Shown: positions 1 to 64,000 of the stretch, in pieces
Position numbering within the stretch: position 1 is the first letter of the stretch
Layout: each line of letters begins with the position of its first letter
Assembly: GCA_027622655.1 (NCBI GenBank)
Contig: JAQBYI010000007.1
Coordinates: 1 to 64,000 of the forward strand
DNA: 64,000 nt
Direction of reading: 5' to 3'
DNA from: Gemmatimonadota bacterium
GTDB taxonomy: Bacteria > Gemmatimonadota > Gemmatimonadetes > Gemmatimonadales > Gemmatimonadaceae
Program-made: the position numbers and the translations under genes
The notes under the pieces: generated by a model
Database searches by the model: none
Seen by the model: only the letters and a program-made list of their open reading frames with translations
Told to the model about the DNA's origin: nothing

Positions 1-1208
1 CCGCCCGCCCCGCCACGCCCGCCGCGGCCACCGGCCCCTCCGCCCGCACCGGCGCGCCCACCACCGTTCGACGCGGAATCAGCGGCCACGTAGTACATCC
101 CGGCGCCAGCCGGCATCCACGCCAGCAGGCGCTTTCCTTCCGGACCGTCAGCGCCACCGCGCCCACCGAATCCGGCGCCGGCCTGCGTCGAATCGGGGCG
201 TTCCCGCAGAGGTCTCTTCTGCAACTCTGTGAGCACCTTTCCGTTCACGTCCCACAGCTGCTCCACGTCGCCGAAGCTCGTGTACTGCACCATGTACGAG
301 AACGGCTCAAGCATAGCGTTCACGCGGAAGTACTGGCCATCCGGTGACGGGTCCACACTCCGAAACATTGCCGGCGAGCCAATCTTCTTCACGGCCTTCG
401 TCTTCACGTCAATCACGGCAAGCTGACCAGTCGTGTAGTACTTCAGCTGGTCGAACTGCCACGGCTCGTCCATCAGGCTCGCGAAGTTGCGCTGCGGAGA
501 CTTTACCGGATCGAGCCAGACGTTCACCTGCGGTCCCGTGGCGATGTCCGGCTGCTTTGGTTCCGCGCCGCGCCCGTCCGGGATGAGCACCACGATGACG
601 CTTTTGCCATCGGCGGTCCAGTCCACGCTCGTCACCAGCGTGGCGAGTAGCGCGGTCCTGGTCACTTGCACCGACTTTGCGGTCGCAATATCCGCCACGT
701 AGGCGTGCGACGCGGCGGCGAAGTTCGCGATGTACGCGAGTTGCCTGCCGTCGGGTGACCACGTGGGGCTGCTTACGGTCGCGCCCTTCGGAATCTCGAT
801 CGACGTGGACTTCCCTGTAACCGCGTCGATCAACGACAGTCCCTTGCTGCCGCGCGTCGTAAGTGTGCGCGCACGATTCGCCATGGGATCAACCTGCAGG
901 CCACCGTAATAGTTGTGCGGCTTGCCGAACTCCTGCACGCTCGGAAGACCTTCGCTCTCCTGCTTCAGAAAGGTCGTCCGATCGGGGCTCGGCTGATTGA
1001 GAGCGATATTGAGGTGACGCGGTGCGGTCACGAGCTTCGCAATCTCGGCAGGAGGAAGCTGGTATCCCTCCTTGGCGAGCAGTTCTCTATCGGCAGCCAT
1101 CTGTGCGGCCGCGTTCACGTTGCCTTGTGCACGAACCGGCACGACGAGCAACGACAGGCCGACTGCGGCGGCTGATACCATGCGGAGGACACGCTGAATG
1201 CGCATCAT
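1..1208 (-). CDS. Exported S9-type peptidase, N-terminal part (cut by window edge)
   Basis: The reading frame opens at ATG 1208 (MMRIQRVLRM) behind a GAGG ribosome site and stays open to base 1, so about 402 codons are visible and the C-terminal end is missing. It starts with a signal peptide ending near PVRAQG. Blade-like segments such as SPTWSPDGRQLAYIA follow, typical of the N-terminal beta-propeller of S9 (prolyl oligopeptidase or glutamyl endopeptidase-like) exported peptidases. The catalytic alpha/beta hydrolase domain with Ser, Asp and His would lie outside the window, so activity cannot be judged. A Gly/Arg-rich stretch lies at bases 1-75, like those in the other exported peptidases here. 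The S9 call rests on propeller style only. Confidence 0.8.
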   Translation of the reverse strand, partial: MMRIQRVLRMVSAAAVGLSLLVVPVRAQGNVNAAAQMAADRELLAKEGYQLPPAEIAKLVTAPRHLNIALNQPSPDRTTFLKQESEGLPSVQEFGKPHNYYGGLQVDPMANRARTLTTRGSKGLSLIDAVTGKSTSIEIPKGATVSSPTWSPDGRQLAYIANFAAASHAYVADIATAKSVQVTRTALLATLVTSVDWTADGKSVIVVLIPDGRGAEPKQPDIATGPQVNVWLDPVKSPQRNFASLMDEPWQFDQLKYYTTGQLAVIDVKTKAVKKIGSPAMFRSVDPSPDGQYFRVNAMLEPFSYMVQYTSFGDVEQLWDVNGKVLTELQKRPLRERPDSTQAGAGFGGRGGADGPEGKRLLAWMPAGAGMYYVAADSASNGGGRAGAGGGAGGRGGRGGAG

Positions 1209-1293
1209 GAAACGTCCCTCGTTAAGTGGGTGACCGGCGCGCGCGGGGCGCCCTCCGGTTGCGTCAAGAACTTACGCCATACAGAGTCGCTCC

Positions 1294-1315
1294 GCTGTAC
1301 CAGCGCTGTACCAGC
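1294..1315. repeat. Tandem duplication of an 11-bp unit
   Basis: The unit gctgtaccagc occurs twice in a row, directly adjacent, in the 203-bp gap between the divergent S9-type peptidase and AlaX genes. It belongs to a set of short tandem repeats found through the window. Confidence 0.7.
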
Positions 1316-1411
1316 GCCTTACCGGCGGTGCATCAGCGGTTGGCTCGCGCCCGGTAGGCCCAGGCAGTAGCATCCCGGTGAGCATCTTCCATTTCTGTCA
1401 ACAGGGGATTC

Positions 1412-2590
1412 GTGACGACGGAGCGCCTTTACTTCACCGACGCGTATGCGACGGAATTTTCCGGCAAAGTTCTGTCGGTTGAGAACCAGCGTGTAGTACT
1501 CGACCGCACCGCATTCTACCCGACCTCAGGCGGTCAGCAGTTCGATACCGGGGTACTCGGCGGAGTGCACGTGGTGGACGTGATTGACGACGAATCGGGA
1601 ATTGTCCACGTATTGGAATCCGCAGCGCCGATGGCGCAGGGTTCCGACGTGTCAGGCGCGGTGGGCTGGCCGCGGCGATTCGATCACATGCAGCAACACA
1701 CCGGCCAGCATCTTCTCTCGGCGCTATTCGAGGATCTCTGTGGTGCCGCCACCGTCAGCGTGCATTTCGGGGCCGACTCGTGTACGCTCGACGTGAATGC
1801 CGAATCGCTCTCCACGGCCGCCGTGGTCCGGGTTGAAGAACGAGCGAACGCCGTGGTCGCGGAGAATCGAGTGGTCGCTGTTTCGTTTGAAGACGCGGCG
1901 AGCGCCGCTGGCCTCCGCAAGCCGAGCGACAGGGCCGGCGAGTTGCGTGTGGTATCAATCGAAGGCATCGACCGCAGCGCGTGCGGCGGTACGCATGTGC
2001 GCGCAACCGGCGAAATCGGCGCGGTGCTCGTGCGGAAAATCGAGAAGTACAAGAAACTCTCGCGCGTCGAGTTTTTGTGCGGCTCGCGCGCAACACGTCA
2101 GGCGCGTTCGGATTTTGACGCGCTCGGAAATCTCGCGGCAACGCTCACGGCCGGCATCGCCGAGCTGCCGCGTCTCGTCGCGACGCAGGCCGACGCGGTT
2201 CGGTCGCTCGAGTCAGAGCGAAAGAAACTCACGGAGGCACTCGCGACGTTCCGCGCGCGCGAGTCATACGATGCCGCCATGCCGGACGCCGATGGCGTGC
2301 GGCGCGTCGTGGTGCAATCCGCGTCGGCCGACGAGCTCCGCGCGCTGGCCCTTGCCGTGGCCGCGCTCCCTCGCGCCGCTTTCATCGGCACGTGCGACTC
2401 GCCGCCGACTGTGATGTTCGCCGCATCGGACGACAGCGGCGTCGACGCCGGTGCAGTGCTCAAGCCATTGCTCGCTGAACATGGTGGCCGCGGTGGAGGA
2501 AACGCGAAGATCGCGCAGGGAACCGTCCCCGACGCCGCCGCCATTCAGGCCGTAGCTCGCACCCTCCGAGGCCCGCCGACCGGAGCGTAG
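1412..2590 (+). CDS. AlaX-type alanyl-tRNA editing protein with DHHA1 domain
   Basis: This stand-alone relative of the AlaRS editing domain is expected to deacylate mischarged tRNA-Ala (Ser-tRNA-Ala) in the cytoplasm. The zinc-binding editing core is visible as HTGQH (His96 and His100) and CGGTH (Cys191 and His195). A coiled stretch (residues about 250-275) leads to a C-terminal DHHA1-like region ending in the glycine-rich GGRGGGNAKIAQG. The length of 392 residues fits the long AlaX class. The start is GTG 1412, preceded by AGGGG at good spacing. The stop codon lies inside a 69-bp element that is duplicated 590 bp downstream. No aminoacylation domain is present, so it is not AlaRS itself. Confidence 0.92.
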   Translation: MTTERLYFTDAYATEFSGKVLSVENQRVVLDRTAFYPTSGGQQFDTGVLGGVHVVDVIDDESGIVHVLESAAPMAQGSDVSGAVGWPRRFDHMQQHTGQHLLSALFEDLCGAATVSVHFGADSCTLDVNAESLSTAAVVRVEERANAVVAENRVVAVSFEDAASAAGLRKPSDRAGELRVVSIEGIDRSACGGTHVRATGEIGAVLVRKIEKYKKLSRVEFLCGSRATRQARSDFDALGNLAATLTAGIAELPRLVATQADAVRSLESERKKLTEALATFRARESYDAAMPDADGVRRVVVQSASADELRALALAVAALPRAAFIGTCDSPPTVMFAASDDSGVDAGAVLKPLLAEHGGRGGGNAKIAQGTVPDAAAIQAVARTLRGPPTGA

Positions 2591-2642
2591 TCCGAAGTTC
2601 TGTGTGGTCTGTGTGCTCTGCGGCCAACATCGCGCGTCCCGA
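2574..2642. repeat. 69-bp dispersed direct repeat, copy A
   Basis: This segment matches 3161-3229 at 60 of 69 positions with no gap. It covers the last codons and stop of the AlaX gene and the gap before the Rieske gene. The best conserved part reads ttctgtgtggtct, then ggccaacatcgcgcg. The two copies flank the Rieske gene. Confidence 0.85.
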
Positions 2643-2653
2643 CCCCTGAATGA

Positions 2654-3124
2654 TCAGCTGATCGTCAGCGTCGTCCCGTTCGTACTCAGCACGACGTTGA
2701 ATCGCTGCAATGCTGCCTGAGCCGGACCCTGCGTCGGCACTCCGGAACTGTTGAATCGCGACCCGTGGCACGGACATTGAAAACCGCCGCTGACGATCCC
2801 GATGTCGCATCCCGCGTGCGTACATATCCGCGAAAGCGCCACGTAGGTCGCTTCACCGTCGCGTACCACGGCGACCGGTTTCGCGCCGAGATTTCCGACT
2901 GCGGCGATTCCTCCCACCGCACCCAGCGCCGGGAATGACGCGAGGGTCACCGTCAGCGACGATCCGCTCGTTCCCGGGGTGGGCTCCGGATTCTGCTGAG
3001 TCGGCGCGAAGACGTCAGAGGCGCCCCCGCCCGAGCACGCCGCGAGCACAGCGCCAACCGCTGCCAGCGTGGCCTGCGAGAGAAACTCCCGTCGCGTATT
3101 GTCGGCCGGTTCTGATTCAGCCAT
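2654..3124 (-). CDS. Tat-exported Rieske [2Fe-2S] lipoprotein
   Basis: The 156-residue protein begins with a twin-arginine motif (RREFL, residues 11-15), a hydrophobic segment and a lipobox-like LAAC with Cys30, so it is probably a Tat-exported, lipid-anchored electron carrier. The Rieske ligands are present: Cys101-Thr-His103 and Cys117-Pro-Cys119-His120, with Cys106 and Cys119 placed to form the usual disulfide. It lacks the transmembrane anchor and length of a bc1 Rieske subunit, and no cytochrome b or oxygenase gene is adjacent, so its redox partner is unknown. ATG 3124 follows GAGGG; a longer upstream frame exists but runs through the repeat element. Confidence 0.9.
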   Translation of the reverse strand: MAESEPADNTRREFLSQATLAAVGAVLAACSGGGASDVFAPTQQNPEPTPGTSGSSLTVTLASFPALGAVGGIAAVGNLGAKPVAVVRDGEATYVALSRICTHAGCDIGIVSGGFQCPCHGSRFNSSGVPTQGPAQAALQRFNVVLSTNGTTLTIS

Positions 3125-3160
3125 CGGTATCCCTCGTGGTTTGTCGCACCATCGGCGCCC

Positions 3161-3229
3161 TGCCGACCCAAGCGTAGCCCGCCGTTCTGTGTGGTCTGCG
3201 TGTTCTGTGGCCAACATCGCGCGTCCCGA
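3161..3229. repeat. 69-bp dispersed direct repeat, copy B
   Basis: Second copy of the element at 2574-2642, about 87 percent identical by direct comparison. It leads straight into a 10-bp tandem array whose first unit is the end of the element (gcgtcccgaa). Confidence 0.85.
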
Positions 3230-3290
3230 ACCGTCCCGAACCGTCCCGAACCGTCCCGAACCGTCCCGAACCGTCCCGAACCGTCCCGAA
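3221..3290. repeat. 10-bp tandem repeat, seven copies
   Basis: The unit ccgtcccgaa is repeated seven times; the first copy has one mismatch. The array begins inside the 69-bp element and ends three bases before the stop codon of the O-antigen ligase-like gene, filling the gap between two minus-strand genes. Units abut with no spacers, which excludes a CRISPR array. Confidence 0.95.
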
Positions 3291-3292
3291 CC

Positions 3293-4927
3293 CTACCGCG
3301 TCGATCCCGCGCACTTGGCCAGCACCGCTTCCGGCGCCGCTGCCCGTGGAAAGAGACCGCGCGCCGCCATCGCGTTGTGGTATGCCAGCCGGCACATTCC
3401 GCGCTCAGCCAGAAGCTCGGCCGCCCGCATCTGGATGCGATACGACCCGGGGTCGTACGTCGCGGCCGCACGCACGGACTCAAGCGTACTGCAAGAATAA
3501 AGCCGCATCGCTTCGAGCTTCCCCGCCGTCATCGCCACAATTCCGGTCCAGACAATTGCCGTCGCGCCGAGCAGGTAGGCGCGTGCGCGAGGGCTGAACC
3601 GTCGCGTCGTCATTGCGCGTCCGGCCGGAATCATTGCGCCTGCCGCCCCCCAGAGAATGATGGAAGGAAAAGCCAGAAGCGACACCGCATCTAACCCACC
3701 TTCCACGACACCGATAAGCACTGCGCTCCCGCCGGCCAGCGCGCCAAATCGCTCGGCCGACGGGAAAACCGAGTCGCGCCACCCGCGCCACGCGTTCATC
3801 AGGAGCACAATCAGCAGCGTGGCCATCGCCAGAGCCGCGGGAATACCGCGTTCCGCGATCGCCGCCACCCAGTCGCTGCTCGGCCACGGATTGGCTGTCA
3901 TTCCACTCGATTCCGAAATGGAAGGGTCCGGCTTCACCGCGAATCCCGGATACTCCGCTGCCCAGTTTCCCGGCCCGACTCCCACCACGGGATTCGCACG
4001 CGCGATCTTGAGCGAATTCGTGTATTGCTTGAGCCGGCCGGCACCACTTCCGTCCCGGTAGTTCACCACGCCGCGAACAGAATCCAGATACGGGGAATCA
4101 CTGCGCCAGTCGAGCGCATTCGGGAGTACCAGCGCGAGCAAAAGGCCCGTCGCCAATGCTCCCGCGAGGAGCAGTCCGCGACGCGGCGCCATTGCTGTTT
4201 TGATTACGCCGCGACCCTGCCAGGCGACCGGCACGGCGATAAGCAGCCAGACGGCGAGCGCGAGCCACGCCGCACGACTGCGCGAGAGGACGAGCGCTGC
4301 CGAACTCGCCAGGATCGCCGCCGCACCAATGAGCGAACCGAGCGATGACCGCGACGTGGCTGCGAGAAAAACGAACAACGGCAGCGCCATCGCCGCCACG
4401 TGCGCAATGAAATTCCGGTTGCCCAGCAACCCCCCGGGCGCGCGGTTTGCGGCAAAGAGATCATTCCCGTATCCGTACGCCTGCGCCAAAGCCGATGCCA
4501 CGGCGATCGCTGAGGCAGCGGCAAGCGCGAGCACCACCTGCCTCGCGCGCCCATCGGCGCGGAGCGCCGTGGCGCCCCAGAATACGGCGCCCGCGCTCAG
4601 CGAAATCGCCAGCGCGCGCGCGGCGTGCCAGCCGCTCGTGGCCAGCAAAGCCGACACCACAGACCAGATCAACCACGCGCCTAGTGCAAGGTCGGCCAGC
4701 GTATAGCGCCGGTCGCCGCGGCGCGCGGTGAGAACCAGCGCTACGACGAGTGCGCCGCAATGCAGCGCCAGCTCTTTGGGAACGAAGAACCGATCCAGCT
4801 CGAACGATCGGAACGGCGCGACCGCGCCGGACGCTGCAAGCGCCGCGAGCCAGAATGCCAGCACCAGCGCCGCGCTCCCCCAGCGACTCGGCGGGTCCGA
4901 AGATTCGGCAGCGGCCTGAGCGTCCAC
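3293..4927 (-). CDS. O-antigen ligase / Wzy_C-type polytopic membrane protein
   Basis: A polytopic inner-membrane protein with about a dozen hydrophobic segments (for example LVLAFWLAALAASGAV and LLLAGALATGLLLALVL). The large loop ending in VGVGPGNWAAEYPGF, followed by a His-poor, Pro-rich stretch, fits the O-antigen ligase/polymerase superfamily. The C-terminus (ATYDPGSYRIQMRAAELLAERG) looks like a TPR helix pair, seen in some members. Such proteins join or polymerise undecaprenyl-linked glycans on the periplasmic face. No glycosyltransferase genes are adjacent, so the substrate is unknown. The start is uncertain: the frame opens at TTG 5047, but GTG 4927 (VDAQAAAE) precedes the first membrane segment more naturally; neither has a clear ribosome site. 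Confidence 0.82.
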   Translation of the reverse strand: MDAQAAAESSDPPSRWGSAALVLAFWLAALAASGAVAPFRSFELDRFFVPKELALHCGALVVALVLTARRGDRRYTLADLALGAWLIWSVVSALLATSGWHAARALAISLSAGAVFWGATALRADGRARQVVLALAAASAIAVASALAQAYGYGNDLFAANRAPGGLLGNRNFIAHVAAMALPLFVFLAATSRSSLGSLIGAAAILASSAALVLSRSRAAWLALAVWLLIAVPVAWQGRGVIKTAMAPRRGLLLAGALATGLLLALVLPNALDWRSDSPYLDSVRGVVNYRDGSGAGRLKQYTNSLKIARANPVVGVGPGNWAAEYPGFAVKPDPSISESSGMTANPWPSSDWVAAIAERGIPAALAMATLLIVLLMNAWRGWRDSVFPSAERFGALAGGSAVLIGVVEGGLDAVSLLAFPSIILWGAAGAMIPAGRAMTTRRFSPRARAYLLGATAIVWTGIVAMTAGKLEAMRLYSCSTLESVRAAATYDPGSYRIQMRAAELLAERGMCRLAYHNAMAARGLFPRAAAPEAVLAKCAGSTR

Positions 4928-5058
4928 GCGCGGAATGTCGCCGGGCGGACGCCCGCGGGCAAACACCGGCAGGCCTGCGCCGTCGGGGGCAGCAACACGG
5001 CGACGGCTGGGGCAGCTAGATTTCCCGCCGGGACGCCCGCGACACAAGGAGGCAGGCC

Positions 5059-5235
5059 ATGGCAGTGTATGACGACAAGAAGATCCAGAATCTTGTCAAG
5101 AAGATGGCAAAGCAGGCAAAACCGAAGTCGGAGTTCGCAAAGGTCTACGACAAGACCGCTCCGCAGCGGCTGACCGACGAAGGCGACATTGAGCGCGACA
5201 AGTTTTTCAAGGAAATGAAGCGCCGCGAATTCTAG
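5059..5235 (+). CDS. 58-residue basic protein of unknown function
   Basis: A small gene in the gap between two minus-strand genes, with a near-perfect ribosome site (aaggagg at 5046-5052) seven bases before ATG 5059. The product starts MAVYDDKKIQNLVKKMAKQA and ends FFKEMKRREF. It is rich in Lys, Asp and Glu with alternating charge, has no signal peptide or membrane segment, and is probably helical. Stop is TAG 5233-5235. The strong initiation site and well-behaved composition argue that it is expressed. I do not recognise a family; the basic, helical character would allow nucleic-acid or ribosome association, but nothing shows that directly. Confidence 0.75.
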   Translation: MAVYDDKKIQNLVKKMAKQAKPKSEFAKVYDKTAPQRLTDEGDIERDKFFKEMKRREF

Positions 5236-5278
5236 GGCGCTAAATGCATGCGCCGTCCGCGGCGCATGGCGACTGGCG

Positions 5279-7006
5279 CTATTGCGCCGTTTGCCTGGCC
5301 AGTTCCGAGGGCTCCAGGCTGAGTTCGCGCCGGAGCACCTTTCCGATCATTGATTTCGCGAGCTCGCGTCGGAACACCACGCGCGCCGGAACCTTGAAGT
5401 ACGCCAGATTCGCCTTGCAGAACTCCCGCAACTCTTGTTCCGAGGCCTTCATTCCGGCCCGGATCACCACGAACGCCACGGCGATTTCACCCCGCGCCGC
5501 ATCGGCAAACCCGCGCACGCCGACTTCGGCAACCGCCGGATGCTTCGCCAGCGCCTCTTCAAGCTCCCGCGGCCAGACCTGCATGCCGTTCGCCTTGATC
5601 AGGTCCTTCTTCCGATCGACAATGAACAGGTAGCCGTCGTCGTCGAGATAGCCGAGGTCCGCCGTGTGCAGCCAGATCATGTCATCGTCGTGGCGCACAA
5701 GCATGTCTGCGCTTTCTTTCGGATTGTTGAAGTATCCGCGCATGATCTGCGGTCCGCGAATCAGAATCTCGCCCACTTCGCCCAACGCAAGGTCCTTCCT
5801 GGTGTCGTCCGCGTCCACGATGCGCACGAACACATCCGGAAGTGGAATGCCCACCGACCCCACCTTGCGCGTGCCGCTGATCGGGTTGGCGATGGCGGCA
5901 ATCAGTGATTCGGTGAGCGCGTACGCCTCGGTGATAGCCGCTCCGGTCACTTCTTCGAATCGTCGCTTGGTCTCGGCCATCAACGGCGCGGAGCCAGACG
6001 CGCAAACCTTTAGTGATCGGAAGTTGACCTTGCCGCGCTTCACATCCCGGTGATTCAGGAGCGCGTTATATAAGGTTGGTACGCCCGCAAAAAGCGCCGG
6101 CTTGAACCGGTCGATCGACTTCACGAGATCGTTCAGATCGCGGGGATTCGGTATCAGCGCAAGTGGATGTCGGCCAACGAGATAGCCGGCCTGAACGAAG
6201 CACGCCGCGTATGAGTGGAAGAGCGGCAGCGGGAGCAGGATCGAGTCTACTCCGTCGCGAAGACAGGCTCTCGTCCAGGCGCGAAACTGAACGGCCGTGA
6301 TCACCAGTGACTGGTGCCACGCCGGCACGCCTTTCGGAGTGCCCGTGGTACCGCCGGATAGCAGGATCATTGCGTCGTCCTGCGGACCAGGCGGTGCGGC
6401 CGACGGACGGTGGCCCCGGTGCGGGGCAAGCCACGAGCGCCATTCAAGATCGCCGGCTCGCAGCTCCACCCGGTGACCACCCCGCTTTTCCATCGCAAGA
6501 GTGAATACGAGGCGCAGCAGCGGCGGAAAGAACTCCTTGATGTTCGTCGCGATGACGTGCTCGACAGCGGTTCCTGTGCGGGCAGCGCAGACCCGATCAT
6601 AGAACGGCGTCAGCGCAACAACGACGCGCGGAGCAAGCGCCTCAAGCTTCGATCGCAGTTCGTCGTCCGTGTAGATCGGATTCAGCGGGCAGACCACGGC
6701 ACCCAACTTCCACGCGCCGTATTCCGCAATCAGGAACTGCGGACAGTTGGGAAGCACCAGGGCAACCCGGTCGCCGCGCCCGATGCCCATTGCCGCAAAC
6801 GCACACGCTGCCGCGTCGGCTTCCCGCTCCAGTTCGCTCCACGAAATCGTCCGGCCCTTGAACCAGAGCGCCGCGTCGTCGGGAACTTCGCGCGATGCGT
6901 CACGCAGATAGTCGAGGAGCGTGCGTTCCGGGTACGGGGCGAGCGTACGGGGAACGCCCGCGTCGTAGTGCTCAAGCCAGCGCGCTTCCATATCCGTGCG
7001 GTTCAT
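5279..7006 (-). CDS. Long-chain acyl-CoA synthetase (AMP-binding family)
   Basis: A 575-residue member of the ANL superfamily. It activates a carboxylic acid, probably a fatty acid, with ATP to an acyl-adenylate and transfers it to CoA. The phosphate-binding motif SGGTTGTPKG is at residues 217-226. Later come the YALTES segment that binds the adenylate, the hinge motif around DRKKDLIKANGMQVWPRELE, and the C-terminal lysine region KSMIGKVLRREL. ATG 7006 (MNRTDMEARW) is chosen because family similarity begins just after it, and the long upstream frame crosses the promoter area and 12-bp repeats of the divergent M20 gene. ATG 6991 is an alternative. Chain-length preference cannot be read from sequence. 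Confidence 0.93.
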   Translation of the reverse strand: MNRTDMEARWLEHYDAGVPRTLAPYPERTLLDYLRDASREVPDDAALWFKGRTISWSELEREADAAACAFAAMGIGRGDRVALVLPNCPQFLIAEYGAWKLGAVVCPLNPIYTDDELRSKLEALAPRVVVALTPFYDRVCAARTGTAVEHVIATNIKEFFPPLLRLVFTLAMEKRGGHRVELRAGDLEWRSWLAPHRGHRPSAAPPGPQDDAMILLSGGTTGTPKGVPAWHQSLVITAVQFRAWTRACLRDGVDSILLPLPLFHSYAACFVQAGYLVGRHPLALIPNPRDLNDLVKSIDRFKPALFAGVPTLYNALLNHRDVKRGKVNFRSLKVCASGSAPLMAETKRRFEEVTGAAITEAYALTESLIAAIANPISGTRKVGSVGIPLPDVFVRIVDADDTRKDLALGEVGEILIRGPQIMRGYFNNPKESADMLVRHDDDMIWLHTADLGYLDDDGYLFIVDRKKDLIKANGMQVWPRELEEALAKHPAVAEVGVRGFADAARGEIAVAFVVIRAGMKASEQELREFCKANLAYFKVPARVVFRRELAKSMIGKVLRRELSLEPSELARQTAQ

Positions 7007-7077
7007 CGGTGCGGTCGGTATTTTCCGTGTGGGATCACGCACGTCGCCGCGCAAATCTTCATGGACATTTGCCGAAT

Positions 7078-8457
7078 ATGCATCCTCGCAATCATCTGTA
7101 CATCCGCCTGACCGCAATTCGCACCGCGTTGAGTAGCGTGTTCGGTAGCGCGCTGGCAATCGGCGCTGCTGCAACGCTCGCTGCAACGCTCGCTGCAACG
7201 CTCGCTGCAACGCTCGCTGCAACGCTCGCTGCACCACTCGCCGCGCAGGGTTCGCTGCCGGTGAACGATCCCGGAATTCGCCGCGCATTCGACGCCATCC
7301 AGTCGTGGAACAGCTGGATTCTCGAAAATCAGGTGTCACTGTGCGAAATCCCGGCGCCACCATTCAAGGAACAGGTTCGCGGCATCGAATTTCGGAAACG
7401 GCTGATCGCACTCGGGTATCGCGACACAAAGATCGATGTAGTGGGCAACGTGATCGCCGAACGCGCCGGACGCGGCGGCGGCCCGACCGTCATGATCTCG
7501 GGGCATCTCGATACCGTCTTTCCTGAGGGGACCGACGTTTCGGTCAAGAAGGAAGGCGAGCGATATACCGGAGCCGGCATCGGTGACGATTGCCGTGGAC
7601 TCGCCGTGATTCTCGCAGTCGCGCGCGCGCTCAACGAAGGCCGGATCCAGACACTGGGAACGGTCATTCTTGTCGCGAACGTCGGTGAAGAAGGGCCGGG
7701 CAATCTGCGCGGAGTGCGCGAGCTGTTCAACAATGGCTACAAGGGGAAAATCGACCGGTACATCTCCGTGGACGGCACCGGATTCGACGTGACGTCACGC
7801 GCTGTGGGAAGCAATCGTTACAACGTGGTTTTCACCGGCCCCGGCGGTCACAGTTATGGGGCGTTCGGAAGAGTGCCGAGCGCCATCCACGCGATGGGCC
7901 GCGCGATCGCGCTCATTGATGAGATCGTCCCGCCGCCCGGCATCAAGACGACGTACAACGTCGGCGTCATCAAGGGCGGCACATCGGTGAACACCATTTC
8001 GCCCGACGGGTCGATGGAAGTGGACATGCGCTCGGAGTCGGTGGACAACCTCGCGAAAATCGACGAGATGATTCACGACGCCGTCGCAAGAGCCGTAAGC
8101 GCCGAGAATGCCCGCTGGCCCAACTCGCCTGCGAAAATCACAGTGAAGTTCGATACGATCGGCATTCGTCCGGTTGGCCGGGTTGTGCAGACGGACGCGA
8201 CACCGATCATCAAGACCGCGCTCGACGCCGCCCTGGCGCTCGACATTGAGGCCAAGACCAGTGCGAGCAGCACCGACAGTAACCTGCCAATGAGCTTGGG
8301 AATTCCCGCCATGACGATTGACGGAGGCGGCCGTGGTGGTAACTCCCACGCAGCGGGTGAGTGGTACGAGGATGGCGCAACGGGGTATAAAGGCCCACAA
8401 TGGGCTTTATTGATAGTGGCGTCGCTCGCCGGACTGGCCGGTACGACGACACCATGA
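7078..8457 (+). CDS. Exported M20 family metallopeptidase
   Basis: A 459-residue exported zinc peptidase of the M20 clan. The metal-binding and catalytic segments are GHLDTVFPEG (His and Asp ligand region), GIGDDCRG, and NVGEEGPGNLRG with the Glu-Glu pair. A late His lies in GNSHAAGEW. It probably removes residues from short peptides in the periplasm. The signal peptide is unusual: its hydrophobic core is a tandem LAAT repeat encoded by 12-bp DNA units. ATG 7078 is the most upstream start consistent with a signal peptide; the frame is open further upstream but there it overlaps the acyl-CoA synthetase start. A Gly/Arg patch (GRGGG) sits next to the metal site. Confidence 0.92.
   Translation: MHPRNHLYIRLTAIRTALSSVFGSALAIGAAATLAATLAATLAATLAATLAAPLAAQGSLPVNDPGIRRAFDAIQSWNSWILENQVSLCEIPAPPFKEQVRGIEFRKRLIALGYRDTKIDVVGNVIAERAGRGGGPTVMISGHLDTVFPEGTDVSVKKEGERYTGAGIGDDCRGLAVILAVARALNEGRIQTLGTVILVANVGEEGPGNLRGVRELFNNGYKGKIDRYISVDGTGFDVTSRAVGSNRYNVVFTGPGGHSYGAFGRVPSAIHAMGRAIALIDEIVPPPGIKTTYNVGVIKGGTSVNTISPDGSMEVDMRSESVDNLAKIDEMIHDAVARAVSAENARWPNSPAKITVKFDTIGIRPVGRVVQTDATPIIKTALDAALALDIEAKTSASSTDSNLPMSLGIPAMTIDGGGRGGNSHAAGEWYEDGATGYKGPQWALLIVASLAGLAGTTTP
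7168..7239. repeat. 12-bp tandem repeat in the M20 signal peptide
   Basis: Five identical copies of gctgcaacgctc followed by one degenerate copy, in frame, encode the repeated tetrapeptide LAAT in the hydrophobic core of the signal peptide. Gain or loss of a unit would lengthen or shorten the core by four residues without a frameshift. Confidence 0.95.
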
Positions 8458-8467
8458 GGGGATAACA

Positions 8468-8509
8468 ATGAAACCGCTGGATCAAATCGGATCACTACGG
8501 GAGCGGTAG
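8468..8509 (+). other. Possible 13-codon leader ORF
   Basis: ATG 8468 sits behind gagggg and opens a frame MKPLDQIGSLRER that stops at TAG 8507-8509, two bases before the DUF411 start codon. Good initiation context and tight spacing suggest translational coupling. The sequence holds no obvious regulatory residue run, so it could also be chance. Confidence 0.3.
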
Positions 8510-8511
8510 TT

Positions 8512-8997
8512 ATGCAACGACGCGATTTTCTGGGATCAGTCGCGCTGGCGTCGGTTGGCGCCACGCTTTTCTCGCGCACGGCCTCGGCAACGACGACAGC
8601 TGCGGGATCGACCCAGGCAGCTGTGCTGCCCACGATGACCGTCTACAGGTCACCCACGTGCGATTGCTGCAAGGAATGGATCAAGTACATGCAGAAATCC
8701 GGGTTCACGGTGAAGACCATTGAGATAGCCGACTTGCGGCTGATCAAGTCGGGTAGTGGCGTTCCGGCGGCAATGGAGAGCTGTCACACCGCGTTGGTCG
8801 GGGCGTACGTCGTTGAAGGCCACGTGCCTGCCGATCTGGTCAAGAAGATGCTCAACGAGCAGCCGGCGATCATCGGGCTCTCGGTGCCGGGAATGGTGGT
8901 CGGCTCGCCGGGCATGGAGCAGGGGTCGGCGAAGCAGCCGTACAACGTGATGGCGTTTGCGAAGGGCGGCAAGACGAGCGTGTACGCCAAGCGGTAG
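8512..8997 (+). CDS. Tat-exported DUF411 family metal-binding protein
   Basis: A 161-residue protein with a twin-arginine signal (QRRDFLGS) and a mature DUF411 domain. The diagnostic cysteine cluster is Cys50-Asp-Cys52-Cys53 within SPTCDCCKEW, with a further Cys and His in ESCHTA and a His in EGHVPAD. DUF411 proteins are found in metal-resistance contexts and are thought to bind copper or another soft metal in the periplasm; the exact role is not established. It lies 54 bp after the M20 gene on the same strand and is followed by a terminator-like hairpin, so the two may form one transcription unit. Confidence 0.9.
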   Translation: MQRRDFLGSVALASVGATLFSRTASATTTAAGSTQAAVLPTMTVYRSPTCDCCKEWIKYMQKSGFTVKTIEIADLRLIKSGSGVPAAMESCHTALVGAYVVEGHVPADLVKKMLNEQPAIIGLSVPGMVVGSPGMEQGSAKQPYNVMAFAKGGKTSVYAKR

Positions 8998-9007
8998 AAA
9001 CCGCAAA

Positions 9008-9037
9008 GGGCCCGGCAAGTGGTTTCTCGCCGGGCCC
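9008..9037. terminator. GC-rich hairpin after the DUF411 gene
   Basis: A perfect 9-bp inverted repeat (gggcccggc and gccgggccc) with a 12-base loop lies 11 bp after the DUF411 stop and 15 bp before the 3' end of the convergent tRNA-Asn. There is no strong T run, so intrinsic termination on either strand is plausible but not certain. Confidence 0.6.
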
Positions 9038-9051
9038 TCAACGATTCGAAA

Positions 9052-9124
9052 CTGGGGCGGGTGGACTCGAACCACCAACATCCGCATTAACAGTGCGGCG
9101 CTCTGCCGATTGAGCTACACCCCA
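9052..9124 (-). tRNA. tRNA-Asn (GTT)
   Basis: On the minus strand a 73-base cloverleaf is readable. The acceptor TGGGGTG pairs with CGCCCCA, with discriminator G. The D arm begins GCTC, the anticodon stem CCGCA/TGCGG encloses loop CTGTTAA with anticodon GTT, and the T arm contains GGTTCGAGTCC. CCA is not encoded. The 5' acceptor strand is part of a 10-bp tandem duplication extending upstream. Confidence 0.96.
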
Positions 9125-9136
9125 ATACACCCCAAT
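9117..9136. repeat. 10-bp tandem duplication at the tRNA-Asn 5' end
   Basis: Unit acaccccaat is present twice, with a degenerate third copy after it. The first copy is the 5' acceptor strand of tRNA-Asn, so slippage duplicated part of the tRNA acceptor sequence into its upstream flank. Confidence 0.8.
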
Positions 9137-9264
9137 ACACCGCATCACACCCTCAAATACCCCTGAGGACACGAATCCCGGCCCCACGTGAGCGGCCGGG
9201 ATTGCTGTAACCAAAGGTATCGGATCGGGCGCCGAATTCCAGCGGTTGGCGTATCTTCACCTCC

Positions 9265-9786
9265 ATGCGCCCACTCACCGCTCTCGTACTCTCCCTCGCG
9301 CTGGCAGCCTGCTCGGGCAATGTATCCGATTCCGCCTCCCAGCCGCCGTCAGCCGACCAATCCCTGGCCGCGGCGGCCGCCGGCAAGACGCTCCCGCCCG
9401 AGCAGTACGTGAGCCCTACAGCGGGGTTCGATCTCACGCTCCCGGGTGTCTGGACCGGACGCTACCGCACCGAAGAGAAGAGGGACACCACCGCCGGTGC
9501 GCGCCTTGGCGTGGTATTCAGCTTCGTACCGGACAGCGGGTCGGCGGCTCCGTCGCTTACGCTCATGACGCTACGAATCTTCACCAAGTCCGCGTGGGCC
9601 ACGGTGGCCACGCGCACCAGCAGCCCCGTGGGCACGGTACTCGCCGAGCGAGGAGATGATGTGTTCGTCCTCTCGCTCCCGAACGTCAACCCGTACCCGC
9701 CGGCGTCACCTGAGGCGCCATTGTATGATCAGCTGATCATTTCGATTGCGCAGGGTGGCCAGCAGGTGCATCTGACACCGCGATGA
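9265..9786 (+). CDS. Hypothetical lipoprotein
   Basis: A 173-residue protein with a lipoprotein signal: a short hydrophobic stretch and lipobox LAAC with Cys16. A Ser/Pro/Ala linker follows, then a compact domain with alternating hydrophobic residues (GFDLTLPGVWTGRY, LGVVFSFVPD), consistent with a small beta-rich fold anchored to a membrane. I do not recognise the family. Its stop overlaps the start of the aminotransferase by four bases (ATGA), so the two are translationally coupled, although a lipoprotein and a cytoplasmic aminotransferase have no obvious shared job. Confidence 0.8.
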   Translation: MRPLTALVLSLALAACSGNVSDSASQPPSADQSLAAAAAGKTLPPEQYVSPTAGFDLTLPGVWTGRYRTEEKRDTTAGARLGVVFSFVPDSGSAAPSLTLMTLRIFTKSAWATVATRTSSPVGTVLAERGDDVFVLSLPNVNPYPPASPEAPLYDQLIISIAQGGQQVHLTPR

Positions 9787-10997
9787 TCCCTGATTCGGCC
9801 GCACCGGCCAAGGCTGCACGCCTCGGCCGGCTCGGAATCGAAGGCGCGTTCGCCGTTGCCGCAGCTGCGCGCGCGCTGGAGGAGTCGGGACGCGAAGTCA
9901 TCCACCTCGAACTCGGCCAGCCCGATTTTCCGTCGCCACAGCACGCAATTGCGGCTGGGGTAGGTGCGCTCGAGGCCGACGACGCGAAATACACCGCGCC
10001 AGCCGGAATTCCTGAACTTCGAAACGCGATACTCGGCTACGCCCGTGGACGCGGCATTCCAGCCGAATTGGGCAATGTCGTCGTGACGTCCGCGGCGAAG
10101 CCGATGTTGCAATACGCACTGCTCGCCGCCGTGAATCCCGGCGATGAGGTCCTCATCCCGTCGCCCGGATTTCCCATCTACCCGTCTGCGGTGCGCCTGG
10201 CTGGCGGCATCGAACGAACGTACGCCATCGCCTCCACGCGCGACGGCTGGCAACTCGACTGGGACTCCATCGAGCGGCAGCTCACGCCGCGCACGCGCGC
10301 GATCGTGCTCAACTCGCCGCACAATCCCACCGGATGGACCGCCACAAGCGACGACCTGGCACGCATTGCGTGGATCGCCGTCGAGCGCAACCTCTGGGTG
10401 ATCAGCGATGAGATCTACAGTGGGCTCGCATACGACTACGCCGACGGCGCATCGCCGTCAGCAGCCGCTGTGCCGGGGATGCTCGACCGCACGATCATCA
10501 TCGACGGATTCTCCAAGCGGTGGTCCATGACCGGGTGGCGCCTCGGATTCGGCATCGTGCCCGCGGCATTGTACGACGATATCGTCGCCCTCGTCATCAA
10601 CAACACGTCGTGCACACCGCCGTTCATCCAGCGAGGCGGGCTCGCGGCGATGGAGGGTTCACAGGACGTGGTGCATGCGCTTCGACAATCGCTGCACGAA
10701 CGGCGTGATCGGTTCGTCTCCGGCCTGAACTCCGTGCCCGGCATCACGTGCGCGCTTCCGTCAGGCGCATTCTATGCCTTTGCCGACGTTCAGCCGTTGC
10801 TTGCCGCATCGCGCCTCGACACTGACGCGTTCGCAGCGCGCCTGCTGCAGGACCACGGCGTCGCCGGCTGCCCGGGCACCGACTTCGGTCCCACCGGCGA
10901 GGGGTTTGTTCGCTTCTCGTTTGCGACAGCCGCCCCCAAGCTCGACCGCGCGATTGAGCTCCTCCAGGCGGCGGCGAAAAGGTTCGGAAAAACGTAG
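9783..10997 (+). CDS. PLP-dependent class I/II aminotransferase
   Basis: A 404-residue fold-type I aminotransferase acting on an amino acid and a 2-oxo acid in the cytoplasm. Visible landmarks are the N-terminal LELGQPDFPSP, the NSPHNPTG segment that holds the cofactor and substrate carboxylate, ISDEIYSGLAYD, and the cofactor lysine Lys245 in GFSKRWSMTGWRLG. A C-terminal Arg in GFVRFSFA would bind the substrate carboxylate. It resembles aspartate or aromatic aminotransferases of the AspC-like type, but substrate choice cannot be fixed. The start is coupled to the upstream lipoprotein stop. Confidence 0.93.
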   Translation: MIPDSAAPAKAARLGRLGIEGAFAVAAAARALEESGREVIHLELGQPDFPSPQHAIAAGVGALEADDAKYTAPAGIPELRNAILGYARGRGIPAELGNVVVTSAAKPMLQYALLAAVNPGDEVLIPSPGFPIYPSAVRLAGGIERTYAIASTRDGWQLDWDSIERQLTPRTRAIVLNSPHNPTGWTATSDDLARIAWIAVERNLWVISDEIYSGLAYDYADGASPSAAAVPGMLDRTIIIDGFSKRWSMTGWRLGFGIVPAALYDDIVALVINNTSCTPPFIQRGGLAAMEGSQDVVHALRQSLHERRDRFVSGLNSVPGITCALPSGAFYAFADVQPLLAASRLDTDAFAARLLQDHGVAGCPGTDFGPTGEGFVRFSFATAAPKLDRAIELLQAAAKRFGKT

Positions 10998-11020
10998 ACC
11001 AACAGCGCCACAATTGTCGC

Positions 11021-12154
11021 CTAGCGGTCCATCCGGAATGGCGTGAGGTCGAAATCACACTTGCCGTCGAGCAGCAGCTTTGCCTGTATTTCACCGATGA
11101 CGCTGGCAAACTTGAATCCATGCCCTGAGCACGCGCTCGACACCAGCACCTGCGGCATTTCAGGCATGAAGTCGATCAGAAATCGCAGGTCCGGCGTGTC
11201 GGTGTAGAGGCAAGCCGCGGACTCGAGCAGCGGCGCTTCCTTCACCCAGTCGAAGAGACGCGACACGGCGTTGCGCACGCGCGCCACGTCGTGCGGCTCG
11301 ACGTCACGGCGAAGTGCCCGCATGTCAGTGACCGGCTCTCCCTGGTAGTGCACGGCCACCTTCCACCCGCGCGGCTGGAGCGGGAAGCCATAGATGAGCT
11401 GGCCGTCAGCGAACTCACACATGAAAACCGGAAAGCGATCCGGTGCCCACATCTCGCGGTCACCCGGTGGTTGGAACCAGAGCGCGGTTTGCCGTTCGAC
11501 GTTCAGCGCCGGCCCCACGTCGCCCACCAACTCCGACATCCACGGACCCGCGGTAAGCACGAGCTTTCCGGCTTCGTACGTTCCCTCGCTGGTCCGCACG
11601 CGAACCCCGCTCCCCATCGGAGCCCAGCTAGTCACGCGCTCATTGAGCCGCAGCGTCGCGCCGTGACGCACCGCGAGGTCGAGATGCGCCTTCACGCATC
11701 GTTCGGGATTGAGCATGCCGGCGGCGGGATCGAGCAGCGCCTTGAACCCGGCCATCGGCATGAACTGCGGAAAACGGTCCTGCAGGTACGAGCTCTTGAT
11801 TTCCTCCAAAGGCAGATCGTGTTCCTCGGCAGCCCGCCGGGCGCCGTGAATCAGGCCGCTGTTTTCAGAGCCGAGCATGAGATTGCCCGTGATTCGCAGC
11901 AGGTTCGGCTCGTTGGCATCGTGCTCGAGCTGGTGCCACAACTCGTACGACCGCTGCAACATTGGCACGTAGAGCGGGTGCTCGTAGTACACGAGTCGGA
12001 TGATGCGGCTCTCGCCGTGCGACGATCCGAATTCGTGCGGTGGCTCGTGCTGGTCAATGCCGAGTACTCTCGCGCCACGGGACGCGAGATGATATGCGGT
12101 CGCGCTTCCCATCGCGCCGAGTCCCACCACGATCACGTCGTAGATAGCAGTCAC
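11021..12154 (-). CDS. Monomeric sarcosine / N-methyl-L-tryptophan oxidase-type flavoprotein
   Basis: A 377-residue FAD-dependent amine oxidase of the DAO superfamily. The N-terminal Rossmann motif is VVGLGAMGSATAYHLASRG, followed by GSSHGESRIIR, a signature of MSOX and SolA-type enzymes. Cys315 lies in SAACLYTDTPD, the position where these enzymes attach FAD covalently, and SACSGHGFKFAS near the C-terminus completes the flavin site. It would oxidatively demethylate a secondary amino acid, producing formaldehyde and hydrogen peroxide. Length matches the family. No glycine cleavage or folate genes adjoin it, so the true substrate stays open between sarcosine, N-methyltryptophan and related amines. 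Confidence 0.92.
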   Translation of the reverse strand: MTAIYDVIVVGLGAMGSATAYHLASRGARVLGIDQHEPPHEFGSSHGESRIIRLVYYEHPLYVPMLQRSYELWHQLEHDANEPNLLRITGNLMLGSENSGLIHGARRAAEEHDLPLEEIKSSYLQDRFPQFMPMAGFKALLDPAAGMLNPERCVKAHLDLAVRHGATLRLNERVTSWAPMGSGVRVRTSEGTYEAGKLVLTAGPWMSELVGDVGPALNVERQTALWFQPPGDREMWAPDRFPVFMCEFADGQLIYGFPLQPRGWKVAVHYQGEPVTDMRALRRDVEPHDVARVRNAVSRLFDWVKEAPLLESAACLYTDTPDLRFLIDFMPEMPQVLVSSACSGHGFKFASVIGEIQAKLLLDGKCDFDLTPFRMDR

Positions 12155-12268
12155 GGTCGGAAAGCTATCGTTCGGCTGTTGGCCTGCACCAAAGGCGTCC
12201 GGATGCGATTGACGGCGCCCCCTGAACGGAACGCCGCCAATCGGACTACGGAACTGTCGCCTACGTCG

Positions 12269-12730
12269 CTACTTCACGATCAAGTCCTTCAGCGCGGCCT
12301 TGACTCGCGGGTCGTCGAACTTGGCCAGGGCGTTGATCACCCTGCGTCGGCGAGCCACCGTTTCGGTTGGCGACTTTGCCACCGCGAGGAGCCAGTCGGC
12401 GTTCTCGCGGCCGCCGGCGCGCGCAATCTCCTGCCCGACTTCGTCGAATCTGAGCGGATTGCCGGTCATCATGTCGAATACCGATTCGTCGCTCGCCACG
12501 CTTCCCTGCCGGATCCCGTTGAAGAACTGCGTCGCGCCGGGCGTGGTCGCCGTTACTTCGTAGAGGATCCGGAACTTTCCGCTTCCGGGCGCGAGAAGCT
12601 CATAGCGCGTGTAGTCGTCCGCCTGGGTCTGGCGCGGCGGTTGACCGGAACCGGAACCGGGTTGCGCCGCAACGAAGAGCGGCGCGAAAAGGAGGACCAG
12701 AGAAAGAGTCTTCACGTTCGCGCCGCGCAT
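12269..12730 (-). CDS. Exported hypothetical protein
   Basis: A 153-residue protein with a Sec signal peptide (KTLSLVLLFAPLFVAAQ) and a Gly/Ser/Pro linker. The mature domain begins YTRYELLAPGSGKFRILYEVTATTPGATQFFN. The C-terminal half is helical and charged (ETVARRRRVINALAKFDDPRVKAAL), reminiscent of a single HEAT-like repeat. ATG 12730 follows GAGGG. I do not recognise the family. It sits between the oxidase and another small unknown gene on the same strand. Confidence 0.72.
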   Translation of the reverse strand: MRGANVKTLSLVLLFAPLFVAAQPGSGSGQPPRQTQADDYTRYELLAPGSGKFRILYEVTATTPGATQFFNGIRQGSVASDESVFDMMTGNPLRFDEVGQEIARAGGRENADWLLAVAKSPTETVARRRRVINALAKFDDPRVKAALKDLIVK

Positions 12731-12783
12731 GGGGGATACCCTCGTGCTTCGTCGATTATTTGATGGTACCGGAACCTCGTTCG

Positions 12784-13185
12784 CTACTTCTTCTCCGGCG
12801 CCTTCAGCATGCTGCGAATCGGAAGGAGCGGCGTGGCCTGCCCGGGATTTTTCTTCATGATGTCTTCAAGAAGCATAATGATGATCCCGTCGTCGTCCAC
12901 GAGCGTTGGTGCCGCGCCAAAGCGCTTCCCGTAGCCCATGTGCCGCGCGGCATCAAGGACCACACCGTCCTGCAGCACCACGTCCGTGCTTCCGTGCACG
13001 ACGCGCACGGCCATGAACTTCTTGCCGGTCTTTTCCATGTAGCCGATGCAGACACCGTCGGCACCGGATGGCCAGGCCGGAATTGGATGAGCCTGCCCGT
13101 CGGAGCCCTCAAAGCTCGTCGCGCCGGACTTCATCTTGCCAAAGTTGTTCTCGAACCCGCCATGGTACATGAAGCAGTGATTCAT
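12784..13185 (-). CDS. Hypothetical protein, 133 residues
   Basis: The frame is open far upstream but there lies antisense to an M20 peptidase, so I start at ATG 13185 (MNHCFMYHGGFENNFGKM), leaving 133 residues. There is no signal peptide or membrane segment. The middle (KKFMAVRVVHGSTDVVLQDG) looks like beta strands, and the end is basic and low in complexity (KNPGQATPLLPIRSMLKAPEKK). Function is unknown. Composition and third-position GC resemble the neighbouring genes, which supports coding. Confidence 0.6.
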   Translation of the reverse strand: MNHCFMYHGGFENNFGKMKSGATSFEGSDGQAHPIPAWPSGADGVCIGYMEKTGKKFMAVRVVHGSTDVVLQDGVVLDAARHMGYGKRFGAAPTLVDDDGIIIMLLEDIMKKNPGQATPLLPIRSMLKAPEKK

Positions 13186-13398
13186 GAGTGAAATCGGCCG
13201 TCTGGAGTGGATGGTCAGGGCCCTACATGGAGCCTGCGATACGGTTGCAATCTCGCACGATTTCGCACGCGGCGTAAGGCGCAATGAGGCGCAGAAGTCC
13301 CAACACCTCACCATCGGCGGGCGTACGCAGTAGAATCTCCGGTATTCTCGGACATTTCCGAGCATTCGGTTCCAACCCGCCTCTATCCCGACCCTGCC

Positions 13399-14835
13399 AT
13401 GCTCCGTACCCGATTTGTCAGTTCTGTACTCGCCGTTGCCGTCTTTGCCGGGCTCGGCGCCACGACGTCCCTCCTCGCCGCACAGCAGCTGGCCCCGCAC
13501 CAGCAGCTCCTCAGGGACGTCTACAAGGAACTCATCGAGATCAACACCTCGGTGATCACCTCGGGCACGACAGTCGCCGCCGAGGCGATGGCCAAGCGCT
13601 TTCGCGACGCCGGTTTCCCGGAACGGGACATCTACCTCGGCGGACCGCGCGCCGATAAGCACAACATCGTCGTTCGCCTTCGCGGCCGCGGAGGAGCAAA
13701 CGCGCCGAAACCGTTGCTCCTGCTCGCCCATCTCGATGTGGTCGAGGCGCTCAAGAGCGATTGGTCGGATGACCTGGATCCGTTCAAGTTCCTCGAACGT
13801 GACGGTTTCTACTACGGACGCGGGACGACCGACGACAAGGCGCAGGGCGCAATCTTCGTCGCCAATCTCATCCGGATGAAGCAGGACGGTTTTGTTCCTG
13901 ACCGCGACATCATCCTTGCGCTCACCGCTGACGAGGAAGGAGGCGGGTTCAACGGCGTGCGTTGGCTCCTCCAGAATCAGCGCGCTCTCGTGGACGCTGC
14001 GTTCGTCGTCAACGAGGGTGGCCGGGGGGCGCTCAAGAACGGCAAGCCGATCTTCAACGAGATGCAGGCCACGCAGAAGAACTTCGTGATGTTCACCGTT
14101 ACGGCGAAGAACCGGGGCGGCCACTCGTCCGTTCCCCGGCCCGACAATGCCATTTATCAACTCGCCGAGGGCATCGCGCGGTTTTCCAAATACAACTTTC
14201 CCGTCAAGCTGAACACGGTCACGCGCGTCTTCTTTGAGCGCACCGCCGCCGTCGAATCGCCCGAAGTTGGCGCCGCCATGACCGCGATCGTCAAGGATCA
14301 GAACGACGCCGCGGCCACGGCGGTCCTGGCCAAGGACCCGCGCTACAACTCGATGCTGCGCACGACCTGTGTCGCCACCGGCCTCACCGGCGGCCACGCG
14401 TCTAATGCGCTGCCGCAGACAGCTCAAGTCTCGATCAACTGCCGGATTCTGCCGGACGCGGTGCCCACGGAGGTCCGCGATGCGATCATCGCCGCCTTCG
14501 CCGATCCGGAGCTTGAAATCTCGGCTCCGCCGGCCCGTGCGCAGGTTGATCCATCGTCAATCGGTCCGGAAATGTTGGGCCCGGTCGAGTTGGTGACTCG
14601 CGAAGTCTACGGAGATATCCCGGTCATTCCGTCCATGAGCACCGGCGCCACAGATTCGCAGGCATTTCGCGTCGCTGGTATTCCTGCGTATGGAGTGTCG
14701 GGAATCATGAATGACGTGGACGACATCCGTGCGCATGGTCGCGACGAGCGGCTGCCCATAAAGTCGCTCTACGACGGGCAGGAGTTTCTCTATCGTCTCA
14801 CGAAGTTGTTCGCGACCACACGAACCGTTCCATGA
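13399..14835 (+). CDS. Exported M20 family metallopeptidase / carboxypeptidase
   Basis: A 478-residue zinc peptidase with a signal peptide (FVSSVLAVAVFAGLGATTSLLAA). The catalytic core shows LLAHLDVVEA (His and Asp), GRGTTDDKAQG, and LTADEEGGGFNG with the Glu pair. The lid domain contains NRGGHSSVPRPDN, typical of M20 carboxypeptidases and acetylornithine deacetylase relatives. A GRGG motif precedes the metal site. The stop overlaps the next peptidase gene by four bases, so the two exported peptidases are coupled and probably act together on periplasmic peptides. It differs in sequence from the M20 protein at 7078-8457. Confidence 0.93.
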   Translation: MLRTRFVSSVLAVAVFAGLGATTSLLAAQQLAPHQQLLRDVYKELIEINTSVITSGTTVAAEAMAKRFRDAGFPERDIYLGGPRADKHNIVVRLRGRGGANAPKPLLLLAHLDVVEALKSDWSDDLDPFKFLERDGFYYGRGTTDDKAQGAIFVANLIRMKQDGFVPDRDIILALTADEEGGGFNGVRWLLQNQRALVDAAFVVNEGGRGALKNGKPIFNEMQATQKNFVMFTVTAKNRGGHSSVPRPDNAIYQLAEGIARFSKYNFPVKLNTVTRVFFERTAAVESPEVGAAMTAIVKDQNDAAATAVLAKDPRYNSMLRTTCVATGLTGGHASNALPQTAQVSINCRILPDAVPTEVRDAIIAAFADPELEISAPPARAQVDPSSIGPEMLGPVELVTREVYGDIPVIPSMSTGATDSQAFRVAGIPAYGVSGIMNDVDDIRAHGRDERLPIKSLYDGQEFLYRLTKLFATTRTVP

Positions 14836-16949
14836 TGCGCAATCGTGTGGCATGCAGCGCGCTCGCCGTTGCACTGAGCGCGGCCGCACCGGCGCTCGGT
14901 GCACAACCCGATGCCGCTGTAGCCGGAGCGGTTGCATCGTGGATCGTCGTCAACGCACCTGCCGGCTCCGAAGGACGCGCATCGGTCAACGCGACATTCA
15001 CGGGCTGGACCGTTGATCGCTGGGGCAACTACATCAAACGCGCCGGGAGCGGCACACCGCGCCGTGTGGTCGCGTGCGCGCTCGATCAATCCGGATACGT
15101 CGTAAGTCAGATTACCGATCAGGGATATCTGCGCCTGCGACGTACGGGTGCCACAGTCCCGCACCAGCTCTGGGACCAGTTCCACGAAGGCCAGCGCATC
15201 GCGATTCTCACGAAGACTCGCATTGTAAAGGCGATCAGTGCCATCGCGAACGGTCACTATGCCGCATTCCATCGTGCCGATTCGCTCGCGGCAACTGTTG
15301 ACCAACTATGGATCGACGTCGGGGCGTCATCGCGCGCGGACGTAGGGAAACTCGGCATCACCCTGCTCGACCCGGTGTTCTACGACCGCCCGGCGTGGAC
15401 GTACGAGGGATTCGCGTCGGGGCCAAACGCCGGTGCTCGCGCGGGATGCGCGGCCGTCGCGACGGCCGCTGCTGCAGGCGCACCGCAATCCGGAGAAACG
15501 ATTTTCGTTCTTTCCACCCAGCGAGTGTTCGGATGGGTTGGACTTGGCGCGTTTCTGTCGCAGCTCGGACCGATTGACGCAGTGACCGTGTTCGACGTCG
15601 GCGCTTCTGACGGATTCGACGGCGATCCTGCCGCTGCAGGCGGGAGCGGTCGAGGACGTGGTGCTCGCGGTGGTGGCGGTGGTCGCGGCGGCCCGACGCA
15701 AGCCATTCGTGCGGTGGTCGAGGGCGCACAGACCAACGCGCTGCGGCTCGTCACCCCCGCTGTGCGTTGGCCGGGGTCGGTCGTCGAGTCGATTCACGCG
15801 ACCGATGCCAGGTCGCTCGTGCGCGCCGCGTTGAATGCGGCAAAGTCAACGGCAAACACCGACTCTCCGATGGCGTTGGCGCTCGATACCACGCGCGTAC
15901 TCACGCCTCGTTCGGATGCGTACGGCGCCATCGAAACACAGTTCCTCACACTTGCCGACATGCCGGCCTCGCCGGGTCACGAGTGGCGCGTACGCGAAAC
16001 GCTCCTCGCCGCCCTCCCGAAGTGGGCGCGCGATCGCGCCGTGACCGATTCGGCTGGAAACATCGTCGTAACGGCGGGCCCAGATCGCGATCCGATGGCT
16101 TTTGTCGCGCACATGGATGAGGTGGGCTACGAAATCACTGAAATTCAGCGCGACGGTAGCGTGTCGCTTCGCAGGATGGGCGGCGCTGTCTCGCAGGCCT
16201 GGGAAGGACGTCCGGCCCTGCTCCACTTCGACACCGATGCCAACGGCCGCGCTCCCGAATCGTTGCGAGGCGTCTTCGTTCCGCGCGATGCGGCCCGGCT
16301 ACGCGATCCCGAAGACCTCACGGCGTGGTTTGGAATGGACTCCGCAGCGCTCGTAGCCCGCGGCGTTCGCGTCGGCCAGTCCGTGCTCGGTTACAAGCGC
16401 GGTGAGCGGCTCGATGGCACGCGTCTGGTTGCGCGTGCAAATGACGATCGCGCCGGTGCGACGGCCCTCCTCTTTGCCGTCCAGCGCCTCAATCCCGCGC
16501 AGCTCACGCGAAAGACTTATTTCGTCTGGACCGTGCGCGAGGAGGGTGGACTGCAGGGTGCCCGCGCGTTCGGCGCTGAACACGGGAGTGAGTTGACCCG
16601 CGTCTACAGCATCGACACCTTCGTCTCGAGCGACACGCCACTCGAGTCACCACACTTCGCGTTCGCGCCGCTCGGCGATGGCGCGGTGCTTCGTGGGCTC
16701 GACAACGGTGCGCTGACTCCGCCAACCGAGCGCGATCGCATCATCGACATCGCGCGGTCTGCACGAATTCCGCTGCAGATCGGTACGACCTTCGGCAGCA
16801 CCGACGGCTCGGCGATAATGGGGCGCGGACCGGTGCACGCGTCGTTGTCGTGGCCGGGCCGTTATTCCCATACTCCGGCCGAAGTACTCGATCTGCGTGA
16901 TCTCGATGCGCTCGTGCGGCTGGTTGTTGCGCTGGCGATAGCGCCCTAG
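14832..16949 (+). CDS. Exported tandem M42-like aminopeptidase with degenerate N-terminal half
   Basis: A 705-residue exported protein built from two M42 (FrvX)-like units. The C-terminal unit keeps the motifs: AFVAHMDEVGYEI, NDDRAGATAL, TVREEGGLQGA with the catalytic Glu pair, the Asp in SSDTP, TFGSTDGSA, and RYSHTPAEVLDLRDLD. The N-terminal unit repeats the layout without ligands: CALDQSGYVV replaces the His-x-Asp site, and STQRVFGWVGLG replaces the Glu pair. It therefore looks catalytically dead. A Gly/Arg-rich loop (GRGRGARGGGGGRGG) separates the halves. A single M42 protein is about 350 residues, so this is a duplication. The start overlaps the upstream M20 gene (ATGA). Confidence 0.85.
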   Translation: MMRNRVACSALAVALSAAAPALGAQPDAAVAGAVASWIVVNAPAGSEGRASVNATFTGWTVDRWGNYIKRAGSGTPRRVVACALDQSGYVVSQITDQGYLRLRRTGATVPHQLWDQFHEGQRIAILTKTRIVKAISAIANGHYAAFHRADSLAATVDQLWIDVGASSRADVGKLGITLLDPVFYDRPAWTYEGFASGPNAGARAGCAAVATAAAAGAPQSGETIFVLSTQRVFGWVGLGAFLSQLGPIDAVTVFDVGASDGFDGDPAAAGGSGRGRGARGGGGGRGGPTQAIRAVVEGAQTNALRLVTPAVRWPGSVVESIHATDARSLVRAALNAAKSTANTDSPMALALDTTRVLTPRSDAYGAIETQFLTLADMPASPGHEWRVRETLLAALPKWARDRAVTDSAGNIVVTAGPDRDPMAFVAHMDEVGYEITEIQRDGSVSLRRMGGAVSQAWEGRPALLHFDTDANGRAPESLRGVFVPRDAARLRDPEDLTAWFGMDSAALVARGVRVGQSVLGYKRGERLDGTRLVARANDDRAGATALLFAVQRLNPAQLTRKTYFVWTVREEGGLQGARAFGAEHGSELTRVYSIDTFVSSDTPLESPHFAFAPLGDGAVLRGLDNGALTPPTERDRIIDIARSARIPLQIGTTFGSTDGSAIMGRGPVHASLSWPGRYSHTPAEVLDLRDLDALVRLVVALAIAP

Positions 16950-16984
16950 CAAAGCGGGGCGCAAAACGGGGCGCAAAACGGGCC
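16949..16984. repeat. 12-bp tandem repeat, three copies
   Basis: Units gcaaagcggggc, gcaaaacggggc and gcaaaacgggcc lie head to tail from the last base of the M42-like gene toward the convergent VOC gene, covering most of that gap. Confidence 0.85.
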
Positions 16985-16999
16985 AAGTCCAAAGCTGTG

Positions 17000-17872
17000 C
17001 TACGCTTCGGCCACCAGGCGCACGGCTGTTCCCGATGGATCGCGCGCAACGGCGGCGTTGTCGCCGTCGGCAGTCGTCGCTCCACCGGACTCGGTGATGC
17101 GCGCTGAGACTTCGGCGAGTTCCCGCGCGTCGCGAAGCATCAGTTCCCAGTACAGCAACTGCGGCTCGTCTGGCACGGATGCTTCGGCACCTCGCGCCCA
17201 GGTGTTCGCACCAAGGTGGTGGTGATAGCCGCCGGCACTCATGAAGAGCGCGCCGGGATATCGACGTACCATCACGTCGAATCCAATCGCGTCGCTGTAA
17301 AACGCTTCGGCGCTCACCAGGTCGCCAACGTGCAGGTGCATGTGTCCGATCGTCGTGCCTGCGGGCATTCCCGTCCACGGCCCGACCCCGGGTTCGCGCG
17401 CGAGCCCTTCTGCATCGAGCGGATCGGTGGCCATGGCCAGCTCGGTACCGTCATGGCGCCACTCGGCTTTCGGACGGTCCCTGTAGATCTCGATGCCGAG
17501 CCCGTCCGGGTCGTTGAGGTAGAGCGCTTCACTGACCAAATGGTCCGACATCCCCAGCCGAACGCCTTGCTCATGCAGGTGCAGCATCACACTGCCAAGC
17601 GACGCGCGATCGGGAAGTAGAATCGCGAAATGAAAGAGTCCGAGACGGCTGCGCGGCGGTAGCGCGCTCGCGACGGGCCGCTCCACGAGAGCGATGAGCG
17701 TTCGACCGCCGGCCGGTACTCCCAGCTGTGCTTCGCTGCCATCACGCCTCAGCAACACGAAGCCGAGGAGGTCGCGATAAAACGCGACTGAACGTTCGAG
17801 GTTCGTCACTTGCAACCGCACACCGCCCACGTGAGCGCCGTCGCTGAGCCGCGCGTTCATTTGCCTCGTCAT
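17000..17872 (-). CDS. VOC family (glyoxalase / catechol 2,3-dioxygenase-like) protein
   Basis: A 290-residue protein with two vicinal-oxygen-chelate modules. The first starts VGGVRLQVTNLERSVAFYRDLLGF and ends in DPDGLGIEIYRD. The second starts GHMHLHVGDLVSAEAFYSDAIGF and contains GGYHHHLGANTW. This arrangement matches CatE-like ring-cleavage dioxygenases, where His, His and Glu bind iron. Here His in HMHLHV, His in GGYHHHLG and Glu in the first DPDG segment are candidates. ATG 17872 overlaps the stop of the CHAD-CYTH gene (ATGA), so the start is well fixed and the genes are coupled. The substrate is unknown. Confidence 0.87.
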   Translation of the reverse strand: MTRQMNARLSDGAHVGGVRLQVTNLERSVAFYRDLLGFVLLRRDGSEAQLGVPAGGRTLIALVERPVASALPPRSRLGLFHFAILLPDRASLGSVMLHLHEQGVRLGMSDHLVSEALYLNDPDGLGIEIYRDRPKAEWRHDGTELAMATDPLDAEGLAREPGVGPWTGMPAGTTIGHMHLHVGDLVSAEAFYSDAIGFDVMVRRYPGALFMSAGGYHHHLGANTWARGAEASVPDEPQLLYWELMLRDARELAEVSARITESGGATTADGDNAAVARDPSGTAVRLVAEA

Positions 17873-19404
17873 CGAGCGAGTACGGCATTCACATACTCTG
17901 GCTCGTCGGTCACTTCGCGCACCAGGCATCGCGCCAGCCAGTCCGGAACCGGTACGTCGTCCCGCGCGGACCTCAACTCGATTTCGGCCAGCACGAGTCG
18001 CTGGTCGCGAAACTCATCGATCTCCCATACCTGCCCCGCGTCGGCCAGACGGTATCGGAACTTGCGGACCCGCTTCCCTTTCGTGAGTGGCCAGAGCGCC
18101 TTGAATACGGCGTAGCTGCACTCCTCTTCCACTTCAGTACGTACGAGCCCCGAACCTGTCTTGACGGTGCGAACGTAGCGCACGCCGTCGGCGGTCTTCA
18201 CGCGGCGTACGCGCTCGATCAGGACGCTGCCGGGCAGGTAGCCCTGCTCGATTTCCGCGACCGGCGCAGCCTTGGCCTCAGGCGGGAGTTTTCGCAGCAG
18301 GTACTTTCGTTCGATTTCCACTCCGGCCCCGCCAATGTCCTGCAGTTGGCGGATGACGTCGTGAACAGCATCGGCAAGTGCGGCGAAGTCGCGTTCCATC
18401 CACGCCGTCGTGAATTCAGTCCACGCCTCGTTGCGTCGCGTTTTGAGCCGCCTGCTCAGGGCGCGCAACCCCTTCTGAGGATTCCGACTCGTCACGCCGC
18501 CCTTCGACTTCGGCTGCGTTCGCGCATGGCGCCGCACGACCCGCGTGAACACGTACGCGTCGTGCATAGACCCAAGCAGATCCTGAAGTCGTTTCAACAA
18601 TTCGATGCACTCAGGAACGCCCTCCACCGGTCCGGCGAGCGGTTCAAGCAGATAGCGCAACCGCTTTCCCGCGATGCGCGCGCGATGCGCCTGCTCGTCG
18701 CTGTCCAGGTCTTCGATTGCAGCCAGGCATCGGCGAAGAACCGTAAACGCTTCCTGAACCTGACCCGCTGCGGTGGCAGCCCATCTATCGGCGGGTTCCT
18801 GATCCCAGACGGCGACGGCATACCGGGCCAGGTTCTTCCGTAGCCGGGCCGACACTTCGGTGAATTCCTCGGCCAGTACTGAACGCAACGCGGCGTCCGC
18901 ACGCGTCTTTTCAGCTCTGAGCCGTTTGGCGAGCCATCGAGCGCCAGGTCGCTCCGCGGGCTGCAGCGTTCCGCCCTGGGCGGTGATCCACTCGAGGTGA
19001 ACTTCGATGTCTCTACTGTCCGTGGTGACGCGTGCGAGCTCCGCGAGCCGCCGAAGCGTCTTCGAACCGACGCTGTCGCTCAACTCGCGATGGTAGGCAC
19101 GCATCCAGCTGCGCAACCGACGCATGGCGACACGGAAATCGTGCAACGCTTCCGTGTCGCCTTTCGCGCCCAGCCGTGGATACTCCGCGTCGATTGCATC
19201 GATCAATGCAATCGCCACCGCGCGCGCGGCGCGAGGCGTTGGTTCGATCAGCAGTGCACCGGCGTCAAACGGAGCGCTGGTGACTCCCTGTCCTTCGCGG
19301 GCCTCGGCCCGCGCGTTACGGCGCGCCACCGCCACCCGGGCGCTGCGCTGCAGGCGGCGTGCCGTCACGCAGGATGCGCTGGCGCTCGAGGTATGTCTCA
19401 CCAT
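17869..19404 (-). CDS. CHAD-CYTH domain protein in reversed order
   Basis: A cytoplasmic protein with a CHAD helical domain at residues about 50-330 (LHDFRVAMRRLRSWMRAYH and RIAGKRLRYLLE, the conserved His/Arg/Lys helices) and a CYTH triphosphate-tunnel domain at about 365-511, starting with the hallmark EIERKYLL. CHAD binds polyphosphate and CYTH enzymes hydrolyse triphosphate compounds, so a polyphosphate-related role is likely. The usual fusion is CYTH first, then CHAD; here the order is swapped. The start is uncertain: ATG 19404 overlaps the S9 gene by 89 bp, and GTG 19329 gives a 14-bp overlap. The frame lacks other starts before the CHAD domain. Confidence 0.86.
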   Translation of the reverse strand: MVRHTSSASASCVTARRLQRSARVAVARRNARAEAREGQGVTSAPFDAGALLIEPTPRAARAVAIALIDAIDAEYPRLGAKGDTEALHDFRVAMRRLRSWMRAYHRELSDSVGSKTLRRLAELARVTTDSRDIEVHLEWITAQGGTLQPAERPGARWLAKRLRAEKTRADAALRSVLAEEFTEVSARLRKNLARYAVAVWDQEPADRWAATAAGQVQEAFTVLRRCLAAIEDLDSDEQAHRARIAGKRLRYLLEPLAGPVEGVPECIELLKRLQDLLGSMHDAYVFTRVVRRHARTQPKSKGGVTSRNPQKGLRALSRRLKTRRNEAWTEFTTAWMERDFAALADAVHDVIRQLQDIGGAGVEIERKYLLRKLPPEAKAAPVAEIEQGYLPGSVLIERVRRVKTADGVRYVRTVKTGSGLVRTEVEEECSYAVFKALWPLTKGKRVRKFRYRLADAGQVWEIDEFRDQRLVLAEIELRSARDDVPVPDWLARCLVREVTDEPEYVNAVLAR

Positions 19405-22255
19405 TCGAGATCCAGTCCGCGGCCGGCTCGTCCTTCAAATAGTGAGCGAACCACTCGAGTTGGCGTTTCTGATAGTCTCGCTGACTCTCAGCGCGCGCGA
19501 CGTTGTGGTTCTCGCCTTCGTACACGAGGTACACCACCTGTTTGCCGAGCCGGCGTCCGAAGTTGTACAGCTCCTGACTTTGGAACGGATTCACGTTTCC
19601 GTCTGAATCGCCTTCCTCGAGAAGCAACGGAATGCGCAGCGAGTCCATCGCGAACACCGTCGAGTTCCTGATATACGCTTCGCGATCCTCCCACAGCGGC
19701 ACTTCCATGCGCTCCTGACTCGTCTCGAAATGCTGGCTCTCCGCGAAACCGGAGTTTCCGGACGTGTAGCCGTACATCGAAATGAGGTTGGTGAGCGGCG
19801 CGCCGGCAATCGCGGCTGCGAATGTTCCGGGCGCGTGCACCGCGTAGAACGCACTCTGGTAGCCGCCCCACGAATGGCCCATCGCACCCACGCGCTTGCC
19901 GTCGATGTCGCCCACGCTCGCCAGCACCGTCTTCACCGCAGACGTCACGCAGTCGAGGCCAGACCAGCCGGGATTGCGTTTCTCGAAGACAACGTCGGGC
20001 CTGAGAACGAAGTATCCGTTCTGGCTGAAAACCTGAGTGTTGTACACCGTGCGATCGCTCAGACCCACGTACTGATTGAATCCCTGCGACAGCAGTTCGT
20101 AGTAGTGCACGACCATCGGATACTTCTTGCCCGGTTCGTAGTTTGCCGGATACGTCAGCATCATCTGCAGTTTTTCGCCACGCTTGTTGCGGTAATCCAT
20201 CAACTCCTGCCGGCCCCACGCGTAGTCCGACTGGAACGCATTGGTGTGCGACACTTGCGTGGCGCTGCCGAGCGCATCCGACGTAGCTACGAAGTAGTCC
20301 GGCGAGTCGCCGAAACTCTGCTCCAGATACACGTACGTCTCGGCGTCGCGTGCCTTTCGGATCTGGGTTACTGATTTGTCGCGCCAGACGAGCGGTTCCA
20401 CCTTGCCCGCAGCGAGCTTGGCGTATCCGCTCTGCTTGCTGCGGTTGCCAAACATGGAGAGCATCACGGGCTTCGAGAAATCGATCGCTTGCGCACCGCC
20501 GCCACCACCGCCACCGCCCCGGCCGCCGAATCCGCCGCCCGCACGGTCTGGGTCGAGCGATACGTAGCGGTAGATGGTCGTGTCCTCACGGCCACGTGTC
20601 AGGCGCTCCGCGGCCGAGCCATCGACGCTCAGCCGCCACACGTCAAACCGGTCGTAGACCACTGCGGCTCGCTCGTCGGGAGTCCAGCCGGCAAATCCGT
20701 ACACAGACCGCTCGGGAAGCGGGTGATCGTCCTCGAGGTTGACGAAGCTGCTTCGAATCTTTCCCGTGAGGTTCGTGCGCTTGCCGGTCGATGCGTCGAA
20801 CGCCCACCAATGTCCCTTCTGCGCGTACAACACGTGCGCTCCGCTGGGCGATATCGCCGTGGCACCAATCGCGTGCGCAACGACTTGCACGCGATTTCCC
20901 GTTCCCACGTCAACACGGTACACATCGCGATACGAACGGCCGGTCATCACTTCTTGTGCGTAGGGAGACTGGTCGCTCGCGATCGCCGCGTTGCGCTGCT
21001 CGGAGAACTGCAGCGTCTCGTAGGGATCGTAGGAAAGCCGCACCACGTGGTCAGAAGAAACGTTCCACGAAACCGGCAGCGTACGCCGTCGGTCTTGCGC
21101 CGCACCTACTTCCTGCTGGTGAAACTGACGCAGATCCTTCCAGTGCCAGACCTGCACACGCGCCGGAGCTGAGCCGGCGCGCCCGCCGCGTCCGCCGCGT
21201 CCGGCCGGGGCCGGCTTCGGTTCGCGCGGCGCAATGCCGAACACGAGAGAGCTTCCGTTTTCGCTCCACTGCAGCGCACGGTACGATGCCACGCGCGTGT
21301 CCTTCGAGAATGACGCATCTGTAGAGAAATCGTATTCCAGACGCGACGGTGTCGCACTCACGTCCTTCCAGGCGATGACGACGACGCTCGTATCGACAAA
21401 CATCGTGTCGGTTCGGCTACGGAACACCGCCAGATCGTTACTCTCGGCACGCCACGCAATTCCGGTGTAGTCGTGATCGCCCGCATCGAGCGACCTCAGT
21501 GCCCCGGTCGTCGCGTCGAAGAGTTGCACGCCGTTTCCGGTGCGACCGTCAACGTCGACCGTCATCGCCAGTAGCGTCCCAGCGCCGGCCCACGCGAATT
21601 CCGCGATGTTGCCGAACGTGACCTGCGTGCCGCCCGCGAGATTCCTTACCACCAGATCGGCACCGCGTGCGGCGGGTGGGGATCCAGCAGCGGCGGGCGC
21701 ACGATAGCGCCGCAGCGCGGCGTGCGCCCCGTCACGCGACAGTTCGAATGACTGGACGTCGTCGAACGACACCGTTGTTCCGGCGCTGAGATCAATGAGC
21801 CCCACCTTGTTTCGCGCGCCCGCACCGCCTGCTCCGCCACGCCCGCCGCGCCCACCAGCGCCACGCCCACCAGCGCCACGCCCACCAGCACCGCTACCTT
21901 CCGATCCACTCGTATCCGGCGCGATGGTGTAAGCCAACCACCGGCTGTCACGCGTGAACCGGGGCGCAGATCCACGCGCCACAGTCTGCTCCGCGCCGCC
22001 CGCAACGAGCCGATAGCGCAGCTCGTTCGCTCCGTTCACCCTGCGGAGCTCGTACGCAATCCATTTGCCGTCCGGCGACAGATCGGCGCCGGCAACGGAC
22101 TCCCATTTGGTGTACTCGCTGGCCGGAACAGGTCCTCTGGCGGCTTGCGCCACGGACGCAGTCGCGCCCTGAGCGCGGGCAATTCCCGTTACCGAAACGG
22201 CTACGGCGATGATGACGACCGAAAGGACGGTCAGGGTGTCTCGAACGCTCTGCAT
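19316..22255 (-). CDS. Exported S9 family prolyl oligopeptidase-type peptidase
   Basis: A 979-residue exported serine peptidase with an N-terminal propeller and a C-terminal alpha/beta hydrolase domain. The nucleophile is Ser in GAMGHSWGGYQSAF, the Asp is in LEEGDSDGNVNP, and the His is in YEGENHNVARAES. Three Gly/Arg-rich loops interrupt the propeller (GGRGAGGRGAGGRGGRGG, GRGGRGGRAG and GFGGRGGGGGGGG). The first overlaps a 15-bp DNA repeat, and the C-terminus ends GGGGAP. ATG 22255 has AGGAAGAG upstream and leads directly into a signal peptide, so it is preferred over an in-frame ATG further upstream. It is divergent from the M14 gene. Substrates are probably proline-containing or other short peptides. 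Confidence 0.93.
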   Translation of the reverse strand: MQSVRDTLTVLSVVIIAVAVSVTGIARAQGATASVAQAARGPVPASEYTKWESVAGADLSPDGKWIAYELRRVNGANELRYRLVAGGAEQTVARGSAPRFTRDSRWLAYTIAPDTSGSEGSGAGGRGAGGRGAGGRGGRGGAGGAGARNKVGLIDLSAGTTVSFDDVQSFELSRDGAHAALRRYRAPAAAGSPPAARGADLVVRNLAGGTQVTFGNIAEFAWAGAGTLLAMTVDVDGRTGNGVQLFDATTGALRSLDAGDHDYTGIAWRAESNDLAVFRSRTDTMFVDTSVVVIAWKDVSATPSRLEYDFSTDASFSKDTRVASYRALQWSENGSSLVFGIAPREPKPAPAGRGGRGGRAGSAPARVQVWHWKDLRQFHQQEVGAAQDRRRTLPVSWNVSSDHVVRLSYDPYETLQFSEQRNAAIASDQSPYAQEVMTGRSYRDVYRVDVGTGNRVQVVAHAIGATAISPSGAHVLYAQKGHWWAFDASTGKRTNLTGKIRSSFVNLEDDHPLPERSVYGFAGWTPDERAAVVYDRFDVWRLSVDGSAAERLTRGREDTTIYRYVSLDPDRAGGGFGGRGGGGGGGGAQAIDFSKPVMLSMFGNRSKQSGYAKLAAGKVEPLVWRDKSVTQIRKARDAETYVYLEQSFGDSPDYFVATSDALGSATQVSHTNAFQSDYAWGRQELMDYRNKRGEKLQMMLTYPANYEPGKKYPMVVHYYELLSQGFNQYVGLSDRTVYNTQVFSQNGYFVLRPDVVFEKRNPGWSGLDCVTSAVKTVLASVGDIDGKRVGAMGHSWGGYQSAFYAVHAPGTFAAAIAGAPLTNLISMYGYTSGNSGFAESQHFETSQERMEVPLWEDREAYIRNSTVFAMDSLRIPLLLEEGDSDGNVNPFQSQELYNFGRRLGKQVVYLVYEGENHNVARAESQRDYQKRQLEWFAHYLKDEPAADWISNGETYLERQRILRDGTPPAAQRPGGGGAP
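21851..21891. repeat. 15-bp tandem repeat inside the S9 peptidase gene
   Basis: Unit cccaccagcgccacg occurs 2.7 times, in frame, encoding part of the GGRGA repeat of the first Gly/Arg-rich loop of the S9 peptidase. Confidence 0.85.
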
Positions 22256-22362
22256 GGTTACTCTTCCTGAACGGATGTGGAGGCCATCATCATACGGTCT
22301 GGCCCACCTCATTTCCACGGCGCGCTGGTCCCATGCCGCGTGCCGCCCTAACGGAGTTGCTC

Positions 22363-25035
22363 ATGCCGGTTCCAACTCTGCCGTGCGTTTCGCGCCGGCT
22401 GTTCGCCCTTCTGGCCGTCGCGGCTCTCTCCGGCACGATTGCCGAGGGCCAGACGCCAGCCGCGGTCCCCGCACCGGAATCTGTATTCGGGTTCAAGGTC
22501 GGCGCCGATAGCCAGCTTTTCGACTACGCACAGTCCATCGCGTACTTCCAGCGGCTCGCGAGCGCCAGTAACCGGATCAAGCTGATCGAGGTCGGAAAGA
22601 CCTCGTTCGGCAAGCCGTGGACAGTGGCGATCATTTCGTCTCCGCAGAATCTCGCGCGGCTCGACCACTACAAAGAGATCAACCAGCGACTCGCGCATCC
22701 CGACGGCCTGAGCGACAGCGCCGCGCGCGCGCTTGCGCGCGAAGGCAAGGTCTTCGTCGACATCAGCGGCGGCCTGCATGCATCGGAAATAGCGGGATCG
22801 CAGCACACGCCTCAGCTTGCGTACGATCTCCTCTCCAGGGCCGCCGAACCCGAAATTGACGCGATTTTCGACAACGTGATATTCATGCTCTGGCCATCGA
22901 TCAATCCCGATGGGCAGGACATCGTCGTGAACTGGTGCCGCGACCAGTATGCCGGACGGAATACCAGAATGGAGCTCTACCAGAAATACATCGGGCACGA
23001 CAACAATCGCGACAGCTACATGATGAACGTCATTGAGTCGCGGGTCATCCAGAAGACGTGGCGTGAGTGGGAGCCCGACATCATCTACGTGCACCACCAG
23101 TCGTCGCCTGAGCCGACGCGCATGTGGATTCCGCCGTTCGCCGATCCCGTTGGCCAGCGCGCGCCGCCGCTTCCCGCGCGCACGATCAACACCATCGGGA
23201 TGTACATCGCTCAGGAACTCGACGCGCACGGCCAGCCCGGCGGCGTACACATGCTCGCGACATTCGATGCGTACTATCCCGGCTACATCGACTACATGCC
23301 GGTGTACCAGAACATCCCGGCTTGGTGGACCGAGACGCAGGGCGGAAGCTGCGCAACTCCCAAGCAGCCCGGACGTCCGGAGAATTTTTCACCTGCGTAC
23401 CGTGAGCTGCGTCCGCAGGCGTTGTACCTGAGCCCGTGGGAAGGTGGCCCGTGGGGACTGCGCGACGCCGTGGACTACATGGTGACGGCGTCCCGCGCCA
23501 CGCTCAAGTTCGCGTCCAAGTTCCGTGAAGAGGTGCTCTACAATCGCTACCAGTCCGGCCGCGACGTCATCCGCAAGTACCGAACGTCGGCGCCGTACGC
23601 ATACATCGTTCCGCAGAAACAGCACGATCCCATGGCGCCGGTCGAACTTCTGCGCCGTTTCGCGTTCCATGGTGTTCGCATCAGCCAGCTTGATCGCGAT
23701 ATGACCCACGAAGGCACGTCCTACCCTAAGGGAACGTGGGTTGTGCCATTGGATCAGGAGTTCGGCGAACTCGTCCGCGAAGTCTTCGAGGTACAGAATT
23801 ATCCCGAAATGGGAGATGATCTCCCGTACGACGCGGCCGGGTGGACGTTGCCGTTCCAGATGGGCGTCAAAGTGGCCGAGGCGACGCAGCCTCTTTCGGC
23901 CGACTTCCGCGCGGCAATGACGGCCGTGCGCGGAACGCCGGAACCGTGGGGCATGTCGCCCGACTATCCGTTTACGACAAACGCCGTCGCCGCGGGAATC
24001 GTCGCGCCGGGTGGTGGCGCGTCGGGACGTGGTGATCACCTGCTGATCAACCCTGCCGAGAACAACGGATTTCGTTTCGTTACCAAGGCGCTCGCGGCGG
24101 GTGCCACGGTTCGCTATGTACCAGAGGCTCCCGCCGGTGGGGCACGTTGGGCTGTCAGTGGACTTGCCACGGCGAGCGCCAATACGTGGGCCACAGAGCT
24201 CTCGGTAAACGCACAACGGATAGCATCGCTTCCGCCATCACAGGTCGCGCCGAAGCGGGTCGCGCTCTACAAGGCGGCGCCGGGCAACATGGATGAAGGC
24301 TGGACGGAATGGTTGTTCGACACGCACGGATACGATTACTCGTTGATCGGCCCTGAAGACCTGCAGTCGGGGAACCTCAACGACAGATTAGACGTGATCG
24401 TCACGGGATCACAGGCGTTCGGCGCCGCTGGTGGTGGTGGACGTGGCGGGCGCGGTGGGGGAGGGGGACGCGGCGGCGGCGTGGATAGCACAGCGCTCCG
24501 CGCCGGAGAGGCGCGCACCGCTTCTGTTGGAGCCTTCGTGAATGACGGCGGAACGCTCGTCACGTGGAACCAGGGCGCAACCGCCGCGGTCGGGTCGTTG
24601 AATCTTCCCGTGCGAAACGTCGTGGCTGGTCTGCCAAGGAGCGAGTACTTCACGGGAAGCTCGCTGATGCAGGTTGTGGTGGACATCGCCCATCCAGTGA
24701 TGGCCGGGATGCCCGCGTCGGCCGACGTCATGGTCAGCGGCAGCCCGGTTTTTGCCACGACAGAAGGTTTCGACGGATCGGTAATCGCAAAGTTCACTCC
24801 GAGACCGCTCCGCTCAGGCTACCTCAGCGGTGCCAAGTACATCCAACAGCAGGCAGCCGCGCTCGACGTGAAGCGCGGCAAGGGGCACGTAGTGCTCTTC
24901 GGCTTTCAGCCGCAGTGGCGCGGCCAGCCCACCAGCACGTTCCGCATGGTGTTCAACTCGCTGATGTTCGGAGGCGAGGTGAGCGCCGCTGCCAAGGGAA
25001 CGCCGGGATTCTTTCAACCGCCGATCGTGCCCTAG
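22363..25035 (+). CDS. Exported M14 family zinc carboxypeptidase
   Basis: An 890-residue exported metallopeptidase. The M14 core is at the N-terminal side: GGLHASEIAGSQ gives the first His and Glu zinc ligands, and SINPDGQDIVVNW is the following conserved segment. A long C-terminal extension holds a glutamine amidotransferase-like or jelly-roll-like region and a Gly/Arg loop (GGGGRGGRGGGGGRGGG). This M14 subtype with a large extension is common among exported proteins of environmental bacteria. ATG 22363 follows cggag at good spacing and starts a signal peptide; ATG 22333 is in frame but poorly placed. It is divergent from the S9 peptidase. Confidence 0.9.
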   Translation: MPVPTLPCVSRRLFALLAVAALSGTIAEGQTPAAVPAPESVFGFKVGADSQLFDYAQSIAYFQRLASASNRIKLIEVGKTSFGKPWTVAIISSPQNLARLDHYKEINQRLAHPDGLSDSAARALAREGKVFVDISGGLHASEIAGSQHTPQLAYDLLSRAAEPEIDAIFDNVIFMLWPSINPDGQDIVVNWCRDQYAGRNTRMELYQKYIGHDNNRDSYMMNVIESRVIQKTWREWEPDIIYVHHQSSPEPTRMWIPPFADPVGQRAPPLPARTINTIGMYIAQELDAHGQPGGVHMLATFDAYYPGYIDYMPVYQNIPAWWTETQGGSCATPKQPGRPENFSPAYRELRPQALYLSPWEGGPWGLRDAVDYMVTASRATLKFASKFREEVLYNRYQSGRDVIRKYRTSAPYAYIVPQKQHDPMAPVELLRRFAFHGVRISQLDRDMTHEGTSYPKGTWVVPLDQEFGELVREVFEVQNYPEMGDDLPYDAAGWTLPFQMGVKVAEATQPLSADFRAAMTAVRGTPEPWGMSPDYPFTTNAVAAGIVAPGGGASGRGDHLLINPAENNGFRFVTKALAAGATVRYVPEAPAGGARWAVSGLATASANTWATELSVNAQRIASLPPSQVAPKRVALYKAAPGNMDEGWTEWLFDTHGYDYSLIGPEDLQSGNLNDRLDVIVTGSQAFGAAGGGGRGGRGGGGGRGGGVDSTALRAGEARTASVGAFVNDGGTLVTWNQGATAAVGSLNLPVRNVVAGLPRSEYFTGSSLMQVVVDIAHPVMAGMPASADVMVSGSPVFATTEGFDGSVIAKFTPRPLRSGYLSGAKYIQQQAAALDVKRGKGHVVLFGFQPQWRGQPTSTFRMVFNSLMFGGEVSAAAKGTPGFFQPPIVP

Positions 25036-25052
25036 CACTGAGTACCAACAAC

Positions 25053-25089
25053 AAAGCGGCCGGCAGGATTTGCTCCCGCCGGCCGCTTT
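25053..25089. terminator. Bidirectional intrinsic terminator
   Basis: A perfect 12-bp inverted repeat (aaagcggccggc and gccggccgcttt) around a 13-base loop is followed by T residues. It lies between the convergent M14 and secreted-protein genes and has A and T runs on opposite ends, so it can terminate in both directions. Confidence 0.9.
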
Positions 25090-25108
25090 TGATTTCTGGA
25101 GCCGCTGC

Positions 25109-26398
25109 CTACTGATCCGCTGGCGGCTTGCGCACCGCGGTGCGCGTCGAGCCACTCGAGCCGCTGCTGCTTCCTGCGCTGCTCGATGAACCGCTGCTCG
25201 ATGAACCGCTGCTCGACGAACCGGAGGAGCCCGACGACTGCGTCGAGGCGCCGCCCGACGACCCGGAACTCGAACCGCTCGTATAGCCCTTGCCCTTCAC
25301 GACGCGTCCGCCTGACGATCCGCCACTGCCGCCGATGCCGCCGCCGATGCCTCCGCCGTTGTCCGACGACCGGTTCACGATCACGATCGGCCGCGAACCG
25401 GGATAGTAGCCGTAGTACGGCGAATAGAACGGCGAGGAATAGCCATATCCGAACGCCGAGTTTTGATAGCCGTAGGAGTATGGAGAGTACATGCCATACA
25501 GGTAATACGGGTCATAGAGATAGCCGCCCGTGTACCAACCATCGTTCATGGCGCGTCCGTAGCGGTCGCTTGACATGCCAATCGTTCGATTCGTGGTCGT
25601 GCGTTCACGGAACGCCGCGTCGCGCGTATTGGCATCGAGCGAAAACACGGCGGGATGCGCGATCGCCACGAGCACGTCAATCACCGACGACGCAACGCCG
25701 GCGTCGGCAAGCGCGATGAGATTCTTCGCGTCTATCGACACTTTGACGCCTTCCGTGCGCTCCGTCAGCCAGGTCGCGGCCACGCCACTGTCCACCGATG
25801 TTGCGACGTCCGCAATGTCGGCCAGCGTCAGCGGCGATGACGCCGCAAGAACGGCATTGCTGGCCGCCGGGCCGCGTAGCGATAACGCCGGCATCACAGC
25901 CGCCGGTAGTCCGGCCGTGTCGAGCAGCGCCTGGTATCGCGCTACTGCAACGCCGGTCGCCTGACCGCTCGACACACCACGAACATCGAGCCACTCATAC
26001 TGCGGACTGAACGACATCACACCATTGACATGCCGCGTTACGCCGCCCGGGCACGTCATCGCCTCGGACGTGTACACGCGCGTGCCTGTTTCTGACCAGC
26101 GCGCGGTTTCGGTACCCGTGCACCTGGCTCGCGAAAACTCGTGCGGCATACCATCAGCTTCCACTCGCACGCGATCCACGACGGTCGACCCGACCACCGA
26201 GATGATCTCGACCGCCGAAGTGCCAGTTGCCGGTACGACGCACACCGTCCCCCGGCTCGTTATCGTCGACGATGTCGTCGTCCAGCACCCCGTCCACGCC
26301 CGCCAGCGGGCGTCCGGTTCCTGTGCGTGAAGTGCAGCAGCCGTCACTGAAAGCGTGATCAGCCCGGCGAGTCCGCGACGCATCATAGTTGAGTCCAT
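25109..26398 (-). CDS. Secreted protein with Tyr-rich middle and Gly/Ser-rich tail
   Basis: A 429-residue exported protein of unknown function. A signal peptide (RRGLAGLITLSVTAAALHA) leads to a Cys-containing domain (WTGCWTTT and TVCVVPA). A helical middle follows (LADIADVATSVDSGVAATWLTERTEG), then a Tyr/Gly/Pro-rich segment (YDPYYLYGMYSPYSYGYQ) and a basic, Gly/Ser low-complexity tail. The tail carries a 15-bp DNA repeat. The pattern suggests a cell-surface or outer-membrane-associated protein. ATG 26398 follows GAGGGAG, and 15 bp separate it from the upstream beta-barrel gene, so the two form an operon. Confidence 0.8.
   Translation of the reverse strand: MDSTMMRRGLAGLITLSVTAAALHAQEPDARWRAWTGCWTTTSSTITSRGTVCVVPATGTSAVEIISVVGSTVVDRVRVEADGMPHEFSRARCTGTETARWSETGTRVYTSEAMTCPGGVTRHVNGVMSFSPQYEWLDVRGVSSGQATGVAVARYQALLDTAGLPAAVMPALSLRGPAASNAVLAASSPLTLADIADVATSVDSGVAATWLTERTEGVKVSIDAKNLIALADAGVASSVIDVLVAIAHPAVFSLDANTRDAAFRERTTTNRTIGMSSDRYGRAMNDGWYTGGYLYDPYYLYGMYSPYSYGYQNSAFGYGYSSPFYSPYYGYYPGSRPIVIVNRSSDNGGGIGGGIGGSGGSSGGRVVKGKGYTSGSSSGSSGGASTQSSGSSGSSSSGSSSSGSSSSAGSSSGSSGSTRTAVRKPPADQ
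25179..25223. repeat. 15-bp tandem repeat in the Ser/Gly tail of the secreted protein
   Basis: Unit ctgctcgatgaaccg occurs three times (one mismatch in the third) and encodes the SSGSS repeats near the C-terminus of the secreted protein. Confidence 0.85.
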
Positions 26399-26413
26399 TT
26401 GATCGACTCCCTC

Positions 26414-27166
26414 TTAGAACCGGACCGCAAAGCCGGCACTCAGGCCAAGCCCCGACAGGTCAATTGGGTCGAACCCCGCAAAGTCGTACTGAAGATCGGC
26501 CTTCCCGAAGAGATACTTCAGCTGGGTCGTGAGCGCAAACCGCTGGTTGAGATTCCAGTCGACGCCGCCACCCAGCTGCACCGTCGTTGCCCACTGGGAC
26601 GATTTGAACGAATCGGCGAACACGTTGTTGTTCTTGTCGAAATCGACGAAATCGCCGTCTTGACTGAAGTTGTACAGCGTCCGTCCCATTCCGGCACTCA
26701 CCCACGGAACGTAGCGGGCCGGGACCCACGCGTACCGCCCCAGGGAGCGTCCCCTCTCACTCAAGTAGAACTTCGCACTTGCAGCGTACGTATTGCGCGA
26801 GAACGCAGTATTCTGCTCGATCGGGTTGCCGCTGTTGTCTTCCCACTCGCGAAACTCCGATTTTCGCTTCATGCCACCGGCATCGAAGCTGGCAACGATG
26901 TCGACTCGCGGTGAGATGCGAACGGAAACGTCGCCGCCGATTGCAAACGAACCGAAATCGCCCTTATTCAGCGTGAGTTCGTTGGTCACGAACGAAAACA
27001 CGTCGCTCCCGGCACTCGCTCCGGAATAGCCTCCGCGAATGGAAAAACTTCCGGAAGGCGCGCCGAAGAGGAATCCCTTTCCAGACGCTTCCTGCGCCGA
27101 TGCGGGCAGCGCGGAAATCGATGCTACCGCTGCGATGGCCAGCAAGCGAACACTCAACTTCGTCAT
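26414..27166 (-). CDS. Outer-membrane beta-barrel protein
   Basis: A 250-residue exported protein with a signal peptide (VRLLAIAAVASISALPASA) and alternating hydrophobic strands (SFSIRGGYSGAS, VSVRISPRVDIVASFD, FALTTQLKYLFG). It ends in a terminal phenylalanine (GFAVRF), the usual recognition end for outer-membrane barrel insertion. Strand number would fit an 8-stranded barrel of the OmpW/OmpX size class, but no specific family is claimed. ATG 27166 follows GAGGAGG. It is first in a likely two-gene operon with the secreted protein downstream, and its 227-bp upstream gap holds a triple GAACAT repeat. Confidence 0.85.
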   Translation of the reverse strand: MTKLSVRLLAIAAVASISALPASAQEASGKGFLFGAPSGSFSIRGGYSGASAGSDVFSFVTNELTLNKGDFGSFAIGGDVSVRISPRVDIVASFDAGGMKRKSEFREWEDNSGNPIEQNTAFSRNTYAASAKFYLSERGRSLGRYAWVPARYVPWVSAGMGRTLYNFSQDGDFVDFDKNNNVFADSFKSSQWATTVQLGGGVDWNLNQRFALTTQLKYLFGKADLQYDFAGFDPIDLSGLGLSAGFAVRF

Positions 27167-27294
27167 CGGAATCCTCCTCGTCTCCGTTCGCGCGAACGTC
27201 GCCCGGCGCTCAGCCGGCTGCGTCTGTTACACCACCCAGTCTGGCCGCGCGTCATCGCCCCGACATATAGATGATCTACACGGCCTCAACGCAA

Positions 27295-27317
27295 ATGTTC
27301 ATGTTCTGTTAATGTTC
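27295..27317. promoter_or_regulatory. Triple GAACAT motif upstream of the beta-barrel operon
   Basis: On the minus strand GAACAT occurs three times in 23 bases (atgttc at 27295, 27301 and 27312 on the plus strand), about 130-150 bp before the beta-barrel start codon. Clustered short direct repeats in a promoter gap can be an activator or repressor site, but this is unproven. Confidence 0.25.
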
Positions 27318-27393
27318 CGCAACCGACCATATAGCGAAGACCGTCAGTTTGTCTGTTGGGTTGTCCACGCTGCCGCAGCAATCTCTCTACGAA

Positions 27394-29067
27394 CTATCGA
27401 ACCAGTTTCTTGTACTTGATTCGGTGCGGTTGGTCGGCGTCTGGGCCCTTTCGCTTCTTCAGGTCTTCGATGTAAGCGCCAAAATTCCCCTCGAACCAGA
27501 CAACCTCAGAGTCGCCCTCGAACGCCAGGATGTGTGTCGCGACACGGTCGAGGAACCACCGGTCATGCGAGATGATCGCTGCGCAGCCACTGAAATCGAG
27601 CACGGCGTCTTCCAACGCGCGCAACGTATCCACATCCAGGTCATTTGTCGGTTCGTCGAGCATCAGCAGGTTGCCGCCCTGCATCAGCGTCTTGGCGAGG
27701 TGCAGACGATTGCGCTCCCCGCCCGACAGATTCGCGACGAGCTTTTGTTGATCGGCGCCCTTGAACCCGAACGACGAGCAGTATCCGCGCGAGTTGACTT
27801 CTTTCTTGCCCACAGGAAGCATCTCCAGCCCGCCTGACATTTCTTCCCACACGGTGCGCTTTCCCTCGAGCGTCCGGTCCTGATCCTGATACGAAATCGA
27901 CACCGTTTCGCCGAGTTTGAGCGTGCCCGAATCCGGCTTGTCGACGCCGTTGATCATCCGGAACAGGGTCGTCTTGCCGGCACCGTTGGGGCCAATGATG
28001 CCGACGATGCCCGCGCGCGGAAGCGAGAACGAGACGTTCTCGAACAGCAGTTTGTCGCCATAGGCCTTCTTGAGCTTGCTCGCGATGACCACATCGTTGC
28101 CAAGCCGCGGTGCCGGCGGGATGACGATTTCGTTCTGCAAGACCTTGTCTTGCTGAGCCTCGCTCGCGAGTTCCTCATACTGCTGCAGACGGGCCTTGTT
28201 CTTGGCCTGTCGTGCACGAGGCGCGAGCCGTACCCATTCGAGTTCACGCTCGAGCGTTTTCTGCCGCGCACTCGATGCCTTCTCTTCCTTCGCCAGCCGA
28301 TCGCGTTTCTGGCCCAGCCAACCGGAATAATTTCCCTCGTACGGCACGCCCCGGCCGCGGTCGAGTTCGAGAATCCATTTCGCCACGTTGTCGAGGAAGT
28401 ACCGGTCATGGGTGATAGCCACGACGGTTCCGGGAAATCGTTCGAGGTGATGCTCCAGCCACGCCACCGACTCGGCGTCGAGGTGGTTCGTCGGCTCGTC
28501 CAGGAGCAGAAGGTCGGGCTCTTCGAGCAACACGCGGCAGAGCGCCACGCGGCGCTTCTCGCCACCGGACAGGATCTTCACGTCGGCGTCAGGCGGCGGA
28601 AGACGCAGCGCATCCATCGCCACCTCGATCTTGTTGTCGAGGTTCCAGAGGTCGTGATGGTCGATGTACTCCTGAAGTTTTCCCTGCTCCTCCAAAAGCG
28701 CGTTCATCTTGTCGTCGTCCATCGGTTCCGCGAACTCCATCGCAACCGCGTTGTACCGATCGAGCTTGGCACGCTGTTCCTTGAGGGCCAGTTCGACGTT
28801 TCCGCGCACGTCGAGTGACTCGTCGAGCTGCGGCTCCTGGGGGAGGAACCCGATCCTGGTTCCTTTGTGCGCCCAGGCCTCGCCCTGAAACTCCTGGTCC
28901 ACGCCCGCCATGATGCGGAGCAGCGAACTCTTGCCGGACCCGTTCGGTCCGAGCACGCCGATCTTGGCGCCCGGGTAATACGAAAGCCAGATATCGTCGA
29001 GAATGATGCGGGAAGGCGGAATCACCTTCCGCAGTCCCTTCATCACATAAATGAATTGCGGTGCCAT
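27394..29067 (-). CDS. ettA: Energy-dependent translational throttle protein EttA (ABC-F)
   Basis: A 557-residue ABC-F ATPase, matching EttA length. It carries two nucleotide-binding domains in one chain: Walker A motifs GPNGSGKSS and GPNGAGKTT, signature motifs LSGGEKRR and LSGGERNR, and Walker B plus switch segments LLLLDEPTNHLDAES and MLDEPTNDLDVD. There is no membrane domain. The two halves are joined by a charged linker (residues about 240-320) that reaches the tRNA in the ribosome E site. EttA binds the E site and gates entry into elongation according to the ATP/ADP state. ATG 29067 has AGGA upstream. Confidence 0.96.
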   Translation of the reverse strand: MAPQFIYVMKGLRKVIPPSRIILDDIWLSYYPGAKIGVLGPNGSGKSSLLRIMAGVDQEFQGEAWAHKGTRIGFLPQEPQLDESLDVRGNVELALKEQRAKLDRYNAVAMEFAEPMDDDKMNALLEEQGKLQEYIDHHDLWNLDNKIEVAMDALRLPPPDADVKILSGGEKRRVALCRVLLEEPDLLLLDEPTNHLDAESVAWLEHHLERFPGTVVAITHDRYFLDNVAKWILELDRGRGVPYEGNYSGWLGQKRDRLAKEEKASSARQKTLERELEWVRLAPRARQAKNKARLQQYEELASEAQQDKVLQNEIVIPPAPRLGNDVVIASKLKKAYGDKLLFENVSFSLPRAGIVGIIGPNGAGKTTLFRMINGVDKPDSGTLKLGETVSISYQDQDRTLEGKRTVWEEMSGGLEMLPVGKKEVNSRGYCSSFGFKGADQQKLVANLSGGERNRLHLAKTLMQGGNLLMLDEPTNDLDVDTLRALEDAVLDFSGCAAIISHDRWFLDRVATHILAFEGDSEVVWFEGNFGAYIEDLKKRKGPDADQPHRIKYKKLVR

Positions 29068-29269
29068 TGCTCTGAAGTTCCTGTCACGCTGCAGGTTGAG
29101 GGGTACGCCAAATCCGCGGGGAAGTTACGTGGGCGGTCGCGTAATCTGACACACAGTGTCTACGGAAAAGGACGATTCAGCCGCTCCGACGCCGATTCTC
29201 GTGTGGCACGGCGATTGCTCCGTCTTAGAGCCAGAAGTTCGGGAATCCATCCTTTCCCACGAGGCTCTT

Positions 29270-29758
29270 ATGCCAGTTCCCTTGTCCATCCAGACTCGGC
29301 TGCGCCGTCTATTCCACGCCACGATTCTTGGAGTGCTCGCCCTCGCCAGCGTAGCGTGCGGCGACAATCCGTTTTCGCCGTATTGGGACGGCGGCACGTA
29401 CGAACTGCGGTACGCGAACAACTATCCTGTGCCGGCCGTCGTCAGCGGCGGTTACGGCCCCAATGCGATTCGCACGGAGGTCACCAGCGGGACGCTGACC
29501 CTGCGGCGCGACCATTCATATCAACTGCTGGTGGACGTGATCGACTGGGATCACGGCGTTGCATACGAGAGTACCGTTGCGTTTGTCGGTCGGTACGAAA
29601 ACGAGGGGCGGATCCTGTACCTCAACTATTTTTCAGTCGGCGAAGCGTATTCCAGCGTCATGGTGGCCACCTGGCGCCACGGACGGATTGAGATAGTCGT
29701 GCCGGAGGTGGACGTGGATCTGCGAGCGGGGGTGCTCTGCGTGTTCGACGACCGATAG
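29270..29758 (+). CDS. Hypothetical lipoprotein
   Basis: A 162-residue lipoprotein: the signal is HATILGVLALASVAC with lipid Cys30, followed by GDNPFSPYWDGGTYELRYANNYPVP and alternating beta strands to the end. It is probably a small beta-sandwich exposed in the periplasm or on the outer membrane. ATG 29270 follows gagg; the longer in-frame ATG at 29156 would bury the signal peptide, so it is rejected. It precedes the CcdA gene by 48 bp on the same strand, but no direct link to cytochrome biogenesis is visible. No family recognised. Confidence 0.78.
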   Translation: MPVPLSIQTRLRRLFHATILGVLALASVACGDNPFSPYWDGGTYELRYANNYPVPAVVSGGYGPNAIRTEVTSGTLTLRRDHSYQLLVDVIDWDHGVAYESTVAFVGRYENEGRILYLNYFSVGEAYSSVMVATWRHGRIEIVVPEVDVDLRAGVLCVFDDR

Positions 29759-29806
29759 CGCCGTGACTGCGCGAACCATACGGGCGTGCTGGGTCTATCT
29801 TGGGGA

Positions 29807-30520
29807 ATGGACTTCTCCAACCTGGCCGAGCGCCTGAGTGCGAGCCCCGGCACTGCTCTTCCTGTGCTCTTCCTAGCCGGCGTCCTCACGAGTCTCAACC
29901 CGTGCATGTATCCGATGATCCCGATTACGTCGGCGATCGTTGGCGGCTCGGCGCTGGGTGGCAAAGTGTCCCGGCTGCGGACAGTCCTGTTGACGCTCAC
30001 GTACGTCGTGGGACTCGCGCTCGTGTATTCGATTCTTGGACTCGTCGCTGGCATGAGCGGCACGATCTTCGGTGCTGTTAGCAGCAACCCTTGGCTCTAC
30101 TTCGCCATGGCGCAGGTTCTGACACTCGCCGCGCTCGCGATGCTCGACGTGATTCCCATTCGCGTACCGGCGTTCATCATGCAACGCGCCGCGACGGCGG
30201 GCGATAGCGGGCGATTTGGGGGGGCGCTGGTGATGGGCGCGATGTCGGGACTGGTTGCGGCACCGTGCGGGGCGCCCGTAATGGCCGCTGTGCTGACATG
30301 GGTGACAACCACGCAATCTGCCGGGCTCGGGTTCGCCTATCTTTTCACGTTCTCGCTCGGGATGTGCACGCTCCTTGTCGTCGTCGGCATGTCGAGTGGA
30401 CTCGCGGCACGGCTACCGAAAGCTGGTGCGTGGATGGTGTGGGTGAAGCGCGTGTTCGCCATCATGATGATTGGCGTGGCACAGTATTATCTGATTCAAG
30501 CAGGGAGACTCTGGCTATGA
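29807..30520 (+). CDS. ccdA: CcdA-type thiol:disulfide membrane transporter
   Basis: A polytopic inner-membrane protein with six likely helices. It carries the two membrane cysteines of the CcdA/DsbD family: Cys in LTSLNPCMYPMIP and Cys in LVAAPCGAPVMAA. CcdA moves reducing equivalents from cytoplasmic thioredoxin to periplasmic thioredoxin-like proteins, for cytochrome c maturation or protein repair. The next gene is just such a TlpA-type protein, overlapping by four bases, which supports the assignment. The start could also be GTG 29786, adding seven residues; neither start has a clear ribosome site. Confidence 0.9.
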   Translation: MDFSNLAERLSASPGTALPVLFLAGVLTSLNPCMYPMIPITSAIVGGSALGGKVSRLRTVLLTLTYVVGLALVYSILGLVAGMSGTIFGAVSSNPWLYFAMAQVLTLAALAMLDVIPIRVPAFIMQRAATAGDSGRFGGALVMGAMSGLVAAPCGAPVMAAVLTWVTTTQSAGLGFAYLFTFSLGMCTLLVVVGMSSGLAARLPKAGAWMVWVKRVFAIMMIGVAQYYLIQAGRLWL

Positions 30521-31080
30521 TGAACAATCGATCATTGAACGACACACTCGCGTACAATCGCCGCGCTGTCCGTCATGGTGGCGCCGTCGCATGCCTGGCG
30601 CTCAGCGCACTGTTGCTCATCTCGCTGCTGTCGCACCGCGCGAGCGCTCAGGAATCCGGAATACCAATTGGATCCACTCCGCTTGCTACGGCCGCCGCCG
30701 AAACCCTCGACGGCATGCCGGCAGACCTGAGTGCGTGGATTGGCAAGGAGCCGATCTTCATCGAATTCTGGGCGACCTGGTGCCCCAACTGTCGGGAGCT
30801 TGAGCCGCAGCTTTTGGCGGTCCAGAAACAGTTCGCCGGCAGGGTCCGCTTCGTCGGCGTGGCCGTGAGCGTGAACCAATCGGCCGCTCTCGTAAAGCGC
30901 TATGTAGAACAGCATGGTTTGCAAGGTGAACAACTTTACGATCGAAAGGGCTTTCTGACTGATGCCTACGACGTGCCGGCAACGAGCTACGTCGTTGTAC
31001 TCAACGCCAAGGGCGTCGTCGTGTACACCGGAACTGGCGGCAAGCAGAACCTCGCAGCCGCGATCGCAAAGGCTTTCTAG
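30517..31080 (+). CDS. TlpA/ResA-type periplasmic thioredoxin
   Basis: A 187-residue exported thiol reductase. A signal segment (ACLALSALLLISLLSHRASA) precedes a thioredoxin domain with active site WCPNC (Cys89 and Cys92) in FIEFWATWCPNCREL and a cis-Pro segment in VPATSYVVV. It should accept electrons from CcdA and reduce apocytochrome or other disulfides. It starts at the ATGATG overlapping the CcdA stop, with AGGGAG upstream, so both proteins are made from one message. The middle insert of classical TlpA proteins is reduced. Confidence 0.92.
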   Translation: MMNNRSLNDTLAYNRRAVRHGGAVACLALSALLLISLLSHRASAQESGIPIGSTPLATAAAETLDGMPADLSAWIGKEPIFIEFWATWCPNCRELEPQLLAVQKQFAGRVRFVGVAVSVNQSAALVKRYVEQHGLQGEQLYDRKGFLTDAYDVPATSYVVVLNAKGVVVYTGTGGKQNLAAAIAKAF

Positions 31081-31083
31081 CGC

Positions 31084-31605
31084 TCAGCCCTTGAGCGGTG
31101 CGTCGAACAGCAGTTTGGGAGGGACGCCGTCGCGGCTGTGATAGACCCGGAGCGTGTGCAGCAGCCACGGATCCGGTTCCCGTACCGCCAGCAGCGCGCG
31201 AAGCGATTCCGGTGTGAGCGTCATGTAGTAGTTGAGCGTGCAGTGCGGCGTGAACGGCCATCGCGCCGTTTCGTACCGGACGCCGGACGATTTCAACGAC
31301 TCGTGCAGTGCGCGCAACGTCCCGTGCGGGTCGAGCGGCAACACCACGATTTCGCGCCCGATGAATCGCATTGGTGTCAGGAATGACAACGTCAATGGCG
31401 GAGCCGCATCCGTAATCGACAATATCGCCGAGCGAAGCGCGTCGACCTGCGAGTCTGGAGCAATCGGACCGGCTCCCGACGAACCAATGAGCGTGACGTG
31501 CGGCGGGAGTTCCTTCGCGAGCTTGGGGTCGAACCGCTCTTGCACGGCTCGGATACGCGTCGCGAGCGCCCCCTCGAGCTCGGTTGTGATGAATACCCCG
31601 TTCAC
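31084..31605 (-). CDS. 2'-5' RNA ligase / LigT-type 2H phosphoesterase
   Basis: A 173-residue protein with the two HxT motifs of the 2H superfamily, HVTL (about residue 36) and HCTL (about residue 121), each at the end of a beta strand. Such proteins join or hydrolyse 2',5' or 2',3' cyclic phosphodiester bonds in RNA or nucleotides. The fit to LigT length is good. The GTG start at 31605 is 18 bp behind the stop of the upstream PAP2 gene on the same strand, so it is the last gene of that unit. Why an RNA-type phosphoesterase follows two phosphatases is not clear. Confidence 0.85.
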   Translation of the reverse strand: MNGVFITTELEGALATRIRAVQERFDPKLAKELPPHVTLIGSSGAGPIAPDSQVDALRSAILSITDAAPPLTLSFLTPMRFIGREIVVLPLDPHGTLRALHESLKSSGVRYETARWPFTPHCTLNYYMTLTPESLRALLAVREPDPWLLHTLRVYHSRDGVPPKLLFDAPLKG

Positions 31606-31623
31606 GGCGGCCGCTCTGGTCAG

Positions 31624-32364
31624 CTAAGGTCGGTCTGCGTGCCAGCGCACGACAGCGTGCCCGCCAACCGTACCAATAACCGAGCCCACAAGCACGTCGC
31701 TCACCCAGTGTCGATTGTCGAATACGCGAGATGCAGCCGTGAGCGCCGCCACCGCGTACAGTGCCGGCCGAAGCCAGCGCGGTCGCTCCGGTGAGAGCCG
31801 CTTCCACTCGGCATCGAGCACCGAAGCCAGCGCAAACGCCGTTGTCGCGTGACCGGACGGAAAAGAGCGGAATCCCTTCTGCTCCCGTATTCCCCGGGCG
31901 AACGCAAAATCACGTGGATCGCCCGGAGACTGATCCGGCCGCGCCCGACCGGTGAGGCCTTTCAGCGCTGATGTCACCGCACCACTCACGAGGATCGCCT
32001 CGGTGGCACGCAGGCCAACGAGCTCTGGCGTTCGCGAGTGGACGATACGCCCCACTCCCCAGAGCCCAGCGCTGAATACCAGCGCCCCTGGTCCGCCCAT
32101 ATCACTCGCCGCGTCCAGAGAGCTGCGCACAAACCCACCATTTTGAATCGACGATCGTAGAGCCCGCGACGTGATGCTCGCGTCAGAACCAACGAGCATG
32201 GCGGCCGCGCCAACCGAGCCGGCCAGCCACCACCCGTCGCGCGAAGTCAGAATGGCTCCGTGCTTCGCCGAATCGGGCTGAGCCGCAAGCGGCGGCGTGA
32301 GCGACGCCGTGAACGGAATCGCCAGAAACGCGACTATCACAATCCTCTTGGCAGCGATCGTCAT
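31624..32364 (-). CDS. PAP2 superfamily phosphatase, second of a tandem pair
   Basis: A 246-residue exported or membrane-anchored PAP2 phosphatase. The three motifs are complete: KGLTGRARP, FRSFPSGHATTAF and SRVFDNRHWVSDVLVG with the catalytic His and Asp. An N-terminal hydrophobic segment (RIVIVAFLAIPFTASL) acts as signal or anchor. PAP2 enzymes in this setting act on undecaprenyl diphosphate, lipid A or phosphatidylglycerol phosphate; which is not determinable. ATG 32364 overlaps the stop of the first PAP2 gene (ATGA). The frame extends upstream only across that other PAP2 gene. Confidence 0.9.
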   Translation of the reverse strand: MTIAAKRIVIVAFLAIPFTASLTPPLAAQPDSAKHGAILTSRDGWWLAGSVGAAAMLVGSDASITSRALRSSIQNGGFVRSSLDAASDMGGPGALVFSAGLWGVGRIVHSRTPELVGLRATEAILVSGAVTSALKGLTGRARPDQSPGDPRDFAFARGIREQKGFRSFPSGHATTAFALASVLDAEWKRLSPERPRWLRPALYAVAALTAASRVFDNRHWVSDVLVGSVIGTVGGHAVVRWHADRP

Positions 32365-33146
32365 GCGGGCGGCGCTACGATGTCTGCACTCGTACCCAGC
32401 ATCACTCGATGGTACGCGGCGCCTGGCGTGCGGGCGTGAACGCGGGCAAGCGCAATGCTTGTGATGGTCCCCAGTAGCGCAGCGACAACGACATCTGACA
32501 GCCAGTGCTGGTCGGCGTACATGCGCGCGAAGCCAACGCCCAGTGCGCTTGCCACACACCCGACCCCAAACACCCTGCCCCCGATTCGGCGATAGTTCCA
32601 GGCAGCGATCATCGCCGCTACCGCGAACGCAAACGTGGCCGTCGTATGCCCCGATGGCATCGAGAAATACCGCGCGTCGCTCCAGCCGTGATTGAAATCC
32701 CACTGCCACGGCTCGCCCGTAGCGATGAATGGGCGCGCACGGCCTGCAAGGCCCTTGGTGATACCGCTGAGAGCGCTGGCCACCGCGATTCCCTCGGCGC
32801 CGCGTAATCCAATTCGCGCCACCTGCGTCTTTCCCAGCGCACGCCCCCCAAGCCACAGGATCGCGGCGAACACGATCACGCCCGTTCCACCCCACCAGTT
32901 GGCCGCCCGGGATACCGTTGTCGCAACCGCACCGCTCCTTCGCCGCGACTCTTGCAGGGATCGTTGCACTGCGGCGTCGACCCGCCAAACGACGTTCGCT
33001 TCGGTCCGATCATCCACGACAGCGGCCGGGGACTGCGCGCCAGACTGCGCGCCAGACTGCGCGCCGGACTGCATGGCAGAAGCACCGTTCGAGAGCAGCG
33101 TCGCCCAGCCAATGAGCCCGATCATCGCTGTCGCCAGCTTGCGCAT
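32361..33146 (-). CDS. PAP2 superfamily phosphatase, first of a tandem pair
   Basis: A 261-residue exported PAP2 phosphatase with motifs KGLAGRARP, MPSGHTTATF and ARMYADQHWLSDVVV, so it should be active. After the signal peptide (AMIGLIGWATLLSNGASA) comes an odd QSGA repeat, three full copies, encoded by 12-bp DNA units, which sits between signal and mature domain. ATG 33146 follows GAAGGG; a longer frame to 33200 would add a non-signal extension over the divergent gene start. It is coupled to the second PAP2 gene. Confidence 0.88.
   Translation of the reverse strand: MRKLATAMIGLIGWATLLSNGASAMQSGAQSGAQSGAQSPAAVVDDRTEANVVWRVDAAVQRSLQESRRRSGAVATTVSRAANWWGGTGVIVFAAILWLGGRALGKTQVARIGLRGAEGIAVASALSGITKGLAGRARPFIATGEPWQWDFNHGWSDARYFSMPSGHTTATFAFAVAAMIAAWNYRRIGGRVFGVGCVASALGVGFARMYADQHWLSDVVVAALLGTITSIALARVHARTPGAAYHRVMLGTSADIVAPPA
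33031..33072. repeat. 12-bp tandem repeat after a PAP2 signal peptide
   Basis: Unit gactgcgcgcca occurs about 3.5 times in frame and encodes the QSGA repeats just after the predicted signal cleavage site of the first PAP2 phosphatase. Confidence 0.9.
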
Positions 33147-33199
33147 CAGCACACCCTTCAGCGGAATTTCCGGAAACCAGTCACGTATCTCCCCACGCA

Positions 33200-34012
33200 A
33201 TGCAGAACGTAACGATAGCTGACGGCATCGTCATTCGCCCGCTCGGGTCACACGCCGAGCGGGAAGAGGCCGTGCGTTTGGAAGAGGAGACGTGGGGTGC
33301 GGGGTTCAGCGAAAAAGTCCCCGCGGCAATCCTGCTCGTGGCCGAACGAATCGGCGGCGTTGCCGCCGCAGCCTTCGCCCGCGACGGCCGGATGCTGGGG
33401 TTCGTCTTCGGACTCACTGGAACTCGCGGCGGCACACTCATCCACTGGTCTGATATTCTTGCCGTACGCCTTGACGCTCAGGGCCGCGGAATCGGACGTG
33501 CACTGAAGCAGTATCAGCGCGAGAGGTGCCGGAACACCGGCGTCGAACGGATGCTTTGGACCTTTGACCCGTTTGTCGCACGAAATGCCCACCTGAATCT
33601 CAACATCCTCGGCGCGCGCATCGCGACGTTCGAACGGGACATGTACGGCACGTCGACCAACAGCCCGGTACACGGTTCGCTCGGTACGGATCGATTCATC
33701 GCCGAGTGGGACCTGCGCGGCGAAGCGCGGCCCATGCCGTCAGATCCTTTGTTGCTGACCGGAGTACCCGTTGCCGGCGGCTCGCCCGGAGACGGCCCGG
33801 ATGCTTCAACACCGCTTCCATCCGGCCCGTCAGTGGTCGTTAGGATTCCTCACGACTATTCGACCGTTCTGGCTGGTGACATCTCCCACGCACGCGCGTG
33901 GCGCGCGTCTGCACGCCGTGCGTTCGAGCACTACCTCGCCCAAGGATATTGCGTGAGTGCCTTCGTTCCGGGTAACGGCGCCGACGCCGCGTATCTCCTC
34001 TCTTCCACCTGA
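33200..34012 (+). CDS. GNAT-type acyltransferase, first gene of an N-acylamino-acid racemase operon
   Basis: A 270-residue cytoplasmic protein with a GNAT fold (ILAVRLDAQGRGIGRALKQYQRERC is the acyl-CoA binding motif, R/Q-x-x-G-x-G/A) and a long C-terminal extension. The extension is unlike ordinary GNATs and resembles the acyltransferase class found beside N-succinylamino-acid racemase genes. The next two genes encode that racemase and an M20 deacylase, so it probably acylates D-amino acids from succinyl- or acetyl-CoA. ATG 33200 opens the operon and is divergent from the PAP2 pair. Confidence 0.83.
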   Translation: MQNVTIADGIVIRPLGSHAEREEAVRLEEETWGAGFSEKVPAAILLVAERIGGVAAAAFARDGRMLGFVFGLTGTRGGTLIHWSDILAVRLDAQGRGIGRALKQYQRERCRNTGVERMLWTFDPFVARNAHLNLNILGARIATFERDMYGTSTNSPVHGSLGTDRFIAEWDLRGEARPMPSDPLLLTGVPVAGGSPGDGPDASTPLPSGPSVVVRIPHDYSTVLAGDISHARAWRASARRAFEHYLAQGYCVSAFVPGNGADAAYLLSST

Positions 34013-34023
34013 CCACTCTTTCG

Positions 34024-35142
34024 ATGCGCGTCGATCAGATCACCATGCGCGAGATTCGCCTCGCTCTCAAGGAACCCTTCCGCATTTCGTCGGGTGAGTT
34101 TCGCGAACGGCGCATCCTGCTCCTCGAACTGGTCTCCAGTGATGGAGCGCGCGCATGGAGTGAATGCGTTGCCGGCGAGACCCCGAATTATTCACCGGAA
34201 ACGATCGATACCGCGTGGACCATGATCGAACAGCACGTGGCGCCGCGTGCCCTGAGTCGGGCATTCGACCATCCGGGTGAAGCCCACGCGTTCTTCGAGC
34301 GCGATTTTCGCGGACACCAGATGGCCAAGGCCGCCGTAGAAATGGGACTGTGGGGCCTCGCTGCCACCGAAGCGGACGAACCACTGGGCCGCTTCATCGG
34401 TGGAACCCGGGCTGGAATCGAAGTTGGTATTTCCCTGGGAATCCAGCCGTCGCCGGAAGCGTTGGTCGCCAAGGCGCTCGCCGCGCTCGCCGAAGGTTAC
34501 CGGAAGATCAAGATCAAGATTGAACCGGGGCGGGACGTGGAATGGGTGCGTGCGGTTCGCGAGGCGGCTGGTCCGTCCGCACACCTCATGGCCGACGCGA
34601 ACAACGCCTACACGCTCGATGACGCCGAACATCTCGCGAAATTCGACGCACTGGACCTGCTGATGATCGAACAGCCGCTCGCTTGGGACGATCTCGTGCG
34701 CCACGCCAAACTGCAGAAGCGCCTGAAGACCGCGATCTGCCTCGACGAATCCATCACCTCACTTGAGCGCGCACAGGACATGGTCGCTCTTCACAGCGGA
34801 CGCATTGTGAACATCAAGCCGGGTCGCGTCGGCGGATTCAGCAGTGCCATCGCGATCCATGACTATTGTCAGGAGATGGCAATACCTGTCTGGTGCGGTG
34901 GCATGTTCGAAAGTGGCGTCGGTCGCGCGTACAATGTCGCCCTCGCCTCACTTCCGAATTTCACGCTGCCGGGCGACGTGAGCCCGAGCGCCCGTTACTG
35001 GACGGCCGACGTCGTGTCACCGGAATGGGTGATGGACGACGGCATCGTCCGCGTACCGCTTGATCAACCGGGAATCGGCGTGGCCGTAGACGAGGCGCAG
35101 ATCGATTCCCTCACCGTTCGCACCGCCACCCTTCGCCGATGA
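34024..35142 (+). CDS. N-succinylamino-acid racemase / o-succinylbenzoate synthase family enolase
   Basis: A 372-residue enolase-superfamily enzyme. The acid-base lysine pair lies in YRKIKIKIEPG and INIKPGRVGG, and the metal ligands in LMADANNAY, MIEQPLAW and ICLDESIT. These features are shared by MenC (OSBS) and N-acylamino-acid racemase. There are no other menaquinone genes in the window, while the flanking GNAT and M20 genes match an N-acylation, racemisation and deacylation set known in Gram-positive thermophiles, so racemase is preferred. The stop overlaps the M20 start by four bases. Confidence 0.9.
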   Translation: MRVDQITMREIRLALKEPFRISSGEFRERRILLLELVSSDGARAWSECVAGETPNYSPETIDTAWTMIEQHVAPRALSRAFDHPGEAHAFFERDFRGHQMAKAAVEMGLWGLAATEADEPLGRFIGGTRAGIEVGISLGIQPSPEALVAKALAALAEGYRKIKIKIEPGRDVEWVRAVREAAGPSAHLMADANNAYTLDDAEHLAKFDALDLLMIEQPLAWDDLVRHAKLQKRLKTAICLDESITSLERAQDMVALHSGRIVNIKPGRVGGFSSAIAIHDYCQEMAIPVWCGGMFESGVGRAYNVALASLPNFTLPGDVSPSARYWTADVVSPEWVMDDGIVRVPLDQPGIGVAVDEAQIDSLTVRTATLRR

Positions 35143-36311
35143 CAACTTCCCTTCCGTTCAGCGACGCCGACCGTGCGCTCATCATCGCGTTGCGCCGGGA
35201 TCTGCACCGCAATCCCGAGCTGTCGTGGAAAGAGGTCCAAACTCAAATACGCCTCGAACGTGCGCTGCGCGAATGCGGAGTAACCGACATCCGACACGTC
35301 GCGACGACGGGGCTCGTTGGCCGCGTTCCGGGCACCGGCGGCGGCGCTACCGTGGCAATTCGTGGTGACATCGACGCGCTGCCGATTACAGAAGAGACAG
35401 GATTGCCGTACGCCTCAGAGAATCCTGGGGTTATGCACGCGTGCGGACACGACATGCATGCGTCGTGGGCGGTTGGCGCCGCATTGCTCCTCACTCGCAA
35501 TCCCGCGGCGGGCGACGTCGTGATAGTGCTCCAGCCGGCAGAGGAGCTGGGCAAGGGCGCACGAGCCATGATCGATGCCGGCGCGGTCGATGGCGTGAAG
35601 GCGATTTTTGGCGGGCACGTCGACCGCAGATTCGACGTCGGTCAGGTCGTGGCGCAGGCAGGTCCGGTCGCCGCATCGACGGACACGTTTCGTATTTCAC
35701 TCCGAGGGCGCGGCGGCCACGGTGCGCGACCACACATATCCATCGATCCAATTGTCGGCGCAGGGGCGCTGATCCTCGCCCTGCAGACAATTGTTTCGAG
35801 ACGCCTCGATCCGGCATCGCCAGGCGTCCTTTCGATTGGCGCCATCCACGGAGGCAACGCCGCGAACGTCATTCCGGATGTGGTCGATCTCGCCGGTACT
35901 GTTCGGACGACGACAGAGTCCGCCCGCACCTTGATCCTCGCAGAACTCGAGCGCCTCACCAATGCCGTCGCTGCGGCACACGGCGTTGTCGCGACCGTTC
36001 AGGTGAGCAGGGGCACTCCTCCGCTGGTTAATGGCGATGACGCTGCCGGATGGGCGGCGTCCGCGGTGCGCGGTGTGCTGGGCGACGACGCCGTCCGCCC
36101 GCTGGGAATCACCAACATGGGCGGCGAAGATTTTTCCTATTATCTCGAACGAATGACCGGGTGCTTCATGCGCATCGGGTCGCGCGAGCCGGGCGGACTT
36201 CCGCTTGACGTGCACACCGCGACGTTCGCGCCGGCCGAAGATGCCTTGTTCACCGCGTCCGCAGTACTCGCCCAGTGCGCCCGAATTGCGTCCAGCGAGC
36301 TCAGCTCCTGA
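35139..36311 (+). CDS. M20 aminoacylase / N-acyl-L-amino-acid amidohydrolase
   Basis: A 390-residue cytoplasmic amidohydrolase of the M20D type (hippurate hydrolase or aminoacylase-like). The binuclear site is visible: AIRGDIDALPI, MHACGHDMHAS, LQPAEELGKG with the Glu pair, and MGGEDFSYYL. It has no signal peptide, in contrast to the exported M20 peptidases here. As the last gene of the GNAT/racemase operon it would release an L-amino acid from the racemised N-acyl form. It begins at the ATGA overlap with the racemase gene. Confidence 0.93.
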   Translation: MTTSLPFSDADRALIIALRRDLHRNPELSWKEVQTQIRLERALRECGVTDIRHVATTGLVGRVPGTGGGATVAIRGDIDALPITEETGLPYASENPGVMHACGHDMHASWAVGAALLLTRNPAAGDVVIVLQPAEELGKGARAMIDAGAVDGVKAIFGGHVDRRFDVGQVVAQAGPVAASTDTFRISLRGRGGHGARPHISIDPIVGAGALILALQTIVSRRLDPASPGVLSIGAIHGGNAANVIPDVVDLAGTVRTTTESARTLILAELERLTNAVAAAHGVVATVQVSRGTPPLVNGDDAAGWAASAVRGVLGDDAVRPLGITNMGGEDFSYYLERMTGCFMRIGSREPGGLPLDVHTATFAPAEDALFTASAVLAQCARIASSELSS

Positions 36312-36336
36312 CGCGACTCCCGGCGCAAACAGCGGG

Positions 36337-37545
36337 CTACATCTCGCGTGACGGTGCTTTGATTTCGCGCGACAGCTCGAGGTCGGCCAGGAACAGACTT
36401 TCTGCCTTGGCACCCACGTCGGGGTCCTCGATATAGACATCGAGTTCGAAGTTGATGGCAACGCCGAGTGGATTGAAGTCTGTCGAGCCCACCCGCGTCC
36501 ATCGACCGTCAACGACGCTTGTCTTGGCGTGCATCATTTCGCCGCCCCATTCCCAGATGCGCACGCCGTTGCTCAACAGGCTCCGGTAGTACCGCTTCTG
36601 GTAGCGGTGCACCCACGGGTGATCGTTTTCACTAGGAACGAGGAGTCGCACATCCACCCCGTCGCGCGCTGCCCCGGTCAGCGCATCAACCTCGGCGAAT
36701 GACGGCAGGAAATACGCCGACGCAAGCCAGATCGAGCGTTCGGATGCCGCAGCCTGAAGGTGCAGTGCGCGCCCGACTCGAAATCGCCACGGTTCACCCT
36801 CGACAACAGCGACGAGCGCCGGCTCTGAGGTCGCTGGCACGAGGTCAGGGTTGCGGGGCTTTCGACGCAGGCGCCGCTCGGCCTTCGAAGGTCGCTCGCC
36901 GGCAGCGCGGCGCCACATCGTGTCGAACGCTCGCTGCATGTCCGCCGCCGCCGGCCCCTCGATTCGCGCGCATCGATCGCGCCACGCCATACGTCGCCGA
37001 AGCACGAGCCCACGGTGCCACTCGTCACCAATACCGATTCCTCCAGTGATCCCCGCCTTTTCGTCGGCGACCAGCAACTTGCGATGGTCGCGCGGAATCA
37101 GGCCGAGCCAACGACGCAACCCCGGGCTGCTAAACACCCGCAGCTCCACGCCGCCGCTGGTCAGACGATCAAGAAACATGTCCGACGTCCCGCGCATGCC
37201 AATCCAGTCACCCAGAACGCGGACATTCACTCCTCTGGAGACGGCGCCACAAAGGGCGTCAAGAAATCGTTCGCCTGTGGAATCGTCACGAAAGATGTAG
37301 CTCTCGAGCGATACGCTCTCGTTTGCCCCCTCGATCAACGCAATCATTGCGTCGAATGCCTCGTCGCCATCCGAATAGAGCATTACCCGATTTCCTGGCG
37401 ACACGTCCGCCGACGTAATGCGCCAGAGCGCCCGGGCATACGACTGCGGGCGACCCGTGAGAACCGGCGCGAGCGGCACGGATGCCGGGGTACCGGCGAC
37501 CAGTCGTGGCGTCGCCTCCTTGGCTTCGATTGTTCGGCGACTCAT
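36337..37545 (-). CDS. Phospholipase D-type cardiolipin synthase-like protein
   Basis: A 402-residue protein with two HKD motifs: DHRKLLVADEKAGITGG and MHAKTSVVDGRWTRVGSTDFN. Both keep the His, Lys and Asp residues. It lacks the N-terminal membrane helices of ClsA, as ClsB does, so it is probably a peripheral membrane enzyme that joins phosphatidylglycerol molecules or transfers phosphatidyl groups. ATG 37545 has AGGG upstream. It ends 25 bp from the convergent aminoacylase gene and is divergent from fabI across a 148-bp gap. Confidence 0.9.
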   Translation of the reverse strand: MSRRTIEAKEATPRLVAGTPASVPLAPVLTGRPQSYARALWRITSADVSPGNRVMLYSDGDEAFDAMIALIEGANESVSLESYIFRDDSTGERFLDALCGAVSRGVNVRVLGDWIGMRGTSDMFLDRLTSGGVELRVFSSPGLRRWLGLIPRDHRKLLVADEKAGITGGIGIGDEWHRGLVLRRRMAWRDRCARIEGPAAADMQRAFDTMWRRAAGERPSKAERRLRRKPRNPDLVPATSEPALVAVVEGEPWRFRVGRALHLQAAASERSIWLASAYFLPSFAEVDALTGAARDGVDVRLLVPSENDHPWVHRYQKRYYRSLLSNGVRIWEWGGEMMHAKTSVVDGRWTRVGSTDFNPLGVAINFELDVYIEDPDVGAKAESLFLADLELSREIKAPSREM

Positions 37546-37693
37546 ACCCTGAGCTTCACCCCCTGCCGGCGTGCGCGGTAGTGTGTCGGCTTCGTCGCGG
37601 AGCGCGTCCCGGCGCCGGGCGTACGATTGGGGATTTCGTGCCGATCTGCTCGCCCCACTTGCATCACCCCCGCCACTCCGAAGATTTCACCAT

Positions 37694-38593
37694 ATGCTCA
37701 AGATTGACCTGACCGGAAAGCGCGCCCTTGTTGCCGGCGTCGCGGACGATGGCGGATTTGGGTTCGCCATCGCCAAGGAACTCGCCGAAGCCGGTGCGAC
37801 GGTGTGCGTCGCTACATGGCCGCCGGCGCTCAATATTTTTTTGAATCTCATCGAACGCGGAAAGCTCGACGAATCGCGACGCATGAGCGACGGATCGCTC
37901 CTGACGTTCGAAAAGATTTATCCACTCGACGCTGCCTTCGACACGCTGGCTGACGCACCGGACGACCTGCGCGCGAACAAGCGATACAAGAATGTCGGCG
38001 ATTTTTCCATTGCCGGTCTCGCGTCGCAGATGGCGACTGATTTCGGTCCGCAGTCGCTCGATATTCTCGTGCACTCGCTCGCCAACGGACCTGACGTCAA
38101 GAAGCCGCTTCTCGACACGAGTCGCAGCGGGTATCTCACCGCCGTCGGCGTGAGTGCGTACTCGCTCATCTCGCTGCTGCACCACCTTGGCCCCATTTTA
38201 CGACCGTCGGCGTCGGTACTCTCGCTCACCTATATGGCGAGCGAACGTGTTGTTCCCGGTTATGGCGGGGGAATGTCGTCGGCCAAGGCAGCGCTCGAGT
38301 CGGACACGCGCACGCTGGCTTTCGAGGCCGGGCGCCGTTGGGGCGCCCGCGTCAATACGATCAGTGCAGGCCCGTTTGCGTCGCGCGCCGCGAGCGCGAT
38401 CGGCATCATCGAACGCATGGTGCAATACTGCGCTGCCAACACGCCGATACCCGAGGCGTTGACTGCCAGTGAGGTCGGCAAGGCAGCGGCGTTTCTCGCG
38501 TCGCCGCTCGCGAGTGGAATCACCGGATCGACTGTCTACGTGGACAAGGGATATCACATTATGGGTATGGCCGTTGATGGAGTTGGCGAATGA
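37694..38593 (+). CDS. fabI: Enoyl-ACP reductase, plant/chloroplast-type FabI
   Basis: A 299-residue NADH-dependent enoyl-ACP reductase that completes each fatty-acid elongation round. The sequence follows the plant-type enzyme closely: [19 protein letters not shown], the long insert [35 protein letters not shown], and the stretch [17 protein letters not shown] with the catalytic Lys. The catalytic Tyr lies in [12 protein letters not shown]. Ordinary bacterial FabI is about 260 residues and lacks the insert. ATG 37694 is the first start at the right place; the frame upstream is open but spans the divergent promoter gap. The following lipoprotein gene overlaps by four bases. Confidence 0.94.
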
Positions 38594-39210
38594 ACAGGCG
38601 TATGCGCTCGGCCGTCACACTTGGAACGCTGTGCGTGGTCGCCGTGATCACAGCGTGCACGTCACGCGAAGACGCGGCGAACGCGGCGAACGCGGCGAAC
38701 GCGGCCCGCAAGGTTGACCCGAACCTTCCGGCTGTCGTTCAGGGGCCGCCAATCATTATCCCGTCGGATACCGCACGCCCCGACACAATGCCCGACTATC
38801 GCCAGCGAATGTCGGACGCCGCACGTGAACTCATCCCGCAGTATTCCGTTCTTGGCGCGGCAGCGGTGTTCGGTGATCGCCGCATGCTCGTGAGCATCTA
38901 TTCGCCGGGAGCAATGCTCAGGCTCGGAGACTCCACGTTCACGGGCGGCGTTCGCGCAGCGGCCGCACTCGTCGATTTGTTCAGGCGTTCTTCGGTCAAT
39001 GAGATGGTTCGCCAATCGCGGAGCACGAATGCGATCGACTCGGTCTACACCGATTCGGGAGCGTATTTGATGGCTTCAAAACGCGGCGGCGGCGAAACCG
39101 CGCTTGAGCGCGGCACTTTCGTATCGAAGTGGCGAAAGCTCGCCAAAGATCCCGGTTGGGCACTGGAGTATGATGAAATCACGCCGGACCCACCGGCTAC
39201 GAAGCGCTGA
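38590..39210 (+). CDS. Lipoprotein with SnoaL/DUF4440-like domain
   Basis: A 206-residue lipoprotein: signal [14 protein letters not shown] with lipid Cys23, then a linker made of AAN repeats encoded by a 9-bp DNA repeat. The mature domain ([31 protein letters not shown] to the end) resembles the cone-shaped SnoaL/DUF4440 fold, which binds small ligands or is an inactive stress protein. It is translationally coupled to fabI (ATGA overlap) although the two act in different compartments. Its end overlaps the convergent GNAT gene by 14 bp. Confidence 0.78.
38674..38700. repeat. 9-bp tandem repeat after a lipoprotein signal
   Basis: Unit gcggcgaac is repeated three times, encoding AAN repeats directly after the lipid-modified cysteine of the lipoprotein at 38590-39210. 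Confidence 0.9.
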
Positions 39211-39784
39211 CGGGTAACTCGAACAGCGCGACTTCGTTTTCATCGTAGATCCGCGAACCCACGCGGCGAAACCCCATTGCCTCGTGGAACACGATTGACC
39301 CTGGATTGGGCGGCTGGACGTTCACCTCGAGCGTAATGCGCGGCCACTGATTGCGTGCGAACTCCCGGAGATCTCGGTACAACGCCCGGCCTATGCCCGA
39401 CCTGCGCACGTGGGGTGCGACAATAGCGCGGTCTACGTAAAGAAATTCACCATAGCGTTCGCCAAACCACGCGTAGTTCGCGCTCCAATACGATGCTCCG
39501 TGGCCAATCGCCATTACAAAGCCGGCTAGCTCTCCGTCCAGCACGGCGACGCGGAAATAGCCACAGAGCGCGGCGATCGAAACAAACTGTTCTCCGCTCA
39601 ACGCGTTCACGTTCGGCGTCGAGGCATTGTTGAGCGCCAGAACCGCTGGCCCGTCGCTCGGTGTCGAGTTTCGCACAACAAGCCGACCGTCTCCGCGTGC
39701 GCTGTTATCGGACTTGTGCACGTCTTCGGCCGTCGTTGGAGTCGCGTACCCGTTCGCCGATGTGGCACGGCAGTGTGGCTTCAT
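39197..39784 (-). CDS. GNAT family acetyltransferase
   Basis: A 195-residue acetyl-CoA-dependent transferase: the cofactor motif is VAPHVRRSGIGRALYRDLREFA, preceded by the beta strand of DRAIV and followed by HEAMGFRRVGSRIYDENEVALFEL near the C-terminus. The N-terminal 30 residues are outside the fold, so GTG 39721 may be the true start. Substrate unknown. The 3' end overlaps the convergent lipoprotein gene by 14 bp. Confidence 0.85.
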   Translation of the reverse strand: MKPHCRATSANGYATPTTAEDVHKSDNSARGDGRLVVRNSTPSDGPAVLALNNASTPNVNALSGEQFVSIAALCGYFRVAVLDGELAGFVMAIGHGASYWSANYAWFGERYGEFLYVDRAIVAPHVRRSGIGRALYRDLREFARNQWPRITLEVNVQPPNPGSIVFHEAMGFRRVGSRIYDENEVALFELPVSAS

Positions 39785-39937
39785 TCAGACGCTCTCCATG
39801 GTCATTGGTGAGTACCTATACGTCCGGGCGTGGACTGCACGAGGCAAGTACGCTGCGAACGGCCCCGGCGTAATCCCCCTCGTAGATTTGAGAATGCACC
39901 GCCAGCGGACAAGTGGATACACACCGGAGACACGGCT

Positions 39938-40981
39938 TTGAGTCGCCGTCGATGGATCATTCTACTGTTGTCGTTCGCGGCTACCACGGGCATCACTGGG
40001 TATTTCCTGCGTGACGGCTTCTCGCGTCCCGGCCCCCACCCGCTCCTTCCGCTCTGGGCGCACGGCGCGGCTCTGCTCGCCGTGCTGCTCGAAATCGGCA
40101 CGCGTGCGGTAAAAATTCACTGGGCGGCCGCCTCACTTCGCATTCCGCTGCGGTTCGGAACGTCGCTTCGCGTATGCCTCGGCGGAGACTTCGCGGCCTC
40201 CATCACACCGGCGCGATCGGGCGCCGAACCCGCACGCTTCCTCGTGCTCGCCGAGGCCGGCGTGGCGCCGGCATCGTCGCTCCTCATTCTGTTTGCGGAA
40301 CTTCTGCTCGAAACCTGGTCGCTGGTGGCACTATGTGCCGTCTTCCTGGTCGTCTTTCGCGGAGAAGGTGGAGTGCTCGGCCTGATGACGACGATGATTG
40401 GCGCGTATGCGATCCTTGTCGTTGTGGCCGGTGTCGGCGCATACTCGCTTGCACAGCGACATGCACGAGGTCCCTCGCCGAGCTGGGCGACCGCAATCGG
40501 ACTGCACGCAGGACGCTGGCGAGCGGTGCAGCGGGCCCTGCGGGCGCTACGCACCAATCTCGCGGCCCTTCGGCACGCCCGTATCGGCCCAATGATCGCC
40601 GCTTTCGTGGCCTCTCTCCTGCACATCGGGCTTCGCCTCTCCATTCTACCCATTATCGCACTCGCACTCGACCCGACCCTGCCTCTGTCTTCGCTCGTCC
40701 TCTGGCCCTTGGTGTTTCTGTATGGCGGAGCGATTGCGCCGGCGCCGGGCGGCGGTGGCGCTGTGGAATTCGGATATCAGTTGGCGTACAACGGGATGAT
40801 GGCGCCGGCCGTGCTGGCTGGGTCGCTGCTCTGGTGGCGGTTTTACACGTTTTACCTGTACATCCTGCTCGGCGGTGTATCGGTCGGTCGCACAGTGCTC
40901 AGGGCACGGCGTACCCAGCAACACGGACGGCTCCACGAACGGGCCGCACGCCAGACCGCAAACAAGCCCGGTACCGACTGA
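39938..40981 (+). CDS. UPF0104 / LPG synthase-type polytopic membrane protein
   Basis: A 347-residue inner-membrane protein with about eight helices of the lysylphosphatidylglycerol synthase transmembrane (UPF0104) family. The conserved SITPARSGAEPARF segment and the late APAPGGGGAVEFGY are visible. Without a soluble aminoacyl-transfer domain it may flip or move a lipid. TTG 39938 is chosen because ggaga lies eight bases upstream and the preceding residues are not membrane-like; the frame is open to 39830. Function beyond lipid handling is unknown. Confidence 0.83.
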   Translation: MSRRRWIILLLSFAATTGITGYFLRDGFSRPGPHPLLPLWAHGAALLAVLLEIGTRAVKIHWAAASLRIPLRFGTSLRVCLGGDFAASITPARSGAEPARFLVLAEAGVAPASSLLILFAELLLETWSLVALCAVFLVVFRGEGGVLGLMTTMIGAYAILVVVAGVGAYSLAQRHARGPSPSWATAIGLHAGRWRAVQRALRALRTNLAALRHARIGPMIAAFVASLLHIGLRLSILPIIALALDPTLPLSSLVLWPLVFLYGGAIAPAPGGGGAVEFGYQLAYNGMMAPAVLAGSLLWWRFYTFYLYILLGGVSVGRTVLRARRTQQHGRLHERAARQTANKPGTD

Positions 40982-40996
40982 CCTGACCCGCTCCGG

Positions 40997-42367
40997 CTAT
41001 TTCGAGGACGGAGGATCCGGTGGTGGCTCCGTGGACGCGGGAGCAGCAGCCGAATTCACAGCTGGAGTGGCGTCACCTGCCTCGCTGGCGGTCAGGACCG
41101 GCGCGACGATCGCCGCCGAAGCTCGCGCGGCCGCAACGGCGCGATGGGCCGCGGCTACAGCTTCGTCCGCCACTGCCTGCGCCGGATTGGCGAGGTGCGG
41201 AAGTGGCGTCTTGTCATCAACTACTGCGACACGACGCTCCCACTTGCGCATCATCTTCACAAACGCCGCCGTGAGCTCGGCGTCGAAGTCGGGACCGGCG
41301 CCGCGCTCGAGATTCTCCAGCACGCGCTCGGCTTCCCACGCTTCACGGTACGGGCGACGCGTGCGGAGAGCATCGTACACATCGCATATGTGAACGAGCT
41401 TGCTGGCCTTGTGGGGTTCGCGACGAAAATGGCGTGACGGATATCCGCCTCCGTCAATCATGATGTGATGCTCGTAGGCCACTGCCGACGCCAGATCGAG
41501 CTGTTTGTCACTCTCATAGATGATCTTCGCACCATCAATAGGATGGCGGCGCATGATCGTCCATTCGTCATCCGTCAGTTTGCCCGGTTTGATCAGCACG
41601 TCTTTGGGGATGCGAACCCTGCCGAGATCGTGCAGCAAGCCGGCGACGCCGAATGCACGCACATCCTTGGGGCCGAGTCCGATGAACTCGGCCAGCGCCA
41701 TGGCGAGCACGCTGACGTTGAGCGAATGCGTTGTCGTGTATTCGTCGAACTCTTTGAGTTGCAGCAGCGGAATGACGATGTCGCGATCGCCGTGCATGGC
41801 CACCGATAGCGATCGCACCACGCTCTCGGCTTCAAGGAGCGGAAGTTCTCCGGTCATCTCCACTTCGTCGTGCAACCACCGGATGGTGTCCGCCTCTTCG
41901 CCCAGTGAGTATTGGATCGTTGCGGTGGGCAGTAGATCCTCAATGCGCTGCACACCCTCGGTACCGCGTACACCGATGGCGCCGAATTTGATAGTCGACC
42001 GGCGCTCGGGATTTCGTGTTGCCGATTCCGCCGCAACGAGTGAAATGCGCCCGAGCACTTCGTCGAGGAACTGCTCGAATTCGTCCCTTGTTACAGCCGC
42101 TGGAAACTCAAGGCGCTGTACGCCGGCGTTGGCCAGCCGAAGTCCCCAGTCCCATTCCTTTAGCTCGCGCATTGCCACTTGGCCGTAGACGACGTCGAGC
42201 CCCAGGAACGAAAACTGCGGGATTGGATTCGTCTCCTGCAGTCGCTTCAGTTGCTCGAACGAATTGTCGATCGTGCGTTCCCGCGCCGGATGGCCGCTCG
42301 TGTAGAGCGCCATCGTCGCCAGCGACTGCGTGAATGCGTTCAGGAAACGTGCAGCTTCAGCGCTCAT
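40997..42367 (-). CDS. HD-GYP domain phosphodiesterase
   Basis: A 456-residue cytoplasmic protein with an HD-GYP-type domain at about residues 205-370. The HD motif is GLLHDLGRVRIPKD and the GYP-type motif is HHIMIDGGGYPS, a slight variant of HHE..DGxGYP. It probably hydrolyses cyclic di-GMP. The N-terminal 130 residues form a second domain that is also the start of the adjacent frameshifted protein (compare ALYTSGHPARERTI with AIYPPGHPLLEGAT). The C-terminal 60 residues are Ala/Pro-rich low complexity. The start is 18 bp behind the partner gene stop. Confidence 0.88.
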   Translation of the reverse strand: MSAEAARFLNAFTQSLATMALYTSGHPARERTIDNSFEQLKRLQETNPIPQFSFLGLDVVYGQVAMRELKEWDWGLRLANAGVQRLEFPAAVTRDEFEQFLDEVLGRISLVAAESATRNPERRSTIKFGAIGVRGTEGVQRIEDLLPTATIQYSLGEEADTIRWLHDEVEMTGELPLLEAESVVRSLSVAMHGDRDIVIPLLQLKEFDEYTTTHSLNVSVLAMALAEFIGLGPKDVRAFGVAGLLHDLGRVRIPKDVLIKPGKLTDDEWTIMRRHPIDGAKIIYESDKQLDLASAVAYEHHIMIDGGGYPSRHFRREPHKASKLVHICDVYDALRTRRPYREAWEAERVLENLERGAGPDFDAELTAAFVKMMRKWERRVAVVDDKTPLPHLANPAQAVADEAVAAAHRAVAAARASAAIVAPVLTASEAGDATPAVNSAAAPASTEPPPDPPSSK

Positions 42368-42385
42368 GCGTTGCTCGTGCGTTGG

Positions 42386-44486
42386 TCATGAGTTGGTCGC
42401 GTCGCGTTCGCCAGGCGCGTTACGGCGAGCAACTGCGTCGCGCACATCTTTGTCGGTGCTCTTCGTCGCCGCATCTAGAATGTGCTGGGCGGTGGGTTCG
42501 TCGGCCCAGTGCGTGGCCAGCCCCGAGAGCGCCGCCAGCATCTCGGGGGTCGGCGCAGCGAGCGCTTGGCGGCGCATGAACCGGCGCTTCCGTTGCGTTC
42601 GTACGAGCAGAAACTGTAGAACTTCCGGCGCCTTGAACGACGAGACCGCACGGATCCCGAGCGCCCGCAAGTCCGGGGAAAGCGTGTTGTCATCCGCACG
42701 TGATAAGAGTGTCGTGGCGGCCCTGGGAGGGCAGTTCGACATGGCGGCACCCAGCGCGAGGCGAACGATGCGCTCGTCCAGATCGGCAAGCGCGCCGGCA
42801 ATGGCATCGTCACGCTGAGCTGGATCGCGAATGATCACGCGATACGCCTCGCGTCGCACAGCAGCGTCAGCGTGCCTGGTATACGCGGTGAGGTCGAATC
42901 CTTCCGGCGGCGTGCCGATCTTGGTGATTATTGACAAGAGGACGCGCAGCTGCCCGGGGCGGGCACCGTCCATCTGGCTCGCGACGAGCTCTCCGGCTAC
43001 CGGACCTGCCTGTACGATCAAATCGACAAGCGCGGCCGACTGGCGATCATCGCTCAGCTCCAGAGCATCCAGCAGCGCCGGAACAGCCGCCAGTCCCATG
43101 CGCGCGGCGAGGCGTTCCACGACATCGATGTCCACAGGTGAACGGGCTAGTTGGCGATGCAGCGTATCTGGCGTAGCCGTCTGACGCCAAAGTGTTTCCC
43201 GTATCCATCCCTCCGGGGCGCTGTCCAGGAGGTCCAAGAGCGGTTTAATGTCGTCGACCGCCGAGAGAGAGTTGAGCGCACGCCAGACAGGGTCGCCAAG
43301 CATTTCGATTTCGATTCCCATTGCGAGGAGGCGTTCCGGCTCGCAGGGATAGACATCATCGCCGGTCTGAAACACAGGTGATGCCTTCGACATCTTTTCG
43401 AGCGCTTTGCGATAGCCGTCGGGATTCGGATCGTCGAGAGTCCAATTTTTTATCAGGTTGGACACCGTATCGCGCAGGGCACCATCCGCAGCCGCCCGGC
43501 CAAGGGGTGCCCCCTCATCAGCGTGTACGGCAAGTTTCGAGAACATGCGCAAGAGAGAGTGCGACACGTTTTGCCCAGACGTATCCGCCGCGGCCTGCAC
43601 CAACTCGACGACCGCGTCGACCGCCATGCCCTGTGTTGCGTCAAGCACGAACTGTTGACGCTGTCGGGAATCGCCACCCATGTTGAGCAGGCGCGACAAC
43701 GTGTCCGGCTGGAGCGTCGCCACCAGCCGCGAAATGCGCTTCTGGAGCGCGGCGGCTTCTTTCCCGCCCTTCGATTTCAATTCCTGCGCAATCTGCAGCA
43801 GGTAGCCGACAACGACCTGATCGTACGCAGCGTCTTTCTTGTGTTCGTCGATCGCCTTCGCGACAATCACAGGATCTGTTGACTCGGTGGTGTTGTCATC
43901 AGCCTCGTCATCATCCGAACCGGCCGCGATCGCAGCGCGCGCGAGACCAATCCACAGCTGCGCAGCGCGGCTCTTGTCTCCGCGCATTTGGTCGCTTGAA
44001 TCGGCAGGATCTTCCTCGAGCAACTGCAACTGCTCGAACGTGAGTGGGAACAGGCGCACGTGCTCCCAACGCTGCAACACTTCCGGTCCCTCGAGCCCGA
44101 GCGGCCGGGCGCGTCGCCCAATGTCAACCGCTATCGTCGCGAGCGCGTCTGCGATCTCATCGGGTGTAACGCCGGCAATGAACTTCACGGCACCGAGGTG
44201 GTGCCGGTGCAGGCGCTGCGCCAAGTCCCGCAGTACCGGGATTACCCTCGTCGGTGGCCACGCCCTCAATGATGAGCTGCTGCCGCGCCACACCAAGCGA
44301 CAATGACGCCCGTCCCTGCAGCAGCGCGTCCACCCGGCGCGCAATTCCGCTCGTCGCCCCCTCCAGAAGCGGATGCCCCGGCGGGTAGATCGCGTTCTTG
44401 TGGAGCCCGATCGAAAGCTCGATCAGAAAATCCGACAATTCGCGCGAGAGTGCCGCAGAGGTTTCTCCCGAACTCGGGTGAGTCAT
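42386..44486 (-). CDS. HD-GYP partner with HEAT-like repeats, interrupted by a one-base frameshift
   Basis: The gene begins at ATG 44486 (MTHPSSGETSAALSREL) and its first 80 residues match the N-terminal domain of the neighbouring HD-GYP protein. At about 44236-44240 (ccggg) the frame shifts by one base: one frame reads VATDEGNP, and the continuation VLRDLAQRLHRHHLGAVKF is in the next frame, running to 42386. The C-terminal half has helical HEAT-like repeats (DERIVRLALGAAMSNCPP, KRRFMRRQALAAP). Corrected, it would encode about 700 residues. Whether the shift is real or an assembly error cannot be told here. Function unknown. Confidence 0.75.
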
Positions 44487-44638
44487 TCCGCAATTTATGG
44501 CGCGGGGGACGTGGTGCTGCAAAGCATGCCCGCGTGCCCGCGTGGGGATCCGCGGCATCGAGTCGCGTGCGCGGCTAGTTTTCGCCCGTCCGCCCTCCTC
44601 CCCGCCGTCCTCACATCTCGCTCCCCGTCGAACGCGCC

Positions 44639-46636
44639 GTGTCAATCGCCGACCTCGAGCTACTCGCCATCAATACGGTCCGCACACTGGCGATGGATGC
44701 TGTGCAGGCCGCAGAATCTGGCCACCCCGGCACGCCGATGGCGCTTGCCCCGTTGGCGTATTCGCTGTTTCACCGGCACATGCGCCACAATCCGGCCGAT
44801 CCCGCTTGGCCGGACCGCGACCGCTTCGTTCTCTCTGCAGGCCACGCGTCAATGCTACTCTATGCGTCGCTGCACCTTTCGGGCTACGACGTCCCGCTCG
44901 ACGAAATACGGCGCTTCCGCCAGTGGGGAAGCAAGACGCCCGGTCATCCGGAAGTCGGACATACGCCGGGTGTCGAAACCACGACCGGCCCGCTCGGCCA
45001 GGGAATTGCCAACGCCGTCGGAATGGCCGTCGCCGAACGGTCGCTCGCGGCTACGTTCAACCGCGATGGGCACTCAATCGTCGATCACATCACGTGGTTC
45101 ATCGCCGGCGATGGCGACCTTATGGAAGGACTGTCCCACGAAGCGGCGTCATTTGCCGGGCACCATAAGCTCGGTAAGTTGATCGGCTTTTTCGACGACA
45201 ACCGCATCACGATCGACGGAAGTACCGACCTCTCGTGTACCGACGACGTTTCTGCGCGGTTCTCGGCGTATGGCTGGCACGTGGCGATGGTGGCCGACAT
45301 CAACGATCTGTCCGCGCTCGACACAGCCATCGCCGAAGCACGCGGCGCCGTTACTCGCCCCTCTCTCATCATTGTCCGGTCGCACATAGGGTTCGGGAGC
45401 CCCAACCGCGTCGATACTGCCAAGGCGCACGGAGAACCACTCGGCAAGGACGAACTTGCGCTAGCCAAGAAGACACTCGGCTGGACGTGGACCGATCCGT
45501 TTCATGTGCCCGACGACGCATTGACGCATTGGCGCACGGCCCGTGATCGCGGCGAGGCGACGCAGGACGCGTGGCGCCGTCAGTTGATCGCCTACGCCCG
45601 CGCGTTTCCAACGGAAGCGAAGGAATTTGGACGTCGCATGCACGGCGACCTTCCCTCTGGCTGGGAGTCGGCCATACCATCGTTCGACCAGAAGAATGGA
45701 AACGTGGCGACCAGAGCCGCTTCCGGTGTCGTCCTCAACGCGGTCGCTCCGCAGATTCCGGAATTGATGGGCGGGTCGGCGGACCTCTCGGGCTCGAACC
45801 TGACAACCGTGAAGGGAGTGCCGGCGTTCACGCCAGATACTCCCACCGGCCGAAATTTCTTTTTCGGCATCCGTGAGCATGCGATGGGAGCCGTCATGAA
45901 CGGCATGTCGCTCCACGGTGGGGTAATACCGTATGGCGGGACTTTTCTCGTCTTCGCCGACTACATGCGGCCAGCCATTCGACTCGCAGCGCTCATGGGT
46001 CGTCAGGCGATCTATGTGTTCACCCACGATTCGATCGGACTCGGCGAGGATGGCCCGACGCACCAGCCCATCGAGCATCTCAGTGCGCTCCGGTGCATCC
46101 CGAATCTCATCGTGCTTCGCCCGGCCGATGCTGCCGAAACAGCCGAAGCCTGGCGGGTAGCGTTGAAGAACCGTACCGGCCCGACGGCGCTCGTGCTCAC
46201 ACGTCAGAAACTCGCCCTGCTCGATCGAACCGCACTTGCGCCGGCGTCCGGCGTGGCGCGCGGCGCCTACACGTTGCTCGATTCTGCTACTCCGGCCGTT
46301 GTGCTGCTTGCAAGTGGATCGGAAGTTCAGGTTGCACTCGACGCCGCGTCAGCCCTGTCCGCTGAAGGCGTGCCTACACGTGTCGTCAGCGTCCCAAGCC
46401 ACGAACTCTTCGCCCGGCAAGACGCGGAATACCGCGCCACTGTTCTTCCGCCGGGAGTCCCGAGGGTTGCGGTGGAGGCGGCACACCCCATGTCGTGGCA
46501 TGCGCTCGTCGGCGATCGGGGTGCAGTCATCGGCATCGATCGCTTCGGCGCGTCCGCCCCGTACGAGAAACTCTACGAAGAGTATGGAATTACGGCGGGG
46601 GCTGTGGCAGCGGCGGCGCGGGGCCTGCTTCTCTAG
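44639..46636 (+). CDS. tkt: Transketolase
   Basis: A 665-residue thiamine-diphosphate enzyme transferring two-carbon ketol units in the pentose phosphate pathway. Landmarks are [46 protein letters not shown], the cofactor motif [13 protein letters not shown] ending in DDNRITIDG, and the second-domain segments [15 protein letters not shown] and [15 protein letters not shown]. Length fits. GTG 44639 is the start, with no clear ribosome site. It is divergent from the frameshifted partner gene across a 152-bp gap and is followed by a 305-bp gene-free stretch. Confidence 0.96.
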
Positions 46637-46941
46637 GACGGGAAATCGTTGGTTCATCCTGCGCAGGATCCATGGCGCCAAGCCGCCGGAGCGTGGGTTT
46701 AGCCAGGCAGTGACGCCGACACCAACAAGCGTCAGCGTGGATCGGATGAACACGCTCACCATGTCGCCGGCGCCGATCGAGGCACGCCGAGGCACGCCGA
46801 GGCACGCCGAGGCACGCCGAGGCACGCCGAGGCACGCCGAGGCACGCCGAGGCCAGACGGCCACGGCGGAATGCTACCGGCGCGTGTCTCCCCTTGCTAC
46901 TCGCAGAACTTGCACGCATCGTCCCCACTCGACTTCCTGAT
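46637..46941. other. Gene-free stretch after transketolase
   Basis: About 305 bp with no convincing gene. It holds a 14-bp perfect palindrome (atcctgcgcaggat, 46656-46669) twenty bases after the tkt stop, possibly a weak terminator, and then the 10-bp tandem array. The remainder shows nothing else. Confidence 0.7.
46781..46850. repeat. 10-bp tandem repeat, seven identical copies
   Basis: The unit ggcacgccga is repeated seven times without change, between tkt and the metallopeptidase gene. The unit has the period of one DNA turn. Lack of spacers excludes a CRISPR array. Confidence 0.95.
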
Positions 46942-47988
46942 ATGCCACGAAAAGCCCGTACTCCATCCCGCACGGCACGCCCGTGGACCAGATGGCCCAC
47001 AAAGCGGCTGCTTCAGCTCCGCCTCAAGGATCTCAATCTTCGGATCGAGGGTACTTGGCTGCAGGGCCGTCTCGACGAATTGTTCGACGAACTCGCGGCG
47101 CGACGCCTAACGCTCAAGCCACACGCGTGGCTTTCGGACGAGTGGTTCTCACCTGGTGGAGTACCGGGAATCGCGATTCCTTTCTACCTCGCACATCCGC
47201 GCCTAATTCGTCTCGAGCGCTCCCAATTGCTCGAAGTCGAGGGCGGGACTAGCGCTGGTTGCATGCGAATCCTGCGCCACGAGTGTGGGCACGCCGTGCA
47301 GCACGCCTACGTGCTTCACCGGAAGCGAGAATGGCAACGGCTTTTCGGGCGATCGTCCACGCGATATCCGGAGTCGTATCGCCCGAATCCGGGGAGCAAG
47401 CGTCACGTTCAACATCTCCCGTGTTGGTATGCGCAGAGCCATCCCGACGAAGATTTCGCCGAAACGTTCGCCGTGTGGCTGCAGCCCCGTTCAGATTGGA
47501 GGCGACGGTATTCCGGGTGGCCGGCACTGAAGAAACTGCAATACGTGGATCGCCTGATGAAGGAACTTGCCGGCGTTGCCCCACTCGTACGGTCGAAGCG
47601 GCGCGTCGACTCCATCCAGACGCTCTCGGCCACGCTCTTTGAGCACTATACAAACAAGCGCGCGCTCCATTCCGTCGAATTCCCCGAGACGTGGGACGCC
47701 GACCTCCGCCGCCTGTTCTCGGACGACCGTCGGCTCAAGTCGAAGGAATCCGCCGCGGTGTTTCTGCGCCGCCACCGGACCTCCATTCGGCGTATAGTCG
47801 CTCGCTGGACCGGTGAATACCAGTTGACGCTCGACACCGTCCTGGGAGACATGATTGGACGCTGTCGCGAACTTCGTCTCCGTGTTGTCGGTCGCGACCG
47901 GCAAACTCTCACGGATTTCATGGTGCTTTTGACCGCGAGAACGATCGGAATGTTGACACAGGGTCGCCGGGACTGGTTCGCCGTATGA
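46942..47988 (+). CDS. Putative zinc-binding metallopeptidase
   Basis: A 348-residue cytoplasmic protein. A short basic N-terminus (KARTPSRTARPWTRWPTKRL) precedes the metallopeptidase site HECGHAVQHAY (HExxH-type, with Cys inside) and a downstream HPDEDFAETFAVWL, where Glu could be the third zinc ligand, as in gluzincin-like proteins. It resembles the uncharacterised family annotated as putative zinc-binding metallopeptidase. ATG 46942 is preferred over TTG 46894. The stop overlaps the ATP-grasp gene by four bases, so the two proteins are coupled; the pair may make or process a peptide. Confidence 0.82.
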   Translation: MPRKARTPSRTARPWTRWPTKRLLQLRLKDLNLRIEGTWLQGRLDELFDELAARRLTLKPHAWLSDEWFSPGGVPGIAIPFYLAHPRLIRLERSQLLEVEGGTSAGCMRILRHECGHAVQHAYVLHRKREWQRLFGRSSTRYPESYRPNPGSKRHVQHLPCWYAQSHPDEDFAETFAVWLQPRSDWRRRYSGWPALKKLQYVDRLMKELAGVAPLVRSKRRVDSIQTLSATLFEHYTNKRALHSVEFPETWDADLRRLFSDDRRLKSKESAAVFLRRHRTSIRRIVARWTGEYQLTLDTVLGDMIGRCRELRLRVVGRDRQTLTDFMVLLTARTIGMLTQGRRDWFAV

Positions 47989-49007
47989 AGAGCGTCCGAG
48001 TTCTCGCATTGATGCACCCCGAGCTCGTGCCCGCCGAAAGTCGCAGCGGGATGACCGAACAGGAGGCGTCAAATTCCAAAACTGAGTACGACGTCGTTCA
48101 TACCCTGCAAGACGCCGGTCACGACGTGCACCCCCTCGGTGTTCAGTACGAACTCTTCCCGATCCGCGACGCGATTGAGTCGATCAAGCCACATATCGTT
48201 TTCAATCTGCTCGAGGAATTTCACGGTGAGGTGCTGTTCGACCAGAACGTCGTGAGCTTTCTCGAACTCCTCCACATGCCGTACACCGGCTGCAACCCGC
48301 GTGGCATGATCATCTCGCGCGGCAAGGCGCTCTCAAAGAAACTCGTTGCCTACCATCGCATTCGTGTGCCAGAGTTTGCGGTGTTTCCAACCGGAAAACG
48401 GGTGCGTCGGCCGTCGCGATTGAAGTTCCCGCTCATCGTCAAATCGCTCATTGAGCACGCCTCGGTCGGGATCGCCCGCGCGTCCGTCGTCGATTCCGAT
48501 GAAAAGCTTGCTGAGCGCGTCGCGTTTATTCACGAACGTGTCGGCACTGACGCGATCGCCGAACAATTCATCGAGGGGCGCGAGTTGTATGTCAGTGTAC
48601 TCGGCAACGAACGGCTGGCGGCGTTTCCCGTGTGGGAACTCGTCGCCCAAAACCGGCCTGAAGGAGAGCCGCTCATCGCGACGGCAAAGGTCAAGCACGA
48701 CGTCGACTATCAGGAACGGCACGGGATTGTAACCGGTCCGGCCGAACTGCCGGTCGAGCTCGCCGCGAAAATCACGCATGCTTCGCGACGCATCTACAAG
48801 ATTCTCGAGATCACCGGATATGCGCGCCTTGATTTCCGGCTCGACGCGAACGGGCAGTTCTATTTTCTGGAAGCCAATCCGAATCCGGAAATTTCCGAAC
48901 ATGAAGAGTTCGCGTCGGCTGCCCATTCGGCAGGGGTTTCGTACACCGAGCTGCTGGAACGAATCGTCAAGCTCGGACTTCGCCAGCAGCGGCCCGATCA
49001 GGCTTAG
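47985..49007 (+). CDS. ATP-grasp ligase (D-Ala-D-Ala ligase-like)
   Basis: A 340-residue ATP-grasp enzyme. The N-terminal Rossmann-like part ends IVFNLLEEFHGEVLFDQNV; the nucleotide site shows FPLIVKSLIEHASVGIA (glycine-rich loop region) and AEQFIEGRELYVSVLGN; the metal-binding end is YARLDFRLDANGQFYFLEANPNPEISEH. It is not the cell-wall Ddl, which is at 51789-52844, and lacks the typical Ddl substrate segments. It probably ligates an amino acid or carboxylate to an unknown amine. Four-base overlap with the metallopeptidase gene indicates a functional pair. Confidence 0.86.
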   Translation: MKSVRVLALMHPELVPAESRSGMTEQEASNSKTEYDVVHTLQDAGHDVHPLGVQYELFPIRDAIESIKPHIVFNLLEEFHGEVLFDQNVVSFLELLHMPYTGCNPRGMIISRGKALSKKLVAYHRIRVPEFAVFPTGKRVRRPSRLKFPLIVKSLIEHASVGIARASVVDSDEKLAERVAFIHERVGTDAIAEQFIEGRELYVSVLGNERLAAFPVWELVAQNRPEGEPLIATAKVKHDVDYQERHGIVTGPAELPVELAAKITHASRRIYKILEITGYARLDFRLDANGQFYFLEANPNPEISEHEEFASAAHSAGVSYTELLERIVKLGLRQQRPDQA

Positions 49008-49054
49008 CCTGCTGGAGCTCGGGTGCGGTATGAGTCGCGCGGCTAATGCTGACC

Positions 49055-49138
49055 GTGTCCTAAGCAGTGTCCTAAGCAGTGTCCTAAGCAGTGTCCTAAG
49101 CAGTGTCCTAAGCAGTGTCCTAAGCAGTGTCCTAAGCA
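49055..49138. repeat. 12-bp tandem repeat, seven copies
   Basis: The unit gtgtcctaagca is repeated seven times with no spacers, followed by a partial copy, in the gap between the ATP-grasp gene and tRNA-Phe. It lies outside both genes. Confidence 0.96.
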
Positions 49139-49190
49139 GTGCCCCATGGCCGGCGGTTGCCCAGCAGTGGTCACGGGAAATCAACAGAAA

Positions 49191-49263
<73 letters not shown>

Positions 49264-49351
49264 AAGCCGCGGAATTTACTCCGGCTCGCAGGGCTGGGCC
49301 AACCCCGCCCTTCACTGTGACTAACACACAACTGTATTCTTCCTATACACA

Positions 49352-50281
49352 GTGACCACACTCCAGATAGCCTATCAGCAAGAGCTGAGCGCGTTCGGCG
49401 AGGAAGCCGCCCACCAACTGTGGGGCGGGGATGCCGAGTTGGTCCCGCTCCAGGACTTCGCTGACATCACCGCGGCGGTTGCCTCGGGCACGGCCCATCG
49501 GGGCGTGCTCCCGATCGAACACACGATTCTCGGATCGGTACAGGCGAGCCACGATGCCATTGATGCGGCTCCCGGCATCGTGGTCGTCGCCGAAACCGTT
49601 GTCCCCTCGCACCTCTGCCTGCTAGGAGCGCCGGACACGAAGCTGGAGGCTGTTGGCGACGTCTTCTGCCATCCCGTCGCTCTTGCTCAGTGCTCCACAT
49701 TTTTTCGGTCCAACCCTCGAATCACGGTCCATTCAGTGCTCGACACGGGCGCTTCCGTGGTTGACGTTGAGGCGCTCTCCGACCCGCAGTTTGCGGTGGT
49801 CGCAAGCCGGGTCGCTCTGCTCACGTATGAGTTGACGCTCGTTGCGCCGGACATTCAGAACAGACCCGACGCTCAAACCCGATTTGTGGGTATTTCTGCC
49901 GAACGGCAGGTGATGCCGGCCGGTACGCCCGTCCGAACAACGGTGTTGGTCACGATTGGAGACGTTCCCGGCGAGCTGCTGCACGCGCTCGCGCCGCTCG
50001 CGAGTCACGGCGTGAACATCAGGCGTCTGGAAGGACGCCCCACCGGCGAGCCGTGGAGCTACCGGTTCTTTGTGGAATTCGACCACGAAAGTGGCGATAC
50101 CGAAATCGAAGACGTGCTGGCCGAAGTCGGTTCTGCCGGGCGCGATCTGCCGGGCGCGATCTGCGTTGGCTCGGCACCTATCCACGCTGGAACGCAGGGC
50201 GTCGCGGATCGATTGGCTGGCGGTCGGGCTCAATCCCGCCGGTCGACTAGCGGCGCTTTGATCGTCCCGCGCGAGCGGTGA
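49352..50281 (+). CDS. pheA: Prephenate dehydratase
   Basis: A 309-residue enzyme that converts prephenate to phenylpyruvate in phenylalanine synthesis. The catalytic domain (residues 1-185) contains the Thr-Arg-Phe signature in [10 protein letters not shown] and the segment [15 protein letters not shown]-terminal ACT domain (about 195-275) has [24 protein letters not shown], the phenylalanine feedback site. It lacks a chorismate mutase domain. The start is GTG 49352, right after tRNA-Phe. Its 3' end overlaps the convergent queF gene by 35 bp. Confidence 0.94.
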
Positions 50282-50648
50282 CGGTCGACTTGATGCCACC
50301 GCGGACATTGAAATCGCCAATTACCTTCATGGTGCTTGGTTTGATGACGCGGATCAGGTCGTCGAGAATCGTATTGACAGCACGTTCGTAGAAGATGCCG
50401 TCGTTTCGGAAACTCCAGAGATACAACTTGAGGCTCTTGAGCTCGATGCATCGGCGGTTCGGAACGTAGCTGATCGTGATCGTACCAAAATCCGGCGCGC
50501 CACCCCCAAGTGCAGCCAGCTCGGCGGCGTCAGATTCGATCCCCCCAACCGGACACAAGGACGTGAACTCCGGACACGTCATCACGATTTCGTAGTCACG
50601 ACCGACGTACGGATTCGGAAAGGTTTCCAGCAGTTCCGGTTTCGGCAC
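50247..50648 (-). CDS. queF: 7-cyano-7-deazaguanine reductase QueF with inserted active-site loop
   Basis: A 133-residue type I QueF reducing preQ0 to preQ1 in queuosine synthesis. The N-terminal EFTSLCP carries the nucleophilic Cys, and PDFGTI carries the catalytic Asp. Between them is a 14-residue insertion ([19 protein letters not shown]); in the B. subtilis enzyme the link is CPKTGQPDF. The conserved [10 protein letters not shown] has Glu at the substrate position but Tyr where His is common. Length is shorter than usual at the C-terminus (ends RAGRSKRR). GTG 50648 starts it. Confidence 0.88.
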
Positions 50649-50656
50649 TGATCGGC

Positions 50657-51568
50657 TCAGATGTCGCGTAGCCTGCGCGACACTTCATCGAGCAGACGGC
50701 GTTCGTCGTTTGTCAGGCTTTCGATTCCTTGTTCCGAAATCTTGTCGAGTACCTGATTGAGGTTAACTGGCTCGCGCGGCGGCGGCATTGTCCGAGCCGC
50801 TGATTCAAGGGCGACCGCAGCGTTGCTGCGAGCCACGATGTCATCTTCATCGTGACGCTGCGCCCTCGGGTGGTGGTTTCTTGGCACCGCGCGCGGCGGA
50901 ATGTCGTCGGTCTCATCGGGAACCGGCGACACGCCCTCTCGGAGGCGAACCAGGTTGATCGACGACGTTGTCCGGAGGTACGCCCAGCCGGCGAAGAGGC
51001 CGGCCCCATGCACCAGGTACGCGGCCGATCCATCGCCCGACGCAGTGGCAGCGCCTGCTATCAGGATGGCGATTGTGCCAAGCGCGGCCAGTGTGCCGCT
51101 GGAAAGTGAGACGGCCCCGACCCGAAAATGCTGCGCGCCACCATTCATGGCAGCGAAGGCGAGAAGCATGCCGATCGCCGGCGCAGCCGCGCCGGCAAGC
51201 GTAATATCCGACGACACGAACGTGAGGTGAGCAATCCACGCGCCAAGCGAGCAGATCGCGTAGTAGCGAATGAACTCGCCAGTGCCCCAGATCCGTTCCA
51301 GATACGATCCGAACACACCCAGAACTGCGAGGTTGAGGACGAGAGGCCACATCCCGGAATGCACCAGCGTGAACGTTGCCAAGGTCCACCATTTGCGTCC
51401 CAGGTCGTTCGACGAAAACCCGAGCGTTGACTCGACATCACCCGGTGCCAGTACTGTCGTCTGGACAAAGTAGAGCGCGAACGACAGCGCGAGCGCAACG
51501 CGCACGGCACGCGGGCGGTGATCGGCCGGCGCCGATGTCGTGCCGCTGCTGCGCTCCGCGTCGTTCAC
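50657..51568 (-). CDS. Rhomboid-family membrane protein lacking the catalytic serine
   Basis: A 303-residue polytopic protein with the rhomboid fold: [26 protein letters not shown] matches the L1/TM2 region with its conserved Asn, and [16 protein letters not shown] holds the TM6 His. The GxSG nucleophile segment is replaced by GAAAPAIG, so the Ser-His pair is absent, and it is probably a pseudoprotease. A C-terminal charged extension is helical ([25 protein letters not shown]). GTG 51568 overlaps the stop of the 75-residue gene (GTGA); a TTG 51610 start would overlap more. Confidence 0.87.
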
Positions 51569-51792
51569 CGCAGTCCAGCCGGCGAAGGGAGTCGCAGCGT
51601 CAGCCGACAATCGCCGTGCGACGCAGCCGCTTGCTCAAGCAGGGTCGCCGTTGCCGAATACATCGTCGCTGTTTCCGCTTCGCCTGCAAAGCGCACGAAA
51701 AGTTGCCGCCTTCCCATCCAGACTCCCTGCGCCTGCACGCCAGCCGGAACTCCTGCCAGTGCTGCCGCCGGGACTGGTGTGCTTTCGGTCAT
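51565..51792 (-). CDS. 75-residue orphan in the ddl operon
   Basis: A small gene starting at ATG 51792, overlapping the ddl stop (51789) by four bases, and ending in a GTGA overlap with the rhomboid start. Tight coupling on both sides argues that it is real. The product (MTESTPVPAAALAGVPAGVQ and RRQLFVRFAGEAETATMYSA) has no signal peptide and shows a Pro/Ala-rich start and a beta-type centre. I do not recognise a family. A role with Ddl or the membrane protein is suggested by location only. Confidence 0.78.
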   Translation of the reverse strand: MTESTPVPAAALAGVPAGVQAQGVWMGRRQLFVRFAGEAETATMYSATATLLEQAAASHGDCRLTLRLPSPAGLR

Positions 51793-52844
51793 CGGGACTC
51801 CTCTTTGGAATGAGCGCGCAGAGCAAGCCCTACGATTCGCTCACATAAATCTGGAAACAGGATGCCGTCGGCCGCAGCCGCCTGAGGAATGAGGCTGAGC
51901 TCAGTCATCCCAGGCAATGTATTGGCCTCCAGACAATAGAATTGTCCGCCCTCGGCCATTCGGAAGTCAATGCGGGCGTACCCGGACAGCTTCAGTACTC
52001 TGAACGCACGCAACGCCAAATCTTGTACCTCCTCGCGTTGCGCATCGGTGATCGCCGCAGGAAATACCTCTTCGGCCATACCCGGCGTGTATTTGCATTC
52101 GTAGTCATACAGTTCGTGCTTCGGAATGATCTCTCCGACCGGAAGCGCACGGTTTCCAAGAATTCCCACCGTGAGTTCACGTCCGGCAATGAATTGCTCG
52201 AGCATGACTTCGTCGTCGTGCCGAAACGCTTCTTCGATCGCCCCGGTCAGTCCTTCGACACTTTTCACGAGCGTGAGCCCGACTGTCGAACCCTCCTTCG
52301 ACGGCTTGACGATTAGTGGCAACCCAAGGCTGGGCAGAACACTCTCGGAGAACGCGCTCGCTTTCCAGTCCACGTCGCCGCCACTCCGAAGCATCGTCCA
52401 TTCCGGGGTTGGTACGCCGGCATCTCGGAACAATCGTTTGGAGAGATCCTTGTCCATCGCGATTGCGCTGGCGAGTTGTCCGCTGCCCGTGTACGGAACT
52501 CCGGTCAAGTCGAGCATGGCCTGGATCGTGCCGTCCTCTCCTTGGCCGCCGTGAAGAGCGAGAAATACCACGTCCACGTCGCTGGCTCCGGTGAGTCCGC
52601 CTATCGTCTTGGAAAGCGTTGACGCCCCCAACCGCGCCAGTGCAGCTGGGTCCGGTGGGAGCGTACGCATCACGCCTCCGTGCAGCAGCGCGGCCTCCTC
52701 GGCAGTGCCAAGCGCACCACGCACCGTGTCTATCGTCACGACGTCGTGCCCTCGCTCGCGAAGGGCCGCTGAAATCCGCAAACCCGACGCCATTGATACG
52801 TCACGTTCCGACGAAGTGCCACCAAGCAGCACAACAATGCGCAT
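51789..52844 (-). CDS. ddl: D-alanine-D-alanine ligase
   Basis: A 351-residue ATP-grasp ligase that joins two D-Ala for peptidoglycan. It shows the Ddl motifs LLGGTSSERDVS at the N-terminus, VFLALHGGQGEDGTIQ, LPLIVKPSKEGSTVGLT, LEQFIAGRELTVGILG and LEANTLPGMTELSLIPQ. The start is ATG 52844, one base after the cystathionine beta-synthase stop. It is the only clear cell-wall gene of the operon, next to a small orphan and the rhomboid. Confidence 0.96.
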   Translation of the reverse strand: MRIVVLLGGTSSERDVSMASGLRISAALRERGHDVVTIDTVRGALGTAEEAALLHGGVMRTLPPDPAALARLGASTLSKTIGGLTGASDVDVVFLALHGGQGEDGTIQAMLDLTGVPYTGSGQLASAIAMDKDLSKRLFRDAGVPTPEWTMLRSGGDVDWKASAFSESVLPSLGLPLIVKPSKEGSTVGLTLVKSVEGLTGAIEEAFRHDDEVMLEQFIAGRELTVGILGNRALPVGEIIPKHELYDYECKYTPGMAEEVFPAAITDAQREEVQDLALRAFRVLKLSGYARIDFRMAEGGQFYCLEANTLPGMTELSLIPQAAAADGILFPDLCERIVGLALRAHSKEESR

Positions 52845-52845
52845 A

Positions 52846-54246
52846 CTATCGGGCCATGACGTAGGCGAGCATATCCGAGCGCGTAACGATGCCGCAAATC
52901 TTTCCGTTCTCCCGCACGAGAACAGCGGGGTTGGCCTTCGACAGCACCTTTACGATCGCGTCGACCGATTCGCCGGCCTCGATGGTCGGAAACGGCGAGT
53001 CCATTGCGTCGGCCACAGACTGCTCAAGCACCTTCACGTCATTGAGCGCCGCGGCACTCAGCCCACTCTCGTTTGCCGCGCCAATACAGTTGCCGTTATC
53101 CATGACCGGCAGCTGTGAAACGTCATGAAGCGTCATCAGGCGCAATGCCTGCCGTACCGTGGCGGTTGGTGCGACACTGATGACTGCCGTCGGCGTATTC
53201 CCGTGCTTCGCCTCGAGCAACTGGGCAAGCGTCGTGCGCGGTTGGTCCATCATTTGGTTCTCGCGCATCCACTCATCGCTGTAAATCTTCGACAGGTATC
53301 GCTCGCCGGTGTCGCACAGAAATGTCACGACACACGCGTTCGCGTCGTTGATGCGCCGCGCCACGGTCAACGCGACGTGCACGAGAAGACCCGATGAGCC
53401 GCCCGCAAAAAGCCCCTCTTCGCGCGTGAGGCGGCGTGCCATGGCAAAGGCGTCACGGTCTGTAACGGTTTGGAACTCGTCGATCACCGTCATGTCCAAC
53501 GAACCCGGAATCTTGTCCTGTCCGATTCCTTCAACCTTGTACGGCACGCCCTCGCCCGTGGACGTTCCGCCGCTCCGCCAGTGTTCAGCAAGAATCGATC
53601 CGACCGGATCGCCGCAAATCATCTGGACTTTCGGATTCTTCTTCTTGAGGAACCGTCCGACGCCGGTGATCGTTCCGCCCGTTCCGGCTCCGCACACCAC
53701 ATGGGTCACCTGTCCTTTCGTCTGCTCCCAGATTTCCGGTCCGGTGGTGGCCTCGTGGGCATCCGGATTGGCCTGATTGTAGAACTGGTCGGCCAGCAAC
53801 GCGTTCGGCGTCTCGCTCGCAATGCGCTTCGCCGTCATCACGTAACTATCGGGGTGATCCGCCGGCACGGCCGTCGGCGTGATGATTACCTCCGCTCCAT
53901 ATGCCTTCAGTAGGCGGACCTTTTCCTGGGACATTTTGTCCGGCATTGTGAAGATGCAGCGATATCCCCTCAGTGCCGCGGCGATAGCCAGCGCGACCCC
54001 CGTGTTGCCACTCGTTCCCTCGACAATCGTACCGCCCGGCTTCAGGCGTCCTTCACGCTCCGCGCATTCAATGATCGCCAGCCCAATTCGGTCCTTGACG
54101 GATCCACCTGGACTCCGCGTTTCCGCTTTGACCCAGACCGGTGTGGTAATGCCTCGAGTGACGCGCGTCAGGTGGATCAGTGGCGTCCATCCGATCGATT
54201 CGAGGACAGATTCGTATACATGAAGGTCGCGCGTTGGCGTAGCCAT
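52846..54246 (-). CDS. Cystathionine beta-synthase with C-terminal CBS pair
   Basis: A 466-residue PLP enzyme of the cysteine synthase/CBS family. The cofactor Lys is in SPGGSVKDRIG; EGTSGNTGVALA binds the substrate carboxylate; and CGAGTGGTITGVG grips the PLP phosphate. The C-terminal 120 residues are two CBS motifs (ISVAPTATVRQALRLMTLHDVSQLPV and AMDSPFPTIEAGESVDAIVKVL), which bind adenosyl ligands in homologues. It makes cystathionine from serine and homocysteine, or cysteine. It heads the ddl unit with a one-base gap. Confidence 0.94.
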   Translation of the reverse strand: MATPTRDLHVYESVLESIGWTPLIHLTRVTRGITTPVWVKAETRSPGGSVKDRIGLAIIECAEREGRLKPGGTIVEGTSGNTGVALAIAAALRGYRCIFTMPDKMSQEKVRLLKAYGAEVIITPTAVPADHPDSYVMTAKRIASETPNALLADQFYNQANPDAHEATTGPEIWEQTKGQVTHVVCGAGTGGTITGVGRFLKKKNPKVQMICGDPVGSILAEHWRSGGTSTGEGVPYKVEGIGQDKIPGSLDMTVIDEFQTVTDRDAFAMARRLTREEGLFAGGSSGLLVHVALTVARRINDANACVVTFLCDTGERYLSKIYSDEWMRENQMMDQPRTTLAQLLEAKHGNTPTAVISVAPTATVRQALRLMTLHDVSQLPVMDNGNCIGAANESGLSAAALNDVKVLEQSVADAMDSPFPTIEAGESVDAIVKVLSKANPAVLVRENGKICGIVTRSDMLAYVMAR

Positions 54247-54283
54247 GGCGTTGCGCAGATCCGAGAAAAAGAGTGACCGGAAT

Positions 54284-56917
54284 CTACCCGTCGCCCTCGG
54301 AGCCGGCGACGCTGGTATCCTCGGCGCGGGCGTCAGCGGCGAGTTCGGCCAGCAACGCCAGCGCTTCCAACGGAGTCACCTGGTTCACGTCAGTCGCCCG
54401 TAACCGCTCCACCACTGGATGTTCTCGGGCCGGGCCAAACAACGGAAGCTGTGAACCGGGGCTCCTCACGTGGCGATGAGGCCCACCCGAGAGAGCCACA
54501 GCGAGCTGCTCGCCCTCGAGAATCGCCAGCAACGCCCGCGCGCGCCGAAGCACAGGGTCGGGCAATCCTGCTAGGCGACCGACTTCGATCCCGTACGATC
54601 GGTCGGCTCCCCCGGGGCGCAGTCGGTGCAGGAAACGAATCTCGCCACCACGTTCTTCTACTGCGACGTTGAAGTTGCGCACGCCGGGAAGCTCGTCTTC
54701 GAGCTGCGTCAACTCATGGTAATGGGTCGCGAATACCGTCTTGCTCCCCACTCGGTTGTGCAGGTGTTCGCTCACTGCCCAGGCGATGCTCACGCCGTCC
54801 CAGGTGCTCGTCCCACGACCGATTTCGTCGAGCAGGATCAGGCTTCGGGCCGTCGCCGTGTGCAGGATCGCGCTCGTTTCCGACATCTCGACCATGAACG
54901 TGGACTGTCCACGGACCAGGTTGTCACTCGCCCCGACGCGCGTGAAGACGCGATCGCAGACGCTGATGCGTGCGCGCGACGCCGGAACGAAGCTCCCAAT
55001 GTGCGCCATCAAAACCTGCAGTCCGACTTGCCGGAGAATCGTGCTCTTGCCGGCCATGTTCGGCCCAGTCAGGATGATCATCCGCGCATCAGGCGTCAGC
55101 GAGACATCGTTTGGAATGAACTGCTCGCGCGGCATCATCCGTTCTACAACTGGATGCCGACCGGCGACGACTTCGAGTTCGGGGCCATCGTGCATTTCCG
55201 GACGCACGTAGCCTTCACGCACAGCCACATCGGCCAGGGAAGCCAGCGCGTCGAGCCGAGCCACGCGGTGTGCCGTAGCCTGCAAGCGCCGGATCGCGCC
55301 GCCGAGTATTGCGCGAAGACTTTCGAAAAGCTCGCGCTCCAGCACTTCGATGCGCTCCGTCGCGGTAAGCACTTTTTCTTCGAATTCCTTGAGCGCGGAC
55401 GTGACGTATCGCTCTGCCCCCGTCAGCGTCTGCCGTCGCTGATACTCTGGCGGCACCAGATGTGTATTGGCGTTCGTTACCTCGATGTAGTACCCGAACA
55501 CCCGGTTGTGGCCGACTTTCAGTGAGCTGATTCCCGTGCGCTCGCGTTCGGCATGCTGCATTGCCGCAATCGCATCCTTCCCTCCTGTCGCAATCGCACG
55601 CAATTCATCGAGTTCGCCGCTGACGCCGGCGGCAATCGAGTCACCCTCTCCAATCGAAATCGGTGGGCGCTCTACGAGCACCCGCAGTACTTCGCCTCGA
55701 AGATCGTCGACGGAATCCCATTCGGCGACAATGCCCGACAACTCGCCGCGAAGCTCGACATCGGCCAGTGACTTTGCGAGCGCCGGGAGTCGGCTTAGCG
55801 AATCACCAAGCGCCCGTACTTCGCGGGGGTTTGCACGTCCGGCGGCCGTCTTCACCGCCAGCCTCTCCACATCACGAACTCCACCAACGGACTCTCTAAG
55901 CGCCGCGAGCGCGGTCGGCGCGGCCACGAGTGCTGCTACGCCGTCGAGGCGATCGTCAATGGCTCCGCGCTCGGTGAGTGGTGCCAACAGTCGCGCCCTG
56001 AGCAACCTGGCGCCCATAGGCGTCAGAGTTCGGTCGAGCACGCTGAGGAGCGTTCCGCCGTCGGCGTCGCCACGCATGGACTCGACGAGTTCGAGGTTGC
56101 GCCGAGTCATGTCGTCTAACGGCATCACCCCGCCGGGGCGTTCAACCGCAGGACGTGCCAAATGCGAGATGCCGGACGGCTGCAGCTCACGCAGGTACCG
56201 CACGAGAGCCCCTGCCGCTCCGACCACAAGTCCGTCCGACGGTCCGATGCCGAGGCCCTCGAGCGATCGTACGCCAAACAATTCTGTCAGTTCGCGCTCG
56301 GCCGGGTTCTCGTCAAACTCCCAATCCTGCCGCTCGGTAACGAGCGCCCCGCCAAACGACGCGTCGTCCCTCGATTCGCGGTACGACGCCGCCATTATGA
56401 TCTCCCGCGGTGCGAGCCGTGCGAGCGTCGCCGCGACGTCCGACAACGCCGACTCAATCAGACGGAACTCACCGGTCGATAAATCTGCTGCGGCGAGTCC
56501 AACCGCGTCACCTCGCCGACGAACCGCCACGAGGTATGTGTTCTGGGAGCCGTCGAGCAGGTCGTCGGAAAACGCGGCTCCCGGCGTGACCGTTTCGACG
56601 ACTTCGCGGCGGACAATTCCCTTGGCCTGTTTCGGATCTTCGACCTGCTCACAAACAGCAACCCGAAATCCCTGCTGCACGAGCCGTCGCAAATACTCGT
56701 TCGCAGCTTTGACCGGGACACCGGCAAGTGGAACCGCAGCTGCGCTGCCATTGTTGCGCGATGTCAATGTCAGCCCCAACACGCGTGCAGCTGTTTCGGC
56801 ATCGTCGTAGAACATCTCAAAAAAATCGCCCATGCGAAAAAAAAGGATCGCATCGCGATGCCGCGACTTGATCTCCTGGTATTGCTGCATCAGCGGCGTG
56901 ATGGTTGCCGCACTCAT
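54284..56917 (-). CDS. mutS: DNA mismatch repair protein MutS
   Basis: An 877-residue MutS1 that recognises mismatches. The N-terminal mismatch-reading motif is FFEMFYDDAE; the ATPase has Walker A TGPNMAGKSTILRQ, the signature STFMVEMSETSAILHTA and Walker B LILLDEIGRGTSTWDG, followed by the ATHYHELT switch. Length is normal. ATG 56917 overlaps the SPOR-gene stop by four bases (ATGA). It ends the sigma-HolA-SPOR-MutS unit and may bear on the tandem repeats of this genome. Confidence 0.97.
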   Translation of the reverse strand: MSAATITPLMQQYQEIKSRHRDAILFFRMGDFFEMFYDDAETAARVLGLTLTSRNNGSAAAVPLAGVPVKAANEYLRRLVQQGFRVAVCEQVEDPKQAKGIVRREVVETVTPGAAFSDDLLDGSQNTYLVAVRRRGDAVGLAAADLSTGEFRLIESALSDVAATLARLAPREIIMAASYRESRDDASFGGALVTERQDWEFDENPAERELTELFGVRSLEGLGIGPSDGLVVGAAGALVRYLRELQPSGISHLARPAVERPGGVMPLDDMTRRNLELVESMRGDADGGTLLSVLDRTLTPMGARLLRARLLAPLTERGAIDDRLDGVAALVAAPTALAALRESVGGVRDVERLAVKTAAGRANPREVRALGDSLSRLPALAKSLADVELRGELSGIVAEWDSVDDLRGEVLRVLVERPPISIGEGDSIAAGVSGELDELRAIATGGKDAIAAMQHAERERTGISSLKVGHNRVFGYYIEVTNANTHLVPPEYQRRQTLTGAERYVTSALKEFEEKVLTATERIEVLERELFESLRAILGGAIRRLQATAHRVARLDALASLADVAVREGYVRPEMHDGPELEVVAGRHPVVERMMPREQFIPNDVSLTPDARMIILTGPNMAGKSTILRQVGLQVLMAHIGSFVPASRARISVCDRVFTRVGASDNLVRGQSTFMVEMSETSAILHTATARSLILLDEIGRGTSTWDGVSIAWAVSEHLHNRVGSKTVFATHYHELTQLEDELPGVRNFNVAVEERGGEIRFLHRLRPGGADRSYGIEVGRLAGLPDPVLRRARALLAILEGEQLAVALSGGPHRHVRSPGSQLPLFGPAREHPVVERLRATDVNQVTPLEALALLAELAADARAEDTSVAGSEGDG

Positions 56918-57831
56918 GGGCGTTCGGCTTCGACGACGATCGCAACTTGGTTTCCGGCCTTCAGTTTCGCGACGATTGCCGTCGCTTCGACTCGTGTAGC
57001 GAAACGACCAATCCGCACACGATAGGGTGCTTGCGAGCCGAACACCCGCGAATCGTACCCGTCCACTTTGAGGCGCGCGGCAAGGGCCGCTGCATCACTC
57101 TTCCCGTCGAGTGCGGCCACCTGCACGCTCCAGCGCCGCGCGGGTGTTGGCTGCGCTGTTGGTGGAGCGGCACTGCCGCCGCTCCTTCCCGAACGGACGG
57201 ATGACGGCGGCGGCTCAACCGGATCATTACTGAGGCGCTCGCATGGCCGCTGGGAATAGGCGATCTGATTTCGGGTTTCGATGTTGCCCGCCGGCTCGTA
57301 GGCGAGCGCTGAATCGAGCGCCGCGCACGCCGCACGAACATCGCCATCCGTCATGAGCATCTTCGCCAACTCAAACGCCCCGCGGGGCCCGGACGGGCTT
57401 CCTGCATGATCGCGCAGGAGTCGCTCCAGGTGCCGCTGCGCGCTGCGGCGGTCTCCCGCGATGACTTCGCCTGCCGCCAGCCGGTACAGTGCCTCACCCA
57501 CGAGCGGCGAAAACGGATATTCCACAACGAGGCGCAAAAAGTTCTTCCGCCCCTCGTCGAAGCTCTGGGCCAGCGCGCCTCGCCAATACAGCGCGTCAAA
57601 ATACGTTGACATCTCGGGGTCGGTGTCGGCGAGCACCGAATCCACCAGCGTTCGCGCGGCGGTAGTGTCTCCTGATTCGGCCAGTGCCTGCGCACGTGCA
57701 ATCGCCGTATTCGCCGATGACTGTGCTCGGACAATTGCGCCTGGAATCATCATGAGCGTCGCGGCTGCGCAGGCGACCAACCTCCATGATGTGCGCCGAA
57801 CGCAAGCTAATTTTCGCAATATCATGTACAT
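56914..57831 (-). CDS. Exported TPR-SPOR domain protein
   Basis: A 305-residue exported protein. A signal segment (RLVACAAATLMMIPGAIVRA) precedes TPR-like helices (EALYRLAAGEVIAGDRRSAQRHLERLL), a Pro/Ser-rich linker, and a C-terminal SPOR domain (RWSVQVAALDGKSDAAALAARLKVDGY to VAIVVE). SPOR binds peptidoglycan denuded of stem peptides at the septum, so a division or envelope role fits. ATG 57831 follows the holA stop by two bases; a longer upstream frame is rejected. Start ATG 57825 is also possible. Confidence 0.88.
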   Translation of the reverse strand: MYMILRKLACVRRTSWRLVACAAATLMMIPGAIVRAQSSANTAIARAQALAESGDTTAARTLVDSVLADTDPEMSTYFDALYWRGALAQSFDEGRKNFLRLVVEYPFSPLVGEALYRLAAGEVIAGDRRSAQRHLERLLRDHAGSPSGPRGAFELAKMLMTDGDVRAACAALDSALAYEPAGNIETRNQIAYSQRPCERLSNDPVEPPPSSVRSGRSGGSAAPPTAQPTPARRWSVQVAALDGKSDAAALAARLKVDGYDSRVFGSQAPYRVRIGRFATRVEATAIVAKLKAGNQVAIVVEAERP

Positions 57832-57833
57832 GG

Positions 57834-58892
57834 CTACGCCACTCGTTTGCGTGGCTGGCGCCGGGCGCACATCATCAACACCAACGTGCCCAAAACATGA
57901 TCGTCGGTAGACAGGCCAGTGTTTTTGAGCGCACTGTCGGCATCGGCCAACCACCCAAGACCACGATCGACCGCTGCATGGTCCCATTGATCGGCGTGTT
58001 TGGTCATCGCTGAAACTGCCTCACTCCACGGTCTGGCGACGGGTGCGCTTCGGGCCTCGCCCATCATGGCGTAAAGGTTCGCGGTCTGCTGCCGCGGCCC
58101 GACACGATTCCCGCGATCGGTGAGTACCTGGCCAATGCCGAGTAGATGCGTCGTCAGCGCCATAACGAGGCCCACGCCCGATGCCTTCGGCTGCGACAGA
58201 ACCACCGGCACCAGCGCCGACGCGCCCTCGCCGTCGCGTGCACACACAAGATCGATAAGGTCGCTCGTTGTGCGTCCCTCGGAGACGCCGACGATATCGC
58301 GCACAGCGTTCGAGTCGATCGTTCCATTTGTTGCATAGTCACGCAGCTTGCGAAGCTCGCCGTCAATAGCCGACAAGTCGGGTCCTGTCGCCGCCATCAG
58401 CAGCCGCCCCGCATCGGGTTCAATCGTCACGCCAAATACGGCTGCCCGTTCCACCGTCCACTTCAACGCCTGACTGGTTGTAAGCGCCGTGAATTCCACC
58501 GCGCTCGTCCGAGAAACGAGCGATGCATCAGTCTTCCACCCGGCCGGTGCGATTAACACCAACACAGTGTCTGCCGCCGGTGCGGCCACATACCGATCCA
58601 CGATCGCCCGCGATCCTTTCTTGAGCGCCGGCAGGTCGCGGATCACCACAACCCGCCGCAAGGCCATCAACGGAAGCGCATCCAGGGCCGTCGACACCCG
58701 ACCTGGGTCGGCGTCGCTGCCTCGGAGAACATCGAGATTGAAGTCGCGTGTTCCGGCGTCGACGAGTTTCTCTACGACGTCTCGCAACTTTTCTTCTTTC
58801 AGGAACTCATTCTCGCCGAAAAAGAGATAGACCTCGTCTGGCGTTCCGGCTGAGAGCGCGGAATCGAGACGGTCCAGGGCGACGTGGGGCAT
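57834..58892 (-). CDS. holA: DNA polymerase III delta subunit
   Basis: A 352-residue clamp-loader subunit that opens the beta clamp. The N-terminal RecA-like domain starts DEVYLFFGENEFLKEEKLRDVVE, the lid region contains NLDVLRGSDADPGRVSTALDALPLM, and the C-terminal collar follows with LYAMMGEARSAPVARPWSE. Length fits HolA. Its 5' 94 bp overlap the end of the zinc-finger gene in another frame. It is followed after two bases by the SPOR gene. Confidence 0.92.
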   Translation of the reverse strand: MPHVALDRLDSALSAGTPDEVYLFFGENEFLKEEKLRDVVEKLVDAGTRDFNLDVLRGSDADPGRVSTALDALPLMALRRVVVIRDLPALKKGSRAIVDRYVAAPAADTVLVLIAPAGWKTDASLVSRTSAVEFTALTTSQALKWTVERAAVFGVTIEPDAGRLLMAATGPDLSAIDGELRKLRDYATNGTIDSNAVRDIVGVSEGRTTSDLIDLVCARDGEGASALVPVVLSQPKASGVGLVMALTTHLLGIGQVLTDRGNRVGPRQQTANLYAMMGEARSAPVARPWSEAVSAMTKHADQWDHAAVDRGLGWLADADSALKNTGLSTDDHVLGTLVLMMCARRQPRKRVA

Positions 58893-59158
58893 GATCGGAA
58901 TATAGCTCTCACCGAACGATCCTCACTCCGTCGCGCGACGATGCGGTTCAGTCGCAATTCAAGAGCGCTCCGGAACGCAGCGGATGGCTGCTCGTCACGG
59001 AGGAGTGCGAGAGCCATGAGGCCGCGGCGTAACGCCACGTGCAGGCTCGCGCAGCGATCACACCGGAGCAGATGCGTGCGCGCCAGTGCGGCGCGAGACT
59101 CGCTGAGTTCGCCGTCGAGAAGAGCCCGGTGCAGGTCTCGAAACGTGCGGCAGGTCAT
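58799..59158 (-). CDS. Zinc-finger anti-sigma factor-like protein
   Basis: A 119-residue protein with a ZAS/zf-HC2 finger: Cys3, His29, Cys33 and Cys36 in MTCRTF and THLLRCDRC, surrounding the LLDGELSE helix. No membrane segment follows, so it is a soluble regulator. It lies 84 bp behind the ECF sigma gene, whose function it probably controls by holding the sigma factor. The last 31 codons overlap holA in another frame, so the C-terminus may be an artefact of sequence, but the zinc finger lies outside the overlap. Confidence 0.8.
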   Translation of the reverse strand: MTCRTFRDLHRALLDGELSESRAALARTHLLRCDRCASLHVALRRGLMALALLRDEQPSAAFRSALELRLNRIVARRSEDRSVRAIFRSCPTSPWTVSIPRSQPERQTRSISFSARMSS

Positions 59159-59242
59159 GCGACAGGCGGGGCAGGCATGCGTAGCCTACCCCACCTGGAA
59201 CCAGCGGGTTCCGTCGCTAACCGGCGGCTGAGCCCTACTCTC

Positions 59243-59887
59243 CTACCGAAGCTCGGGCTCGATGATCTCGGCGAACGCGTTGCGGGCCCGGTTGAGACGC
59301 GACTTCACCGTGCCAAGATTGCAATGCGTGATCTCGGCGATCTCCTCGTATGAGCGTCCCTCGAGTTCACGAAGCACAAACACATCGCGGTGGTGAGCAG
59401 GGAGCTTCGCGACCGACTGCTCGACTGCCTGGCGCAGGTGCCTACGCCGATACACCTCATCCGGCTGGGCATCCTCCGAATCTTCGAACTCGAGCGGCCG
59501 TTCGTCGTCGTCCCAGTGAGGCGTGAGAGCGGTAAAGAGAACGAGCGGGCTACGCGCTCTGTTCCGGAGCTCGTTCTTGGCCAGGTTCGACGCAATCGTA
59601 TAGATCCACGTAGAAAATTTCTTTGAACGGTCGAACCGCGCCAGATGCCGGTGCACGCGAATGAACGCCTCCTGCACCAAATCTTCCGCTCGTTCCCGAT
59701 CACCCACGATACGGTAAACGAAGTTCAGTAGGCGTACCTGATAACGACCGACCAACAGGTCGAAAGCGCGCGTATTTCCGATCAGGTGCTGCTGAACCAG
59801 CTGGGAGTCGTCAAGCAGGTCTAGTTCGGCACGAGTCGCCGTTACCTGCTGAGTCAACTGCTTCGCGCGTGCGGTGGCCTGTACCAT
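59243..59887 (-). CDS. ECF-type RNA polymerase sigma factor
   Basis: A 214-residue sigma70-family factor. Region 2 starts NTRAFDLLVGRYQVRLLNFVYRIVGD and continues EDLVQEAFIRVHRHLARFDRSKKFSTWIYTIASNLAKNELR. Region 4 is LPAHHRDVFVLRELEGRSYEEIAEITHCNLGTVKSRLNRAR, the -35 recognition helix-turn-helix. ATG 59887 follows GGGGGG and is preferred over ATG 59941. The next gene is a zinc-finger anti-sigma candidate. An inverted repeat lies about 165 bp upstream of the start. Confidence 0.94.
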   Translation of the reverse strand: MVQATARAKQLTQQVTATRAELDLLDDSQLVQQHLIGNTRAFDLLVGRYQVRLLNFVYRIVGDRERAEDLVQEAFIRVHRHLARFDRSKKFSTWIYTIASNLAKNELRNRARSPLVLFTALTPHWDDDERPLEFEDSEDAQPDEVYRRRHLRQAVEQSVAKLPAHHRDVFVLRELEGRSYEEIAEITHCNLGTVKSRLNRARNAFAEIIEPELR

Positions 59888-60049
59888 TTGGAAATCCCCC
59901 CAGCAATCGGATGCGTGCTTGTCCGATTGACTAAAGGGCATTTCTCATGCCGCTCTGGACGCCAGGCCGGTGTTTCGTCTAACTTGTTATTTCACAACCG
60001 CTTACGTTATCAAACCGTTCTTGCTGAACCGAGCCATATTTGCGACATT

Positions 60050-60065
60050 GTCCTAAATATAGGAC
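60050..60065. promoter_or_regulatory. Inverted repeat upstream of the sigma operon
   Basis: A perfect 6-bp inverted repeat with a 4-base centre, gtcctaaatataggac, lies in an AT-rich patch between the ECF sigma and NUDIX genes. Both genes are read on the minus strand, so the site is upstream of the sigma gene. Its size and symmetry suit a dimeric regulator, or it overlaps a -10 element; no partner is identified. Confidence 0.35.
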
Positions 60066-60134
60066 GAATTGTGTGGACGGTCGACGTTTTGGTGAGCGTT
60101 GGCGTTGGGTCCGGAAAGACAGCCGGCCTGGAGC

Positions 60135-60701
60135 CTAGCGCCCTGCCCTGAACCCGGCTGCAAATAAGAGTGCCAGCGCGCTCTTGGCATCAGATATTTC
60201 GCCAGACTCGACCCTGGACAGCGCCTCGGTCAGCGAAATGGCCACGGGTTCGATGAACTCGTCGGCTTCATGGCTCGACTCGCCGCGAGTCAAACCGGTG
60301 GCTAGGAACAGATGGATCCGCTCATCGCTGAAGCCCGGCGTGGTGAATATTGTCGTCATCGGCTCCATGACTATGGCAGTGCAGCCAGTCTCTTCGCGCA
60401 ACTCGCGGCGCGCGCACGCCTCTGGAGTCTCGCCCACGTCGAGTCGTCCCGCTGGAATTTCGAGCAGCCACCGTCCGGTAGCATATCGGTATTGGCGTAT
60501 GAGCAGCACAGTCGGGTCATCGCCGCCGGGCTCCCCAAGGAACGGTACGACAGCGCTTGCTCCCGGATGGCGAACGATGTCGAGTGTGCCGGTCGAACCG
60601 TCGGGAAAGCGAACCGTATCCGCGTGAACACTGATCACACGCCCGTTGTGGACCGGTCGCGTCGCGATCGTAGCCGGAATGGGTATCGGCGGCCGCGTCA
60701 T
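60135..60701 (-). CDS. NUDIX hydrolase, ADP-ribose pyrophosphatase type
   Basis: A 188-residue hydrolase with a complete Nudix box: G-x5-E-x7-R-E-L-x-E-E-x-G, starting GRLDVGETPEAC, after PAGRLDVGE. The N-terminal segment (VHNGRVISVHADTVRFPDG) and the IRQYRYATGRWLLEIPAGR region fit ADP-ribose or nucleoside-diphosphate-sugar pyrophosphatases. It would clear ADP-ribose or related compounds in the cytoplasm. ATG 60701 overlaps the upstream RNase-like gene stop by four bases. Confidence 0.92.
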   Translation of the reverse strand: MTRPPIPIPATIATRPVHNGRVISVHADTVRFPDGSTGTLDIVRHPGASAVVPFLGEPGGDDPTVLLIRQYRYATGRWLLEIPAGRLDVGETPEACARRELREETGCTAIVMEPMTTIFTTPGFSDERIHLFLATGLTRGESSHEADEFIEPVAISLTEALSRVESGEISDAKSALALLFAAGFRAGR

Positions 60702-62092
60702 ACGACGGCCTGCGATCCGGCAGTCGGACACGTGGTCACAGCGCCGAGGCTGTTCAGTTCTCCGGCAAGTGCGTCCTGAGCTTCCGGTTCTCCGTGCACA
60801 AGCCAAGTGTGCCGGAGGTTCGGAGATGTTCGGCGAACTTCAGCGTGCCACGCCAGAAGCCCGGTACGTCCTGCGTGTGCACTGTAGCCGTTAAGGACCT
60901 CGACGTTCGCCCGGAGCTCTACTTCATCGCCGAACACCCTGATCGTTGGCCGGCGCTCGACTATGCGGCGACCGAGTGTATGCTCGGCCTGATAGCCAAC
61001 GATCATTATCGTGTTTCTTGGATCAGGGGCGCCGTGTGCCAGATGGTGCAGGATTCGTCCCGACTCTACCATTCCCGACGCGGCGACAACCACCATCGGA
61101 CCGTTTCGTCTCATCGCAGCCTTCGACTCGTCTGCTGATTCGGCGTATTCGACAAGATCGCTATGCAGTGTATCGCTGGGCTTGGCTGCAAACGCCTGTA
61201 CCAACGATTCCCCTGAATCGAACAACTCGGCGTGCTCTGTGAACACCTTAGTCGCGCGAATGGCCAGCGGGCTGTCAATGACAATTGGAATTTTCGGAAT
61301 GCGATTCGCGCGAACCAGTTCGTGAAGCGAGTATATCAATTCTTGGGTACGGCCCACCGCGAACGCGGGAATGAAGATCTTTCCGCCGCGCGCAGCGGTC
61401 GCAATCACCACCTCGGCAAGACGATCCCTGGTCCCATCGATTCCGGCGTGCTCGCGATTGCCGTACGTGCTCTCCATGATCACGGCGTCTACGCTCTGCG
61501 GCGGTACCGGATCGCGAATGATCGACAATCCGGCCCTTCCGATATCACCACTGAACGCGAGTCGGCGGCTCGACTGCCCTTCGCTCCACTCCAGTACCAC
61601 TGACGCCGACCCGAGGATATGGCCTGCTTCGATGAATTGCGCGCGCAGTCCGGGGACGACTTCAAACCAATCGCCGTACGCCTCGCCGATCATTGCTTTA
61701 ATGGTCGCGTCAACATCCCGCCTGTCATAGAGCGGTTCGTGGTGTTCCCGCTTTCTCCTGGCAAGAAACGCTGCGTCCTTTTCCTGGATATGCGCTGAGT
61801 CGGTAAGCATCACCCGGCACAGGTCTTTAGTCGCGGGCGTCGCGAAAATCGGTCCATGAAATCCGCGGCGCACAAAGTACGGCAGCCGGCCCGCGTGATC
61901 GATATGGGCGTGCGACAGCACAACCGCGTCAATCGAACTCGGCTTAACGGGAAGGGTCGTGTTTTTTTCTCTCACTTCAGATCGGCGGCCCTGAAACAGG
62001 CCACCGTCCAGCAACACGACCTTCCCGTGTACGCGCACGACGTGGCACGAGCCCGTCACCTCTCGTGCGGCACCGTGAAACGTCAGCTGCAT
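60698..62092 (-). CDS. Metallo-beta-lactamase / beta-CASP RNA-processing nuclease
   Basis: A 464-residue MBL-fold nuclease: SHAHIDHAG gives the first zinc ligands, followed by His in EAGHILGSASV, Asp in FSGDIGRAG, and the beta-CASP motifs STYGNREH, AFAVGRTQELIYSL and VAASGMVESGRILHHL. The last ligand His is in SAHAGRTGL. This set matches the CPSF/RNase J-like RNA-specific class, so it is expected to cut RNA. It has no signal peptide. It is coupled to the NUDIX gene behind it. Confidence 0.94.
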   Translation of the reverse strand: MQLTFHGAAREVTGSCHVVRVHGKVVLLDGGLFQGRRSEVREKNTTLPVKPSSIDAVVLSHAHIDHAGRLPYFVRRGFHGPIFATPATKDLCRVMLTDSAHIQEKDAAFLARRKREHHEPLYDRRDVDATIKAMIGEAYGDWFEVVPGLRAQFIEAGHILGSASVVLEWSEGQSSRRLAFSGDIGRAGLSIIRDPVPPQSVDAVIMESTYGNREHAGIDGTRDRLAEVVIATAARGGKIFIPAFAVGRTQELIYSLHELVRANRIPKIPIVIDSPLAIRATKVFTEHAELFDSGESLVQAFAAKPSDTLHSDLVEYAESADESKAAMRRNGPMVVVAASGMVESGRILHHLAHGAPDPRNTIMIVGYQAEHTLGRRIVERRPTIRVFGDEVELRANVEVLNGYSAHAGRTGLLAWHAEVRRTSPNLRHTWLVHGEPEAQDALAGELNSLGAVTTCPTAGSQAVV

Positions 62093-62168
62093 GGCGAAGT
62101 CTCTGTTGAGCGCGCTAAGCCAGCCGCGCGGGGCTGTGATTCAGCAAACGCGATGTTCGCGCCCCTAA

Positions 62169-62345
62169 TCAGCGCCCAGTCTCGGCGCGTCGCGAGAACA
62201 CGACGGTCACACGCTCTGTGTCCTGCGTCATGAGTTCCGGTTGCCAGCCGCCGCGACTGCGCTCATTGAGAAGATCCGTGATCGCATCTTCGTCCTCGCG
62301 CACCCGGCGTGTCAGCCGCACGATGACCGCTTGGTATTCTTTCAT
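62169..62345 (-). CDS. 58-residue DUF4177-like protein
   Basis: A small gene in the gap between the RNase-like gene and upp. ATG 62345 starts [20 protein letters not shown]; the product has the pattern of DUF4177-type proteins (a first strand EYQAVIV, helix [18 protein letters not shown], strand [10 protein letters not shown]). It is cytoplasmic and probably folds as a small alpha/beta unit; its function is unknown. Start codons of this gene and upp are 27 bp apart. It ends TGA at 62169-62171. No ribosome site is seen, so leaderless initiation is possible. Confidence 0.72.
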
Positions 62346-62372
62346 TGTCGCGAAAATACTAGACTAAACACC

Positions 62373-63020
62373 ATGACCACCACCCCTGACATGCCTGGAC
62401 TCTCCCTTGTTCGCCATCCCCTGGTGCAACACAAGCTCGCAATACTGCGAAACCGAGACACCCCGACCAAGATTTTCAAGGAGCTCGTTGACGAAATCGC
62501 CATGCTTATGGCGTATGAAGCCACAGCGGACCTCGGCCTTGACCCATGCGACGTTGAGACTCCGCTGGAGCGAACGGTTGGAGCGAAGGTGTCTGGAAAG
62601 AAACTCGTTCTGGTACCGATTCTTCGCGCTGGCCTCGGTATGGTGGATGGATTTCTCCGCCTCATTCCTTCTGCGCGTGTCGGACACGTCGGGCTCTATC
62701 GCGATCACGAGACGCTCGAGCCAGTGGACTACTATTTCAAAATCCCCGCCAACGCTGAAGAGCGGCAGTTTTTCATACTCGACCCGATGCTTGCCACAGG
62801 CGGGAGCGCCGTAGCCGCAGTCTCCAGACTGAAAGCTTCCGGCGCGACCCGAATTCGCTTTCTTTGCCTCGTCGCAGCACCTGAGGGCGTGCGCCGTCTA
62901 CGCGCCACACATCCCGATGTCGAAATTTTTTCTGCCGCGCTAGACCGCGAGCTCAGCGCCAGCGGGTACATCCTGCCTGGGCTCGGCGACGCTGGTGATC
63001 GCCTGTTTGGCACGCGCTGA
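62373..63020 (+). CDS. upp: Uracil phosphoribosyltransferase
   Basis: A 215-residue enzyme that makes UMP from uracil and PRPP in pyrimidine salvage. Motifs are [41 protein letters not shown], and the PRPP-binding loop [16 protein letters not shown], with the uracil-binding end [14 protein letters not shown]. Length is normal. ATG 62373 is used because the conserved N-terminus starts there; an earlier frame from 62241 overlaps the small divergent gene. The 27-bp divergent gap leaves little room for a ribosome site. Confidence 0.96.
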
Positions 63021-63226
63021 TCCGGCACGCTGAACCAGCACAACAGCACCGCAAGTATCGAGCGGCACGCCACGACTAACCGGTCATCGGTAACTGCGCT
63101 GCAATCACGTGCTCTTGTTTGCAATCACGTGGGGGTCTACATTCTCGCGCGGTTGCTTGACTCGCCGCTTTGCGCCCGCCGCACCGAACAAGCGCCCCCA
63201 CTTCTTCCACGCGACACTGCCATTCA

Positions 63227-64000
63227 ATGCTCATCAATCTGCTGCCCCAGTTCTTTGCGGTGCTGCAGAGTGCTGACCCGGAACAGGCATATCGCCAGTA
63301 CCTGCAGGACCACAACGACATCCTCGAGGCGTACTGGCACAACTATGTAATCGAGCCGGTCGGGCCGCAGTTCGATGAGGTTGTGCGCGACGTGGTGCGA
63401 GCCGATCGCTTCGACTTGCACTCCATGCTTGAGAGAACCGACGTCGTCGCGCTGGCTCGCGAGACCGAAGCGCGGTGCGCCGAGTTGCTAGAAGTCGATT
63501 CTGAAGTTGACGTGCTACTCATGGTCGGAGTCGGCGCGGCGAACGCCGGGGAACTCGTCGTAAACGGACGAGGTGTCGCGTTCGTGTGCGTTGAGCACTT
63601 TACCAGCGTCGCGAGTCCGTCGAGCCGCGGGCTGGGTCTCGATCCCGAACTCATCCCGATGTGGCTCGCACACGAACTCGCTCACTGTGTGCGCTATACG
63701 TCGCCAGCCAGTCGAAGTGAGATGCGCTCGATCATCGATGAATCGGGCGGATACTACTCGTACTGGGAAACCGGCCGGCACGTGCCGCTGCGCGAACACC
63801 TGGTTAACGAAGGCCTCGCAGTTCATGCTGCGAGGCAGCTGAGTCCGGGGCACGCTCCGTGGGAGTATTTCGGCTATGAACGGCGGCAGTACGCCAGGGT
63901 GCGCGAATTGGAGGGGATGCTGACGCGCGCAACCGCAGACGATCTCGACCGTGCCGGCTTGGGTCTGCGCCTTCGCCATCTCTCGGGCGGAATGAGTGAC
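63227..64000 (+). CDS. Putative zinc metalloprotease (HELAH), cut by window edge
   Basis: The frame opens at ATG 63227 (MLINLLPQFFAVLQSADPEQ) and runs without a stop to the last base, giving 258 visible codons. The zinc site is HELAH in MWLAHELAHCVRY, preceded by VCVEHF. A later Glu in LVNEGLAVHAARQ fits a third ligand, as in DUF2268-like or gluzincin proteases. There is no signal peptide. It follows upp on the same strand after 206 bp in which I see nothing of note. Confidence 0.82.
   Translation, partial: MLINLLPQFFAVLQSADPEQAYRQYLQDHNDILEAYWHNYVIEPVGPQFDEVVRDVVRADRFDLHSMLERTDVVALARETEARCAELLEVDSEVDVLLMVGVGAANAGELVVNGRGVAFVCVEHFTSVASPSSRGLGLDPELIPMWLAHELAHCVRYTSPASRSEMRSIIDESGGYYSYWETGRHVPLREHLVNEGLAVHAARQLSPGHAPWEYFGYERRQYARVRELEGMLTRATADDLDRAGLGLRLRHLSGGMSD

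Follow-up and report, generated by a model that had tools for sequence, protein, structure and literature searches.

The window analyzed here, a stretch of 64,000 nucleotides from a Gemmatimonadota genome (contig JAQBYI010000007.1), carries genes for exported peptidases of the S9, M14, M20 and M42 types (Table 1). Some of the encoded proteins contain internal stretches dominated by glycine and arginine, which we call GR loops and define as 12 residues with G+R ≥ 9, R ≥ 2 and G ≥ 5. This single rule located six loops in four exported proteins (two S9, one M14, one M42), recovering every loop that a sequence-only reading of this DNA had reported in the S9, M14 and tandem M42 proteins. By the same rule, GR loops occur in 4 of 15 genes for exported proteins, in none of 30 for cytoplasmic and none of 3 for membrane proteins, and five shuffles of the exported proteins gave an expectation of 0.0 loops. 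The C-terminal half of the M42-type peptidase is a full M42 domain, and its N-terminal half is M42-like too.

Table 1. Loop-bearing genes, GR loops and M20 family turns in the window.
Feature	Position	Strand	Remarks
Exported S9-type protein, propeller part only, cut by contig start	3..1208	-	Signal peptide; weak DPPIV_N and PD40 matches
GR loop NGGGRAGAGGGAGGRGGRGGAG of this S9-type protein, reaching the contig start	3..68	-	
Turn AGRGGGP of M20 protein 7069-8457	7465..7485	+	Family turn, not counted as GR loop; aligned to GTGPAGGP of 7LJH
Second turn GGGRGGNSH of M20 protein 7069-8457	8323..8349	+	Family turn, not counted as GR loop; aligned to GSGGIGARAH of 7LJH
Turn RGRGGANAP of M20 protein 13399-14835	13681..13707	+	Family turn, not counted as GR loop
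Exported M42-type peptidase	14832..16949	+	Pfam PF05343; two halves each align to solved M42 enzymes
GR loop AGGSGRGRGARGGGGGRGGPTQ, N-terminal half of M42 protein	15636..15701	+	
Exported S9 peptidase, propeller and hydrolase domain, 979 aa	19316..22255	-	Pfam PF00326; fold matches S9/DPPIV structures
S9 loop 3, residues 570-586	20498..20548	-	
S9 loop 2, residues 350-363	21167..21208	-	
S9 loop 1, residues 120-148	21812..21898	-	
Exported M14-type peptidase with C-terminal domain	22333..25035	+	Pfam PF00246; signal peptide
GR loop FGAAGGGGRGGRGGGGGRGGGVD, C-terminal part of M14 protein	24418..24486	+	

Glycine- and arginine-containing motifs near the metal site of both exported M20 proteins had also been read as GR loops. 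Alignment to 7LJH, a solved M20 enzyme that served as reference for both turns of the upstream protein, and to orthologs shows them to be short, ordinary turns of the family with no extra loop; at the turn of the downstream protein, one ortholog has GRGGANAP and three others have GRDAG or GRDTG. The claim that the carrier families are not homologous to each other fails for M20 and M42, as the M42 protein matches M20 and M28 models too and the M20 proteins match M28, but it stands as a general point, given the many unrelated carriers genome-wide.

In the predicted model of the complete S9 peptidase (pLDDT 81.2), the internal segments with pLDDT below 50 are residues 117-145, 349-362, 573-586 and 379-389, of which the first three coincide with loops 1, 2 and 3. 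All three loops lie in the propeller part, as predicted disordered segments between propeller strands. This result covers S9 only, the M14 model having reached a pLDDT of 32.7 from a three-row alignment. Across 110 S9 sequences, loop 1 is GR-rich in 13 (query included), loop 2 in 1 and loop 3 in 12, the last falling into three separate clades, and at one S9 site a GR loop arose on three or more occasions, with Bryobacterales among the gainers. Together with the unrelated carriers found within one genome, these repeated gains bear out the proposal that the loops arose independently.

Loop 1 stays Gly/Arg-rich in four S9 orthologs (56-60% identical), one of them below the cut-off applied to the 110 sequences, as does the M14 loop in six orthologs (62-66% identical), while sequence and length vary in both; M14 orthologs in two genomes of the same genus are without a GR loop. 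The sole ortholog seen of the M42 protein (L114, 69% identical) has only SGGRGGG at the loop site. What is kept in the loops thus appears to be their composition and not their exact sequence or length. Absence from relatives, which the sequence-only reading had said would count against it, is found for S9 loop 2 and for the M42 expansion, both of which look recent, whereas S9 loops 1 and 3 and the M14 loop do have GR-rich counterparts in relatives. At the loop-2 site, other lineages (loci mostly titled Gemmatimonadetes) carry long low-complexity inserts, mixed or acidic, the acidic ones having the opposite charge and no GRG, and net charge there across 80 relatives has a median of -5 and reaches -34. 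Strongly acidic inserts in other lineages thus show that a positive charge is not a requirement of this site. In its carriers, loop 3 taken together with its flanks comes out no more than close to neutral (median net charge -0.5). A few record titles suggest that GR loops belong to lake, peat and soil lineages and acidic inserts to others.

The phenomenon is larger than had been described: GR loops occur throughout the genome and in frame, and most of them sit in soluble exported proteins, which span many folds. A coding pattern for GRGGRGG has 84 matches in the whole genome, whereas its reversed control, a pattern for GGAGGAG, has 5, and neither the Lys version nor the Asp/Glu version has any match. 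Arginine spacing, taken from whole-genome patterns with fetched loops set aside as biased by locus choice, also shows a preference: a spacing of 3 gives the 84 matches, whereas a spacing of 4 gives 17 (control 8) and a spacing of 2 gives 1 (control 2). One broader DNA pattern was set aside, its control having nearly the same shape. Of the 84 matches, 76 are in the coding frame, spread over 41 genes. Enrichment of a DNA pattern can by itself mislead as a proxy for loops, and its use in every genome was dropped after one genome (G031) proved to have only 2 of 26 matches in frame; genus-level counts accordingly serve as leads, with protein-level checks covering the aligned S9/M14 relatives and genome G264. 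The GR loops appear, from residue choice and spacing, to be RGG-box chemistry (Arg-specific, with Arg at every third residue) placed in exported enzymes.

Export calls are rule-based and heuristic; they place 24 of the 41 in-frame carriers among exported proteins, and about nine more can be added by eye. Classifiable carriers (24 exported, 15 other) differ strongly from unselected stretches (32 and 174; Fisher p = 1e-8), so that the expectation of commoner loops in exported than in cytoplasmic proteins, already borne out in the window, holds genome-wide. Among proteins of at least 350 aa, 23 of 34 carriers are exported, against 13 of 86 in the background. Exported peptidases (S9, M14, M28) and propellers are numerous among the carriers, which comprise, among others, Vps10/BNR propellers, a secretin, a penicillin amidase, a DUF1800 protein and an aldo/keto reductase. 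Only three of the 41 seem truly cytoplasmic: PNPase, an RNA-binding enzyme with the loop in its tail, a PadR regulator and TldD. Nucleic-acid-binding proteins are therefore not typical carriers, being represented by the one PNPase and the one PadR, and most carriers are exported enzymes.

A second lineage shows a similar arrangement. In the Bryobacterales genome palsa_243, 28 of 29 pattern matches are in frame, in 20 carriers, which the export rule divides into 7 exported, 8 cytoplasmic, 4 cut off and 1 with one helix; several of the eight called cytoplasmic start with visible signal peptides. Flexible, cationic RGG loops appear to have entered many unrelated exported enzymes repeatedly, both in one genus of Gemmatimonadota and in some Acidobacteria of soil.

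We then asked what the DNA retains of the loops' origin. In 71 loops of the window's genome, synonymous third bases match at a lag of three codons more often than expected (0.416 vs 0.302, z 6.6), with an excess at lag 6 as well and none at lags 1, 2 and 5; the lag-3 memory was found again on 68 loops of the same genome. Such a 9-bp memory is what would be left if GGN-CGN-GGN units were duplicated by slippage in GC-rich genes and survived, without function, wherever flexible loops of exported beta-rich proteins allowed. This is quite possible, if doubtful, as a full account, and it would fit the variable length of the M14 loop among close relatives, with GGA repeats in one of them (L115), the short GGRGGG seed in the M42 ortholog, and the other low-complexity inserts that occupy the same sites elsewhere. 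Duplication, however, should be blind to frame, residue and destination, which agrees poorly with the in-frame bias, the missing Lys and Asp/Glu versions and the rarity of GGAGGAG. Bryobacterales loops, moreover, have no 9-bp synonymous memory (0.363 vs 0.363), so that the repeat process suggested in the sequence-only reading finds weak backing in this genome and none in the second lineage. Loci with GC of about 0.68-0.69 but without an RGG-type loop in their S9 protein also count against it, and disfavor GC content as the sole cause.

A feature of the mRNA or DNA itself, such as a G-quadruplex or a codon-usage effect that would produce the amino acids incidentally, might be suspected from the five GG runs of the pattern and from the higher share of T at loop third bases (Gly 0.28 vs 0.15, Arg 0.335 vs 0.13). 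We regard this as highly improbable: the reversed pattern matches only 5 times although its GG runs are identical, G at the third codon position, where it would extend the G runs, is less frequent for Arg in the loops (0.08 vs 0.23), and matches track reading frame and exported genes. The first two of these points disfavor a G-quadruplex as the cause. The loops might instead shield exported proteins from the many peptidases that the cell itself exports, or aid folding or export, with no ligand bound. The frequency of exported peptidases and propellers among the carriers would suit this idea, but plain flexibility would not predict Arg over Lys and Ala, and arginine is itself a cleavage site of trypsin-like enzymes; we consider it decidedly unlikely.

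We tentatively favor, at a little under an even chance, a reading in which the loops are insertion-tolerant, partly lengthened in 9-bp steps, and retained because their flexible, cationic RGG surface would keep an exported enzyme attached to polyanions. In this scheme, a short seed (GRG or GGR) would enter an insertion-tolerant loop, 9-bp tandem duplication would extend part of the seeded loops, and selection would retain those offering a flexible arginine surface because the exported enzyme would thereby stay on polyanions at the cell or close to it. Candidates for these polyanions are DNA or RNA outside the cell, acidic exopolysaccharide, lipopolysaccharide and humic matter. Surface binding, which had been raised as one role for the loops, is plausible in view of their Arg specificity and predicted disorder. 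A bolder and rather unlikely extension is an extracellular RGG system, in which dozens of unrelated enzymes with the same tether would gather, perhaps as a condensate, on one anionic scaffold (nucleic acid outside the cell or acidic polysaccharide) without docking domain or sorting signal, and which would have evolved separately in Gemmatimonadaceae and Bryobacterales.

RGG boxes are usually tied to intracellular RNA binding and phase separation. The GR loops share with RGG/RG boxes the tandem RGG, Arg at every third residue, Arg rather than Lys and predicted disorder (for S9 only), and the cytoplasmic PNPase of this genome bears such a tail too; they differ in being internal loops whose carriers are chiefly exported, soluble enzymes and propellers, with polyanion binding putative. 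The PE_PGRS proteins of mycobacteria, exported proteins of a GC-rich genome with Gly-Ala repeats of the GGA/GGX type, resemble the carriers in their Gly-rich repeats, but GGAGGAG-type sequence is nearly absent here. Glycine-rich stretches in bacterial proteins are also noted in a survey of prokaryotic low-complexity regions (PMC6821194), which reports arginine to be depleted in the low-complexity regions of bacteria and enriched where such regions belong to RNA-binding proteins; in the loops of the window's genome, by contrast, Arg is the second commonest residue and the carriers are mostly exported. Within the part of the literature covered, we found no description of such GR loops. If the tethering reading is right, RGG chemistry would be used outside the cell with the same residue preference and spacing, reached in two phyla, and would give a testable handle on the way in which uncultured bacteria of soil and lakes hold secreted enzymes near; if the loops are neutral, they would be a clean case of repeat growth filtered by protein destination. 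GR loops also sit at some contig ends, where they can truncate genes in draft assemblies.

Scanning all six frames and calling genes with a simple caller, we located Gly/Arg-rich (GR-rich) loops, defined as 12 residues with G+R of at least 9, R of at least 2 and G of at least 5, in four exported proteins of the window, bearing out the loops that the sequence-only reading placed in S9, M14 and M42 proteins. This single rule picks out loops in 4 of the window's 15 exported genes and in none of its 30 cytoplasmic or 3 membrane genes; shuffling predicts 0.0 for the exported set. The motifs of the two M20 proteins, also read as GR loops, turned out to be family turns. The asserted non-homology of the families stands for S9 and the wider carrier set but is too strong for M42/M20, because Pfam M20 and M28 models also match the M42 protein and the M28 model also matches the M20 proteins.

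Loop-bearing genes, matches near contig ends and repeats (G, genome; C, contig; L, fetched locus; plain positions, window)
Feature	Position	Strand	Remark
S9 fragment	contig start		GR-rich loop
M42 protein	14832-16949		GR-rich loop
S9 protein	19316-22255		loops 1-3: residues 120-148, 350-363, 570-586
M14 protein	22333-25035		GR-rich loop
PNPase	L037:4794-7118	-	C-terminal tail RGAARGARGGRGGRGGRGGRGGSRRA
PadR regulator	L049:2677-3219	+	N-terminal stretch GRGGRGGRGSRGGR
Vps10-type gene	L041:4153-7570	-	apparently split
Contig-end match	1-68		window
Contig-end match	G000 C18:36-55
Contig-end match	G000 C83:21-49
Contig-end match	G000 C19:10676-10704
12-bp tandem repeat	about 7153-7255		estimated from ORF translations
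Short repeats	near 3243-3290, 49052-49139		estimated from ORF translations

Across the genome (3,144,997 bases in 115 contigs, the window being C106), the GRGGRGG coding pattern has 84 matches versus 5 for a reversed control with the same GG runs that encodes GGAGGAG; these are matches, not loops, and one tandem array can score several times. Lys and Asp/Glu versions have no match genome-wide (reversed control of the latter, 4), and Arg spacings of four and two residues give 17 (control 8) and 1 (control 2). In the fetched stretches and the window, 76 of the 84 matches are in frame, 4 antisense, 2 in other frames and 2 outside called genes. In Lys exclusion and RGG spacing the loops resemble RGG boxes (tandem Arg-Gly-Gly). 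According to a survey of low-complexity regions in prokaryotes (PMC6821194), arginine is under-represented in them and arginine-rich ones occur in RNA-binding proteins.

Carriers, genes with the pattern in frame, are biased toward export. By rule, 24 of the 41 distinct carriers are exported and 13 cytoplasmic; a further 2 have one membrane helix and 2 are cut off. Comparison with the background gave an exported excess: 24/39 carriers versus 32/206 genes of unselected stretches, cut-off genes excluded (p = 1e-8), and 23/34 versus 13/86 among proteins of at least 350 aa (p = 5e-8). Inspected by eye, about nine of the 17 carriers not called exported have an evident Sec or Tat signal at the start, and several others, of uncertain start, fall into exported families; this inspection covered carriers and not background, and the test uses the rule-based figures only. 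PNPase, PadR and TldD look cytoplasmic. Unselected stretches hold 4 loop genes in 211 (a Vps10 protein, an S9 fragment, a creatininase and an 848-aa protein without family), and membrane proteins with a loop number 0 of 21 there and 0 of 42 around matches.

Pfam (1e-5) assigned a family to 36 of the 44 scanned among 45 loop genes found around matches (L049:111-350 excluded): S9 (seven), Vps10/BNR propellers (eight), M28 (four), M14 (three), amidohydrolases, secretin, NHL propeller, molybdopterin-binding, aldo/keto reductase, PIG-L, Met-zincin, DUF1800, penicillin amidase, glyoxalase, PNPase, PadR and TldD. The PNPase, a cytoplasmic RNA enzyme of the window's own genome, carries its stretch as an RGG tail; that of PadR precedes the DNA-binding domain. 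The Vps10-type gene appears to be divided between two overlapping frames, with a GR loop close by, through either a frameshift or an assembly error.

A structure model of the S9 protein (37 sequences, pLDDT 81.2) resembles S9 and DPPIV folds and has four internal segments with pLDDT under 50 (117-145, 349-362, 379-389 and 573-586); the GR loops coincide with three of them and are predicted to be disordered, all lying in the model between strands of the propeller part and none in the hydrolase part. Gain was repeated. Loop 1 is GR-rich in 13 of 110 sequences, in four carrier clades (Fitch 4; window clade support 0.69), loop 2 in 1, and loop 3 in 12, in three clades (Bryobacterales/Solibacter, the window's own group and a paralogue group); in both the 13 and the 12, L070 and L164 are probably one genome counted twice, because their pattern counts are equal. 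Non-GR relatives have a charged, often basic stretch at site 1, long inserts at site 2 and mostly a short turn at site 3. Median net charge at loop 1 is +4.5 in 6 carriers versus +2 in 74 others, and at loop 3 with flanks -0.5, near neutral, in 8 carriers versus -3 in 73 others; loop 2 is +4 in the window protein versus a median of -5 in 80 relatives, down to -34. Six relatives (L123, L126, L129, L130, L131 and L139) have acidic low-complexity inserts of 50-66 residues there (-27 to -34). Six orthologs at 62-66% identity have a GR-rich M14 loop, L114 and L115 retain it at 78%, and it is replaced at 54-56%, including in the same-genus genomes G019 and G045; the M42 ortholog of L114 has only SGGRGGG at the site.

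At the DNA level, we compared the third bases of like codons along 71 loops from the window's genome. They agree at lag 3 in 274 of 658 cases (0.416 versus 0.302 under a between-loop shuffle, z 6.6), at lag 6 (z 3.8), weakly at lag 4 (z 1.9) and not at lags 1, 2 or 5; the lag-3 and lag-6 agreement is the mostly decayed memory of a 9-bp duplication. Duplication may have supplied loop length here, and repeat growth that is simply tolerated, a real contender, is the main rival to the tether reading given below. The smaller sample of 29 Bryobacterales loops holds no such memory (91/251, 0.363 versus 0.363), and both groups prefer T and avoid G at the third position. Bias in frame, residue and destination, together with recurrence in another phylum without DNA memory, suggests that, beyond duplication, a flexible arginine surface has been selected for. 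Such a surface might serve, as its likeliest use though at somewhat under even chances, as a polyanion tether.

Among 249 genomes of the phylum, strong pattern excess over control is confined to some genera, the window's included, and is a lead only, because one genome, G031, has 41 matches versus 11 yet just 2 of 26 in frame. Bryobacterales palsa_243 has 73 versus 11; in-frame matches make up 28 of 29 and fall in 20 carriers, sorted by rule into 7 exported, 8 cytoplasmic, 1 single-helix and 4 cut-off proteins. Several of the 8 have an evident signal at the start.

Four contigs have a GR-loop match no more than about 120 bases from an end, and the loops therefore seem to break the draft assembly and truncate genes. 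The 12-bp repeat, in the signal-peptide region of an M20 gene, gives LAATLAAT when translated on the + strand and an LQRALQRA-like sequence on the - strand, and the short repeats resemble it.
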